NCBI GenBank assembly: GCA_030652345.1
Contig: JAUSAU010000092.1
Span: 1 to 49,156, forward strand
Reading direction: 5' to 3'
Length of the DNA: 49,156 nucleotides
Source of the DNA: Coriobacteriia bacterium
GTDB lineage: Bacteria > Actinomycetota > Coriobacteriia > Anaerosomatales > PALSA-660
The notes under the pieces were generated by a model. It ran no database searches and was not told the DNA's origin. It saw nothing but the letters and a program-made list of their open reading frames with translations. Shown piece after piece: positions 1 to 49,156 of the stretch. Position 1 is the stretch's first letter, and every line of letters begins with the position of its first letter. Both the position numbers and the translations under genes were made by a program.

Positions 1-705
1 GGCTATCCCGAGGAGATCGGCCACTACTTCCTGCTCGAGGAGTACGAGGGCCATACGTGGGTCGGCCACAACCGGTTCCCGACGAACACGCCGGGCTGGT
101 GGGGCGGCGCGCATCCGTTCACGCTGCTCGACTGGTCGATCGTGCACAACGGTGAGATCTCGAGCTACGGCATCAACTCCCGCTACCTCGAGCAGTTCGG
201 CTACAAGTGCACGCTCGGCACCGACACCGAGGTCGCCGCGTATCTCTTCGATCTGATGCTCCGGCGCCACAAGCTGCCGATCTCGCTGGCGTGCAAGGCG
301 CTCGCGAGCCCGCTGTGGGCCGACATCGACCGCATGCCGGCCGAGGAGCGCGAGCTGATGACGTCGCTGCGCGCGGTCTACGGCCCGGGCATGCTCAACG
401 GCCCGTTCGCGATCGTGCTCGGCTTCAACGGCGGCATGGTCGCCCTCAACGATCGCATCAAGCTGCGCCCGCTCGTCGCGGCCCGCAAGGGCACAGTGCT
501 CGCCGTCGCGTCCGAGGAGAGCGCCATCCGCCAGATCATCCCGGAGCCCGACATGGTCTGGGCGCCGAAGGCCGGCGAGCCGGTCATCGCCCGCATCAAG
601 GGCATGGACTGGCCGATCCACGGCGACTTGCACCTGTCCCCCTCGGAGATCTCGTGCGCCGTCACCGGCGTCGAGGACTCCTGCGAGACCGTCGAGGTGA
701 GCTAG
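1..705 (+). CDS. Glutamate synthase glutamine amidotransferase subunit (class II), 5' partial
   Basis: This is the amidotransferase part of a split, archaeal-type glutamate synthase. Class II amidotransferases hydrolyse glutamine and pass ammonia to the synthase site. The reading frame is open from the first base of the window, so the N-terminus, including the expected catalytic Cys, lies upstream. Visible family motifs are [19 protein letters not shown] near residue 23 and HNGEISSYG near residue 48, which shape the glutamine site of GltB and GlxB proteins. The GTG at 142 is an internal codon of this motif, not the start. The stop (703-705) abuts the ATG of the FMN subunit, so the two are surely co-transcribed and probably translationally coupled. 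Confidence 0.9.
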
Positions 706-2217
706 ATGTCCGCATCCTTCATCCAGCCCGAGTTCAAGGTCGATATCGACCGCGACAAGTGCATCAAGTGCGGCCGCTGCGTCCAGCAGTGCGGTTGGGG
801 CGTCTACAGCTTCAACGAGCGGCCCATGCCCGACGATTCGAAGTGTCGCGCGTGCCACCGCTGCGTGACGTACTGTCCCGTGCACTGCATCACCATCAAG
901 CGCAACGAGCTCGTCTTCCGCGACTCCGAGAACTGGTCGCCGTCCCTGCGCAAGGCGGTGTGGCGCCAGGCCGAGTCCGGCGGCGTCATGCTCACCTCGA
1001 TGGGCAACGACAAGCCGTACCTGCGCATCTTCGACCACCTTGTCCTCGATGCGTGCCAGGTCACGAACCCGTCCATCGACCCGCTCCGTGAGCCGATGGA
1101 GACGCGCACGTTCATCGGCCACAAGCCCGATGCGGTCGAGGTCGAATCGAACGGCGAGGGCGGCTTCCGCCTCAAGCCGGGCGCCGGTATGAAGAACAAC
1201 ATCGTGCTCGACACGCCGATCATGTTCGGCGGCATGTCGTACGGCTCGGTCTCGCTCAACGTACACAAGTCGCTCGCGATGGCGGCCAGCCGCCTCGGCA
1301 TCACGATGAACACCGGTGAGGGCGGCCTCCACGCCGACCTCTATCCCTACACCGACAACATCATCGTGCAGTGCGCCTCGGGCCGGTTCGGCATCAACCC
1401 CGACTACCTGAACCGCGGCGTCGGCATCGAGATCAAGGTCGGCCAGGGCGCCAAGCCGGGCATCGGCGGCCACCTGCCGGGCGAGAAGATCAACAAGGAG
1501 GTCTCGACCACCCGCATGATCCCGCAGGGTACGGACGCGATCTCATCAGCCCCGCACCACGACATCTACTCGATCGAGGACCTGCGTCAGCTGATCTACT
1601 CGCTCAAGGAGGCGTCGGGCTACAAGCCGGTCGGCGTCAAGATCGCAACGGTGCACAACGTCGCGGCCATCGCCTCGGGCGTCGTGCGCGCGGGCGCCGA
1701 CTACGTCTACCTCGACGGCTTCAAGGGCGGCACCGGTGCTGCGCCGCAGATCATCCGCGACCACATCGGCATCCCGATCGAGATCGCCATCGCCGCGGTC
1801 GACCAGCGTCTGCGCGAAGAGGGCATCCGCAACCAGGCCTCCGTCATCGCGGCCGGCTCGATCCGCTCGTCGGCGGACATGGCCAAGGCGATCGCGCTGG
1901 GTGCCGACGCCGTCGCGATCGGCTCGGCGGCGCTCATCGCGCTCGGCTGCCACGTCTGCCAGTCGTGCCACACGGGCTGCTGCTCGTGGGGGCTCACGAC
2001 CCAGAAGCCGGAGCTGACCCGCCGCGTGGACCCGGAGTGGGGCGCCGAGCGGCTCGTCAACCTCGTCCACGCCTGGAACCACGAGCTGCAGGAGATCCTC
2101 GGCGCGCTCGGCGTCAACGCCGTCGAGTCCCTGCGCGGCAGCCGGGAGCGCCTGCGCTCCATCGGCCTCGACGAGCAGATGAACGCGATCCTGGGCGTCA
2201 AGCCCGCGGGCCTGTAG
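706..2217 (+). CDS. gltB: Glutamate synthase, ferredoxin-like plus FMN-binding synthase subunit
   Basis: This is the catalytic core of glutamate synthase, which converts 2-oxoglutarate and glutamine-derived ammonia to glutamate. The 503-residue protein starts with a two-cluster ferredoxin domain (CIKCGRCVQQCG at about residue 23, CRACHRCVTYCP at about 48). The FMN-binding TIM barrel of the GltB/GlxD family follows, with FKGGTGAAPQIIRDHIG and AAGSIRSSADMAKAIALGAD. Near residue 420, GCHVCQSCHTGCCSWGLTTQ matches the 3Fe-4S loop position of GltB. The first ferredoxin motif ends in CG rather than CP. No GltD-type NADPH subunit is visible, so a ferredoxin or another small donor is the likely reductant (inference). 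The ATG directly follows the stop of the amidotransferase gene. Confidence 0.93.
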   Translation: MSASFIQPEFKVDIDRDKCIKCGRCVQQCGWGVYSFNERPMPDDSKCRACHRCVTYCPVHCITIKRNELVFRDSENWSPSLRKAVWRQAESGGVMLTSMGNDKPYLRIFDHLVLDACQVTNPSIDPLREPMETRTFIGHKPDAVEVESNGEGGFRLKPGAGMKNNIVLDTPIMFGGMSYGSVSLNVHKSLAMAASRLGITMNTGEGGLHADLYPYTDNIIVQCASGRFGINPDYLNRGVGIEIKVGQGAKPGIGGHLPGEKINKEVSTTRMIPQGTDAISSAPHHDIYSIEDLRQLIYSLKEASGYKPVGVKIATVHNVAAIASGVVRAGADYVYLDGFKGGTGAAPQIIRDHIGIPIEIAIAAVDQRLREEGIRNQASVIAAGSIRSSADMAKAIALGADAVAIGSAALIALGCHVCQSCHTGCCSWGLTTQKPELTRRVDPEWGAERLVNLVHAWNHELQEILGALGVNAVESLRGSRERLRSIGLDEQMNAILGVKPAGL

Positions 2218-2230
2218 GGGAGTGGGAGCG

Positions 2231-3049
2231 ATGATGACGACCAAGACGGGCCCGATCGAGGGCTACCTGCACGTCGAGCCGACGGTCACGCGCGACGGCG
2301 ACGTCGCCGTGATCGACAGCAACGGCGTCTACTACCGCCAGCTCAACGAGGCGATCCGCGGCGCGTTCGCGGATGGCGTGAAGACGGTGAAGCTCACCAA
2401 CGTCAACGGCCAGCGCTATATCGGCAACGGCGTGACCGGCAAGGACCTGCGCATCGAGATCGAGGGCGTGCCCGGCGGCGACATGGCGATGTTCATGAAC
2501 GGCCCGACCATCGTGACCTCGGGCAACGCGCAGGACGGCGTCGCCAACACGATGAACGCGGGCGCCGTCTACATCGACGGAGACGCCGGCGACGTGCTCG
2601 GCTACGGCATGCGCGGCGGCAAGGTCTTCGTGAAGGGCGACGTCGGCTACCGCGTCGGCATCCACATGAAGGCGTTCGAGAACCTCATCCCCACCGTCGT
2701 GTGCGGCGGCAAGGCGCGCGACTTCTTCGGCGAGTACATGGCCGGCGGCGTGCTCGTGCTGCTCGGCTACGAGACGCAGTTCGCCGAGCAGCCGCTCGTG
2801 GGCAGCTTCTGCGGCGCCGGCATGCACGGCGGCACCATCTTCCTGCGCGGCGAGGTCGAGCCGTGGCAGATCGGCAAGGAGTGCGGCATCTTCACGGCGG
2901 ACGAGGACGACATGAAGATCCTGCGTCCTCTCGTCGAGGAGTGGGCGAAGGCCTTCGACAAGGACGCTGAGGACGTGCTCTCACAGCCCTTTACCAAACT
3001 GGTGCCGGTGTCGCATCGGCCTTACGGCAAGCTGTACGCCCCGATGTAG
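2231..3049 (+). CDS. Glutamate synthase GXGXG-domain subunit
   Basis: This is the C-terminal GXGXG (beta-helix) domain of glutamate synthase as a separate protein of about 272 residues. In fused GltB enzymes this domain is structural and lines the ammonia tunnel. The repeated glycine pattern is plain: GNGVTGKDLRIEI, then GDAGDVLGYGMRGGKVFVKG, GGKARDFFGEYMAGGVLVLLG and GAGMHGGTIFLRG. I chose ATG 2231 because AGGGGAG at 2216-2222 lies eight bases upstream. A GTG at 2222 and an ATG at 2234 are also in frame. The gene follows the FMN subunit by 13 bases and ends the operon. Order (amidotransferase, FMN, GXGXG) and separation match archaeal-type and deep-branching bacterial enzymes. Confidence 0.9.
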   Translation: MMTTKTGPIEGYLHVEPTVTRDGDVAVIDSNGVYYRQLNEAIRGAFADGVKTVKLTNVNGQRYIGNGVTGKDLRIEIEGVPGGDMAMFMNGPTIVTSGNAQDGVANTMNAGAVYIDGDAGDVLGYGMRGGKVFVKGDVGYRVGIHMKAFENLIPTVVCGGKARDFFGEYMAGGVLVLLGYETQFAEQPLVGSFCGAGMHGGTIFLRGEVEPWQIGKECGIFTADEDDMKILRPLVEEWAKAFDKDAEDVLSQPFTKLVPVSHRPYGKLYAPM

Positions 3050-3089
3050 GTCATCCGCGCCGACCCCCCGGACGGCGCGTGGCGATCTG

Positions 3090-3133
3090 TGGCGGCTCGA
3101 CGGGGATGTCCCCGGCGGGCCGCCACGCTCGTT
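3090..3133. terminator. Likely bidirectional terminator between the glutamate synthase operon and the acetyltransferase
   Basis: Arms TGGCGGC (3090-3096) and GCCGCCA (3119-3125) pair perfectly and enclose an inner GGGG/CCCC stem. The hairpin sits between two convergent genes and is followed by a short T run (CGTTT). A bidirectional terminator is the simplest reading. Confidence 0.5.
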
Positions 3134-3691
3134 TCAGGAGCCGGCGCCGTCCCGCAGTGCGCGCCACTCGCTCTCGAGCATGTCGAAGATCGCCTCGTCC
3201 TGGAAGTTGCCGTGGGTGTACGTGGCCTCCCGCAGGCGCCCGACCGGTGTGAAGCCGAGCTTCGGGTAGAGGTGCATCCCCCGGTCGTTGTCGGCCTGGC
3301 TGCGGATCTCGATGCGGTTGAGGCCGAGCGTGTCGAAGCCGAAGCGGACGAGCGTCATGATCGCGTCCCGGCCGCGGCCCTTGTTCTGCTGGTCGAGCAC
3401 GCCGATGAAGATGCCGAGTTCGGCAGAGCGGTGACGCATATCCACCTTGTGCAGCCCGCAGTGGCCGATGAGTCCTTCGACGCCCTCGGCGTGGATCTCG
3501 AAGATGTAGCCGGTGCCCTCGTTCCAGTCCTTCTCGGCGCGCTCGTAGAACGCGGCCTCCTGCTCGGGAGTCACGGGAACCTGCCCGGTGAGCAGGTACT
3601 GGTTGACCTCGGGGTCGTTTATCCAGGCGCGTACGCGCTCCGCGTTGGTGCGGTCGAGGGGGGTGAGGTGGATCGATTCGCCTCGGATCAC
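3134..3691 (-). CDS. GNAT-family N-acetyltransferase (RimJ/RimL type)
   Basis: This is a cytoplasmic acetyl-CoA-dependent N-acetyltransferase of about 185 residues; the substrate cannot be told from sequence. It opens with IRGESIHLTPLD, typical of the RimJ/RimL branch. The acetyl-CoA binding stretch is ELGIFIGVLDQQNKGRGRDA, followed by GLNRIEIRSQADNDRGMHLY, the usual beta5-alpha4 region, and by LGFTPVGRLREATY. I chose the GTG start at 3691 because AAGGAGG lies six bases upstream; the longer frame to 3742 has no ribosome site. The gene converges on the glutamate synthase operon and diverges from glnA. Modification of an antibiotic or small amine is possible rather than of a ribosomal protein. 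Confidence 0.85.
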   Translation of the reverse strand: MIRGESIHLTPLDRTNAERVRAWINDPEVNQYLLTGQVPVTPEQEAAFYERAEKDWNEGTGYIFEIHAEGVEGLIGHCGLHKVDMRHRSAELGIFIGVLDQQNKGRGRDAIMTLVRFGFDTLGLNRIEIRSQADNDRGMHLYPKLGFTPVGRLREATYTHGNFQDEAIFDMLESEWRALRDGAGS

Positions 3692-3779
3692 GGTCGGCCT
3701 CCTTGCGGGCGCGGGGTGGGTGCATGGGAGTATACCGCCCATCGCCCGAACGCCGCCCGTCGGAACGCGGCCGCAAACC

Positions 3780-3795
3780 GTAACAGACCCGAAAC
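3780..3795 (+). promoter_or_regulatory. GlnR-type operator half upstream of glnA
   Basis: GTAAC, six bases, then GAAAC matches the GTnAC-n6-GAAAC half of the GlnR box known from Streptomyces and mycobacteria. It lies 105 bases before the glnA start, just upstream of a possible -10 (TAACCT, 3807-3812) that lacks a good -35, an arrangement suited to an activator. The adjacent second half is not regular. Confidence 0.55.
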
Positions 3796-3900
3796 ATGAC
3801 GGGCAGTAACCTCGCTATGCACGGGCGATACCAGCGGCGCGACCTGCCGCATCGGTCGCGCTGGATCCAATGACAGGAACCGTCAGAAGGAGGCCCCGAT

Positions 3901-5238
3901 ATGGCACCCAAGTTCGACAAGGATTTCGTGCTCAAGACCGTTCAGGAGCGCGATGTCCACTTCGTGCGTTTCTGGTTCACCGACGTTCTGGGCATGCTCA
4001 AGTCGTTCGCCGTGACCGACACCGAGCTCGAGAACGCCTTCGAGGAGGGCATGGGCTTCGACGGCTCCTCCATCGACGGCTTCACGCGCCTCGAGGAGTC
4101 GGACATGGTCGCCTTCCCGAACCCCGAGACGTTCCAGGTCCTCCCGTGGCGTCCGTCCGAGCAGGGCGTCGGCCGCATGTTCTGCGACATCACCAAGCCC
4201 GACGGCTCGCCGTTCGAGGGCGACCCGCGCTTCGCGCTGAAGCGTATGACCCAGAAGGCCGCCGATCTCGGCTTCACGATGTACGTCGGCCCCGAGCTCG
4301 AGTACTTCTACTTCGCTGACGATCAGGACACCGAGGTCCTCGACAACGGTGGCTACTTCGACCTCACCCCGCTCGACATCGCGTCGGACCTCCGTCGCGA
4401 GACCGTGCTCACGCTTGAGAAGATGGGCATCCCGGTCGAGTACTCGCACCACGAGGTCGCGCCGTCGCAGCACGAGATCGACCTGCGCTACTCGGACGCG
4501 CTCGGCATGGCCGACAACGTCATGACCTACCGTCTGGTCGTCAAGGAGATCGCCCTGCAGAACGGCGTCTACGCCACGTTCATGCCGAAGCCGATCTTCG
4601 GTCAGAACGGCTCGGGTATGCACGTCCACCAATCGCTGTTCACCAAGGACGGCAACGCTTTCTTCGACGCCAACGACCCCGAGGGCTTCAACCTCTCCCA
4701 GACCGCGAAGCACTACATCGCCGGCCTGCTGAAGTACGCGCCGGAGTTCTGCGCCATCACCAACCCGCTCGTGAACTCCTACAAGCGTCTGGTGCCGGGC
4801 TATGAGGCTCCCGTCTACATCGCGTGGGCCCGCCGCAACCGCTCCGCGCTCGTCCGCGTCCCGATGTACAAGCCGGGCAAGGAGAACGCCACTCGTCTCG
4901 AGCTGCGTTCGCCGGACCCGTCGGCCAACCCGTACCTCGCCTTCGCGGCGATGCTCGGCGCCGGCCTCAAGGGCATCGAGGAGAAGCTGCCGCTCGCTCC
5001 CGAGGCCACGAACAACATCTTCAAGATGAGCGATGAGGAGCTCGACGCCGCCGGCATCTACACGCTGCCGGGCACGCTGGGCGAGGCCATCGACAAGTTC
5101 GAGAAGTCCGAGCTCATGAAGGAGGTCCTGGGCGAGCACATCCACGAGTTCTACGTGAAGAACAAGCGTGCCGAGTGGGATGAGTATCGCCTTCAGGTCA
5201 CCGAGTGGGAGCTGGACCGCTACCTCTCGGTCATCTAG
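3901..5238 (+). CDS. glnA: Type I glutamine synthetase (GSI-alpha)
   Basis: Glutamine synthetase makes glutamine from glutamate, ammonia and ATP as a cytoplasmic dodecamer. The 445-residue product has the family landmarks: MGFDGSSIDGF near residue 47, the ATP and metal ligands in VGPELEYFYF near 128, and SGMHVHQSLF near 238. The PNPETFQVLPW loop and NPYLAFAAMLGAGLKGI are also present. The Arg in DGFTRLEESDM and the absence of the 25-residue insertion place it in the GSI-alpha subtype. At the usual adenylylation site the sequence reads NNIFKMSDEE, with Phe where the beta subtype has Tyr. It should therefore not be controlled by GlnE-type adenylylation. AAGGAGG lies seven bases before the ATG. 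Upstream is a GlnR-type half site, downstream a strong terminator and a GlnR-like gene. Confidence 0.97.
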   Translation: MAPKFDKDFVLKTVQERDVHFVRFWFTDVLGMLKSFAVTDTELENAFEEGMGFDGSSIDGFTRLEESDMVAFPNPETFQVLPWRPSEQGVGRMFCDITKPDGSPFEGDPRFALKRMTQKAADLGFTMYVGPELEYFYFADDQDTEVLDNGGYFDLTPLDIASDLRRETVLTLEKMGIPVEYSHHEVAPSQHEIDLRYSDALGMADNVMTYRLVVKEIALQNGVYATFMPKPIFGQNGSGMHVHQSLFTKDGNAFFDANDPEGFNLSQTAKHYIAGLLKYAPEFCAITNPLVNSYKRLVPGYEAPVYIAWARRNRSALVRVPMYKPGKENATRLELRSPDPSANPYLAFAAMLGAGLKGIEEKLPLAPEATNNIFKMSDEELDAAGIYTLPGTLGEAIDKFEKSELMKEVLGEHIHEFYVKNKRAEWDEYRLQVTEWELDRYLSVI

Positions 5239-5290
5239 TCCGAGAGCGAACGGCAGCCAGTCGAACGATCGGGCTGCCCGACGAGAACCA

Positions 5291-5334
5291 CGGCGCCGGG
5301 CGGAGGACCACCTCCGTCCGGCGCCGCGTTCTTT
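5291..5334 (+). terminator. Rho-independent terminator of glnA
   Basis: A 16-bp stem (5291-5306 with 5311-5326, one G-U pair) has a four-base ACCA loop and is followed by CGTTCTTT. It separates glnA from the regulator gene, which has its own start signal. Confidence 0.85.
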
Positions 5335-5357
5335 CCGCTCGGCGACCACGGGAGCGC

Positions 5358-5363
5358 TAGAAT
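5358..5363 (+). promoter_or_regulatory. Probable -10 element TAGAAT of a leaderless regulator mRNA
   Basis: TAGAAT ends seven bases before ATG 5371 and there is no Shine-Dalgarno sequence, as expected for transcription starting at the A of the start codon. No convincing -35 is seen. Confidence 0.5.
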
Positions 5364-5370
5364 CATGCAC

Positions 5371-6036
5371 ATGCGCAGAGCGATGCTTGTCAGCGACGAC
5401 GTCCACACCCTTGCCTGGGTGCGTCAGGCGCTGTCCAAGCTCGATCTCGCGATCACCGAGGCGCATGCGAAGGATCTGGCGTCGCGCCTGACCGAGGCCG
5501 ACGTCGAACTGGTCGTCATCGATGGTGGCCGGACTCCCGAACCGCTCGCGCAGGCCGTGGAGAATGCCGCTGCCGAAGGCCTCGACGTTCGCCTGATGAT
5601 CGTGTTGGAGCCGGAAGCACTCGCCTCCCTGCGTCTTCCCACGCGCCTCAAGAGCGACTTCTTCGTCCGCGGCGGAGCATCCGACGAACTCGTCGCCCGC
5701 GTGCGCGCGCTCATGTGGCCGGGCGAGGAGGCGACGACGCAGGAACTGGTTCGCGTCGCCCACCTCACGGTCAACCTCGCCACATACCAGGCGTACGAGC
5801 ACGGGACGCCGATCGACTTCACCTATCTCGAGTACGCGCTCTTCGCCTTCCTCGTCACCCACCCCGACCGCGCGTACAGCCGCGAGGTCCTGCTGCGGCG
5901 CGTCTGGGGCACCGACTACTACGGCGGGTCGCGCACGGTGGATGTGCACGTACGGCGCATCCGGTCGAAGATCGGCGCGGAGCTCTCCGACCGTCTTGAG
6001 ACCGTCCGCAACGTCGGCTATCTGTGGCGGGGCTGA
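5371..6036 (+). CDS. GlnR-like orphan OmpR-family transcriptional regulator
   Basis: This 221-residue protein has an N-terminal receiver-like domain (about 1-115) and a C-terminal OmpR/PhoB winged helix (about 125-221). The latter is recognised by LEYALFAFLVTHPDRAYSRE and SRTVDVHVRRIRSKIG. The receiver is atypical: it has VVID where the phospho-acceptor would be, but FFVRGGAS replaces the usual KP motif, so conventional phosphorylation is doubtful. No sensor kinase is adjacent. The glnA neighbour, this architecture and GlnR-type boxes upstream of glnA and amt support a GlnR role as global nitrogen regulator; that is inference. ATG 5371 fits a leaderless transcript, and ATG 5365 is an alternative start two codons earlier. 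Confidence 0.82.
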   Translation: MRRAMLVSDDVHTLAWVRQALSKLDLAITEAHAKDLASRLTEADVELVVIDGGRTPEPLAQAVENAAAEGLDVRLMIVLEPEALASLRLPTRLKSDFFVRGGASDELVARVRALMWPGEEATTQELVRVAHLTVNLATYQAYEHGTPIDFTYLEYALFAFLVTHPDRAYSREVLLRRVWGTDYYGGSRTVDVHVRRIRSKIGAELSDRLETVRNVGYLWRG

Positions 6037-6800
6037 GCGGGCCCGTGCACGGGATGCTCAACGTCGTGTTCGACGACGGGTCGGGTTCGCCCATCGTCAT
6101 GCTCCACGGGGTCGAGAACGACGGCCGCTTCTGGATCGATACCGCCCGGCGCCTGAGTGTCGCGCACCGCGTCATCTGTCTCGACCTGCTCGGCTTCGGC
6201 CATTCCCCCTGTCCTGACATCGCCTACACCGTCGACGAGCACGCCGACGCAGTCGAAGCGACCGTCGATGACCTGCTCGGCCCCGCCGCGCTTCTCACGC
6301 TCGTCGGACACTCACTCGGAGCGATCATCGCCGCGCGCTGCGCGGCGAGGCGTCCGGAGCGTATCGAGCGCCTGGTCCTCTTCGGGCCGCCGGTCCGCCA
6401 CGACCACATCGACCCGGGACCGGTCCCGGCGGACCGCCTGAAGGCGGCCTTCGTGAGGTCCGTGCCGGCGATGCGTGCGACCGGTGTCGCCCTGACGTCG
6501 TTGCCGCCCGCCGGCGCGATCCTCGGCACGACCCGTCTCGGCACCTATCGTTCGTCGCTGCGCAGCATCGAGAACACGATCGAGCGCGAGGATGTCGCCT
6601 CCGACCTGCGCGCCGCGTCCGGCGTGCCGGTGACCGTCGTCTACGGTGCGTCCGATCCCTACGTGGTGCCCGCCCACGCGGAGTCGCTGGCCGAGGTCCG
6701 CGAGGGCATCGAGGTCGTCCGCGTCGATTCCGCGCATGACGTCGCGCACATCCGTCCGGCCGAGACGCTGGCGGCGATCGACGCCGACCTCGTCGGCTGA
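6024..6800 (+). CDS. Alpha/beta-fold hydrolase
   Basis: This is a cytoplasmic alpha/beta hydrolase of up to 258 residues. The oxyanion region is VMLHGVENDGRFW. The nucleophile elbow is VGHSLG, the acid is probably the Asp in VVYGASDPYVVP, and the catalytic His is in DSAHDVAHIRP. That completes a Ser-Asp-His triad, so the protein should be an active esterase, lipase or C-C hydrolase; the substrate is not deducible. The GTG at 6024 overlaps the preceding regulator gene by 13 bases, suggesting coupling, but its ribosome site is weak. GTG 6045 and ATG 6054 are possible starts. No cofactor-pathway neighbour narrows the function. Confidence 0.85.
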   Translation: MAGLSGPVHGMLNVVFDDGSGSPIVMLHGVENDGRFWIDTARRLSVAHRVICLDLLGFGHSPCPDIAYTVDEHADAVEATVDDLLGPAALLTLVGHSLGAIIAARCAARRPERIERLVLFGPPVRHDHIDPGPVPADRLKAAFVRSVPAMRATGVALTSLPPAGAILGTTRLGTYRSSLRSIENTIEREDVASDLRAASGVPVTVVYGASDPYVVPAHAESLAEVREGIEVVRVDSAHDVAHIRPAETLAAIDADLVG

Positions 6801-6823
6801 CGTCGACGGCGCCCGGCGCGCGT

Positions 6824-6851
6824 CTTGCGTGTCCGCGCCGTCGGGTAGAAT
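6824..6851 (+). promoter_or_regulatory. Probable sigma-70-type promoter of polA
   Basis: CTTGCG (or TTGCGT one base on) and TAGAAT (6846-6851) are separated by 15-16 bases, in the gap between the hydrolase stop and polA. The -10 is a good match; the spacer is slightly short. Confidence 0.45.
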
Positions 6852-6903
6852 CGCTCCAGCCGCCCACCCGCGCGCGGTGACGATGCGACCAGAGAAGGTT
6901 CCC

Positions 6904-9573
6904 ATGCCCGAGCGCACGCTCGCCGTCGTCGACGGCAACTCCCTGTTGCATCGCGCGTTCCACGCGCTCCCGGTCACGATGACCGCACCCGACGGTCGCC
7001 CCACCAACGCGGCGTACGGCTTCGTCTCCATGCTGCTCAAGCTCACCGAGTCCTTCGACCCCGACACGCTCATCGTCGCCTTCGACAAGGGCCGCCCGGT
7101 CTTTCGTTCCGAAGTGCTCGAGCGCTACAAGATGCACCGGCCCCCGACGCCGTCGGAGCTGCGCCCTCAGTTCGACATCACCAAGGAACTGCTCGCGGCG
7201 ATGAACGTCCCGGTCGTCGAGTGCGAGGGGTGGGAGGGCGACGATCTCCTGGGCACCTTCGCGCAGCGCGGCGAGGAGGCGGGCATGAACGTCCTGCTCT
7301 TCACCGGCGACAAGGACGCGTACCAGCTCGTCACCGACCGCGTCTCCGTCGTCTCGTCCAAGAAGGGCATCACCGACATCGTGGTCTACGACCCCGCGGC
7401 GGTCGAAGAGCGGCTCGGCGTGCGACCGGATCAGGTAGCGGACTACCTCGGGCTGAAGGGCGACACCTCCGACAACATCCCCGGCATCCCCGGGATCGGC
7501 GAGAAGACCGCCGCCAAGCTCATCCAGCAGTACGGATCGCTCGACGGGGTGATCGAACACGCGGACGAGGTTCCCGGCAAGGTCGGGGAGAGCCTCCGGG
7601 CCAATGTCGACAGCGCTCTGGCCAGCCGTACGGTTGCGACGATCCGCCGTGACGTCCCGATCGAGTGCGAGATCGAACTCGCGGCGTGGGGCGCCATCGA
7701 CGGCGACGCGGTCGTGCGGGTCTTCACCGGCTATCGCATGGTGTCGCTCGTCGAGCGCGTGCTCGCGCTCGGACGCATGCACGCGCGCAGGATGGCCGGC
7801 GGCACGGCCCTCGACGAGCCGGCGGTCGTCTCCATAGCCGAGGGCCCGTGGCCGTTGGTGACGGGTGCCGCGGCGCTCGCGAAGCTGCGAGCCGCTCTCG
7901 AGGCGGGGGAGACCGTCGCGGCTGCCGCGGCCGATGCGTCCGAGTCGCTGTTCCCCCTCGACGATCTCGCGTTCGCTCTCCCGTCACGCGAGGTGGCGGT
8001 CATCGACGCCGCCGACGCCGCGGACGCCCTTCTCGAGGCGCTCGGCCGGGCCCGCGTCCTCGTCGCCCCGGACCTCAAGGCGCTCGTCCAGCGCTATGCG
8101 CAGCCGGGTCTGCGTGGCTCGCGCATCGCCGAATTCCTCGCCGCGTGGGATCCCGCGCGGACATTCGACGTGTCCGTCGCCGGCTACGTGTTGGAGTCGA
8201 ACCGCTCCTCCTATGACGTGCCGACGCTGTACGCGGAGCTCATCGGGCACGCGCTGCCGCATGGCGAGGACGAGGTCAAGCAGATGGCCGCACTCGCCCA
8301 GGGGGCCCTGGCGCTCGAACCCGTGCTGCGGGAGCGCCTCACGCGCGACGAGGGTTGGGAGTGCTACCGCACGTGCGAGCTGCCGCTCATCCCCGCGCTC
8401 GCCCGTATGGAAGACGTCGGGCTCGGCGTCGACACCGACGTGCTGGCCGACCTCGCTGCCGAACTCGGTACGCGGATCGACACGATACGGACCGAGATCT
8501 TCGATCTGGCCGGAACGACGTTCACGCTGGACTCACCGAAGCAGCTCGGCGAGGTGCTCTTCGAGAAGCTCGGTCTTCCATCGGGTCGACGCACCAAGAC
8601 CGGATACTCGACGGACGCGCAAGTCCTCGGCGCGCTCGCCGCGGACTGGCCCATCGCCGCGAAGGTCATCGAGTATCGCGAGATGGCGAAACTGAAGTCG
8701 ACCTACATCGACGCGCTGCCGCGGCTTCGCGGAGACGACGGGCGGCTCCACACGACCTTCAACCAGACGGTCGCGGCGACCGGCCGCCTCTCATCGAGCA
8801 ACCCGAACCTGCAGAACATCCCGGTCCGGACCGACCTCGGCCGCCGCATCCGGGCGGCATTCGTGCCCGCCCGGCGCGGCGACGTCATCGTGGCCGCGGA
8901 CTATAGCCAGATCGAGCTCCGCATCCTGGCGCACCTGTCGCAGGACCCGGGACTGGTGGAGGCCTTCACGTCCGGACGCGATTTCCACACCGAGACCGCC
9001 GCGCGCGTCTTCGGCCTCGATCGGGATGCGGTCGACCACGAGCACCGCCGCCGCGCAAAGGCGGTCAACTTCGGCATCGTCTACGGGATCTCCGCTCACG
9101 GACTCTCGGTGTCACTCGAGATCGGCCGCCCCGAAGCGCAGGAGATGATCGACCGGTACTTCGCCGCCTACCCCAAGGTGCGCACGTTCCTCGACGAGAC
9201 GGTCTCGCAGGCGCATCAGACGGGCTATGCGGTCACGCTCTACGGGAGGCGTCGCCACATCCCGGAACTTCGAAGCTCGAACTTCAACCTGCGGTCGTTC
9301 GGTGAGCGCACCGCGTTGAACCACCCGATGCAGGGGACGGCGGCGGACATCATGAAGCTCGCGATGATCGCCGTGGACCGTCTGCTCGTCGAAGGCGGCT
9401 ACGAGTCTCGTCTGACGCTGCAGGTGCACGACGAACTCGTCTTCGAGGCCCCGCGCGGGGAGGTCGAGCGCCTCTCGGCGATGGTGCACGAGGCGATGGA
9501 GGGCGTCGCTGCGCTCAGCGTGCCGTTGGATGCGAGCGTGTCGTGGGGCGAGGACTGGGCAACCGCCAAGTGA
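6904..9573 (+). CDS. polA: DNA polymerase I
   Basis: PolA fills gaps and removes RNA primers during replication and repair. The 889-residue protein has a 5' nuclease domain (about 1-295, with VVDGNSLLHRAFHALP and GLKGDTSDNIPGIPGIGEKT). A divergent middle domain (about 300-480) follows, then a family A polymerase domain. Polymerase motifs A (AADYSQIELRILAHLS), B (RRRAKAVNFGIVYG) and C (LQVHDELVFEAP) are intact. The middle domain lacks the DxE signature of a working 3'-5' exonuclease, as in Taq polymerase, so proofreading is probably absent. ATG 6904 is preceded by AGAAGG. The frame stays open further upstream but lacks family similarity there. It converges on the GGDEF/HD-GYP gene 35 bases downstream. 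Confidence 0.97.
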   Translation: MPERTLAVVDGNSLLHRAFHALPVTMTAPDGRPTNAAYGFVSMLLKLTESFDPDTLIVAFDKGRPVFRSEVLERYKMHRPPTPSELRPQFDITKELLAAMNVPVVECEGWEGDDLLGTFAQRGEEAGMNVLLFTGDKDAYQLVTDRVSVVSSKKGITDIVVYDPAAVEERLGVRPDQVADYLGLKGDTSDNIPGIPGIGEKTAAKLIQQYGSLDGVIEHADEVPGKVGESLRANVDSALASRTVATIRRDVPIECEIELAAWGAIDGDAVVRVFTGYRMVSLVERVLALGRMHARRMAGGTALDEPAVVSIAEGPWPLVTGAAALAKLRAALEAGETVAAAAADASESLFPLDDLAFALPSREVAVIDAADAADALLEALGRARVLVAPDLKALVQRYAQPGLRGSRIAEFLAAWDPARTFDVSVAGYVLESNRSSYDVPTLYAELIGHALPHGEDEVKQMAALAQGALALEPVLRERLTRDEGWECYRTCELPLIPALARMEDVGLGVDTDVLADLAAELGTRIDTIRTEIFDLAGTTFTLDSPKQLGEVLFEKLGLPSGRRTKTGYSTDAQVLGALAADWPIAAKVIEYREMAKLKSTYIDALPRLRGDDGRLHTTFNQTVAATGRLSSSNPNLQNIPVRTDLGRRIRAAFVPARRGDVIVAADYSQIELRILAHLSQDPGLVEAFTSGRDFHTETAARVFGLDRDAVDHEHRRRAKAVNFGIVYGISAHGLSVSLEIGRPEAQEMIDRYFAAYPKVRTFLDETVSQAHQTGYAVTLYGRRRHIPELRSSNFNLRSFGERTALNHPMQGTAADIMKLAMIAVDRLLVEGGYESRLTLQVHDELVFEAPRGEVERLSAMVHEAMEGVAALSVPLDASVSWGEDWATAK

Positions 9574-9608
9574 AGCGTTCAAGCCGTCATGACGTCCGGC
9601 GACCCGCG

Positions 9609-11732
9609 CTAGTTCTCTCGCCCCGTGGTCTCGAGCATCTCGCAGAAGCGCTGGCACAGGACCGGGTCGAACTGCGAGCCGGAGCAGCGGAGCAGTTCCG
9701 CGATCGCTTCCGACGGATCGCGCTTCGGCTGGTAGGGCCGCTCCGACGTCATCGCATCGTAGGTATCGGCGAGCGCGAGGATCCTGGCCTCGAGAGGAAT
9801 GCGGTCGCGTGCGATCCCGTCGGGATACCCGCTTCCGTCCCAGCGTTCGTGGTGATGGCGGATCCAGGGCAGCAGCTCAGCTCTCTGCGAGGCGCCGAGG
9901 ATGCGCTCGCCGAACTCCGGGTGCGTGCGGATGACGGCGAACTCGTCCTCTGAGAGCCGCCCGGGTTTGCGGAGGATCGCGTCGGGAACGCCGATCTTGC
10001 CCACGTCGTGCAGAAGCGCGGCCGACTTCACCATGTCGGCGTGCCGGCGGTCGAGGCCTACGTAGCGCGCGAAGGCGGCTGAGACGGTCGACACGTTGCG
10101 GCTGTGGTTGAGCGTGTAGGGGTCGCGGGCGTCCACGGCCGCCGCGAGCACCTCGACCATGCGGATATGCGAATCGAGTTCCGAGTAGTCGACGGCGCCC
10201 AGCGCGCGGATGATCTCGGGGTCGTAGACCACGACGCGGTCGGTCCAGCCCTCTCGCCTCGCCCAGTAGCGCGCGCCCTCGGCCATCCGGAGGAGTTCGT
10301 CCGGATCGGACGCGTGCGTCGGGAATGAGGCGATCCCGACCGAGATCTCGATCGGCACGTCGTCGTGTGCCACTGTCGCCGCAGCGGCGCTGTAGGACGC
10401 GCACGCATCGCGGGCCGCCGCTGCGTCTGTCGCGGGCATGACGACAGCGAACTCGTCACCCCCCAGTCGCACCACGACGTCGCCGTGTCGGCTTGCCGTG
10501 TTCAGAGCGGTCGCGATGCGCCTGAGGACGGTGTCGCCCGCGTCACGGCCGCCGGCGTTGACGCGATCGAAGCCGTGGACGTCCAGGCACGCGAGCGACA
10601 CCGTGGCATCGTCGCCGCGGGCATAGTCGATCTCGACGCGAAGCCTGTCTTCCAGGTAGCGCTGATTCGGGAGCCCGGTGAGCGGGTCGACGACCGACAG
10701 GCCCAGGACGCGACGGTTCTCGAACAGAGCTACGGCGCTTCGGGCGGCAAGCGCCGTGGCGAGCACCGCCGAGCCGTAGAGCACCACTGACGCGGCCGAC
10801 GTTCCCGGCAGCAGCGCGTCCGGCGGTGCGGTCAACCAGGCGACGCCGGTCGCGATGAAGAAGGGCATCGCGGCGATCGACAGGATCGGCGCCGCCATCC
10901 CCGACCAGTGCGCTCCGTAGAGGGTGGGGACCGCAGGACGCTTCTCAAGGCCAGCGAAGCCCAGTCGCGCGCGGTCGAATGCGGCTGCTCCGAGAAGGCC
11001 GTAGCCCGCCAGACAGATCGGTCCCCCGAGCGGTGCGAACGCGACTCCCGGAGACGCTCCGGCGACCGCGACCGCAGCGTTCCCGACCCCGAGCAGCAGC
11101 AGCGATGCCGCGATCATGGACTGCCACGGGGTCCACGTCCGGCGTTGGAACGCGGCGAGGTAGATGGTAAGCGCGGCGCACAGCACGAACCACTGAACGT
11201 GGAAGCCCTGCGACACCGGGATGATGCCCTCGCTGGCGGAGAAGGCGGGAGCGAAGGCGAACGCGTAGGCGGCGACGAGCAACAGGATGGTGAGCGCTGA
11301 GACGTCCAGGATGGCCCGCACGCGGCCCAGCGAGGAATGCTCGTGACTCTCGACCTGCAGGAGCACGGCAGGCACGAGGGACAGGTAGCCGATCTCCGCC
11401 AGCACATAGGCGGCCCACCACGGGACGCCGGTTCCGGCGAGAACCGCCTCGAACGCATGGGCCGCCAGGAGCAGCGCACCGACGATGGTGATGAGCCGCC
11501 ACTGCCGGTGCTCCTTGCCGCGGCTGCGCCGCATCGCGGCGAGACCGGCCGCTGTCGTCACGACGAGGACGAGCAGGGTCACAGCGGTCTCGGCGACGGA
11601 AGCATCGACCGGGTTCGCGCCGACGGTGAGGGCGACCGCGAGGGCGGGGATGAGCGCGACGAGCGCGGGCAGCAAGTGGGCGAGCCCGGGTGACGTCGTA
11701 CGAGAAACCTCGCGCGATCCCATCGCTGCCAC
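9609..11732 (-). CDS. Membrane GGDEF and HD-GYP domain protein (c-di-GMP turnover)
   Basis: This roughly 707-residue membrane protein carries both c-di-GMP synthesis and breakdown modules. An N-terminal region of about 300 residues holds seven or eight hydrophobic helices, probably a sensor. A GGDEF domain follows, with VDPLTGLPNQRYLEDRL and an intact RLGGDEF, so cyclase activity is possible. The C-terminal HD-GYP phosphodiesterase has HSRNVSTVSAAFARYVGL, LLHDVGKIGVPD and HHERWDGSGYPDG, with metal-binding residues preserved. GTG 11732 has GGAGG eight bases upstream; ATG 11723, three codons later, is almost as good. The gene stands alone, convergent with polA and divergent from rpsA. Which activity dominates cannot be read from sequence. 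Confidence 0.92.
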   Translation of the reverse strand: MAAMGSREVSRTTSPGLAHLLPALVALIPALAVALTVGANPVDASVAETAVTLLVLVVTTAAGLAAMRRSRGKEHRQWRLITIVGALLLAAHAFEAVLAGTGVPWWAAYVLAEIGYLSLVPAVLLQVESHEHSSLGRVRAILDVSALTILLLVAAYAFAFAPAFSASEGIIPVSQGFHVQWFVLCAALTIYLAAFQRRTWTPWQSMIAASLLLLGVGNAAVAVAGASPGVAFAPLGGPICLAGYGLLGAAAFDRARLGFAGLEKRPAVPTLYGAHWSGMAAPILSIAAMPFFIATGVAWLTAPPDALLPGTSAASVVLYGSAVLATALAARSAVALFENRRVLGLSVVDPLTGLPNQRYLEDRLRVEIDYARGDDATVSLACLDVHGFDRVNAGGRDAGDTVLRRIATALNTASRHGDVVVRLGGDEFAVVMPATDAAAARDACASYSAAAATVAHDDVPIEISVGIASFPTHASDPDELLRMAEGARYWARREGWTDRVVVYDPEIIRALGAVDYSELDSHIRMVEVLAAAVDARDPYTLNHSRNVSTVSAAFARYVGLDRRHADMVKSAALLHDVGKIGVPDAILRKPGRLSEDEFAVIRTHPEFGERILGASQRAELLPWIRHHHERWDGSGYPDGIARDRIPLEARILALADTYDAMTSERPYQPKRDPSEAIAELLRCSGSQFDPVLCQRFCEMLETTGREN

Positions 11733-12065
11733 TGCTCCTCCCTCCGGAAGCGAGGCCGGGTCTTGTCGTGAGTCTACCCTCTTGAGCGCGCCGCCATGCG
11801 GCATTTCTGAGCCCGGGGCCGCCCCGGATGCTTCTCAGGCGTCCGACATGTCCACGCCCGGCCCCGTGTGTGACTGGCGCCACACCTGCGCAGGGTATAT
11901 AGTTCGCACTTGGTGCGACAGGCTCCCGCCTGCCGCCCACGTATTGTCCGCCCCCGAAACGGTATGTACGGAAAGCCAGCGACCGAGTAGACACGTACGA
12001 CCCGGACAGCGAGCGATTCGGACTGCACGACGGGGCCCCGCGACTCAAGAGAAGGGGCCGCAGCT

Positions 12066-13538
12066 ATGAGCGACATGGAAGAGAAGAGCGTAGTCGACGA
12101 CAAGGTGTATACCGACGAAGAGATGCATGCTCTCATCGACGGTACGATCACCGATTTCGACGACGGTGACCTGGTCACCGGTACGGTCGTCAAGGTGGAG
12201 CGGGACGAGGTCCTGCTCGACATCGGCTACAAGTCCGAGGGCGTCATCCCCGCCCGCGAGCTGTCCATCCGCAAGGACGCCAATCCCGCCGACATCGTGT
12301 CGTGCGGTGACGAGATCGAGGCGCTCGTCCTCCAGAAGGAGGACAAGGACGGCCGACTGATCCTGTCCAAGAAGCGTGCCGAGTACGAGCGCGCCTGGGT
12401 CAAGGTCGAAGAGAAGTTCAACTCCGGCGAGAACGTCGAAGGCGAGGTCATCGAGGTCGTCAAGGGCGGTCTCATCCTCGACATCGGCCTGCGCGGCTTC
12501 CTGCCCGCCTCCCTCGTCGACCTCCGCCGCGTCAAGGATCTCGCGGCCTACACCGGTACCCGCCTCGAGGCGCGTGTCATCGAGATGGACCGCAACCGCA
12601 ACAACGTCGTCCTCTCCCGTCGTGTCGTCCTCGAAGAGGGCCGTAAGCACGAGCGTCAGGACATCCTCACCAAGCTCGTCAAGGGCCAGATCCTCAAGGG
12701 CGCCGTCTCCTCGATCGTCGACTTCGGCGCGTTCGTGGACCTCGGCGGCATCGACGGACTGGTGCACATCTCCGAGCTGAGCTGGAGCCACGTCAACCAC
12801 CCGTCCGAGGTCGTCGCCGTCGGCGATCAGGTCGAGGTCATGGTCCTGGACGTCGACATGAACCGCGAGCGCATCTCCCTGGGCCTCAAGCAGACCCAGG
12901 ACGATCCGTGGAAGCAGCTCGTCAAGAAGTATCCCGTCGGCGAGATCGTCGAGGGCAAGGTCACGAAGCTCGTCCCGTTCGGCTCGTTCGTCGAGATCGG
13001 CGACGGCGTCGAGGGCCTCGTGCACATCTCCGAGATGGCCAAGGGCCACGTGGAGAAGCCCGAGGACGTCGTCACGGTCGGCGACAAGGTCATGGTCAAG
13101 GTCATGGACGTCGACACCGACCGCCGCCGCATCTCGCTGTCGATCCGCGCAGCGAATCAGGAGCTTGGCCTTCCGGACGCACTCGAGGGCAAGGAGCCCG
13201 CTGAGGGCGAAGAGGCCGCCGAGGGTGACGAGGTCGTGGCCACCATCGATACCGACGGTGACGGCGTCGCCGATACGGTGGTAATCGCTGTCGACACCGA
13301 CGGTGACGGCGAGGTCGATACGCTCGTGGCCGCGACCGACGTCGACGGTGACGGCACGGTCGACGTGATCGTGACCGAGACGCTGGTCGATACCGACGGC
13401 GACGGCGAGCCCGACGCCGTGGTCGAGACCGTCGCGGTCGTCGAGGATGCCCCCGCCGAGGAGCCCGCCGCCGAGGAGGCTCCCGCCGAGGAGCCCGTCG
13501 TCGAGGAAGCCCCCGCCGAGGAGCCGGCTGCCGAGTAG
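12066..13538 (+). CDS. rpsA: 30S ribosomal protein S1 with calcium-loop-like acidic tail
   Basis: S1 binds mRNA on the small ribosomal subunit. Four S1 (OB-fold) domains are visible: about 35-105, 121-190 (GENVEGEVIEVVKGGLILDI), 205-277 and 291-362. The last two carry the strong RNA-binding pattern FGAFVDLGGIDGLVHISEL and FGSFVEIGDGVEGLVHISEM. Residues 370-490 form an acidic tail unlike ordinary S1. It holds four DxDGDGxxD motifs (395-403, 410-418, 425-433, 442-450), as in calcium-binding loops of dockerins and thrombospondin repeats, then APAEEP repeats. AGAAGGGG precedes the ATG at 12066. The gene has a leader of up to about 260 bases and a terminator-like hairpin downstream. Core identity is certain; the tail's role is unknown. 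Confidence 0.96.
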   Translation: MSDMEEKSVVDDKVYTDEEMHALIDGTITDFDDGDLVTGTVVKVERDEVLLDIGYKSEGVIPARELSIRKDANPADIVSCGDEIEALVLQKEDKDGRLILSKKRAEYERAWVKVEEKFNSGENVEGEVIEVVKGGLILDIGLRGFLPASLVDLRRVKDLAAYTGTRLEARVIEMDRNRNNVVLSRRVVLEEGRKHERQDILTKLVKGQILKGAVSSIVDFGAFVDLGGIDGLVHISELSWSHVNHPSEVVAVGDQVEVMVLDVDMNRERISLGLKQTQDDPWKQLVKKYPVGEIVEGKVTKLVPFGSFVEIGDGVEGLVHISEMAKGHVEKPEDVVTVGDKVMVKVMDVDTDRRRISLSIRAANQELGLPDALEGKEPAEGEEAAEGDEVVATIDTDGDGVADTVVIAVDTDGDGEVDTLVAATDVDGDGTVDVIVTETLVDTDGDGEPDAVVETVAVVEDAPAEEPAAEEAPAEEPVVEEAPAEEPAAE

Positions 13539-13580
13539 GCTGCCCCTCACTGCGCGAGCGATCGCGCGATACGCACAGAC

Positions 13581-13625
13581 CGGGGTCGGGCGGTCCGCTC
13601 ACGCGGCCGCCCGGCCCCGTCCTTA
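13581..13625 (+). terminator. Terminator-like hairpin after rpsA
   Basis: A 13-bp GC stem (13581-13593 with 13607-13619, one G-U pair) encloses a 13-base loop, followed by TCCTT. It lies between rpsA and coaE. The weak T tract makes full termination uncertain. Confidence 0.5.
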
Positions 13626-13641
13626 CGGAGTGGAGACGACG

Positions 13642-14253
13642 ATGTATGTACTCGCCGTGACCGGCGGTATCGGTTCGGGCAAGTCCACCGCCGCGCGCAT
13701 GTTCGGTGCGCTCGGCGCTGTGGTGATCGACCTCGACGAGCTCGCCAGGCGCCTCATCGCGCCGGACGGCCCGCTGGTCAGCGAGGTCGCCGCCGCGTTC
13801 GGGACCGCCGTGCTCGACGCCGACGGCGAGATCGACCACGAGAAGCTGGCGGCGGTGGCCTTCGCCGACGCGGCGTCGGCCAAGCGGCTCGATGCGATCG
13901 TCCACCCCGGCGTCTTCGCCGCCGTAGCCGGCGCGCTCGACGCGCTCCTGGATACCCCGGAAGCTCCCAAGGTGGTCGTGATCGACATACCGCTGCTGGT
14001 GGAGTCACCGATCTTCTTCGAACTGGTCGACGGGGTGCTCGTCATCTCGTCCGATGAGGACGCCCGCCTCGCGCGCGTGACCGAACGCGGCCTGAGCGAG
14101 GACGAGGTGCGCGCGCGCATGATGCTTCAGGCGTCCGATGCCGAGCGCAGGGACGTCGCGGACTTCATCATCGAGAACGATCGCACGATCGAGGAGTTCG
14201 AGGCCGAGCTGCTCGAGTTCTGGGCGCGGGAGATGGCGCACCGTGCCGCGTGA
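13642..14253 (+). CDS. coaE: Dephospho-CoA kinase
   Basis: CoaE phosphorylates the 3'-hydroxyl of dephospho-CoA, the last step of coenzyme A synthesis. The 203-residue protein begins with AVTGGIGSGKSTAARMF, a P-loop typical of the family. VIDLDELARRLIAPDG and AIVHPGVF follow, then IDIPLLVE, the family's conserved substrate-site segment. The length is normal. ATG 13642 has GGAG six bases upstream; the open frame further upstream is a low-complexity artefact over the end of rpsA. It overlaps the following transglycosylase start by 11 bases, so the two are probably co-translated. Confidence 0.96.
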   Translation: MYVLAVTGGIGSGKSTAARMFGALGAVVIDLDELARRLIAPDGPLVSEVAAAFGTAVLDADGEIDHEKLAAVAFADAASAKRLDAIVHPGVFAAVAGALDALLDTPEAPKVVVIDIPLLVESPIFFELVDGVLVISSDEDARLARVTERGLSEDEVRARMMLQASDAERRDVADFIIENDRTIEEFEAELLEFWAREMAHRAA

Positions 14254-14836
14254 GCACCCGCTCTCCTGGCACCGCCTGGTGCCGGTCGCCGTGGTCCTGG
14301 GACTGGCTCTCGTCGCGCTGCTCGCGGTGAAGGGTCCCGACTGGTATCAGCGGCTCTATCACCCGCTCGGATACGAGACGGTCATCGCGCGCGAGTCGCA
14401 CGCGGCCGGGATCGACCCGTATGTGATCGCCGCCGTCATCAACGTGGAGTCCGGTTACCGGCCCGATGTCGCTTCCAAGGCGGGCGCCGTAGGGCTCATG
14501 CAGGTCAAGCCGTCCACGGCGCATGCCTACGCCGCCGAGACAGGGTTGCCGCCCGTCGTCACCGCCGACATGCTGCGTGACCCCGAGACCAACATCATGG
14601 TCGGCACGCGCTACCTGGCCTTCCTCGTCAGCCATTACGGCGGGGACATCGACAAGGCGCTCGCGGCCTATAACGCCGGGATGACGAATGTCGACAAGTG
14701 GGTCGCCGCGGCCCGAAAGGCGGGTACACCGTTCCGGGATGCCATCGGATTCCCTGCTACCCGGCACTACGTCCAGGAAGTCGGAACCCAGTCCCGGACC
14801 TACCGCACGCTGTATCCTGAGACGTTCCCGAAGTAG
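14243..14836 (+). CDS. Membrane-anchored lytic transglycosylase (SLT domain)
   Basis: Lytic transglycosylases cleave the MurNAc-GlcNAc bond of peptidoglycan with anhydro-sugar formation. The 197-residue protein has a short basic N-terminus and one hydrophobic helix (about 12-28), then an SLT/goose-lysozyme-like domain. The catalytic Glu is in [40 protein letters not shown] and AAYNAG are the other signatures, all as in Slt70/MltE relatives. GTG 14243 overlaps the end of coaE by 11 bases and is preceded by GGGAG. The same pairing of a small SLT protein with coaE and uvrB probably reflects one operon here. Confidence 0.92.
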
Positions 14837-14892
14837 GGCGCCTCGACTGCGCTGCTTCTCCGGATCGCATCCGCGCACGTCAGGAGGCTCGC

Positions 14893-16956
14893 GTGACCAA
14901 GCCGATCAGAGTCGTCTCGCCCTACGAACCCGCAGGCGATCAACCCCACGCGATCGAGGCCCTCGCCGCGGGCATCCGTGAAGGCGCCCGCTATCAGACG
15001 CTGCTCGGCGTCACCGGCTCGGGCAAGACGTTCACCATGGCCAAGGTCATCGAGGCCGTCCAGAAGCCGACGCTCGTGATGGCGCCGAACAAGACGCTGG
15101 CCGCCCAGCTCGCCAGCGAACTCGGTGACCTGCTTCCCGACAACGCGGTCGTCTACTTCGTCTCCTACTACGACTACTACCAGCCGGAAGCGTACGTCGC
15201 CGCGACCGACACCTTCATCGAGAAGGACTCGTCGATCAACGAGGAGGTCGAGAAGCTGCGGCATGCGGCGACCGCGGCGCTCCTCTCCCGCAAGGACGTC
15301 GTCGTGGTCGCGTCCGTGAGCTGCATCTACGGCATCGGCTCGCCCGAGGACTACGCCGGCCAGGCCGCATTCGTGCAGGTCGGCTCGGAGATGGACCGCG
15401 ACGCGCTGATCCGGGCGCTCATCGACATCCAGTACGACCGCAACGACTACGACCTCGTGCGCGGCACGTTCCGAGTACGCGGGGACGTGCTCGACGTCTT
15501 CCCGCCGTACGCCGAGCGTCCGCTGCGCGTCGAGTTCTACGGCGATGAGATCGAGTCGGTCGTCGAGGTGGACGCGATCACCGGTGAGATCACCGCCCGC
15601 TTCGAGTCCGTCCCGGTCTGGCCGGCCACGCACTACGTCACGGTCCCGGACAAGCTCCAGAACGCGCTGCAGACCATCCGCGAGGAACTGAACGAACGGC
15701 TCGCGTACTTCAAGGCCGAGGGCAAGCTGCTCGAGGCTCAGCGCCTCGAGATGCGCACCAACTACGACCTCGAGATGCTCGAGACGATGGGCTTCTGCTC
15801 CGGCGTGGAGAACTACTCGCGCCACCTGGACGGGCGCGCGGCGGGGGAGCCTGGCCACTGCCTCATCGACTACTTCGGCGATGACTTCCTCATGGTGATC
15901 GATGAGAGCCATGTGACCGTCCCGCAGGTCCGCGGGATGTACGAGGGTGACCGCAGCCGCAAGCTCAATCTCGTCGAGCACGGGTTCCGGCTTCCGAGCG
16001 CGCTCGACAACCGTCCCCTTCGCTTCGACGAGTTCGAGGCCAAGGTCAGGCAGTTCGTCTATGTCTCGGCGACGCCGGGGGACTACGAGCTCAAGGTCAG
16101 CGGCGACCACATCGTCGAGCAGATCATCCGCCCGACGGGCCTCGTCGACCCGGAGATCGTGGTGCGGTCCACCAAGGGTCAGGTCGACGACCTGATCGAC
16201 GAGGTCCGTGAGCACGCCGAGCGCAACGAGCGCGTCCTGGTCACCACCCTCACGAAGAAGATGGCCGAGGACCTGACCGACTACATGTTCGAGCAGGGCC
16301 TCCGCGTGCGCTACCTGCACGCTGACGTCGCCACGCTCGAGCGTATCGAGATCCTCCGTGACCTGCGCGCGGGCGTCTTCGACTGCCTCATCGGCATCAA
16401 CCTCCTGCGTGAGGGGCTCGATCTGCCGGAGGTCTCGCTCGTCGCGATCCTCGACGCGGACAAGGAAGGGTTCCTGCGCAACTTCCGCTCGCTCATCCAG
16501 ACCACAGGTCGGGCTGCGCGCAACGTGTCGGGCAAGGTCATCATGTACGCAGACAGGGTGACCAACTCGATGGAACTCGCCATCGGTGAGACCAACCGTC
16601 GCCGTGCCAAGCAGGTCGCCTACAACACCGAGCACGGCATCGAGCCGCAGACGATCCGTAAGGCGATCCACGCCATCGTCAACTACGCGAAGGAACTCGA
16701 GGGGACCGATGCCGCGGAGGTCGCGCGTGAGCTCTCCGCGCTGCCGCGTGACGAGGTGCTGCGCCTGATAGCCTCACTCGAGGAGGATATGACCGGCGCG
16801 GCCGAGGCGCTCGACTTCGAGTCCGCCGCCCGCCTGCGAGACCAGGTCGTGAAGCTGCGCGCCGAGATCGACTCGACGAGCGAGGACGAGGTCCTCGACC
16901 GCCTCAAGAAGGGCGCGCGCAAGGGCTCGGCGTACGGGCGCCGCAAGAAGCGGTAG
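14893..16956 (+). CDS. uvrB: Excinuclease ABC subunit B
   Basis: UvrB is the damage-verifying helicase of nucleotide excision repair. The 687-residue protein has Walker A ([15 protein letters not shown], about residue 40) and the [10 protein letters not shown] beta-hairpin that inserts between strands. Further features are the [17 protein letters not shown] motif, helicase motif VI around TTGRAARN, and a C-terminal UVR motif (about 645-680) that contacts UvrA or UvrC. GTG 14893 has AGGAGG five bases upstream. It follows the transglycosylase by 56 bases. No LexA box is visible here, unlike uvrA at 36942. The stop lies in a palindrome shared with the convergent gene. Confidence 0.97.
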
Positions 16957-16966
16957 GCCGGCCTAC
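16953..16966. repeat. 14-bp palindrome holding both convergent stop codons
   Basis: GTAGGCCGGCCTAC is a perfect palindrome. It contains the TAG stop of uvrB (16954-16956) on the plus strand and the TAG stop of the convergent gene (16963-16965) on the minus strand. It may be chance or a compact bidirectional signal. Confidence 0.6.
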
Positions 16967-17709
16967 GGCTCGTAGTACGGGTCGCGCGGCTGCTCCTCGA
17001 CCTTGACCACGGAGCCGTTCTTGATGGTCATCCAGTAGAGCCGCTGCTTGAGCAACTGGTCCGCCTTGCCCTCGTCGTACGCCCACGTATAGAAGTCCTG
17101 CAGCGAGGCCGGCTGCTTGAGCAGGTGGTCGGGCCAGTAGGGGGATTGGGCGGGGGCCGTCGGATACGTGTACATGACGACGCTCACGGCGTCCGGGTCG
17201 TCCGCGACGTAGGACTTCAGCGCCGTGCTCACGTTCTTCGCGTACCAGTAGCCGGACGCGTAGGACGCGCCCTGCCCCTTCGAATCGAGCCATGCCTTGG
17301 CCGCGGTGCCGGTCAGGTAGGTCATCTCATCGATACTGAACCTGACCTTCTCCCAGTTGTTCGCCGGGACCGGGTCGGTCGGGTCGACCACCTTGATTGA
17401 GCATAGGACGCGCTTGTTCACGGGCTGGGGTTTCGGCGCCGGCTTGGTGGCACCCCCCGTCGCGGTTCCGGGCTGCGGCTCGGCAGGGGAGACCGGCTGC
17501 GACGCGACGGCCGCAGCGCCGACGACCTGCGCCTCGAGATCGGCGATCCGCTGGTCAAGCTCGGCCTTGCTCTGCCGGATCGCTGCGAGTTCCGCCGTCT
17601 GTCCAGCCACCACCGACCGCTGCCAGAACAGGAACGCCGTGGCTGAGATGGCGGCCACCGCCAACGTGATGGCGACGACGACCCAAGCCGGGACGGGATT
17701 CGACTTCAT
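16963..17709 (-). CDS. Membrane-anchored protein of an unrecognised paralogous family (member A)
   Basis: I do not recognise a named family. The 248-residue protein has one N-terminal membrane helix (about 8-29), a short heptad-like stretch (QTAELAAIRQSKAELDQRIA) and a Pro/Ala/Thr linker. An exported domain runs from about residue 103. The domain shares a pattern with four other proteins in the window: an early Cys or Phe with Ile-Lys-x-Val, a central segment with a Tyr and an Asn (GYWYAKN), and an end with a Trp, a Gly turn and Val-x-Val-Glu (YWMTIKNGSVVKVEEQ). It is the most divergent member. GGAG lies six bases before the ATG. It is the last of four same-strand paralogues and converges on uvrB. 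Confidence 0.8.
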   Translation of the reverse strand: MKSNPVPAWVVVAITLAVAAISATAFLFWQRSVVAGQTAELAAIRQSKAELDQRIADLEAQVVGAAAVASQPVSPAEPQPGTATGGATKPAPKPQPVNKRVLCSIKVVDPTDPVPANNWEKVRFSIDEMTYLTGTAAKAWLDSKGQGASYASGYWYAKNVSTALKSYVADDPDAVSVVMYTYPTAPAQSPYWPDHLLKQPASLQDFYTWAYDEGKADQLLKQRLYWMTIKNGSVVKVEEQPRDPYYEP

Positions 17710-17763
17710 GGTTCTCTCCTCGCACGTCTGCCGATCCGACGTCGTGTCATGTGGAGCGGCGTG

Positions 17764-18366
17764 CTACGGGATCCAGTACTCCTCGATCGAGACGATCTTT
17801 CCGCTCTTGACGCCGATCCACCAGACGTCCCAGTCCATCGTGTTCCACGGGTGCTGCTTCAGGTGGGCCGGGAACGCCGTGACCGTGCTCTTCGAGTACG
17901 GGGTCTGGGTGTCATCGGGGCCGTGGAGCGTCACGACGACCTTGGCGTCGGCTGCCACCGGGATGGTGCGGAGCTTCGTGTTCACGTTGCTGAACTCGCC
18001 CCAGTCGCCTTCCTGGCCGGTTCCTTCGGTCCATCCGAGGTAGTCGACGACCAGCGAGATCGAATCGCCGTCGGAGACGACCTCCTTGATCAGGCACGCT
18101 TGGCGCGTGACGTCCGGGATGCCCGGCTTGTTCTTGGCGGCGGCCTTCTTCTTCGCGACCGTCGCATCGCCGGCCGCCGTGGCCGTCGTGACGACGGGTG
18201 TCGCCTCGGCCGCGCCCGAGGCGGTCCCGGTGGCGACGAGCGTGGTGTCGGCCGCCGGAGCCGCTCCCTGCGACGAGCTCTGAACGCAGCCCGCCGAACC
18301 TGCCGTGCCGATCACGATGGCGACGATCGCCCCGGTCAACAGCGCGCTACGAATCGATGCCTTCAT
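17764..18366 (-). CDS. Putative lipoprotein of the same paralogous family (member B)
   Basis: This is a 200-residue exported protein of unknown function. The signal sequence is followed by GTAGSAGC, a plausible but imperfect lipobox with Cys near residue 27. A Thr/Ala-rich linker and a C-terminal domain of about 120 residues come next. It is a clear paralogue of the gene at 19279-19869: both contain DVTRQACLI, GDWGEF, TKLRTIP and end in EE-x-WIP. ATG 18366 has AAGGGGGAG upstream; the frame extends to 18408 without a ribosome site. Two different anchoring styles, lipid and helix, alternate along this cluster. Confidence 0.82.
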   Translation of the reverse strand: MKASIRSALLTGAIVAIVIGTAGSAGCVQSSSQGAAPAADTTLVATGTASGAAEATPVVTTATAAGDATVAKKKAAAKNKPGIPDVTRQACLIKEVVSDGDSISLVVDYLGWTEGTGQEGDWGEFSNVNTKLRTIPVAADAKVVVTLHGPDDTQTPYSKSTVTAFPAHLKQHPWNTMDWDVWWIGVKSGKIVSIEEYWIP

Positions 18367-18466
18367 GCGACGTCTCCCCCTTGTCCGGGCGGCTGCCGGG
18401 CCGCACAAACCCCTTGGTTCCCGCGATTATGCGCCCGTCGTCGCGGTGCCGCCAGACTGCCGCGCG

Positions 18467-19210
18467 CTAGGGCAGATAGAACTGATCGACCCGCAGTGCT
18501 GAGCTCCCGTTCACCGTGACGACGTAGAGGGCGTTGGACCACTGAGGCTGTGGGTTCACGCCGCCCGGCATCATGTCCATGAACTGGCCGACGCTGATCT
18601 TCGTTGCCTTGGTCGCGTCGACACCGCCGAGTCCCAGGACCGTCACCGGCGCGGCCTTGGCGATCGTGAACGTGCGCAACTTCGGGTTCGTGTTCGCGAT
18701 GAAGTAGTCGTTGGGCGGCGGGGACTCCTCGCCGGCCGCCGCGGCCGCGGCCGCAGCGGCGCTTCCCGTCAGCATCTGCACGTAGTCGACGGTGATCGTG
18801 TAGCCCTTCGCGGAACTCCACTTCACCGACTTCACGAAGCAGTACTGCTTGGAGCTCGCCGGCTTCGGTTTCGGCTTCGGTGCCGCGACGGCGGTCGTCG
18901 CCGGAGAGGTGGCGCCGACGACGGCCGTGCTTGCCGCCGCTGCGGCCCGGGCCTCAAGATCGGCGACCTGCTGCTCGAGCGTCACCTTCTGTGCCGCGAT
19001 CTCGGCCAGGCTGGCCGTTCGCGCTGCGTCGGCCGACGCCCGCCACATCAGGGCGGCGATGACGGCGATCGCGAGGACGGCCGCGGCTGCTGCGAAGACG
19101 GTCCAGAGCGGGACGCCGCCGCTCTTGCCGGAGTCCTGCGCCTGCTGCCCTGTCGGCGGTGTCGGCGGGAACTCGGAGGTCGTGCCCAGGTCGTTCCGGG
19201 TGTCTTCCAT
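18467..19210 (-). CDS. Membrane-anchored protein of the same paralogous family (member C)
   Basis: This is a 247-residue protein of unknown function. It has a 35-residue cytoplasmic N-terminus, a membrane helix (about 36-57), a coiled-coil-like stretch (LAEIAAQKVTLEQQVADLEA), an Ala/Pro/Lys linker and an exported domain. Within the domain, KQYCFVKSV, TVDYVQMLTG, FIANTNPKLRTFTIA and a terminal VDQFYLP align by eye with members B, D and E. A run of nine Ala follows the LTGS segment. GAGGAG lies nine bases before the ATG. It sits between members B and D on the same strand. Confidence 0.8.
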   Translation of the reverse strand: MEDTRNDLGTTSEFPPTPPTGQQAQDSGKSGGVPLWTVFAAAAAVLAIAVIAALMWRASADAARTASLAEIAAQKVTLEQQVADLEARAAAAASTAVVGATSPATTAVAAPKPKPKPASSKQYCFVKSVKWSSAKGYTITVDYVQMLTGSAAAAAAAAAGEESPPPNDYFIANTNPKLRTFTIAKAAPVTVLGLGGVDATKATKISVGQFMDMMPGGVNPQPQWSNALYVVTVNGSSALRVDQFYLP

Positions 19211-19278
19211 GGTCGCCCACTCCTCATCTCGTGGTTGACTCGTTTATGCCACGCTCCGGCACTCACTATGCAGCACGG

Positions 19279-19869
19279 CTACGGGATCCAGTGCTCCTCG
19301 ATCGCGATGATGTGGCCGTCGTGGACGGTGACCCACCACGCGTCGGTGTCGATCGGGTTGTGCGGGTGCGTGGCCAGATGGCTCTTGAACTTCGAGAGCG
19401 GGATCGTGACGAAGGGCTGTGAGCTGCCGTTGGCGAGCTCGACCGTCACGCGGACCTTCGCGTTCGCGGCCATCGGGATCGTGCGCAGCTTCGTGCTCTG
19501 ATTGCCGAACTCGCCCCAGTCACCGTCGATGCCGGTGCTCTTGGTCCAGGTCAGGTAGTCCAGCGTGAGGGTCGTCCCCGCACCGCTGCCCGTCACGCCC
19601 TCGATCAGGCAGGCCTGGCGCGTGACGTCGGCGATGGCCACCTTCTTGATCGTGGCCTTCTTCGGCGCGGCAGCGACCACCGTCGGGGTGACGGCGGCGG
19701 CAGGCGTCGCTGTGGTGGTCGACAGCGCTGCGGATGCGAGCGTCGTGCTGTCGGTTCCGGCGGCCGGCTGGACGGCCGTGCCCTTCGTGCAACCGCCGGA
19801 GAGGCCGGCGACGATCAGGATGGCAGCGGTCAGGGCGGCGGTGCGGCGTGTGTTCGCGTGGAGGGTCAT
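19279..19869 (-). CDS. Putative lipoprotein of the same paralogous family (member D)
   Basis: This is a 196-residue exported protein of unknown function and the closest relative of member B. It has a signal peptide with a good lipobox (LSGGC, Cys near residue 27), a Thr/Ala linker and a domain starting at DVTRQACLIEGV. GDWGEFGNQSTKLRTIPM follows, and the protein ends in AIEEHWIP. AAGGAG lies five bases before ATG 19869. It is the first gene of the four-member cluster and is divergent from the arsR-type gene, 121 bases away. Nothing in the neighbourhood gives a substrate, although proximity to a metal-resistance unit is noted. Confidence 0.82.
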   Translation of the reverse strand: MTLHANTRRTAALTAAILIVAGLSGGCTKGTAVQPAAGTDSTTLASAALSTTTATPAAAVTPTVVAAAPKKATIKKVAIADVTRQACLIEGVTGSGAGTTLTLDYLTWTKSTGIDGDWGEFGNQSTKLRTIPMAANAKVRVTVELANGSSQPFVTIPLSKFKSHLATHPHNPIDTDAWWVTVHDGHIIAIEEHWIP

Positions 19870-19954
19870 CGTGTCTCCTTCGGTCGTGTGCCGGGGGGCT
19901 GCCCCCGTGTTCCGTACATAGAACGCCGATGAGCCGCCGGTATTACACCTGCGC

Positions 19955-19984
19955 TCGACATTTCGTGCTATCGGGGTGTAGGGT
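19955..19984 (+). promoter_or_regulatory. Promoter of the arsR-P1B ATPase operon
   Basis: TCGACA (19955-19960), 18 bases, then TAGGGT (19979-19984). Transcription would begin near the A of ATG 19991, suggesting a leaderless message. The operator overlaps the -10 and the start codon. Confidence 0.6.
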
Positions 19985-20016
19985 ATTCATATGAATGAAC
20001 GCTCATATGAATACCC
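19981..20016. promoter_or_regulatory. ArsR/SmtB-type autoregulatory operator
   Basis: A perfect inverted repeat with 14-bp arms (19981-19994 and 20003-20016) and an 8-base spacer spans the -10, the presumed start site and the first codons of the regulator. Each half contains TCATATGAAT, itself nearly palindromic. Placement and symmetry fit repression by an ArsR/SmtB dimer that releases on metal binding. Confidence 0.8.
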
Positions 20017-20377
20017 GGGTGATCCCGGGTGCGAAGCGCGCATCGTCGATGCGGGGGCCTTGGCGCGGGCCGGGGCCGCTCTTCCTGACGATCACGCCCG
20101 CGCGCGGCTCGTCGGCATCTTCGCGGCGCTGGCCGATCCGACACGGCTTCGCTTGCTGCTCGCTCTCGCCGAGGAGCCGCTGTGCGTGTGCGAACTCACG
20201 GACATCGCGGGCGTCTCGCAGTCGGGCGTCTCCCACCAGCTGCGCCTCCTGCGCGATCTCGACCTTGTCGCATGGGAGCGCGACGGGAAGCGCGTGGTCT
20301 ACCGGCTTGCGGACGATCACGTACGGGACCTGCTTGCGATAGGGCTGTCTCACGCCGCGGAGGTCGAGGGCGCATGA
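19991..20377 (+). CDS. ArsR/SmtB-family metal-sensing repressor
   Basis: This 128-residue winged-helix repressor should leave DNA when metal binds. The core LADPTRLRLLLALAEEPLCVCEL, followed by QSGVSHQLRLLRDLDLV, is diagnostic. The CVC pair (Cys65, Cys67) with an N-terminal Cys14 resembles the thiolate site of CadC (Cd, Pb, Zn) or ArsR. The neighbouring Zn/Cd/Pb-type ATPase favours CadC-like sensing (inference). No Shine-Dalgarno is seen; a -10 seven bases upstream suggests a leaderless message starting at ATG 19991. The stop overlaps the ATG of the ATPase gene by ATGA, so the pair is translationally coupled. A large palindrome over the start codon is the probable operator. Confidence 0.92.
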   Translation: MNERSYEYPGDPGCEARIVDAGALARAGAALPDDHARARLVGIFAALADPTRLRLLLALAEEPLCVCELTDIAGVSQSGVSHQLRLLRDLDLVAWERDGKRVVYRLADDHVRDLLAIGLSHAAEVEGA

Positions 20378-22575
20378 GCGCGGCGAGGAGCCAGGCCGTC
20401 TGGCGTGTGACCGGCCTCGATTGACCCGACTGCGCGCGGACCGTGGAGAAGTCCGTACGACAGATCGATGGTGTCACGGCCGCGGACCTCAGCTTCGCCA
20501 CGGGTCTTCTCGCGGTGGAGTTCGAGCGAGGTGCCGATCCGGGTGCGGCCGTGGCGGCGCGGGTCCGTGCGAGCGGGCACTCGCTCGAGGCCGTCGACGC
20601 ACCGGCGCCCGGTGGCGTCGCCGGCTGGTGGGGGACGCATGGGCACACCACGATGCTCGTGCTGTGCGCCGCGGCGGCCGGGGCCGGGTACGTCCTGGCG
20701 GCGGTCAGCGCCGGCGGGGGAGTGACGGCGCCCGCGAGCGTTGCGTTCCTGTTCGCCGTCGTCGCGGGCGGCGGGCTGACGGCTCGTCGTGCGCTGGCCT
20801 CCCTGCGTGCGGTCTCACTCGACATGAACGTGCTCATGTCGCTCGCTGTGGCCGGTGCGATCGGTATCGGCGCGTACGAGGAGGCGGCCACCGTCGTTCT
20901 CCTCTTCTCGCTCGGTCAGTACCTTGAGAGCCGAGCGCTCGCCCGTACGCGGCGCTCCATCCGCAATCTCGTCGCACTCACACCCGTGCTCGCCCGCGTG
21001 CGCCGGGACGGGCGCGTGGTCGAGCTGGCGCCCGCCGACGCGCTCGTGGGCGACGTGCTCGTCGTCCGGCCGGGCGAGCGGGTCTCACTCGACGGGATGG
21101 TGCTCGCGGGCTGCTCCGCGCTCGATGAGTCGCCGATCACCGGAGAGTCGGCCCCGGTCGACAAGCGCCCGGGCGACGCCGTGTTCGCCGGTACTCTGAA
21201 CACCAGCGGCCTGCTCGAGGTCGAGGTCACGTCCATCGCTGCGGACTCGACGCTCGCTCGCGTGATCTACCTGGTCGAGGAGGCGCAGTCCCGGCGTGCG
21301 CCCGCACAACTCCTGGTCGACCGCTTCACGCGCTACTACACGCCGGCCGTCGTCCTCGGGGCCGTTCTGGTCGCTGTGGTGCCCCCCGCGCTCGGGCTCG
21401 GCGACGGGGGTCAGTGGTTCTACCGGGCGCTTGTGGTGCTCGTCGTGAGCTGCCCGTGTGCACTGGTGATCTCGACCCCGGTCGCGATCGTCTCGGCCAT
21501 CACGCGCGCGACGCGCGACGGGGTGCTCGTCAAGGGCGGCGCTCATCTGGAGACGGCCGCCCGGGTCATAGCCGTCGCGTTCGACAAGACCGGCACGCTG
21601 ACGTGCGGCCGCCCCGAAGTGCGCGAGATCGTCCCCTTCGGCGGACTCGACTCCGCGGAGGTCCTGCGCCTCGCCGCCGCTCTCGAATCGGGCTCGACGC
21701 ATCCCATCGCCGCCGCGGTCGTCCGCGCGAACGGCGGCGCTCCGGCGCTGACGGTCTCGGGTCTCACCGACGTGCCCGGACGCGGCGTCCGCGCCGACGT
21801 CGACGGGCGCGCGCTCAGCATCGGCAGTCCGGAACTCGCCGCCGAAGCGCTCGGTTCGACCCGGGAGGCGCGTGACGCCGTGGAGCGTCTCGAGGCGTCC
21901 GGGATGACCGTCCTCGTCCTGTTCGAGGAGGCGGGACCGCTCGGCGTCATCGGGACGGCCGACGAGGTGCGCCCTGAGGCCGCCGCGGTCGTCGAGGCGC
22001 TGCGCCGCGGCGGGGTCGGTCATGTCGTCATGCTCACGGGGGACAGCGAGCGCACCGCCGCAGCGGTCGCCCGAGCGGTGGGGATCACCGAGTTCCGGGC
22101 GCGTCTCATGCCGGAGGACAAGGTTGACGCGGTGCGGTCGCTGCGCGAGCGCTATGGGACGGTCGCGATGATCGGTGACGGCGTGAACGACGCCCCCGCG
22201 CTCGCTCTCGCGGACCTGAGCGTCGCGATGGGGGCCGCCGGGTCGGACACCGCGATCGAGACCGCCGACGTCGCCCTGATGGCTCCCAACCTGTTCGCGC
22301 TTCCCGGACTGCTCCGTCTCGGGCACCGTACGCGGGCGATCATCATCGAGAACGTCGTCTTCTCGATCGCGACGAAGGTCGTCGTGCTCATCCTCGCCGT
22401 CCTCGGTTTTGCGCCGCTGTGGCTGGCGGTCTTCGCCGACACGGGCGTCTCACTGCTCGTGACGCTCAACGGGCTGCGGCTCCTCGGTGCCCCCCGGACG
22501 GACGGACGGACGGGCTTCGGGGACGCAACGCGCGTGAGCGGCACCCCGCCGGCAGGCGTTGACGCCGGCATCTGA
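20374..22575 (+). CDS. P1B-type Zn/Cd/Pb-exporting ATPase with in-frame TGA (candidate selenocysteine) in its HMA domain
   Basis: This membrane ATPase should export soft divalent metals. Read through one TGA (20422-20424, residue 17), the frame gives 733 residues from ATG 20374, which overlaps the arsR-type stop by ATGA. The N-terminal HMA domain (about 10-75) then reads VTGLD-stop-PDCARTVEKSV, so the TGA stands exactly for the first Cys of the GxxCxxC metal site. The rest is complete: TGES in ITGESAPVDK, the transmembrane SCPCALVIST, DKTGTLTCG, STHPIAAAVV and MIGDGVNDAPALA. The last helices carry an ATK and ADTG, as in the Zn/Cd/Pb subgroup. A SECIS-like hairpin follows the TGA. Alternatives are a start at GTG 20443 lacking the HMA domain, a nonsense mutation or a sequencing error. 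Confidence 0.85.
20422..20459 (+). promoter_or_regulatory. Candidate selenocysteine UGA with bacterial SECIS-like hairpin
   Basis: The UGA is at 20422-20424. A stem CGGAC (20437-20441) with GTCCG (20451-20455) is extended outward by one G-U pair, one mismatch and two GC pairs (20433-20434 with 20458-20459). The nine-base loop (20442-20450) has G as its second base and an internal GG. The loop begins 17 bases after UGA, inside the 16-37 base window I recall for bacterial SECIS elements. Confidence 0.6.
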
Positions 22576-22586
22576 CTGGGTACTAT
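22559..22586 (+). promoter_or_regulatory. Sigma-70-type promoter of the ABC1 kinase operon
   Basis: TTGACG (22559-22564), 16 bases, then TACTAT (22581-22586), a close match to consensus. The -35 lies inside the end of the ATPase gene, so the downstream pair is an independent transcription unit. Confidence 0.65.
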
Positions 22587-22616
22587 ACGAAGTGTGATAC
22601 TACGCATTGTGTAATA
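22586..22616 (+). repeat. Imperfect tandem AT-rich repeat at the transcription start (possible operator)
   Basis: TACGAAGTGTGATA (22586-22599) and TACGCATTGTGTAATA (22601-22616) are related direct repeats, markedly AT-rich for this genome. They start at the last base of the -10 and cover the expected start point, as an operator would. The binding protein is unknown. Confidence 0.45.
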
Positions 22617-22676
22617 GAGCGCGGACCGAGAGCAGATCGCGACCCGGTCGCGCCCGACCCGAAGGGGGAGTCACCC

Positions 22677-23036
22677 GTGGCCACCGATGATGTCATGCGG
22701 TTCTTCGCGCTCTGGATGCTCACGCACGAAGCGGCGGACGAAGGTCTCAAAGCGGCCGTCACGCGCGGGGAGCAGGGTGGCCCCGAGGGCATGGAGGGCG
22801 GTCCGGACGCGTTCGTCGACGGTCTCGCCGCCATGGTGGCCGGCGAAAAGGAACGTCTCAAGGCTGATCTCGCGGCCGGTGCGGTCGATCGGCCCAGCGA
22901 GGACGAGCAGCGCATTGCGCTCGAGGAACTGCGATTCGAGGTGTCGGAGATGCGCGGCCGCATGGATGCACTGACCGGCGCCGTCGAGACGGTGCTCGCG
23001 AAGCTGGACGGCGCAGGGGCGCAGGTGTCGCGATGA
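22677..23036 (+). CDS. Small protein of unknown function, coupled to the ABC1 kinase
   Basis: This is a 119-residue protein I do not recognise. The N-terminal half (FFALWMLTHEAADEGLKAAV) looks helical. The C-terminal third (LRFEVSEMRGRMDALTGAVE) has heptad spacing of a short coiled coil. No signal peptide or membrane helix is seen. GTG 22677 has AAGGGGGAG six bases upstream. The stop overlaps the next start by ATGA, so it is translated with the ABC1 kinase and may be a partner or adaptor of it (inference). Confidence 0.75.
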   Translation: MATDDVMRFFALWMLTHEAADEGLKAAVTRGEQGGPEGMEGGPDAFVDGLAAMVAGEKERLKADLAAGAVDRPSEDEQRIALEELRFEVSEMRGRMDALTGAVETVLAKLDGAGAQVSR

Positions 23037-24385
23037 GCGCCCGGTCGCGCCGGATCACCGGCGTCGTCGTCCGGCACATGGCGGCCGGCGTCGTCCGCAG
23101 TCTCGGCGGTCTGTCCCCGAAGCGCCGCGCGGTCTTCGCGCGTGAATGGCGGCTCGCCTTCGAGGAGCTCGGCCCGGCCTTCATCAAGCTCGGCCAGCTC
23201 ATCTCCGTCCGTCCGGACGAGTTCCCCGCCGAGTTGGTGGCGGAGATGGCTGCGATGCAGGACAACGTCCCCGCGGTATCGGCCGCGGCCATCCGCCGCG
23301 TGATAGCCGAGGAGTTCGGCCGCACGCCCGAACAGCTCTTCGCGACGTTCGACGACACGCCGATCGCATCCGCGTCGATCGCGCAGGTCCACGGGGCTAC
23401 GCTCGCCGAGGCGGTCCGCCCGGTCTGGGGCGACGTCTTGCCGGCTGGCGCCGACGTGGTCGTCAAGGTCGTCCGGCCCGGCTCCGCGTCGGCGATCCTG
23501 GCCGATGTCGCCGAGGCGCGGCGGCTCATCGAGAGGGTGCAGCACTGGGGCCTGTTCCGCGACATCGACCTGCACGCCCTGCTCGACGAGTTCGAGCAGT
23601 CGGTCGCACGCGAACTCGACCTGCGCGTCGAGGGACGCATCGCCGATCGCTTCGCCTTCGACTTCCGCGAGGACCCGAAGATCGAGATCCCCCGCATCGT
23701 GTGGGGCCGCACCACGGCTCGCGTCGTGACGATGGAGCGCATCACCGGATGGCGCCTGACCGAGATCGACGAGGCCGCGCTGGCCGGCATCGACGCGAAG
23801 GCGCTCGCCATCTATGGCGCCACCGCGTTCATGCGCCAGGTGATGGTCTACGGGCGCTATCACGCCGACCTGCACCCCGCGAACCTCTTCGTGACCCCAC
23901 GTGACACGATCGCGTATCTCGACTTCGGCATCGTCGGACACCTGACGAAGGACGAGCGCGAGGACATCGCGCAGGTCCTGGCGGGACTGGCCTATCGCGA
24001 TCCCGACCGTGCGCTGCGCTACAGCCGCCGTCTCGGGGTGGACGTCCCTCCTGAGAAGGTCGCCGCCGTGAAGCGGGAGCTCGGAGTCCTGCTCGACAGC
24101 ATGTTCGAGCCGGGCGGGTCGCACGAGTTCCGGCACTTCGGACTGGGGTTCATCGCCCTGCTCCGGCGCAACGGTATCGGCATCCCCGCCGGGTACGGCC
24201 TGCTCGTGAAGTCACTTGCGACCGTCGAGGGTTGCGCTCGCTCGCTCTATCCCGACATCGACATCATCGACACGGCGCGTCCGTTCGTCACCCGCCTGCT
24301 CGCCGACTCCTTCGGCAAACCGCAGCACCTGCAGGGGCGTGTGGAGTCTGCGCTCCGAGCCGCGCTCAGGGAGATGGTGGCGTGA
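23033..24385 (+). CDS. ABC1/UbiB-family atypical kinase
   Basis: This 450-residue ABC1K/UbiB/ADCK-type protein belongs to atypical kinases or ATPases tied to isoprenoid quinone or lipid metabolism. The family's KxGQ motif appears as FIKLGQLISVRPDEFP. The Ala-rich loop is ASASIAQVHGA, followed by the Lys of VVVKVVRPG, the ExD motif in ELDLRVEG, the catalytic HADLHPANLFV and YLDFGIVGHL in the DFG position. The usual C-terminal pair of membrane helices is not evident. The start overlaps the preceding stop by four bases. The 3' end overlaps the convergent larE 3' end by 20 bases. No quinone-synthesis gene is adjacent. Confidence 0.93.
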   Translation: MSARSRRITGVVVRHMAAGVVRSLGGLSPKRRAVFAREWRLAFEELGPAFIKLGQLISVRPDEFPAELVAEMAAMQDNVPAVSAAAIRRVIAEEFGRTPEQLFATFDDTPIASASIAQVHGATLAEAVRPVWGDVLPAGADVVVKVVRPGSASAILADVAEARRLIERVQHWGLFRDIDLHALLDEFEQSVARELDLRVEGRIADRFAFDFREDPKIEIPRIVWGRTTARVVTMERITGWRLTEIDEAALAGIDAKALAIYGATAFMRQVMVYGRYHADLHPANLFVTPRDTIAYLDFGIVGHLTKDEREDIAQVLAGLAYRDPDRALRYSRRLGVDVPPEKVAAVKRELGVLLDSMFEPGGSHEFRHFGLGFIALLRRNGIGIPAGYGLLVKSLATVEGCARSLYPDIDIIDTARPFVTRLLADSFGKPQHLQGRVESALRAALREMVA

Positions 24386-25238
24386 GCGGTTCCGCGGTCT
24401 CCAAAACGTCGAGCGTCTCGTTGAGCGAACCGGAGCGGTAGCCGTCGAGGTCCGCGGCCACGTACGCGAAGCCCGCCAGTCGGACCGCCGACGAGATCTC
24501 GGTCCGACGGGCCCAGGCGGCGTCCATCTCGGTGGGGTCGATCTCGACACGGGCGACATCGCCGTGGCTGCGGACGCGGAACTGCCGGAGCCCCATGCTC
24601 CTGAGGGCATCCTCTGCCCGGGCGACGCGTCGGAGTGCTTCGTCGTCGATGGTCGAGCCGTACGGGAACCGCGAGGCCAGACACGCCATCGACGGTTTGT
24701 CGTGGTTGGGGAGTCCGAGCAGTGACGCGATCCGGCGGATATCGGCCTTCGTCATGCCGGCGGCGGCCAGCGGGCTGATCACGCCGAACTCGGCGGCGGC
24801 ACGGCGCCCCGGCCTGTGGTCGTCCGCGTCGTCCGCGTTGCTGCCGTCAGCGAGTGCGGTGAGCCCGCGCGTGTCCGCGACCGTGCGCAGGAGTCCGAAG
24901 AGTTCGAGCTTGCAGTAGTAGCATCGGTCCGGCGGGTTCGAGTGGAACCGCGGGTCCGAGAGCTCATGCGTGTCGATCTCGAGGAGGTGCAGCCCGAGTT
25001 CGCGGGCGAGCGCGGCGGCTGCGACAGCGTCCGATTCCGGGTAGGTGTCAGAGCGCGCGAGCACCGCGACGGTACGGTCCCCGAGCACGGAGTGCGCGGC
25101 GACCGCGAGCAGTGTCGAGTCGACGCCGCCCGAATACGCCACGAGCAGGCTGTCGAGGCCCGCGAGGTGCTCGCACAGCGCGTCGTACTTCTGTTCCGCG
25201 GTCGCTTCCACATGTCCTCCGGCGTCCGGACCCGTCAT
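24366..25238 (-). CDS. larE: LarE-type ATP-dependent sacrificial sulfur transferase (PP-loop family)
   Basis: LarE adenylates the pyridine biscarboxylate precursor and donates its own Cys sulfur in making the nickel-pincer cofactor of lactate racemase and related enzymes. The P-loop is [11 protein letters not shown] near residue 35. [13 protein letters not shown] and [15 protein letters not shown], which holds the conserved sulfur-donor Cys, fit LarE better than NadE or QueC. Two starts are possible: ATG 25238, with TAGAAT eight bases upstream and so perhaps leaderless, and GTG 25211, with GGAGG four bases upstream. LarB, LarC and LarA are not in the window, so its substrate is unproven. The gene is divergent from acs and overlaps the ABC1 kinase end. 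Confidence 0.85.
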
Positions 25239-25245
25239 CCGCGCG

Positions 25246-25251
25246 ATTCTA
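25246..25251 (-). promoter_or_regulatory. Probable -10 element TAGAAT of larE
   Basis: On the minus strand TAGAAT ends seven bases before ATG 25238, the same leaderless layout as the GlnR-like gene. No -35 is recognised. Confidence 0.4.
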
Positions 25252-25337
25252 TCACCGCACTCGCGCCCCGGATGGGGCACAATCGACTACGCCGGACGAG
25301 CGCGCGGAGACCCGCGCCGTGTGTGAGGAGCTGCGTC

Positions 25338-27320
<1,983 letters not shown>

Positions 27321-27332
27321 GCCGATCGCGCG

Positions 27333-27878
27333 CTACGGCCGGGCGGCGTCGCTCTCCCAGGGCGTCTCGGAGCCCGATGCGGTGTAGCGTGCGGCCGCAT
27401 AGAGCAGGTCCGCCGCCCGGTTGACGAACGCGAGCGCCGTCGCGGCTCCCGTGGCGCCGTCCAGGGCGGTCACCAGCCGCCGCTCGGCGCGGCGCAGGAC
27501 GGCGCGCGCCACCTGCAGCCGCGATGCCGAGGTGTCCCCGCCCGGGATGACGAAGCCGGCGAACGCCCCGCTGCGCTCCTCATACCGGTCGATGACGCGC
27601 TCGAGCGCCGTGATGTCGTCGGCATCCGGCAGCGCATGCGGCGTCCCGTGGCCCACGGCGGCGGATAGGGCCGCTGAGCAGTCGAAGAGCCGGTGCTGCA
27701 CGAAGCCGAGCGCGGCATCGAGCTCGCTGTCGACGATGCCGTCGCGGGCGAGGCCGATGTGGCAGTTCGCCTCGTCCAGCGCGCCGAAGGCCTCGATGAG
27801 GGGATCGTCCTTGCGCGCGCGGTGGCCGTCCGCGTACGAGGTCATGCCGTCGTCGCCGGTGCGGGTGTACAAGGACAT
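27333..27878 (-). CDS. ATP:cob(I)alamin adenosyltransferase (PduO type)
   Basis: This enzyme makes adenosylcobalamin from cob(I)alamin and ATP. The 181-residue protein starts with SLYTRTGDDGMTSYADGHR, the ATP-binding N-terminus of PduO/MMAB enzymes. GALDEANCHIGLA follows, then FVIPGGDTSASRLQVARAV with RRAERRL, the conserved cobalamin- and ATP-binding stretch, and FVNRAADLLYAAAR. AGGAG lies eight bases before the ATG. It is the first gene of a same-strand run towards acs, and the surface-protein operon lies upstream on the same strand. No B12-dependent enzyme is in the window. Confidence 0.92.
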   Translation of the reverse strand: MSLYTRTGDDGMTSYADGHRARKDDPLIEAFGALDEANCHIGLARDGIVDSELDAALGFVQHRLFDCSAALSAAVGHGTPHALPDADDITALERVIDRYEERSGAFAGFVIPGGDTSASRLQVARAVLRRAERRLVTALDGATGAATALAFVNRAADLLYAAARYTASGSETPWESDAARP

Positions 27879-27946
27879 CGCGATCGCTCCTCACGAGGTG
27901 TTCCGGGTCAGGTTCATCCTACCCGTCCTCGCCATGCCCGGGGCGG

Positions 27947-28582
27947 TCAGTGCGTACGAAGGGGGGCATGCGCCTGTCGGATCGACGTGATGTATGTGCC
28001 GTCCCGGTCGATCTCGAAGTAGCATCGCCTCCACACCGCCCCGTTCGTGCCGGTGAGCGCCGAGGCCAACGCACTCGCATCGGCGGGAGGACGCGTGGAG
28101 GGGACCGGATTGGCGGTCACCTTGACCGGTGCCCGCAGGGCGACCGTCATCGTCGCGGTGCGCTCGCCTGTGTCGATGATGTAGGCGCCATCGGTGGGGA
28201 CGTCGCCGTAGGACGCGGCGACTGCCGCAGCGGCCTTTCCCGAGACGCGTTGAACATAGACGATCCGGACCTCGAGCGCCGTCCCGCTGCCCTCCATCGA
28301 CACGAAGCGCACGAGCGCGCCCCGTGGGGCGGTGTCGGCCCCGGCAGAGGCGCCGATACCGGCGGCAGCGGGTGCCGGCGTGAGAGTCGCCGGCGTCGCG
28401 GGCAGTGCACGCACGGCGTTCGACACGCGGAGTTCGCGATCGAGTCGCGCCTCGATCGAGGAGAGCCGGTATTCGAGCCAGAACACGGCCGTCCCGCTCA
28501 CGGCGAGTGCGACGAAGAGCGCGATCACGATGCTCAGGTCGGGAAGCAGTCGACGACGTTCGGGACGTCCGTCGCCGCTCAT
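27947..28582 (-). CDS. Membrane-anchored protein of the unrecognised paralogous family (member E)
   Basis: This 211-residue protein resembles member C. A basic cytoplasmic N-terminus leads into a membrane helix (about 14-36) and a coiled-coil-like stretch (LEYRLSSIEARLDRELRV). A Pro/Ala/Thr linker then leads to an exported domain with VYVQRVSGKAAAAVAASYGD and YIIDTGERTATMTVA. The C-terminus keeps the Gly turn (DRDGTYITSI) but not the final WIP. ATG 28582 overlaps the stop of the upstream surface-protein gene by ATGA, so the two are translated together. This links the family to an exported, Ig-like protein operon and is the best functional clue to it. Confidence 0.82.
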   Translation of the reverse strand: MSGDGRPERRRLLPDLSIVIALFVALAVSGTAVFWLEYRLSSIEARLDRELRVSNAVRALPATPATLTPAPAAAGIGASAGADTAPRGALVRFVSMEGSGTALEVRIVYVQRVSGKAAAAVAASYGDVPTDGAYIIDTGERTATMTVALRAPVKVTANPVPSTRPPADASALASALTGTNGAVWRRCYFEIDRDGTYITSIRQAHAPLRTH

Positions 28583-29220
28583 GAGGGTCGATGCGCGACT
28601 TCGGGCGACCGGTCGGCAACCGGCGGTCCATCGCTCCGGCGCCGCGAGCGACTGCTGCGCGCCCTGCCGCCGATGGACACCACGACGATCGCCACGATCG
28701 CGATCGCCGCCAGATACGACCATGGTGCCGAGCGCTGGATCATCGCGACGAGCGAGAACCACTGGCGCTCGATCCATGAGGCGGGGGCGACTTCGATACG
28801 CAGGCGCGGACCGGCCGCGATGTTGTACTGACCGCCACCGGGTGCCGCGATCGGCCGCGCTACGAGGATGGTCCGGTACTCGCCGGCCTCCAGATCGGCC
28901 GGAAGAGACATCACGGTCGTGACGGAACCCTTCTCGTTCGGGGCGAGCGTGAGCACCTCGGGCTCGAACGTGAACCATGCAGGCTCCGCCGGCCGCGCTC
29001 CGCTGTCGCCGAGTGCGAACATGCGGTAGACCGTCGGCTCGGTCCCGCTGTTCGTGATCGTGATCGCCTGGAGCGTCACCCGCTGGCCGGGACGGACCGG
29101 CCCGGGAAGCGTGATCCGCCCGATATCCGATGCGACTCCGACAGATGCGATCGCGCAGGTCGGAGCCGGAAGTGCGAGCAGTGCCGCGGCGATCGCCAGA
29201 GCCAGTGTCGTCCGTCTCAT
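28579..29220 (-). CDS. Secreted, C-terminally membrane-anchored Ig-like surface protein
   Basis: This 213-residue exported protein has a signal peptide (about 1-25), an Ig-like beta domain and a C-terminal membrane helix (about 165-190) with a basic cytoplasmic tail. RVTLQAITITNSGTEPTVYR and LTLAPNEKGSVTTVMSLPAD, then AGEYRTILVARP, resemble the peptidoglycan-binding part of DUF916/WxL-locus proteins and chaperone-like Ig domains; this is a resemblance only. GAGGAGG lies six bases before ATG 29220. An ATG at 29235 lacks a ribosome site. It sits between the secreted gene at 29304-29834 and member E, coupled to the latter. Confidence 0.78.
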   Translation of the reverse strand: MRRTTLALAIAAALLALPAPTCAIASVGVASDIGRITLPGPVRPGQRVTLQAITITNSGTEPTVYRMFALGDSGARPAEPAWFTFEPEVLTLAPNEKGSVTTVMSLPADLEAGEYRTILVARPIAAPGGGQYNIAAGPRLRIEVAPASWIERQWFSLVAMIQRSAPWSYLAAIAIVAIVVVSIGGRARSSRSRRRSDGPPVADRSPEVAHRPS

Positions 29221-29249
29221 CGCGCGCCTCCTCATCGGTCTGTGCGTAG

Positions 29250-29282
29250 CGGAAGGGCCGGCGATATCCGTCGGCCCTTCCG
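29250..29282 (-). terminator. Intercistronic hairpin between surface-protein genes
   Basis: A perfect 11-bp stem (29250-29260 with 29272-29282) with an 11-base loop lies between the two surface-protein genes and has no T tract. It may partly terminate or protect the upstream mRNA, giving more of the first protein than of the second. Confidence 0.5.
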
Positions 29283-29303
29283 GCTGTCCGCTGTCTGCGA
29301 GTG

Positions 29304-29834
29304 CTACTGGGGGCCGTTCTCGTCAGTGGCGATGATCGTCGCAGCCCAGTTGTATGCGCCGGGGGTCGTGATTTGAGTACCCGTCTTCGCGTTGCTGTGG
29401 AAGGTCAGGACCTCGGTCGGGGCCATCGCACCCAGAGAAATCTGCTGAGCGGTCGTGTTGATGAACACGGGGAGCGAGTCGACCTCCATGTGCTGGCGGA
29501 TCGCCCAGGACAACTCGTTGGCGCCAGGGTAGCCATCGACGCCGAAGGTGAGAGTCGTACCGGCGGCGTTGGTCGGCAGACCCTCGGCGACCATGTTCAG
29601 GAATACGCCGCGGTTACCGCTGTTGGTGACGACGATGTCGTCGCCGACGGAGCAGACGCCGCACTCGGCCGCGAAGGTCTGGGCCGATCCTGCCGAGATC
29701 TCGAGCGAGTAGTTCGCCGGCTCGGCGATCACGATCTCCGAGGTGACTGCGCCGCCGAGAGCCCACGCCGGGACGGTGATGGCCATGACGAGCACGAACA
29801 CGAGCACTGCCGCGGTATTCCTGTATCCGTTCAT
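29304..29834 (-). CDS. Secreted surface protein of unknown function (WxL/TasA-like layout)
   Basis: This is a 176-residue secreted protein with a clear signal peptide (hydrophobic 9-22, cleavage likely after PAWA). The mature part is beta-rich: SEIVIAEPANYSLEIS, DDIVVTNSGNRGVFLNMV, LTFGVDGYPGANELSWAI and a C-terminal GAYNWAATIIATDEN. Two Cys in AAECGVCSV may form a disulfide. The size, glycine/asparagine content and the next gene's Ig-like anchor recall WxL-type or TasA/camelysin-type surface subunits, but no diagnostic motif is present. AGGAGG lies about six bases before the ATG. It heads an operon of three on the minus strand. Confidence 0.78.
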   Translation of the reverse strand: MNGYRNTAAVLVFVLVMAITVPAWALGGAVTSEIVIAEPANYSLEISAGSAQTFAAECGVCSVGDDIVVTNSGNRGVFLNMVAEGLPTNAAGTTLTFGVDGYPGANELSWAIRQHMEVDSLPVFINTTAQQISLGAMAPTEVLTFHSNAKTGTQITTPGAYNWAATIIATDENGPQ

Positions 29835-30024
29835 CGTTCGCCTCCTGCTGATCGCCGCCCATCTGATGGGGGCGGGCTCCTCGATCCGGTCGGCCTGTTG
29901 TCTTGGAGTGATCGTCTGTGGCCGTCACAGGAGGTATCGGAGGTCGAACGGTCGTACTTTAGCGATAAAAGGACATAAACGGCGCCGAACGGTCATTTGA
30001 GCACGACCAAAGGCGACATACGGC
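29835..30024 (-). promoter_or_regulatory. Leader and promoter region of the surface-protein operon
   Basis: The 190-base gap between the glnD end and the surface operon start is relatively AT-rich at 29950-30000. It has GAACGGTC twice, a TAAAGT that could be a -10, and a hairpin CTGTG/CACAG (29916-29920, 29926-29930). I recognise no riboswitch class. Confidence 0.35.
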
Positions 30025-32301
30025 TTACAGACGGTCGCGTACGCGCATCGTGAGATGGCCGAGCTCACCGTGATCGGTCACAGGCTCGCCGGTGCTGTCC
30101 GTGACGTGGAACGTGTCGGTGGCGACCCCGTCACGCGTCAGGGCGCGCGCCCGGTGGATCTGCAGTCCGGAGTCGGCGATCGCGCGTGCGACATCATGGA
30201 GCAGGCCGATCCGATCGGAGGCGACCACCCGGAGCGCCGTCGCATAGCTGTCGGAAGGTTCGATGGTCGCGCGGGCCCGGACCCGTGCTCGTCCGGCCGG
30301 GTAGGTGCGACGCCTCTGCTCAAGACGGACGGCGAGGGCGCGCGGATCCGCGAGGCCTGAACGCAGCGTCCGCTCGAACGCCGCCCACGTCGCCGTGTCG
30401 ACATCCGCTCTCGTGTCGGGGCGCACGATGAACACGTCCAATGCGATCCCGTCCGGCGCCTCGTACGCGTCCGCCGTGACGATATCGAGTCCGCCGACCG
30501 CGAACGCGCCGCATATGGTCGCGAAAAGCCCCGGACGATCAGGCGCGGCGACGGTGACGCGCCATGTCCCCTCTGCGGGTCCGGAGGTGACGATCGTGTC
30601 AGCCGCGAGCGCGGCGCCCGAGGACGCGACGCCGTATGCGAGCAGTGCGTGCGCGGCGACCTCCGCGGGGGCGTGTGCCGCGAGGTAGCGCAGCGGGGCG
30701 GCCTCGGTGAACCTGCGTACGCGGTCTCCTTCGACGCCATCGGAGGCGTGCTCGAGGACCGTCGCGCGGGTCGACTCACCGGCCTCCGCGATGCCGGCGC
30801 CGGACGACTCATCGCCCAATGCCGTCGTCAGGCGCGATGCGAGTTCGCCCATCAGCGCCGAGTGCCACGGTGTCCACACCGCCGGGCCCGTCGCCCGCGA
30901 ATCCGCCTCCGCGAGGGCTAGGAGAGGCGCGACGAGATGCCCACGCGCGACTCTCGCGGCGCAGCGCAGGATCACGTCCTCGTCGTGGATGTCCTGTGTC
31001 GATGCCGTCTCCGGCAGGAGGAGGTGCTCGGCGACCAGCAGTGCCGCGTCGTCGGTCGCGGCCGTGTCGAGGCCGAAGCGGGTGCCGAGCGTGCGCATCG
31101 CTGCCGCGCCGCGCGCGGCGTGCCCGGCGCCTCGCTGCGACTTGCCGACGTCGTGTAGCAGTGCCGCGAACGTCAGGACACGGCGATCCTCGACCCCCAG
31201 GGTGGACCCGGCTCCCGTGCGGCCGACGAGCGACGCGCAGCGGAGCGAGTGGGCCCCGACGGTGTAGAGATGGCCGAGGCCGGGCCGGCGCACGTGCATC
31301 AGTTCGCCGAACGCGGGGACGAGGTCGTCGAGCAGTCCCGCCCACGCGGCATCTTCGAGGATGGAAAGGGAACCGTCTCCCTCTTCGGCCAAGGCGAACA
31401 GGGCGTCGGCATCGAGCGGTCCGGCGAGTGGTTCGACATGACCCGGGCGCCGCACTCTCAGCCGCCGACGGGCTCGCAGCAGCAGGTGGTGCGTGTCGGC
31501 GAGCGCCGACTGCAGTCGCTCGGCATCGATGCCCGATCCCGCTGCCGCCTCGAGCGTGAGGAGCGACGTCGGTCTCGGCGACTGCACGTGCACCGACCAG
31601 CGGGCGGCAGTGATGAGGGCTGCCGCCCGGCTCAGGAGCACACATTCGTCCGCGCTGAGAGCGCCCGACCCGCGCAGTGCGTCGGGCGTGTGGGCGACGG
31701 TCCCGCTGAGCGCCGCCGCCGCCCATGTGAGCTCGTCCAGGTCGCGCTGTCCGCCCGCTCCGTTCTTCAGGTCGGGTTCGAGCAGGTAGGGCGATCCCGG
31801 TCGCGCCCGTGCCGCGAGTCCTCCGACGATCCTCCGCGCCCGCCGGCCTGCCTCAGCAGAGACCTCACGAAGCGTCCGCCGGGCGATTTCGGGAGCACCA
31901 CACAACTCGCGCCCGGTCAGCGTCGCGGTCAGCGTCTGTATGTCCTCGCGACAGACGCGGATGTGATCGCGTCGCGTGCGGACCTGGTGTCCCACCTTCA
32001 GACCTGCGTCCCACAGCGGGTAGAGGACCGCTTCGAGGGCGGGCTTGAGTTCGGACGCCGGCGCATCCGTGATCACGAGCAGGTCGAGGTCGGAGTGCGG
32101 GAGCAGGCGCCGCGCGCCCCAGCCACCCAGTGCGAGGACCGCCCACGGCGACCCGAGGCGCGACAGCGCCGCCTCCGCGAGTGCGGAGACGGCGCTGTCG
32201 GTCAGGTCGCTCAGGTCGCGCGCGGCGTCGGGCCCGGGCGTCGCAGCGGCGATGAGAGCCGCTCGATCGCGGAGGAACCGGTCGACCCCGTTGTCCGCCA
32301 C
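30025..32301 (-). CDS. glnD: [Protein-PII] uridylyltransferase / uridylyl-removing enzyme
   Basis: GlnD senses glutamine and adds or removes UMP on PII. From GTG 32301 the protein has 758 residues. The nucleotidyltransferase motif LGGWGARRLLPHSDLDLLV is at residues 58-76, and LLEPDLKNGAGGQRDLDEL matches the conserved central block. The HD domain has FAALLHDVGKSQRGAGH and the C-terminus carries two ACT domains (APDRPGLFATICGAFAVGG and ASDRIGLLHDVARAIADSG). It is somewhat shorter than the enterobacterial enzyme. The start lies four bases after the glnB stop, with no strong ribosome site, so coupling to glnB is likely. A longer frame to 32448 would overlap glnB. It ends the amt-glnB-glnD operon. 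Confidence 0.95.
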   Translation of the reverse strand: MADNGVDRFLRDRAALIAAATPGPDAARDLSDLTDSAVSALAEAALSRLGSPWAVLALGGWGARRLLPHSDLDLLVITDAPASELKPALEAVLYPLWDAGLKVGHQVRTRRDHIRVCREDIQTLTATLTGRELCGAPEIARRTLREVSAEAGRRARRIVGGLAARARPGSPYLLEPDLKNGAGGQRDLDELTWAAAALSGTVAHTPDALRGSGALSADECVLLSRAAALITAARWSVHVQSPRPTSLLTLEAAAGSGIDAERLQSALADTHHLLLRARRRLRVRRPGHVEPLAGPLDADALFALAEEGDGSLSILEDAAWAGLLDDLVPAFGELMHVRRPGLGHLYTVGAHSLRCASLVGRTGAGSTLGVEDRRVLTFAALLHDVGKSQRGAGHAARGAAAMRTLGTRFGLDTAATDDAALLVAEHLLLPETASTQDIHDEDVILRCAARVARGHLVAPLLALAEADSRATGPAVWTPWHSALMGELASRLTTALGDESSGAGIAEAGESTRATVLEHASDGVEGDRVRRFTEAAPLRYLAAHAPAEVAAHALLAYGVASSGAALAADTIVTSGPAEGTWRVTVAAPDRPGLFATICGAFAVGGLDIVTADAYEAPDGIALDVFIVRPDTRADVDTATWAAFERTLRSGLADPRALAVRLEQRRRTYPAGRARVRARATIEPSDSYATALRVVASDRIGLLHDVARAIADSGLQIHRARALTRDGVATDTFHVTDSTGEPVTDHGELGHLTMRVRDRL

Positions 32302-32305
32302 GGGC

Positions 32306-33902
<1,597 letters not shown>

Positions 33903-33926
33903 CCGTCGTCTCCTTCCCGTCGTGGC

Positions 33927-33946
33927 GGGGCGTCCCTGTGCGCCCC
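33927..33946 (-). promoter_or_regulatory. Hairpin in the amt leader
   Basis: GGGGCG and CGCCCC (33927-33932, 33941-33946) can pair around an eight-base loop, between the GlnR-like box and the amt ribosome site. Its role is unknown; no T tract follows. Confidence 0.35.
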
Positions 33947-33974
33947 GTCGCTGACTGCATGGTGGGTGGCATCT

Positions 33975-34001
33975 GTTTCACCGGTGTTTCGCCGCCGTGA
34001 C
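33975..34001 (-). promoter_or_regulatory. GlnR-type operator upstream of amt
   Basis: On the minus strand: GTCAC, six bases, GAAAC, six bases, GAAAC. This keeps the 11-bp period and the GTnAC-n6-GAAAC core of the known GlnR box. It agrees with the half site before glnA and with the GlnR-like gene at 5371. Confidence 0.7.
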
Positions 34002-34093
34002 GGTCCGGAGAAACATCGAAAAGCGGGCGAAACATGGACGAGGACGCGCCGGATCCGCCCGAGCGGCTCGATCGCCGAGCGCTGCGGTGAGGG

Positions 34094-36082
34094 CTATCGC
34101 GCGGAGACGGCGACCCCGAGCACGTTCGCTCTGGCGGCGTACGCGGCAGAGAGGGCCCGCAGAGATGCACGGGGGAGGTGACCCGCTGAATACGCGGCTC
34201 GCGCCTCCGAGGCGAGCCTGCTCGCGCGGCTCTCGGCCGCCAGCATCGATGGTGCGAGACTCCCGCTGCTGACGAGGGAGTGCGCATAGGCGCTTGCGAG
34301 CGTCGCCGCGAGGGCGTCCGCGGTTGCGGCGACGCGGTTCCACGCTCCGTACGCTCTCGTGTCCGACGCACGCCGGCTTCGGGATCCGCTTCTGCGGCGC
34401 TTGCCGTAGAAGGAGCGCGCGAGACGAGCGTCGCGCGCACACACCCGCGCGGCCGAGCGAGCCCGGGCCAGGATGGCGGGCGCGGTGGCGAGCGATGTCC
34501 TGGCCAGCACGGCCCCGTCCTTCGGCCCGATCGTGACGCTGCTCGCGAGGCGGCCGTCGTTCACAGCCCGCGCCTGCGCGCCGAGCAGGCGGCGGTAGAG
34601 CGCACCGAGCGGAACGGTGCGTGCGGTCCCGCTCGCGTTCACGACGGCGATGCCGCCCGTGAACCGTCGCACGTAGACGTCTGGGGCACCGGCCTGCTCG
34701 GCCGGGCCGAGCGGCTGGCCGAGCCACCCGCGCCCGCGACCCGCGCCGTCGTATTCGTCGAACCAGAGGAGTCCGAGGCCGCCGTGACCGTTCGTGTTGA
34801 TCTCGTAGCTGAAGAACCCGTCGCCCAGGAGCGCCGTTGTCAGGCCGAAACGCATCTTCCGGTAGTTCGGGATGAACCCCGGCTTCGCGGCCGGATTCAC
34901 GTAGGAGCCGTCGCCCGTCGCCGAGGGGCCGCCGTCGTCCTCGTACGTCTCGATCGTCGTGAGGTTCGGCTGTCGCGCGTTCGCCAGCCACTCGAGGTAG
35001 CCGCCGACGTCCTCGACAGGTCCGAACACGAAGTCGTGCCACGGCATACTGGCGGCGTCGGCGTTCGGGAACGCCTCGAGGTTGTTGCCGTTCAGCGTCG
35101 GGTAGTTGGGGTAGCCCCAATTCGTCATCAGGATCCGGTCGTCGCCGAGCAACGCTCGAAGCCGCAGTTCGTACCCGGTGAGCCCCGTGTTCCATGCGTC
35201 GTCGAACGCATCGTAGGTCGGTGGCACCGAGTTGGAGCGTCCCGGGTCGATCGAGCGCGCGGTCGAGTCGCCGATGAGCCACGATTCGTTCCCGTCCGCC
35301 CGGTCGATCATCATGCCGTCCCACGCGGCGGTGGTGGCGAGCACCGAAGCCGCCCGGGCGTTGTACTCGCCCCAGGTCTCCGGGCCGACGGCCGCATCGA
35401 CCGTGACGCGCGGGCACGCCGCGGTGAGGTCCATGACGAGACTGCCCGGCCAGAAGGCTATGCCTGCCGCGATCCGCGAGCCGATCGAGTGGGACGCAGA
35501 GGGCTTCATGAAACCGCGCTGGAGCGTGAGGGTCCTGCTTGTGGCGTTCACCGCGGTCACGCGCGCGAGCTCGCCGTCGATGACGACGACGTCGTCCGGT
35601 TCGAACAGCGCGACGACTCCGGCCGGTGTCGTGGTGGTCACTGCGGAGACGGCGACCACCGTCTGGTCCGCGGCGATACCGGAGGTGAGCGTCGCTCCGC
35701 ATTGCGTGAGGAGCCACTGCGCCGGGACCTCGACGATCTGGGCGTTCTCCTCATCGGCGAGAGGCAGGTCGGGGTCGTAGGAGATCTCGCACGCGTTGGT
35801 CGCGTTCAGGATGATCTCGTCGGGATGGGCTGCCTTCACCTGCGCGACGACCGCAGGGTCGTCCCATGGGCCGAGGAGCAGCCAGTCGTAGCGTGCGAGC
35901 TGCGCGGCCGGCTGGGACCACGTGTCGGGCCACCACATCGCCAGCCGCGGATACGGGGTCGTGAGCGGGGAGCCGGGTGTCCACGCTCGGGCCGGCTCGG
36001 GCGCTGCCAACCCGCACGCCAGCGCGAACGCCACACATGCGAGCGCGAAAGCGCGCGGCCCGCTCATGTCCGACAGTCGCAT
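34094..36082 (-). CDS. Secreted putative glycoside hydrolase (GHL15-like)
   Basis: This 662-residue exported protein looks like the hypothetical glycosyl hydrolase family 15 (GHL15) fold. A signal peptide (about 10-33) precedes YPRLAMWWPDTWSQPAAQLARYDWLLLGPW, broken here by KAAHPDEIILNAT. Later come WDGMMIDRADGNESWLIGD, a likely catalytic-strand segment, DRILMTNWGYPNYPTLNG, and FFSYEINTNGHGGLGLLWFD. A roughly 75-residue insert with beta character lies between (about 140-205). The last 150 residues are Ala/Arg/Ser-rich and helical, with no known domain. GGAAGGG lies ten bases before the ATG. The substrate is unknown. It is divergent from the lipoprotein gene at 36273. Confidence 0.78.
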   Translation of the reverse strand: MRLSDMSGPRAFALACVAFALACGLAAPEPARAWTPGSPLTTPYPRLAMWWPDTWSQPAAQLARYDWLLLGPWDDPAVVAQVKAAHPDEIILNATNACEISYDPDLPLADEENAQIVEVPAQWLLTQCGATLTSGIAADQTVVAVSAVTTTTPAGVVALFEPDDVVVIDGELARVTAVNATSRTLTLQRGFMKPSASHSIGSRIAAGIAFWPGSLVMDLTAACPRVTVDAAVGPETWGEYNARAASVLATTAAWDGMMIDRADGNESWLIGDSTARSIDPGRSNSVPPTYDAFDDAWNTGLTGYELRLRALLGDDRILMTNWGYPNYPTLNGNNLEAFPNADAASMPWHDFVFGPVEDVGGYLEWLANARQPNLTTIETYEDDGGPSATGDGSYVNPAAKPGFIPNYRKMRFGLTTALLGDGFFSYEINTNGHGGLGLLWFDEYDGAGRGRGWLGQPLGPAEQAGAPDVYVRRFTGGIAVVNASGTARTVPLGALYRRLLGAQARAVNDGRLASSVTIGPKDGAVLARTSLATAPAILARARSAARVCARDARLARSFYGKRRRSGSRSRRASDTRAYGAWNRVAATADALAATLASAYAHSLVSSGSLAPSMLAAESRASRLASEARAAYSAGHLPRASLRALSAAYAARANVLGVAVSAR

Positions 36083-36272
36083 GCCGCCATCACCCTTCCA
36101 TGCGGCATTGTGACACGTCGGCCGGGCGATGCGCGGTGCGGCGTATCACAGGCCGCGGCACGCAGGCTGCGCCGTCGACGAGCGTCGCGGGCGCGCTCGG
36201 ATGCGCACACGTGCGATACTCGCCGAGGAGAGCGCGGCCGGACACCCGCGCACGAACGAGGGGAGCATCACC

Positions 36273-36770
36273 ATGAGGAAGCACGCAGTCGCTTTGTTCG
36301 CCGTGCTGACGGCCGTCGCCATCGTCTTCACGCTGACCGGTTGCGACGCGATCGTGCAGAACGCCGCGAAGAGCGCGGTCGAGGGCGCGACGGGCGTGAA
36401 GGTCAACCAGGACGGCAACGGCATCACCGTGGAAGGCAAGGACGGCGAGGCGATCACCGTAGGCGGCGACAACGCGCTGCCTGAGGGGTTCCCCGCCGAC
36501 ATCCCCGTGTACGAGGGCACGATCTCCGCGTCCATGAAGTCGCCCAAGGGGTTCCTGGTCACCATCGACGCAGCCGATCCGTTGGCGACCGTGGCCGACT
36601 GGTATCGCACGAAACTCGCCGACGAGGGGTGGAAGATCATCAACGACGGGACGATCGGCGAAGGCACCATCTTCACCTGCGAGAAGGCGACGATGGGCCT
36701 GACCGTCGCCGTCGGTCCGGGTACATCGGACAAGCCGACCACCGTACAGATCAGCGCCACACAGAAGTAG
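36273..36770 (+). CDS. Lipoprotein of unknown function
   Basis: This is a 165-residue lipoprotein with a clear signal peptide and lipobox (FTLTGC, Cys24). The mature protein starts with an amphipathic stretch, then repeats of the type DGNGITVEGKDGEAITVGG. A compact domain of about 90 residues contains FPADIPVYEGTISASM and ATVADWYRTKLADEGWKII, a layout common in small actinobacterial lipoproteins of unknown role. GGGGAG lies seven bases before ATG 36273. It is a single-gene unit ending in a strong terminator. Confidence 0.82.
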   Translation: MRKHAVALFAVLTAVAIVFTLTGCDAIVQNAAKSAVEGATGVKVNQDGNGITVEGKDGEAITVGGDNALPEGFPADIPVYEGTISASMKSPKGFLVTIDAADPLATVADWYRTKLADEGWKIINDGTIGEGTIFTCEKATMGLTVAVGPGTSDKPTTVQISATQK

Positions 36771-36798
36771 ACTCTCGGCACTGCGCGCGCGTCCGCAC

Positions 36799-36837
36799 CG
36801 ATGCCCCGTCGCCAACCGCGGCGGGGCATCGTCTTTG
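36799..36837 (+). terminator. Rho-independent terminator after the lipoprotein gene
   Basis: A 14-bp stem (36799-36812 with 36818-36831, one G-U pair), a CAACC loop, and a TCTTTGC tail. Confidence 0.85.
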
Positions 36838-36866
36838 CTCCCACGCCCGTACGTCGTGCTACGATA

Positions 36867-36880
36867 CGAACGCGTGTTCG
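36867..36880. promoter_or_regulatory. LexA (SOS) box upstream of uvrA
   Basis: CGAAC, four bases, GTTCG matches the Gram-positive LexA consensus exactly. It overlaps the -35 region of a possible promoter whose -10 is TACAAT (36895-36900), so LexA binding would block transcription. Confidence 0.8.
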
Positions 36881-36941
36881 ATTGCTCATGTGCGTACAAT
36901 AGTGGTTTGGCGCGGATCACAGCCCGTGAAAGGACCCCGGA

Positions 36942-39848
<2,907 letters not shown>

Positions 39849-39968
39849 GGCGGCTTGGCATACGGGTCGCTCGAAGCGCGGGCGTGCGTGACAGGGTCTC
39901 GGACGCTCCGCTCACCGTAGCGCCGCATACGTTCGCGGGTTCGCCGCTCGTGGCGGCATTGGCACTGA

Positions 39969-39996
39969 TTGACACCGCTTACCTCGCTTCTATAAT
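39969..39996 (+). promoter_or_regulatory. Consensus sigma-70 promoter before the TPR/NHL/hydrogenase block
   Basis: TTGACA (39969-39974), 16 bases, TATAAT (39991-39996): both hexamers match the consensus exactly. The start site would be near 40003, 68 bases before the TPR-protein ATG. Confidence 0.85.
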
Positions 39997-40070
39997 CGGA
40001 ACGGCTCTTCACCCATGGCGCGCCGGAACCATCCCCGGCAGGACCGGCTGCGCATGTCCCCTGGAGTCGC

Positions 40071-41159
40071 ATGGATCCGCTCTCTGACGGCGGGGTGGAC
40101 GCTCCGGCGCCCGCTTCCGCGCCCGACGGCTCGACCGACCCTCGCGTCGCGAGGGGCCTGACGATCGCTGTCTGGTCGGTCGGTGTCGTGCTCGTGGCGT
40201 TCGCGGCGTTCTTCGCCTACAACGTCTACGCGGCGAAGCAGGCGGAGAACGCGGCGTCCCCTTCGTTCCTCGTGATCCAGGCGTTGCAGAAGCAAGTCGA
40301 CGCGAAGCCGCAGGATCAGACGCTGCGTTCGCGCCTCGCTGAGGCTCTCGGCGCGGCCGGTCGCTTCGACGAAGCAAAGGCCCAGCTGGCAGCCGCCATC
40401 AAACTCGATCCCAAGTACGTCGGTGCGTATCAGAACCTCGCCCAGATCGAGCTGCTCCAAAAGGAATACGGACCGGCAGAGACCCACCTCAAGAAGCTCC
40501 TGGAGCTCAGCGCCACCGGCGAGTACCAGGGCGTGAACCAGCGCCGCGAACTCGCGTTCTTCCATCTCGGCGAGATCGCGCTCATCCAGAAGCGATGGGA
40601 GGATGCGATCGGCTACTTCAAGTCGGCCATCCGCATGAGGAAGGACGCGTCGGACACGTACCTCCGCCTCGGGCAAGCGTACCTCGGGCTCGGCGACAAG
40701 GGGTCCGCACGGGAGCAGATCGGGATCGCGCTCAAGTTCGACCCGCGTTTCCCCGAGGCCCTGTTCGAGATGGGCAAGCTGGATCTCGCGGCCGGTGACA
40801 AGGTGAACGCCGCGTGGAACTTCCGCGCCTCGCTCGACGCCATGCCGGACGCCCAGCCGGCCCAGGATGCCCTCGACTCCATCGGCACGTACACGGAGTG
40901 GTATGCGAAGGCCGTCGAGGCGTTCAAGGCCGGCCGCTTCGAGGACGCGCACGATGCGGTCAGGATCTCCAGAGCCTTGGATCCCACGAGCTTCGATGCG
41001 GCCATGCTGCACGGGCAGGTACTCGAGAAGCTCGGCGACCCGACGAGCGCCGTGGATGCGTATACGATCGCACTCAAGACCAAGCCGGATGACAAGGCGG
41101 CGGCTGACGCGCTGAAGCGCGCCAAGGCCGCGGCGGCGAAGAAGAAGGCGGACAAGTGA
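40071..41159 (+). CDS. Membrane-anchored TPR protein
   Basis: This 362-residue protein has a cytoplasmic N-terminus of about 27 residues, one membrane helix (about 30-52) and an exported TPR domain. Repeats are visible at LRSRLAEALGAAGRFDEAKA, AYQNLAQIELLQKEYGPAET, FFHLGEIALIQKRWEDAIGY, TYLRLGQAYLGLGDKGSARE and ALFEMGKLDLAAGDK, plus a C-terminal pair. Such arrays bind other proteins. TGGAG lies four bases before the ATG. The stop overlaps the next start by GTGA, so it forms a coupled pair with the NHL-repeat protein and may help assemble the extracytoplasmic hydrogenase or cytochrome (inference). The end is a Lys/Ala-rich tail. Confidence 0.88.
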   Translation: MDPLSDGGVDAPAPASAPDGSTDPRVARGLTIAVWSVGVVLVAFAAFFAYNVYAAKQAENAASPSFLVIQALQKQVDAKPQDQTLRSRLAEALGAAGRFDEAKAQLAAAIKLDPKYVGAYQNLAQIELLQKEYGPAETHLKKLLELSATGEYQGVNQRRELAFFHLGEIALIQKRWEDAIGYFKSAIRMRKDASDTYLRLGQAYLGLGDKGSAREQIGIALKFDPRFPEALFEMGKLDLAAGDKVNAAWNFRASLDAMPDAQPAQDALDSIGTYTEWYAKAVEAFKAGRFEDAHDAVRISRALDPTSFDAAMLHGQVLEKLGDPTSAVDAYTIALKTKPDDKAAADALKRAKAAAAKKKADK

Positions 41160-42652
41160 AGAAGCGCCAGAAGCGTCAGATCGTCGCCCTGGCAGTGCTC
41201 CTGCTCCTGCTCGCCCTTCTCGGCGTGTGGTACGTCAACTTCCAGGCCACCAAGAGCCTCGTGATCGACCTTCGTGCGTCCGATCCGGACACCGTCGCAC
41301 CGCCCGTCTATCTGTACTCGTTCGCGGGCACGGGCACCAACCGTGTCCAGCGTCCGATCGGTGTGCTCGCGTTCGACGGTTCGGTCTACGTCACCGACGG
41401 TCAGGGCGGGCAGGTCGTCCAGTTCCGCGAGAACGGCGCGTTCGTGCGGATCATCGGCAAGGGCAAGCTCAAGACCCCGATCTACGTCGCACGCAACCCG
41501 AAGGACGGCAACCTCTACATCTCTGACCGTCGTCTTCGCGCGGTCATGATCTTCACGCCGGACGGACGCTACGTGCGTACGTTCGACCCTGCTCTTCCCA
41601 AGAGCGAGCTCCCCAAGTTCGACGTCGGCACGGACCAGTGGGTACCCGTCGCCATCGGTTTCGCTCCGGACGGGACGATGTACGTCACCGAGCTGCTCAA
41701 CGGCCACCGCATGCTGATCTTCGGTCCCGACGGGAAGTTCCGCCGATCCGTCGGCACGATCGGTCTCGCACCGAAGGCGACCGAGGCTCCCGAGCGCTTC
41801 CAGTTCCCGAACTCGGTCAAGGTCCAGAAGAACGAGGTCTGGGTCGTCGACAGCAATAACAGGCGTATGCAGGTCTTCGACCTGAAGGGCACCTTCAAGC
41901 GCCTCATGCCGGTCTCGGGTCTTCCTCGCGGCGTCGCCTTCCTGCCCGCCGGTGCTCTCGCGACGTCCTCGACCGCCGACAAGATGGTGGTCGTCGACGT
42001 TCTCAGCCACGACGCGACCATCTGGAACACCGCAGGCAAGAAGCTGGCCGTCTTCGGCGAGCGCGGTGTGCTCGAGGGGCAGTTCAACTTCCCCAACGAC
42101 GTGAGCATCGGCAGCAGATCTCTCATCTTCATCACCGACACGCAGAACGGGCGTGTGCAGGCGTGGGGATGGAGGCAGAACCTCAGCCCTGTCCCGGCGG
42201 TCCTGCCGAGCAATCCCACCTGGTGCCTGGCATTCCTGCCGCTCCTGCTGATACCGTTGCTCTTCCGCCGGAAGAAGTTCTACGCCACCACCGACTTCAT
42301 CGACGCGATGATCCTTGTGGACCGCGTCCCGGCCATGGCCCGTCGCCGGTATCGCTGGTTGGTCTCTGCTGAGACCTACGAACAGTTCCGGGATCGCAGC
42401 GAGGGTGAGGTCCGCTTTGCCGACCTGCTCGAGGCTACGGAGCACTCGGAGACCGACGCAGCTGAGCTGGTCCGCAGGCTCGACTTGGAGAAGGATCAGG
42501 CGCGTACGCTGGCGAGCGCTCAGCGTGTGAAGGTGTTCTGCACTGAGAGCGCGGAGCTGCGTCGCCTGGCGAAGCTCCTAGAGATCGAGGTACTGAACCG
42601 TGACGAGTACCTCGAGCGCTTCGGCGGCGGTGTCGCTGTGAAGGGCGAGTGA
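41156..42652 (+). CDS. Membrane NHL-repeat protein with cytosolic PIN-like tail
   Basis: This is a 498-residue protein of two halves. After a membrane helix (about 8-26) comes an exported beta-propeller of NHL repeats (about 60-340), seen in RPIGVLAFDGSVYVTDGQGG, TPIYVARNPKDGNLYISDRR, VAIGFAPDGTMYVTELLNGH and FPNDVSIGSRSLIFITDTQN. A second membrane helix (about 355-375) leads to a cytosolic domain of about 120 residues. Its ends, DFIDAMILVDRVP and VFCTESAELRRLAKLLEIEV, look like the first and last strands of a PIN fold. Catalytic acidic residues are incomplete, so nuclease activity is doubtful. GTG 41156 overlaps the TPR stop. Confidence 0.85.
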   Translation: MKKRQKRQIVALAVLLLLLALLGVWYVNFQATKSLVIDLRASDPDTVAPPVYLYSFAGTGTNRVQRPIGVLAFDGSVYVTDGQGGQVVQFRENGAFVRIIGKGKLKTPIYVARNPKDGNLYISDRRLRAVMIFTPDGRYVRTFDPALPKSELPKFDVGTDQWVPVAIGFAPDGTMYVTELLNGHRMLIFGPDGKFRRSVGTIGLAPKATEAPERFQFPNSVKVQKNEVWVVDSNNRRMQVFDLKGTFKRLMPVSGLPRGVAFLPAGALATSSTADKMVVVDVLSHDATIWNTAGKKLAVFGERGVLEGQFNFPNDVSIGSRSLIFITDTQNGRVQAWGWRQNLSPVPAVLPSNPTWCLAFLPLLLIPLLFRRKKFYATTDFIDAMILVDRVPAMARRRYRWLVSAETYEQFRDRSEGEVRFADLLEATEHSETDAAELVRRLDLEKDQARTLASAQRVKVFCTESAELRRLAKLLEIEVLNRDEYLERFGGGVAVKGE

Positions 42653-43006
42653 CGAACGGCTGATACTCGGTATTGCGCACGCATGCTCCACGCGCGTACT
42701 GTGTGATGGACTGAACGTAACAGTTGTTACATAGGTCTTTGGTTTCCAGTTCTTAGACAACTGCATAGTGATCATGATTCCGCGGGTCGGAGCCGGCACG
42801 AAGACCTCAGCGGAGCGGTTTCCGTGGCGTCGTATGGCGCCAGGCGGGATCGCTTCCTCGCAATGTGAGTCTTCGAAGCGCTGCCTCCGTCCGTTGTCCA
42901 GGGAGAACCTGACAATGAACAAGGAGGTGGCGCTTCTCTTCGTTCTCCCTGGTTAGAGCAGGTTTCGTCAGTCTCTGGGAGTTGAATGAAGGAGGTCAGA
43001 AGGGAT
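42653..43006 (+). promoter_or_regulatory. Long leader/promoter region of the hydrogenase genes
   Basis: These 354 bases hold no convincing gene. From 5' to 3' I see a dyad GTAACA-gt-TGTTAC (42717-42730), an AT-rich part to about 42780, a short stem CGCTTC/GAAGCG (42851-42856, 42875-42880), and a perfect 11-bp inverted repeat (42898-42908 with 42942-42952). The loop of the last one holds AAGGAGG and a 13-codon open frame (42915-42956). The layout suggests an operator plus a structured mRNA leader. It matches no riboswitch I recognise. Confidence 0.55.
42717..42730. promoter_or_regulatory. Dyad-symmetric candidate operator before the hydrogenase genes
   Basis: GTAACA and TGTTAC are perfect inverted arms with a two-base spacer, in a locally AT-rich context 65 bases after the NHL gene. 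The regulator is unknown. Confidence 0.5.
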
Positions 43007-44413
43007 ATGGCACTAACCAGACGAGAGTTCGTCTCCACGCTGGGTCTGCTCGCCGCGTCCGCAGGCATGAGCCAGGCGGACCTGGCGAAGGTCACCGAGG
43101 CGTTCGGCCACGCGAGCCCGGCTGCCGTTCCGGGCATCTGGAGCGGCCCTTGGTCCACCAAGCCCAAGGTCGTGTGGGTACACGGAGCTGAGTGCACGGG
43201 TTGTTCGACGTCGCTGCTGAGCCTGTACGAAGATGCGCGCGGCGTTGCGGTTCCCGGACACGCGCTCGGTGACATCTCGACCGCGACCGCACTCAACATC
43301 GTGGCCAACGGCACGGTCAAGGCCACCGGCCTTGCCGCCGCAGATCTCGGCAGCAAGACGCTCGACGCCACCAACCACCCGAACGGTCACCGCACGCTGG
43401 TGAACACGAACCTGAACGTCGACGGCAGCGCGTACGCGGTCAACATCGCCGACGTGCTCATCGACTTCATCGATCTGCAGTACCACGAGACGATCATGGG
43501 TATGGGCGGGGACGAAGCCTACGCCTACCTGAAGGACCAGATGGACACCAACGACGGCACGCCCTACGTGCTCGTCGTCGAAGGTGCCGTCCAGGACATC
43601 AGCAACCCCGGCTACTGGGGCAAGACCAAGACCGCGACGAGTGCGCCGTGGTGCTCGATCGGCATGGACGGCCGCGCCGACACCGTCGGCGAACTGAGCT
43701 TCGACCACGTGGTCGAGGCTCTGGCCACCAGCGCCGACTGCGTCGCCGTCGTCGCCATCGGTCAGTGCGCCGCCTTCGGCGGTTACCCGGCCTGCATCGG
43801 CCCGGACCTCGCGGCCAAGCCCAGCGGCACCAAGAGCCAGACCGGTGCCAAGGGCGTGCACGACTTCCTCATCGCCAAGGGCTACGGACACGGCACGGCC
43901 AACCCGTCGGCCGACAAGGTCATCAACGTCCCGGGCTGCCCGGTCAACCCGTGGTGGTTCACACTCACGGTCGTGGCCTGGCTCGTCGACGCGGTGACCG
44001 CCACCGGCACCTCCAACGGTGCCCTCGGTATCCTCAACGGCAGCCTCGGCATCGTCGGTGGCGTGGACAACCAGCGCCGCCTGCTCGCCGTCTATGGCGA
44101 TCTGCTCCATGGCCCGTACTGCCCGCGCTACCCGAAGTACGCGGCACGCATCTTCGCCACCAAGCCCGGCGACGACGGCTGCCTGAAGAACATCGGGTGC
44201 AAGGGTCTCTATACGCGCTCTTCCTGCGGACGCCACGGCTGGAACGCCCAGCAGCCGCAGAACGCGCTGGGTGCGCCCGCTGAAGCGGTGCACAACAGCC
44301 TTCCCGGAACAACGACCCCCATTGGCGGCTGCTGTCTGACGGCCGGTGCCCCGTGTATGGGCTGCACCGAGAAGGGCTATCCCGATGCCTTCACGCCGTT
44401 CGTCGTCCGCTAG
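43007..44413 (+). CDS. [NiFe] hydrogenase small subunit with Tat signal
   Basis: This electron-transfer subunit of an uptake-type hydrogenase carries three Fe-S clusters. The 468-residue precursor begins with a twin-arginine signal (LTRREFVSTLGLLAASAG), so it is exported folded. Proximal-cluster Cys are in AECTGCSTSLL (63, 66), AIGQCAAFGG (254) and NVPGCPVNPWW (311). The distal cluster has His368 in LLHGPYC with Cys372, Cys392 and Cys398. The medial cluster uses RSSC, CCLTAGAPCMGC. About 65 extra residues (80-145) separate the first motif from the ADVLIDFIDLQYHETIM strand, and there is no C-terminal membrane helix. ATG 43007 is eleven bases after AAGGAGG; ATG 42986 is a possible earlier start. 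Confidence 0.93.
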   Translation: MALTRREFVSTLGLLAASAGMSQADLAKVTEAFGHASPAAVPGIWSGPWSTKPKVVWVHGAECTGCSTSLLSLYEDARGVAVPGHALGDISTATALNIVANGTVKATGLAAADLGSKTLDATNHPNGHRTLVNTNLNVDGSAYAVNIADVLIDFIDLQYHETIMGMGGDEAYAYLKDQMDTNDGTPYVLVVEGAVQDISNPGYWGKTKTATSAPWCSIGMDGRADTVGELSFDHVVEALATSADCVAVVAIGQCAAFGGYPACIGPDLAAKPSGTKSQTGAKGVHDFLIAKGYGHGTANPSADKVINVPGCPVNPWWFTLTVVAWLVDAVTATGTSNGALGILNGSLGIVGGVDNQRRLLAVYGDLLHGPYCPRYPKYAARIFATKPGDDGCLKNIGCKGLYTRSSCGRHGWNAQQPQNALGAPAEAVHNSLPGTTTPIGGCCLTAGAPCMGCTEKGYPDAFTPFVVR

Positions 44414-44435
44414 AGCTGGGAGAGGAGGAAAGTAG

Positions 44436-46376
44436 ATGGCAACCACCAAGCTTTATGAAGTCGACCCGATCTCCCGCATCGAGGGTCACCTCGGCGTCAA
44501 GGTCACGGTCGATGATGTCACCGGCAAGATCACCGAAGCCGACGCCCATGGCAACCTGTGGCGCGGTTTCGAGAACTTCCTGGTCGGCCGTCGTGCAAAC
44601 GACGCGATCACGTTCACGCAGCGTATCTGCGGCGTCTGCCCGGTCCCGCACGGCACGGCCGCGACGTTCGCGGCTGACAGCGTCATGGGAGTCAGCAACG
44701 GCTACCTGACGTTCGCCCAGCGCGACTCGGTCGGAACGTCTGACGACGGCATCCCGAAGGCCGCCGTTCTCGTCCGCAACATGATCCTCGGCTCCGAGTT
44801 CCTGATGTCGAGCATCACGCACTTCTACCACCTCGTGGCACAGAGCTACGTCCAGGGCCCGCCGATCCCGCCGTGGACCCCGTACTTCCCCCAGGCCCAG
44901 TACGCGCCGCTGCTGGTCAATAACGGTGGCCCGTTGGGTGCGGCTCGTGCCGTGCCTGCCGTCGACGGCACCGGCAAGCCGGTGGACCTGTGGTCCGCGG
45001 TCATCAAGCAGTACGTCAAGGCGCTGCGCATCCGTCGCCTGACCTTCGAGGCCGGTGCGCTCTTCGCCGGTCGTATGCCGATGGTCTCCGCACTGGTCGC
45101 CGGCGGCACGACGAACCGCTTCGCCACCCGCCAGGAGTTCATCGACAAGTGCGATGCGTTCAAGGCCGCGATGGACGAGGTCGGCCGGTTCGTGATCTCC
45201 GAGTACATCCCGCTCGCTCTCACGCTGTCCTACCTCTATCCCGAGTACGACAACATCAACAACGTCGGCGGCCAGGGCTACGGCGGCGGCGTGGGCAACT
45301 TCCTCGCCTGGGGCGGTTTCCCCGGTATCGATGAGGCAGGCACACTCTTCCTCAAGGGCGGCGTGAAGCTCAAGGGCGGCGCGACGACGAACCTGCTGGT
45401 CAACCGTGCCAACCTCGGTGCGGCCAAGACAGCCGTCGAGACCAACCTCCGCGAGGTCATCACGCGCTCCCGCTACGCGAACACCGGTGGCTACGAGGGT
45501 GGCGACACCGCCTATCCGGGCTCTGTCGTGCGCACCGAGCCGAGCCGCGATTCCGCGGCCAAGTACTCATGGATGAAGGCCCCGCGCTGGGGCGGCAACC
45601 CGATGGAAGTCGGTCCGCTCGCGCGCATGGTCATCAACGGCAAGTACCTGGACGACGGTGGCCTGCTCGTCAGCAACGCCCCGACCGCTCCGGCTGCCGT
45701 GCAGGCCTACTACGCGCTGTATGTCAGCGGCGCCGGCCTGGACACCACGGTCCTCCACGCCGACCTGGTCAACGGCCTCGCCGGCTCGCTCGGCGGCGGC
45801 GCAGCGGCGCTCGCGGCGGTCGGCGGCCACATCCTCGGACTGCGTGGCGGACTCTCCACCATGGACCGCCTGCGCGCCCGTGCGATCGAGTCGTTCTGGA
45901 TGATCAACATGCTGCTCGGAGGCGTCACCAAGGGCGCGAACTCCGACGCCATGACGTTCTCCGGTGGCCTGGTCGACGAGCTCAAGGCCCTGTGGCCCGT
46001 GGGCGACGCGACCGGCCCGTCGTTCTACCGCAACACCGCAGCCCCGCTGGCCGTCACCTCCGGCTACGGTCTGGTCGAGGCGCCCCGTGGCGCTCTGGGC
46101 CACTTCGTCACCGCGTCCGGTGGCAAGATCTCGTCCTACCAGTGCGTCGTCCCCACCACGTGGAACGGCTCCCCCAAGGACGGCACCGGTGTGGTCAACG
46201 AGGGCAACACCAGCGCCACCAAGCGTGGCCCGATCGAGCAGGCGATGATCGGTACGCCGTTCGACGCCACCGTCTCGATCGCCGCAGCAGGCACCAAGCG
46301 CGCCGCACTCAGCGGTGTCGAGGTCCTGCGCGTCGCCCAGTCATTCGATCCGTGCATCGCATGCGCGGTCCACTAG
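44436..46376 (+). CDS. [NiFe] hydrogenase large subunit, encoded in mature form
   Basis: This is the catalytic subunit with the NiFe(CN)2CO site. The 646-residue protein has the L0/L1 motifs PISRIEGHLG and TQRICGVCP (Cys65, Cys68), and the C-terminal L2 motif DPCIACAVH (Cys640, Cys643). The four Ni ligands are Cys, so it is not of the NiFeSe type. The reading frame stops directly after the His of L2; most relatives carry a further peptide that a maturation protease removes. It is longer than usual, with a Gly/Ala-rich insertion after VNGLAGSLGGGAAALAAVGG. GGAGAGGAGGAAAG lies just before the ATG. It follows the small subunit by 22 bases. A Coriobacteria-type uptake group is possible. Confidence 0.93.
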   Translation: MATTKLYEVDPISRIEGHLGVKVTVDDVTGKITEADAHGNLWRGFENFLVGRRANDAITFTQRICGVCPVPHGTAATFAADSVMGVSNGYLTFAQRDSVGTSDDGIPKAAVLVRNMILGSEFLMSSITHFYHLVAQSYVQGPPIPPWTPYFPQAQYAPLLVNNGGPLGAARAVPAVDGTGKPVDLWSAVIKQYVKALRIRRLTFEAGALFAGRMPMVSALVAGGTTNRFATRQEFIDKCDAFKAAMDEVGRFVISEYIPLALTLSYLYPEYDNINNVGGQGYGGGVGNFLAWGGFPGIDEAGTLFLKGGVKLKGGATTNLLVNRANLGAAKTAVETNLREVITRSRYANTGGYEGGDTAYPGSVVRTEPSRDSAAKYSWMKAPRWGGNPMEVGPLARMVINGKYLDDGGLLVSNAPTAPAAVQAYYALYVSGAGLDTTVLHADLVNGLAGSLGGGAAALAAVGGHILGLRGGLSTMDRLRARAIESFWMINMLLGGVTKGANSDAMTFSGGLVDELKALWPVGDATGPSFYRNTAAPLAVTSGYGLVEAPRGALGHFVTASGGKISSYQCVVPTTWNGSPKDGTGVVNEGNTSATKRGPIEQAMIGTPFDATVSIAAAGTKRAALSGVEVLRVAQSFDPCIACAVH

Positions 46377-46399
46377 CCAAGCCGTCGGAGGTGAAAACT

Positions 46400-47671
46400 G
46401 TGAAGAGATTCGCTCTTGTTCTTTCGATCGCGGCGGTCCTGGTCTTTGCCATGACCGGCCTCGCGTTCGCCAACTTCGGCCCCCACGGCGGCTACACGCA
46501 GGACACCGACGCGTGCGCCGGTTGTCACCGCGCCCACACGTCGTTCTCGTCGATCACGTGGGTCGGCCGGGACAACGTCGGCGGACGCAGCGCACTGCTC
46601 GTGTCCGACGCGACCAACATGACCGACTTCTGCTACGCGTGCCACGGCGACGGAGCTCCCGGCGCCAGCACCAACGTGCAGATGGGTATCTTCGACACCG
46701 GCCCCACGGCGGTCACGAACTCCTCGTTCAACGCCACCCTCAACGCCGGCGGTTTCGAGATGCTCGGCGCGGCCGCACCGGTCATGTCCGCACACGACAT
46801 GCGTGCTGCCAACCAGGGGCCGCTCGTGCCCTGGGGCTTCCGTGACCCGACGTCGGGTGCTTCCAACCTGACCGTCCTTCCGCAGTTCACGTGCACGAGC
46901 TGCCACGATCCGCACGGCAGCTCCAACTACCGTCTGCTCAAGGACCAGGTCAACGGCATCGCGGTCGGCGGCTACAACGCCGGCGGCGCACCGACGCCCT
47001 ACGTCATCTCGAACGAGGCCGGCTATCCGTCCGGTGGCTTCAAGAAGGGCGCCGACGGCGTCGCTGACGTCGCGGCCTACGTGCCCAACTACACCGCACC
47101 CCAGTACGCCAAGGGCAATGCGGCCACCAACGGCAAGGCCATGTCGGCATGGTGCTCGGGCTGTCACACCGCCTACAGCGAGGCAGCCGCGACCGCCTAC
47201 GATTACGGCGCATACGAGAGTGTCCGTGCCACCAGCGGTTCCGGCTTCGTCGGCACCGTCGGCAACCGTGTCCGCTACCGTCACCAGGTGGACATCCCCC
47301 TGCTGATGGGCCAGGGTCCCGGTCGTGCGCTCAACGTCGAGCTGATCGACGACAAGGGTCTGCCGCTCGAGATGGGTATCGGCCTGCTCGCCGGAGGCGC
47401 GACGCACACCTCGGCCAAGATATGGGATGAGACCGGCAACATCTCGTGCCTGACGTGCCACTTCGCGCACGGCTCGGATGCGACGATGGCCGGCTTCGCC
47501 GTGGCCGAGCTGACCACGAGCGCCGTCGGCGCCGTCCCGGTCACCGTCACGCCGGGCGTCACGACTTCGTTGGCCAACCAGGGCAACCCCCTGGGCGTGA
47601 ACCCGAACTTCTCGGGTGCGATGCTGCGCTACGACAACCGTGGCGTGTGTGAGCGCTGCCACAACAAGTAA
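46400..47671 (+). CDS. Secreted hexaheme c-type cytochrome
   Basis: This 423-residue exported cytochrome has a signal peptide (about 1-24, ending in LAFA). Six CxxCH heme sites are present at residues 39-43, 78-82, 165-169, 252-256, 350-354 and 417-421, the last two residues from the end. Several are of the doubled-CxxCH type with following HG or DPHG (CHDPHGS, CHFAHGS), which may supply distal His ligands. No membrane anchor other than the signal is evident. GTG 46400 has GGAGG eight bases upstream; GTG 46391 overlaps that site. It lies 23 bases after the hydrogenase large subunit and probably accepts its electrons. Confidence 0.93.
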   Translation: MKRFALVLSIAAVLVFAMTGLAFANFGPHGGYTQDTDACAGCHRAHTSFSSITWVGRDNVGGRSALLVSDATNMTDFCYACHGDGAPGASTNVQMGIFDTGPTAVTNSSFNATLNAGGFEMLGAAAPVMSAHDMRAANQGPLVPWGFRDPTSGASNLTVLPQFTCTSCHDPHGSSNYRLLKDQVNGIAVGGYNAGGAPTPYVISNEAGYPSGGFKKGADGVADVAAYVPNYTAPQYAKGNAATNGKAMSAWCSGCHTAYSEAAATAYDYGAYESVRATSGSGFVGTVGNRVRYRHQVDIPLLMGQGPGRALNVELIDDKGLPLEMGIGLLAGGATHTSAKIWDETGNISCLTCHFAHGSDATMAGFAVAELTTSAVGAVPVTVTPGVTTSLANQGNPLGVNPNFSGAMLRYDNRGVCERCHNK

Positions 47672-47714
47672 GACCGATCGTCCCGCGCGCACACGTCGCG
47701 AGCGGGTGCACGAG

Positions 47715-47745
47715 GGGGGCCCCGGACACGCTGTCCGGGGCCCCC
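47715..47745 (+). terminator. Strong GC hairpin after the hydrogenase-cytochrome operon
   Basis: A perfect 14-bp stem (47715-47728 with 47732-47745) with a CGC loop lies 43 bases after the cytochrome stop. There is no T tract, so it could be a terminator or a 3' stabiliser. Confidence 0.65.
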
Positions 47746-47816
47746 GCACGGAGCTCGGCACAGGCGATGCTACTGTGAGGCCCGACGCACGACCGCAGAC
47801 ATACAAGGAGGAGACC

Positions 47817-49156
47817 GTGTCCGATACGCGACCCGTTCCTGAGATGGCCGACTACGCGAGATTGGGATTCGTCGCGAATCCGTTCCCGCTTGACGACGCC
47901 ACCTCTGACGATCCGTACTGGATGCGACTCGTGACGCATGCGGCTTCGAACGAACTCATCGCGGCCGTGGGTAGGGCTGCGTCGCCGGAGCGCCCCCGCC
48001 CGGTGCTCGTGAACACCGCCGAGGAGATTCCCGATTCCTACCCGCGCGCTGCGCAGAACGACTTCCTGTCGCGCACGGCACACGACCCCGGACTCGGCAT
48101 GGTCGCCCTCAACATCCCCCTCGAGGCGATGCGGATGGGCAAGATCCGCGGCACGCTCATCGAGGTCGCCGAACTCGCGGCTGCGGTCGATTGGCCGCTC
48201 ACTGCCGGAACCTACATCGCCACGGTCATCGCTGATGTCGATCAGGGCATCGCCGATGAGATCGGGGTGACGCCCGAGGAGCTCGTAGAGGCCCGTGCCG
48301 CGTTCGAGACTGACCCGCGTGCCGCCGCCGAGCGTTACTTCGGCACCAAGTCGTCTCCCACCACGCCCGCCGAGAAGGAAGAAGAGGGCGAGGCGCTGCA
48401 CGAGGTCTATCTTCGACAGGTCGCTCTCGATGAGGATCCCACGGCCGAGCATGAGGTAGAAGAAGAGGACGCGGCCATCGATCCCGCAGTCGAGACGCTG
48501 CCGGAGACGGAGGATGAGCCGGTCGAGGAAGCGGTCCGCGTGCCCGATGAGGAGGTCCGCGACTACCTGCTGGCCTACGTGCACGCGCACCTCTCCGCGG
48601 CCGTGTCGCGGGCGCTCGCGGGATACCGGGGCTACGGCGACTCGATGGTCGCTCAGGAGCTCAAGGTCACGAAGGCGCCGCGCAAGACACTGGGCGCGCT
48701 CCTGAAGATGATGAGTGCCCGCTGGTCGAGCGTGGTCGTCCTCTACGATCGCTTCGACTCGTGGGCTCTGATGGAACACAAGATGAAGATGGACATCCTC
48801 GCAGCGCTCACAGAGCTGCGCTACATAGTCGCCGAGACGGGCGTCATGGGCATCTCGATCGTGAAGGGTGCCGCTCCCGAGCTCGAGGAGTACTTCGCGG
48901 CGGCCGAACAGGTCGATTGGTCGATGCCCGAGCTGCTGCCGTTCTACGATGCGAACTTCGCGATCGACTCCGCCCTCATCTCGCGCTGGCTCGACGCTGC
49001 GTCCGTCGACGGCGTCTCAGCCCTCAAGGCCGACGGGCCCGAGCTCGAGCCGATCCGCCTTGCGTCGGGCGAGGACTTCCGCCGGTTCGCCGTCATGGCG
49101 GAGGCGGCCTTCAGGGACGCGGCGCAGCGCCGACTCGACGCGCTCGATGCCGACGC
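47817..49156 (+). CDS. Degenerate ATPase-like protein, 3' partial
   Basis: The frame is open from GTG 47817 to the last base (at least 446 residues), with AAGGAGGAG seven bases upstream. The N-terminus, YARLGFVANPFPLDDATSDD, resembles the opening of ExeA-type AAA proteins. The place of the Walker A loop reads RPVLVNTAEEIPDSYPRAA, with no GxxGxGKT, so ATP binding is doubtful. A very acidic linker (about 180-245, rich in EEE and DE) follows. The second half contains VVVLYDRFDSWALMEHKMK, similar to a Walker B strand, and MGISIVKGAAPELEEYF. No membrane segment is seen. Function is unknown; the C-terminus lies outside the window. Confidence 0.75.
   Translation, partial: MSDTRPVPEMADYARLGFVANPFPLDDATSDDPYWMRLVTHAASNELIAAVGRAASPERPRPVLVNTAEEIPDSYPRAAQNDFLSRTAHDPGLGMVALNIPLEAMRMGKIRGTLIEVAELAAAVDWPLTAGTYIATVIADVDQGIADEIGVTPEELVEARAAFETDPRAAAERYFGTKSSPTTPAEKEEEGEALHEVYLRQVALDEDPTAEHEVEEEDAAIDPAVETLPETEDEPVEEAVRVPDEEVRDYLLAYVHAHLSAAVSRALAGYRGYGDSMVAQELKVTKAPRKTLGALLKMMSARWSSVVVLYDRFDSWALMEHKMKMDILAALTELRYIVAETGVMGISIVKGAAPELEEYFAAAEQVDWSMPELLPFYDANFAIDSALISRWLDAASVDGVSALKADGPELEPIRLASGEDFRRFAVMAEAAFRDAAQRRLDALDAD

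Follow-up and report, generated by a model that had tools for sequence, protein, structure and literature searches.

How is an ATPase gene read when a TGA codon interrupts the very motif by which its product would bind metal? The question is raised by a locus in a 49,156-nucleotide stretch of a Coriobacteriia bacterium (assembly GCA_030652345.1, contig JAUSAU010000092.1), which was analysed as a whole and is referred to here as the window. A first-pass annotation, made from the sequence alone, had described an ATPase frame that overlaps an upstream regulator gene and contains a lone TGA in place of the first Cys of the metal-binding CxxC, and had proposed that this TGA specifies selenocysteine (Sec).

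A P1B-type ATPase gene with one in-frame TGA

The following features of the gene, its product and the adjoining regulator were assigned:

19991..20377, + strand: ArsR/SmtB-type regulator with an LCVCEL motif and an ATGA overlap with the ATPase start (PF01022, E 4.4e-17; sequence)
20374..22575, + strand: predicted Sec-containing ZntA/CadA-type P1B ATPase, 733 residues with Sec17 (TIGR01525, TIGR01512, ZntA 4umv)
20392..20589, + strand: N-terminal HMA metal-binding domain, residues about 7-72, containing the TGA (PF00403, 1mwy)
20422..20424, + strand: TGA very probably read as selenocysteine (Sec17), the first residue of UxxC (TGA in some relatives, Cys in others)
21451..21459, + strand: CPC transport-site motif, residues 360-362 (translation; aligned with CPC of ZntA 4umv)
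21583..21585, + strand: Asp of DKTGTLT, residue 404 (translation; aligned with DKTGTLT of 4umv)

Sequence and translation bore out the annotated frame, which spans 733 residues with a single internal TGA (residue 17) in addition to its terminal TGA, and whose start codon shares ATGA with the stop of the regulator gene 5' of it. The residues flanking the internal TGA are RVTGLD-U-PDC-ARTVEKSV. With U entered as Cys, the Pfam HMA model (PF00403) matched residues 11-51 at 31.1 bits (cut-off 24.8), and the ZntA HMA structure 1mwy aligned with residues 8-72 (E 9.6e-10). Comparison with the ZntA structure 4umv (E 1.2e-132) by phmmer placed residue 17 opposite the first Cys of GMDCAACAR, which is Cys59 when counted from the printed start; the Pfam and phmmer matches together uphold the annotation's claim that the TGA stands where the HMA CxxC has its first Cys.

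ZntA-type P1B Zn/Cd/Pb ATPases are marked by CPC, DKTGTLT and a C-terminal Asp in ADTG, all of which were found in the window ATPase by alignment to 4umv; Asp404 of DKTGTLT is presumably the phosphorylated residue. The alignment with ZntA (Shigella/E. coli type) covers residues 7-704 and has DCxxC, CPC, DKTGTLT, GDGxNDAP and ADTG in common, whereas the window ATPase differs in the predicted Sec at the first Cys of the HMA CxxC and in its scores against narrow ZntA models. Indeed, the scores exceeded the cut-offs of TIGR01525 (582 bits, cut-off 346) and TIGR01512 (513 bits, cut-off 313.5), and lay under those of the NCBIfam ZntA models NF033775 and NF008262 (527 and 590 bits, cut-offs 1240 and 1005, respectively), which places the protein within the family but outside the narrow ZntA group. 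A protein search with residues 1-140 returned 16 matches, including the window's own record, and none of these was named a selenoprotein; a search of viral_contigs returned no relative of the ATPase.

Distribution of TGA and cysteine codons among relatives

Alignment of homologues, which had been proposed as a check on the Sec reading, revealed both TGA and Cys at this position: among the best 80 of 364 genome-contig relatives, the aligned codon was TGA in 7 and TGC or TGT in 73. The class sample, 396 genomes drawn from the class to which G002 belongs (a named Coriobacteriia MAG and the source of locus L005), contained 202 genomes with a match at threshold. As the loci opened were those among the matches listed, together with 60 further stretches, more class-sample genomes may carry TGA than the at least 42 genomes besides the window in which it was found at the HMA codon (41 of the class sample and G007). 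Restriction of the TGA to a single strain, named beforehand as grounds for abandoning the Sec reading, is therefore not what these genomes exhibit. In total, 94 distinct ATPases were assembled, and at least 49 loci, including the window, carry the Sec motif; these counts are inflated by kinship among the sequences, and the genomes are drafts of unstated completeness.

Two predicted Sec families were distinguished among these ATPases. The window's family (GLDUPDC) is 52-65% identical to the window ATPase and comprises 36 distinct 45-nt sequences, including that of the window, with TGA at the same codon. The second family (ITULDCAAKFEKNV and near forms), which we take to be CadA-like, is 44-46% identical to the window ATPase and occurs at no fewer than 12 loci, i.e. 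at least 12, in the class sample. Like the window's family, it has the predicted Sec in place of the first Cys of CxxC, but it has Thr rather than Asp before Sec and a different hairpin, with loop GAGAA. At four second-family loci (L129, L131, L133 and L134), the ATPase gene with the Sec motif adjoins another ATPase gene without an aligned HMA.

Trees were built by a quick method. The TGA label requires 8 changes on a 92-row tree and 10 on a 120-row tree, from which 5 rows without HMA and L169 were dropped and to which 14 Cys rows from the genome-contig relatives were added; on each tree, at least 4 changes are forced by starred branches. Predicted Sec and Cys are thus swapped several times on the tree. 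The window falls in a group of seven (support 99) with six TGA members and one Cys member (L002), its TGA relatives being those of G114, G134, G001, G119 and G009. L014, the locus of G007, a Rhodocyclaceae MAG, is probably contamination, since its first 600 nt are identical to the G059 copy of the class sample.

In L003, three consecutive HMA domains were observed at about 4447-5000, with Cys (YCAGC), predicted Sec (GLDUPDC) and Cys (GLDCADC), respectively; the HMA aligned to that of the window has Cys, the HMA before it has TGA and the one further 5' has Cys (by eye).

Codon usage around the TGA

Before the TGA, G, L and D are invariant in all 36 sequences of the window's family, with varying third bases in the G and L codons; on its 3' side, P, D, C and R (codon +5) are likewise unchanged, with synonymous variation. 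The synonymous variants observed on the two sides include GGG/GGC/GGA/GGT, CCC/CCG/CCT, GAC/GAT and TGC/TGT. Both sides of the TGA therefore appear to be translated in one frame, given that the residues are invariant while their third bases vary.

At codon +7, 34 of the 36 TGA copies have GTG and one has TTG, whereas GTG is present in 5 of 20 Cys copies. When only Val codons at +7 are considered, GTG accounts for 34 of 35 in TGA copies versus 5 of 12 in Cys copies (p 9e-5). The second family has TTC at this codon in 7 of 7 sequences.

The Asp codon preceding the TGA (20419-20421 in the window) was observed to be GAT in 36 of 36 TGA copies of the window's family. Among near Cys copies, GAT is used in 5 of 21, and the ATPase bodies contain 419 GAT and 1470 GAC codons for Asp (22% GAT). 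The U directly before UGA thus seems to be kept in the window's family; a GAT preference was not seen in 20 Bacillota copies, in which Asp is encoded by GAC in 7 and by GAT in 3.

A SECIS-like hairpin downstream of the UGA

Downstream of the UGA, the following features were assigned:

20436..20456, + strand: SECIS-like hairpin GCGGAC / GUCCGU, 6 pairs (fold; 36 of 36 TGA sequences versus null; pair counts)
20442..20450, + strand: apical loop CGUGGAGAA, with CGU(G) kept in nearly all relatives (alignment; exceptions L116, CTTG, and L094, CGTC)
20443..20445, + strand: GTG that serves as start in the public protein record P0002 (710 aa), inside the SECIS-like loop and with no Shine-Dalgarno-like stretch before it

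Bacterial SECIS elements carry G or GU in the hairpin loop, and the stem of the E. coli fdhF SECIS starts 11 nt after the UGA, with GU in its loop. The window hairpin resembles the fdhF element in its 11-nt spacing from the UGA and in the GU of its loop; unlike that element, it has a loop of 9 nt (shorter in a second register, see below) and no bulged U was noted. As a candidate SECIS, it follows the UGA closely and has G/GU in its loop, with covariation in one register only.

Folded by itself, the window hairpin is modest (z -1.77, 9 of 200 shuffles as good), and single-sequence folding was replaced by comparison because it is weak as evidence. The 36 TGA sequences of the window's family align gap-free over the 45 nt, and all 36 passed the hairpin criterion, whereas 500 draws of a synonymous-codon null averaged 15.3 and never exceeded 24. 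Cys HMA copies passed in 6 of 20 cases (null 6.7), and L002, the Cys member of the window's tree group, had no hairpin by the same criterion in its HMA copy.

A single structure for all 36 sequences was rejected, as pair 17-33 is absent in 10 and pair 18-32 in 11 of them, and 11 fit another register. The common register joins GCGGAC to GUCCGU across the 9-nt loop; in the second register (11 sequences), the partner strand lies nearer, leaving a loop of at most 5 nt. The 5' strand and the loop CGU remain at a constant distance from the UGA in both registers, except in L116, where the GU is lost. No pair of the common register is changed on both sides, and 120 of 500 shuffles reached the covariation score of this register. 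Of the 11 sequences of the second register, 6 have GC and 5 have AU at one pair; the register's 6 cells with changes on both sides were matched by 0 of 500 shuffles and its count of pairs with double changes by 98 of 500, figures that are optimistic, given that the subset was picked after viewing the sequences and that these are related.

In the second family the stem is longer, with GAGAA as the loop, and one of its pairs is CG in 4 sequences, GC in 2 and unpaired in 1. None of its 7 sequences passed the strong-hairpin criterion (there is an inner mismatch in the stem), and its mean fold energy is -13.5, versus -9.4 (sd 1.1) for the null. Weak folds were found in several Bacillota copies (L173, L180, L183 and L186).

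Alternative readings of the TGA codon

Taken together, the Cys/TGA pairs, the conserved TGA, the SECIS-like hairpins and the Sec machinery of relatives (see below) support the Sec reading first proposed, and the gene very probably encodes a Sec-containing P1B-type Zn/Cd/Pb-exporting ATPase in which UGA codon 17 is decoded as Sec. Apart from the stop codon itself, nothing speaks for a nonsense mutation or a sequencing or assembly error in this one contig, an explanation that is refuted by the homologues: the same codon is TGA in 36 distinct sequences and at least 42 other genomes, which argues against chance or misassembly, and the frame is otherwise intact over 733 codons. An altered code, by which the organism would read UGA as another amino acid, is of equally negligible probability; no point was found in its support, the internal TGA stands opposite Cys in relatives, and TGA serves as a regular stop in the window, where it ends 6 of 15 checked genes, the ATPase included, a usage that refutes this reading.

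It is also very improbable that the UGA is a true stop, with the ATPase beginning at GTG 20443 and the first 16 codons representing a leader or remnant. Such a start is the one given in P0002, which begins 23 residues late so that the metal-binding motif is missing from the record, and a potential start codon is present at codon +7 far more often in TGA copies (GTG 34/36, TTG 1/36) than in Cys copies (GTG 5/20). However, the start of the HMA domain, including the metal loop, would be removed; the GLD preceding the TGA is unchanged in all 36 sequences, with synonymous variation; a GGAGG precedes the ATG, in contrast to the GTG, ahead of which no Shine-Dalgarno-like stretch was found; the second family has TTC there in all 7 sequences; and a loop GU kept for SelB would account for the GTG equally well. 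A related but improbable idea retains Sec decoding and combines the SECIS loop of the window's family with a restart codon (GTG 34/36, TTG 1/36), so that selenium supply would select between the full pump, whose Sec-bearing domain would sense metal, and a pump without a working HMA, made once translation had terminated at the UGA. If true, one element would be both a selenium sensor and an isoform switch for metal export; reinitiation at the GTG is kept as a low-probability reading because the second family has no start codon there.

Selenocysteine machinery in the genomes of relatives

Decoding of the UGA as Sec would depend on SelA, SelB, SelD and tRNA-Sec. SelB scored over cut-off in 167 of the 396 class-sample genomes, i.e. 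in 34 of 41 TGA genomes versus 133 of 355 others, the latter possibly including TGA carriers. SelA was searched for in 75 chosen genomes (42 TGA, 13 near Cys and 20 distant Cys) and scored over cut-off in 35, 10 and 0 of these, respectively; it did not separate TGA from near Cys genomes (35/42 versus 10/13, p 0.69). In the five genomes of the window's tree group that carry TGA (G114, G134, G001, G119 and G009), SelA, SelB, SelD and tRNA-Sec were all over cut-off.

Seven of the 42 TGA genomes had no SelA, and the same seven had no SelB over cut-off, which may reflect gaps in draft genomes. Five of them (G057, G142, G061, G124 and G112) have SelD over cut-off with an in-frame TGA of its own, and G124 also has a tRNA-Sec at 71.8 bits. 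G117 has just a SelD fragment under cut-off, and in G121 the sole find was a tRNA-Sec match of 47.0 bits, equal to the gathering score, so that no trace is left when this match is discounted. Matches near the gathering score of 47 (50.4 in G061, 47.9 in G142, 47.6 in G057 and 47.0 in G121) were not counted, since scores of 47.5-47.8 also occur in distant Cys genomes (G111 and G358) and second matches of about 50 accompany the 71-bit match in G001 and G009. SelD was over cut-off, without an internal TGA, in 4 of the 20 distant Cys genomes (G193, G014, G111 and G358).

L118, a Cys copy, comes from G033, a genome in which neither SelA nor SelB nor SelD scored over cut-off, and it groups with L121, which carries TGA (support 85 and 88); this could be a case of Sec-to-Cys exchange with loss of the machinery.

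Relationship to a predicted selenoprotein family

Whether a complete Sec-containing P1B ATPase had been described was left in doubt by the first-pass annotation, a doubt answered by the tables of earlier work, where UxxC P1B ATPases are in print as a predicted family. A cation-transporting ATPase family with UxxC is tabulated in PMC2398784, PMC9312934 and PMC13188914, the last citing 10.1093/nar/gkm514 for it, and it also appears in PMC5029168 (2016) beside the numbers 25 and 32, read here as organisms and genes. According to a passage of PMC13188914, what exactly such selenoproteins do in heavy metal detoxification needs more study. Judged by titles, no experimental study of a Sec-containing P1B ATPase was found among the papers listed, and the word stem Coriobacteri is absent from a 2026 review.

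The window ATPase, being a ZntA-like ATPase with UxxC, corresponds to the definition of this family and shares both family and motif with its known members (COG2217 ZntA / TIGR01525; example ABB15669.1). The Bacillota sample comprised 398 genomes from the phylum that includes a Desulfotomaculum MAG, and a match was present in 262 of them. TGA-bearing hits among the matches listed were opened in 31 cases (20 of the 23 listed to E 1.1e-159, followed by the other 3 and 8 more), and the TGA lay at the HMA codon in 21 of these; in the other 10, one has an internal TGA elsewhere and nine have TGA that is late, outside the aligned part or unplaced. On the basis of these 21 hits with TGA at the same HMA codon, the window ATPase is regarded as a new member of the known predicted family, and the U of ABB15669.1 is likely to lie inside its HMA domain. 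The later 11 hits include one with TGA at the HMA codon (L193); L194, L196 and L199 have Cys there and no other internal stop, L192 has Cys and late stops, L195, L197, L198 and L201 have no aligned HMA, and L200 gave no match at the threshold used. L191 has an HMA Cys (ITCLDC) and an internal TGA at aligned residue 348, which is Trp in the window.

On the tree, the GLDUPDC family is separate from 19 of the 20 Bacillota TGA rows. The twentieth, L171 (G606), groups with coriobacterial copies and is a probable binning contamination; G606 has no SelA. Within the Bacillota sample, SelA was present in 19 of 20 TGA and 29 of 30 chosen Cys genomes and does not discriminate between them. The present analysis adds many genomes of a single class to a predicted selenoprotein family with little documentation behind it, the new elements being its wide spread in Coriobacteriia, the two SECIS stem registers and the relative with a Cys-Sec-Cys triple HMA.

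Proposed role of Sec17

In ZntA, the loop Asp and two Cys bind Zn(II), Cd(II) and Pb(II), and UxxC is the usual redox motif of selenoproteins. From the comparisons among relatives, it is proposed that SelA, SelB, SelD and tRNA-Sec would decode UGA codon 17, with Sec insertion directed by the hairpin that starts 11 nt past the UGA, and that the product would carry Asp16-Sec17-Pro-Asp-Cys20 in place of the Asp-Cys-x-x-Cys of ZntA. The selenolate of Sec17, being softer and more acidic than a thiolate, could serve as a metal ligand of the cytosolic domain; the HMA domain would catch Zn(II), Cd(II), Pb(II) or Hg(II) and either hand the metal to the membrane CPC site or regulate that site. The upstream ArsR-type regulator presumably switches the genes on in the presence of metal.

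The earlier suggestion that UxxC could alter affinity for soft metals or confer redox sensitivity concerns the function of Sec17 and not the presence of Sec itself. Metal binding is somewhat favoured as its main role. A mainly redox function, in which a Sec17-Cys20 selenenylsulfide would stop metal delivery under oxidation, is considered possible though doubtful: UxxC occurs in many redox selenoprotein families according to a table in PMC13188914, but the Asp before Sec and the whole domain fit a metal-binding fold rather than a thiol oxidoreductase, and no thiol-redox partner was found among the Pfam matches of 20 window ORFs, several of which had no match. The remaining weight falls on other effects or no strong effect. 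Natural Sec/Cys pairs at one defined metal-ligand position provide matched proteins with which selenium in a metal-binding site can be set against selenium in a redox site.

Neighbouring genes

The CVC of the window's regulator is presumably a metal site, as in ArsR/CadC. An ArsR gene upstream of the ATPase is not general, as it was present in 17 of 53 TGA-locus rows, a count that includes 4 second ATPase hits and in which one of the 36 misses has less than 700 nt upstream and an extra HMA in front moves the ATPase start. An ArsR match was found somewhere in 17 of 20 Bacillota loci.

The Pfam matches among the 20 ORFs include glutamate synthase, glutamine synthetase, DNA polymerase I, an S1-domain protein, UvrB, acetyl-CoA synthetase and the large subunit of a NiFe hydrogenase. 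Located 3' of the ATPase gene is a short ORF (22677-23036, 119 aa) without a Pfam match, followed by an ABC1-type kinase gene. The hydrogenase large subunit (44436-46376) has a C-terminal DPCIACAVH, with Cys rather than Sec at what we take to be the position of Sec in NiFeSe enzymes.
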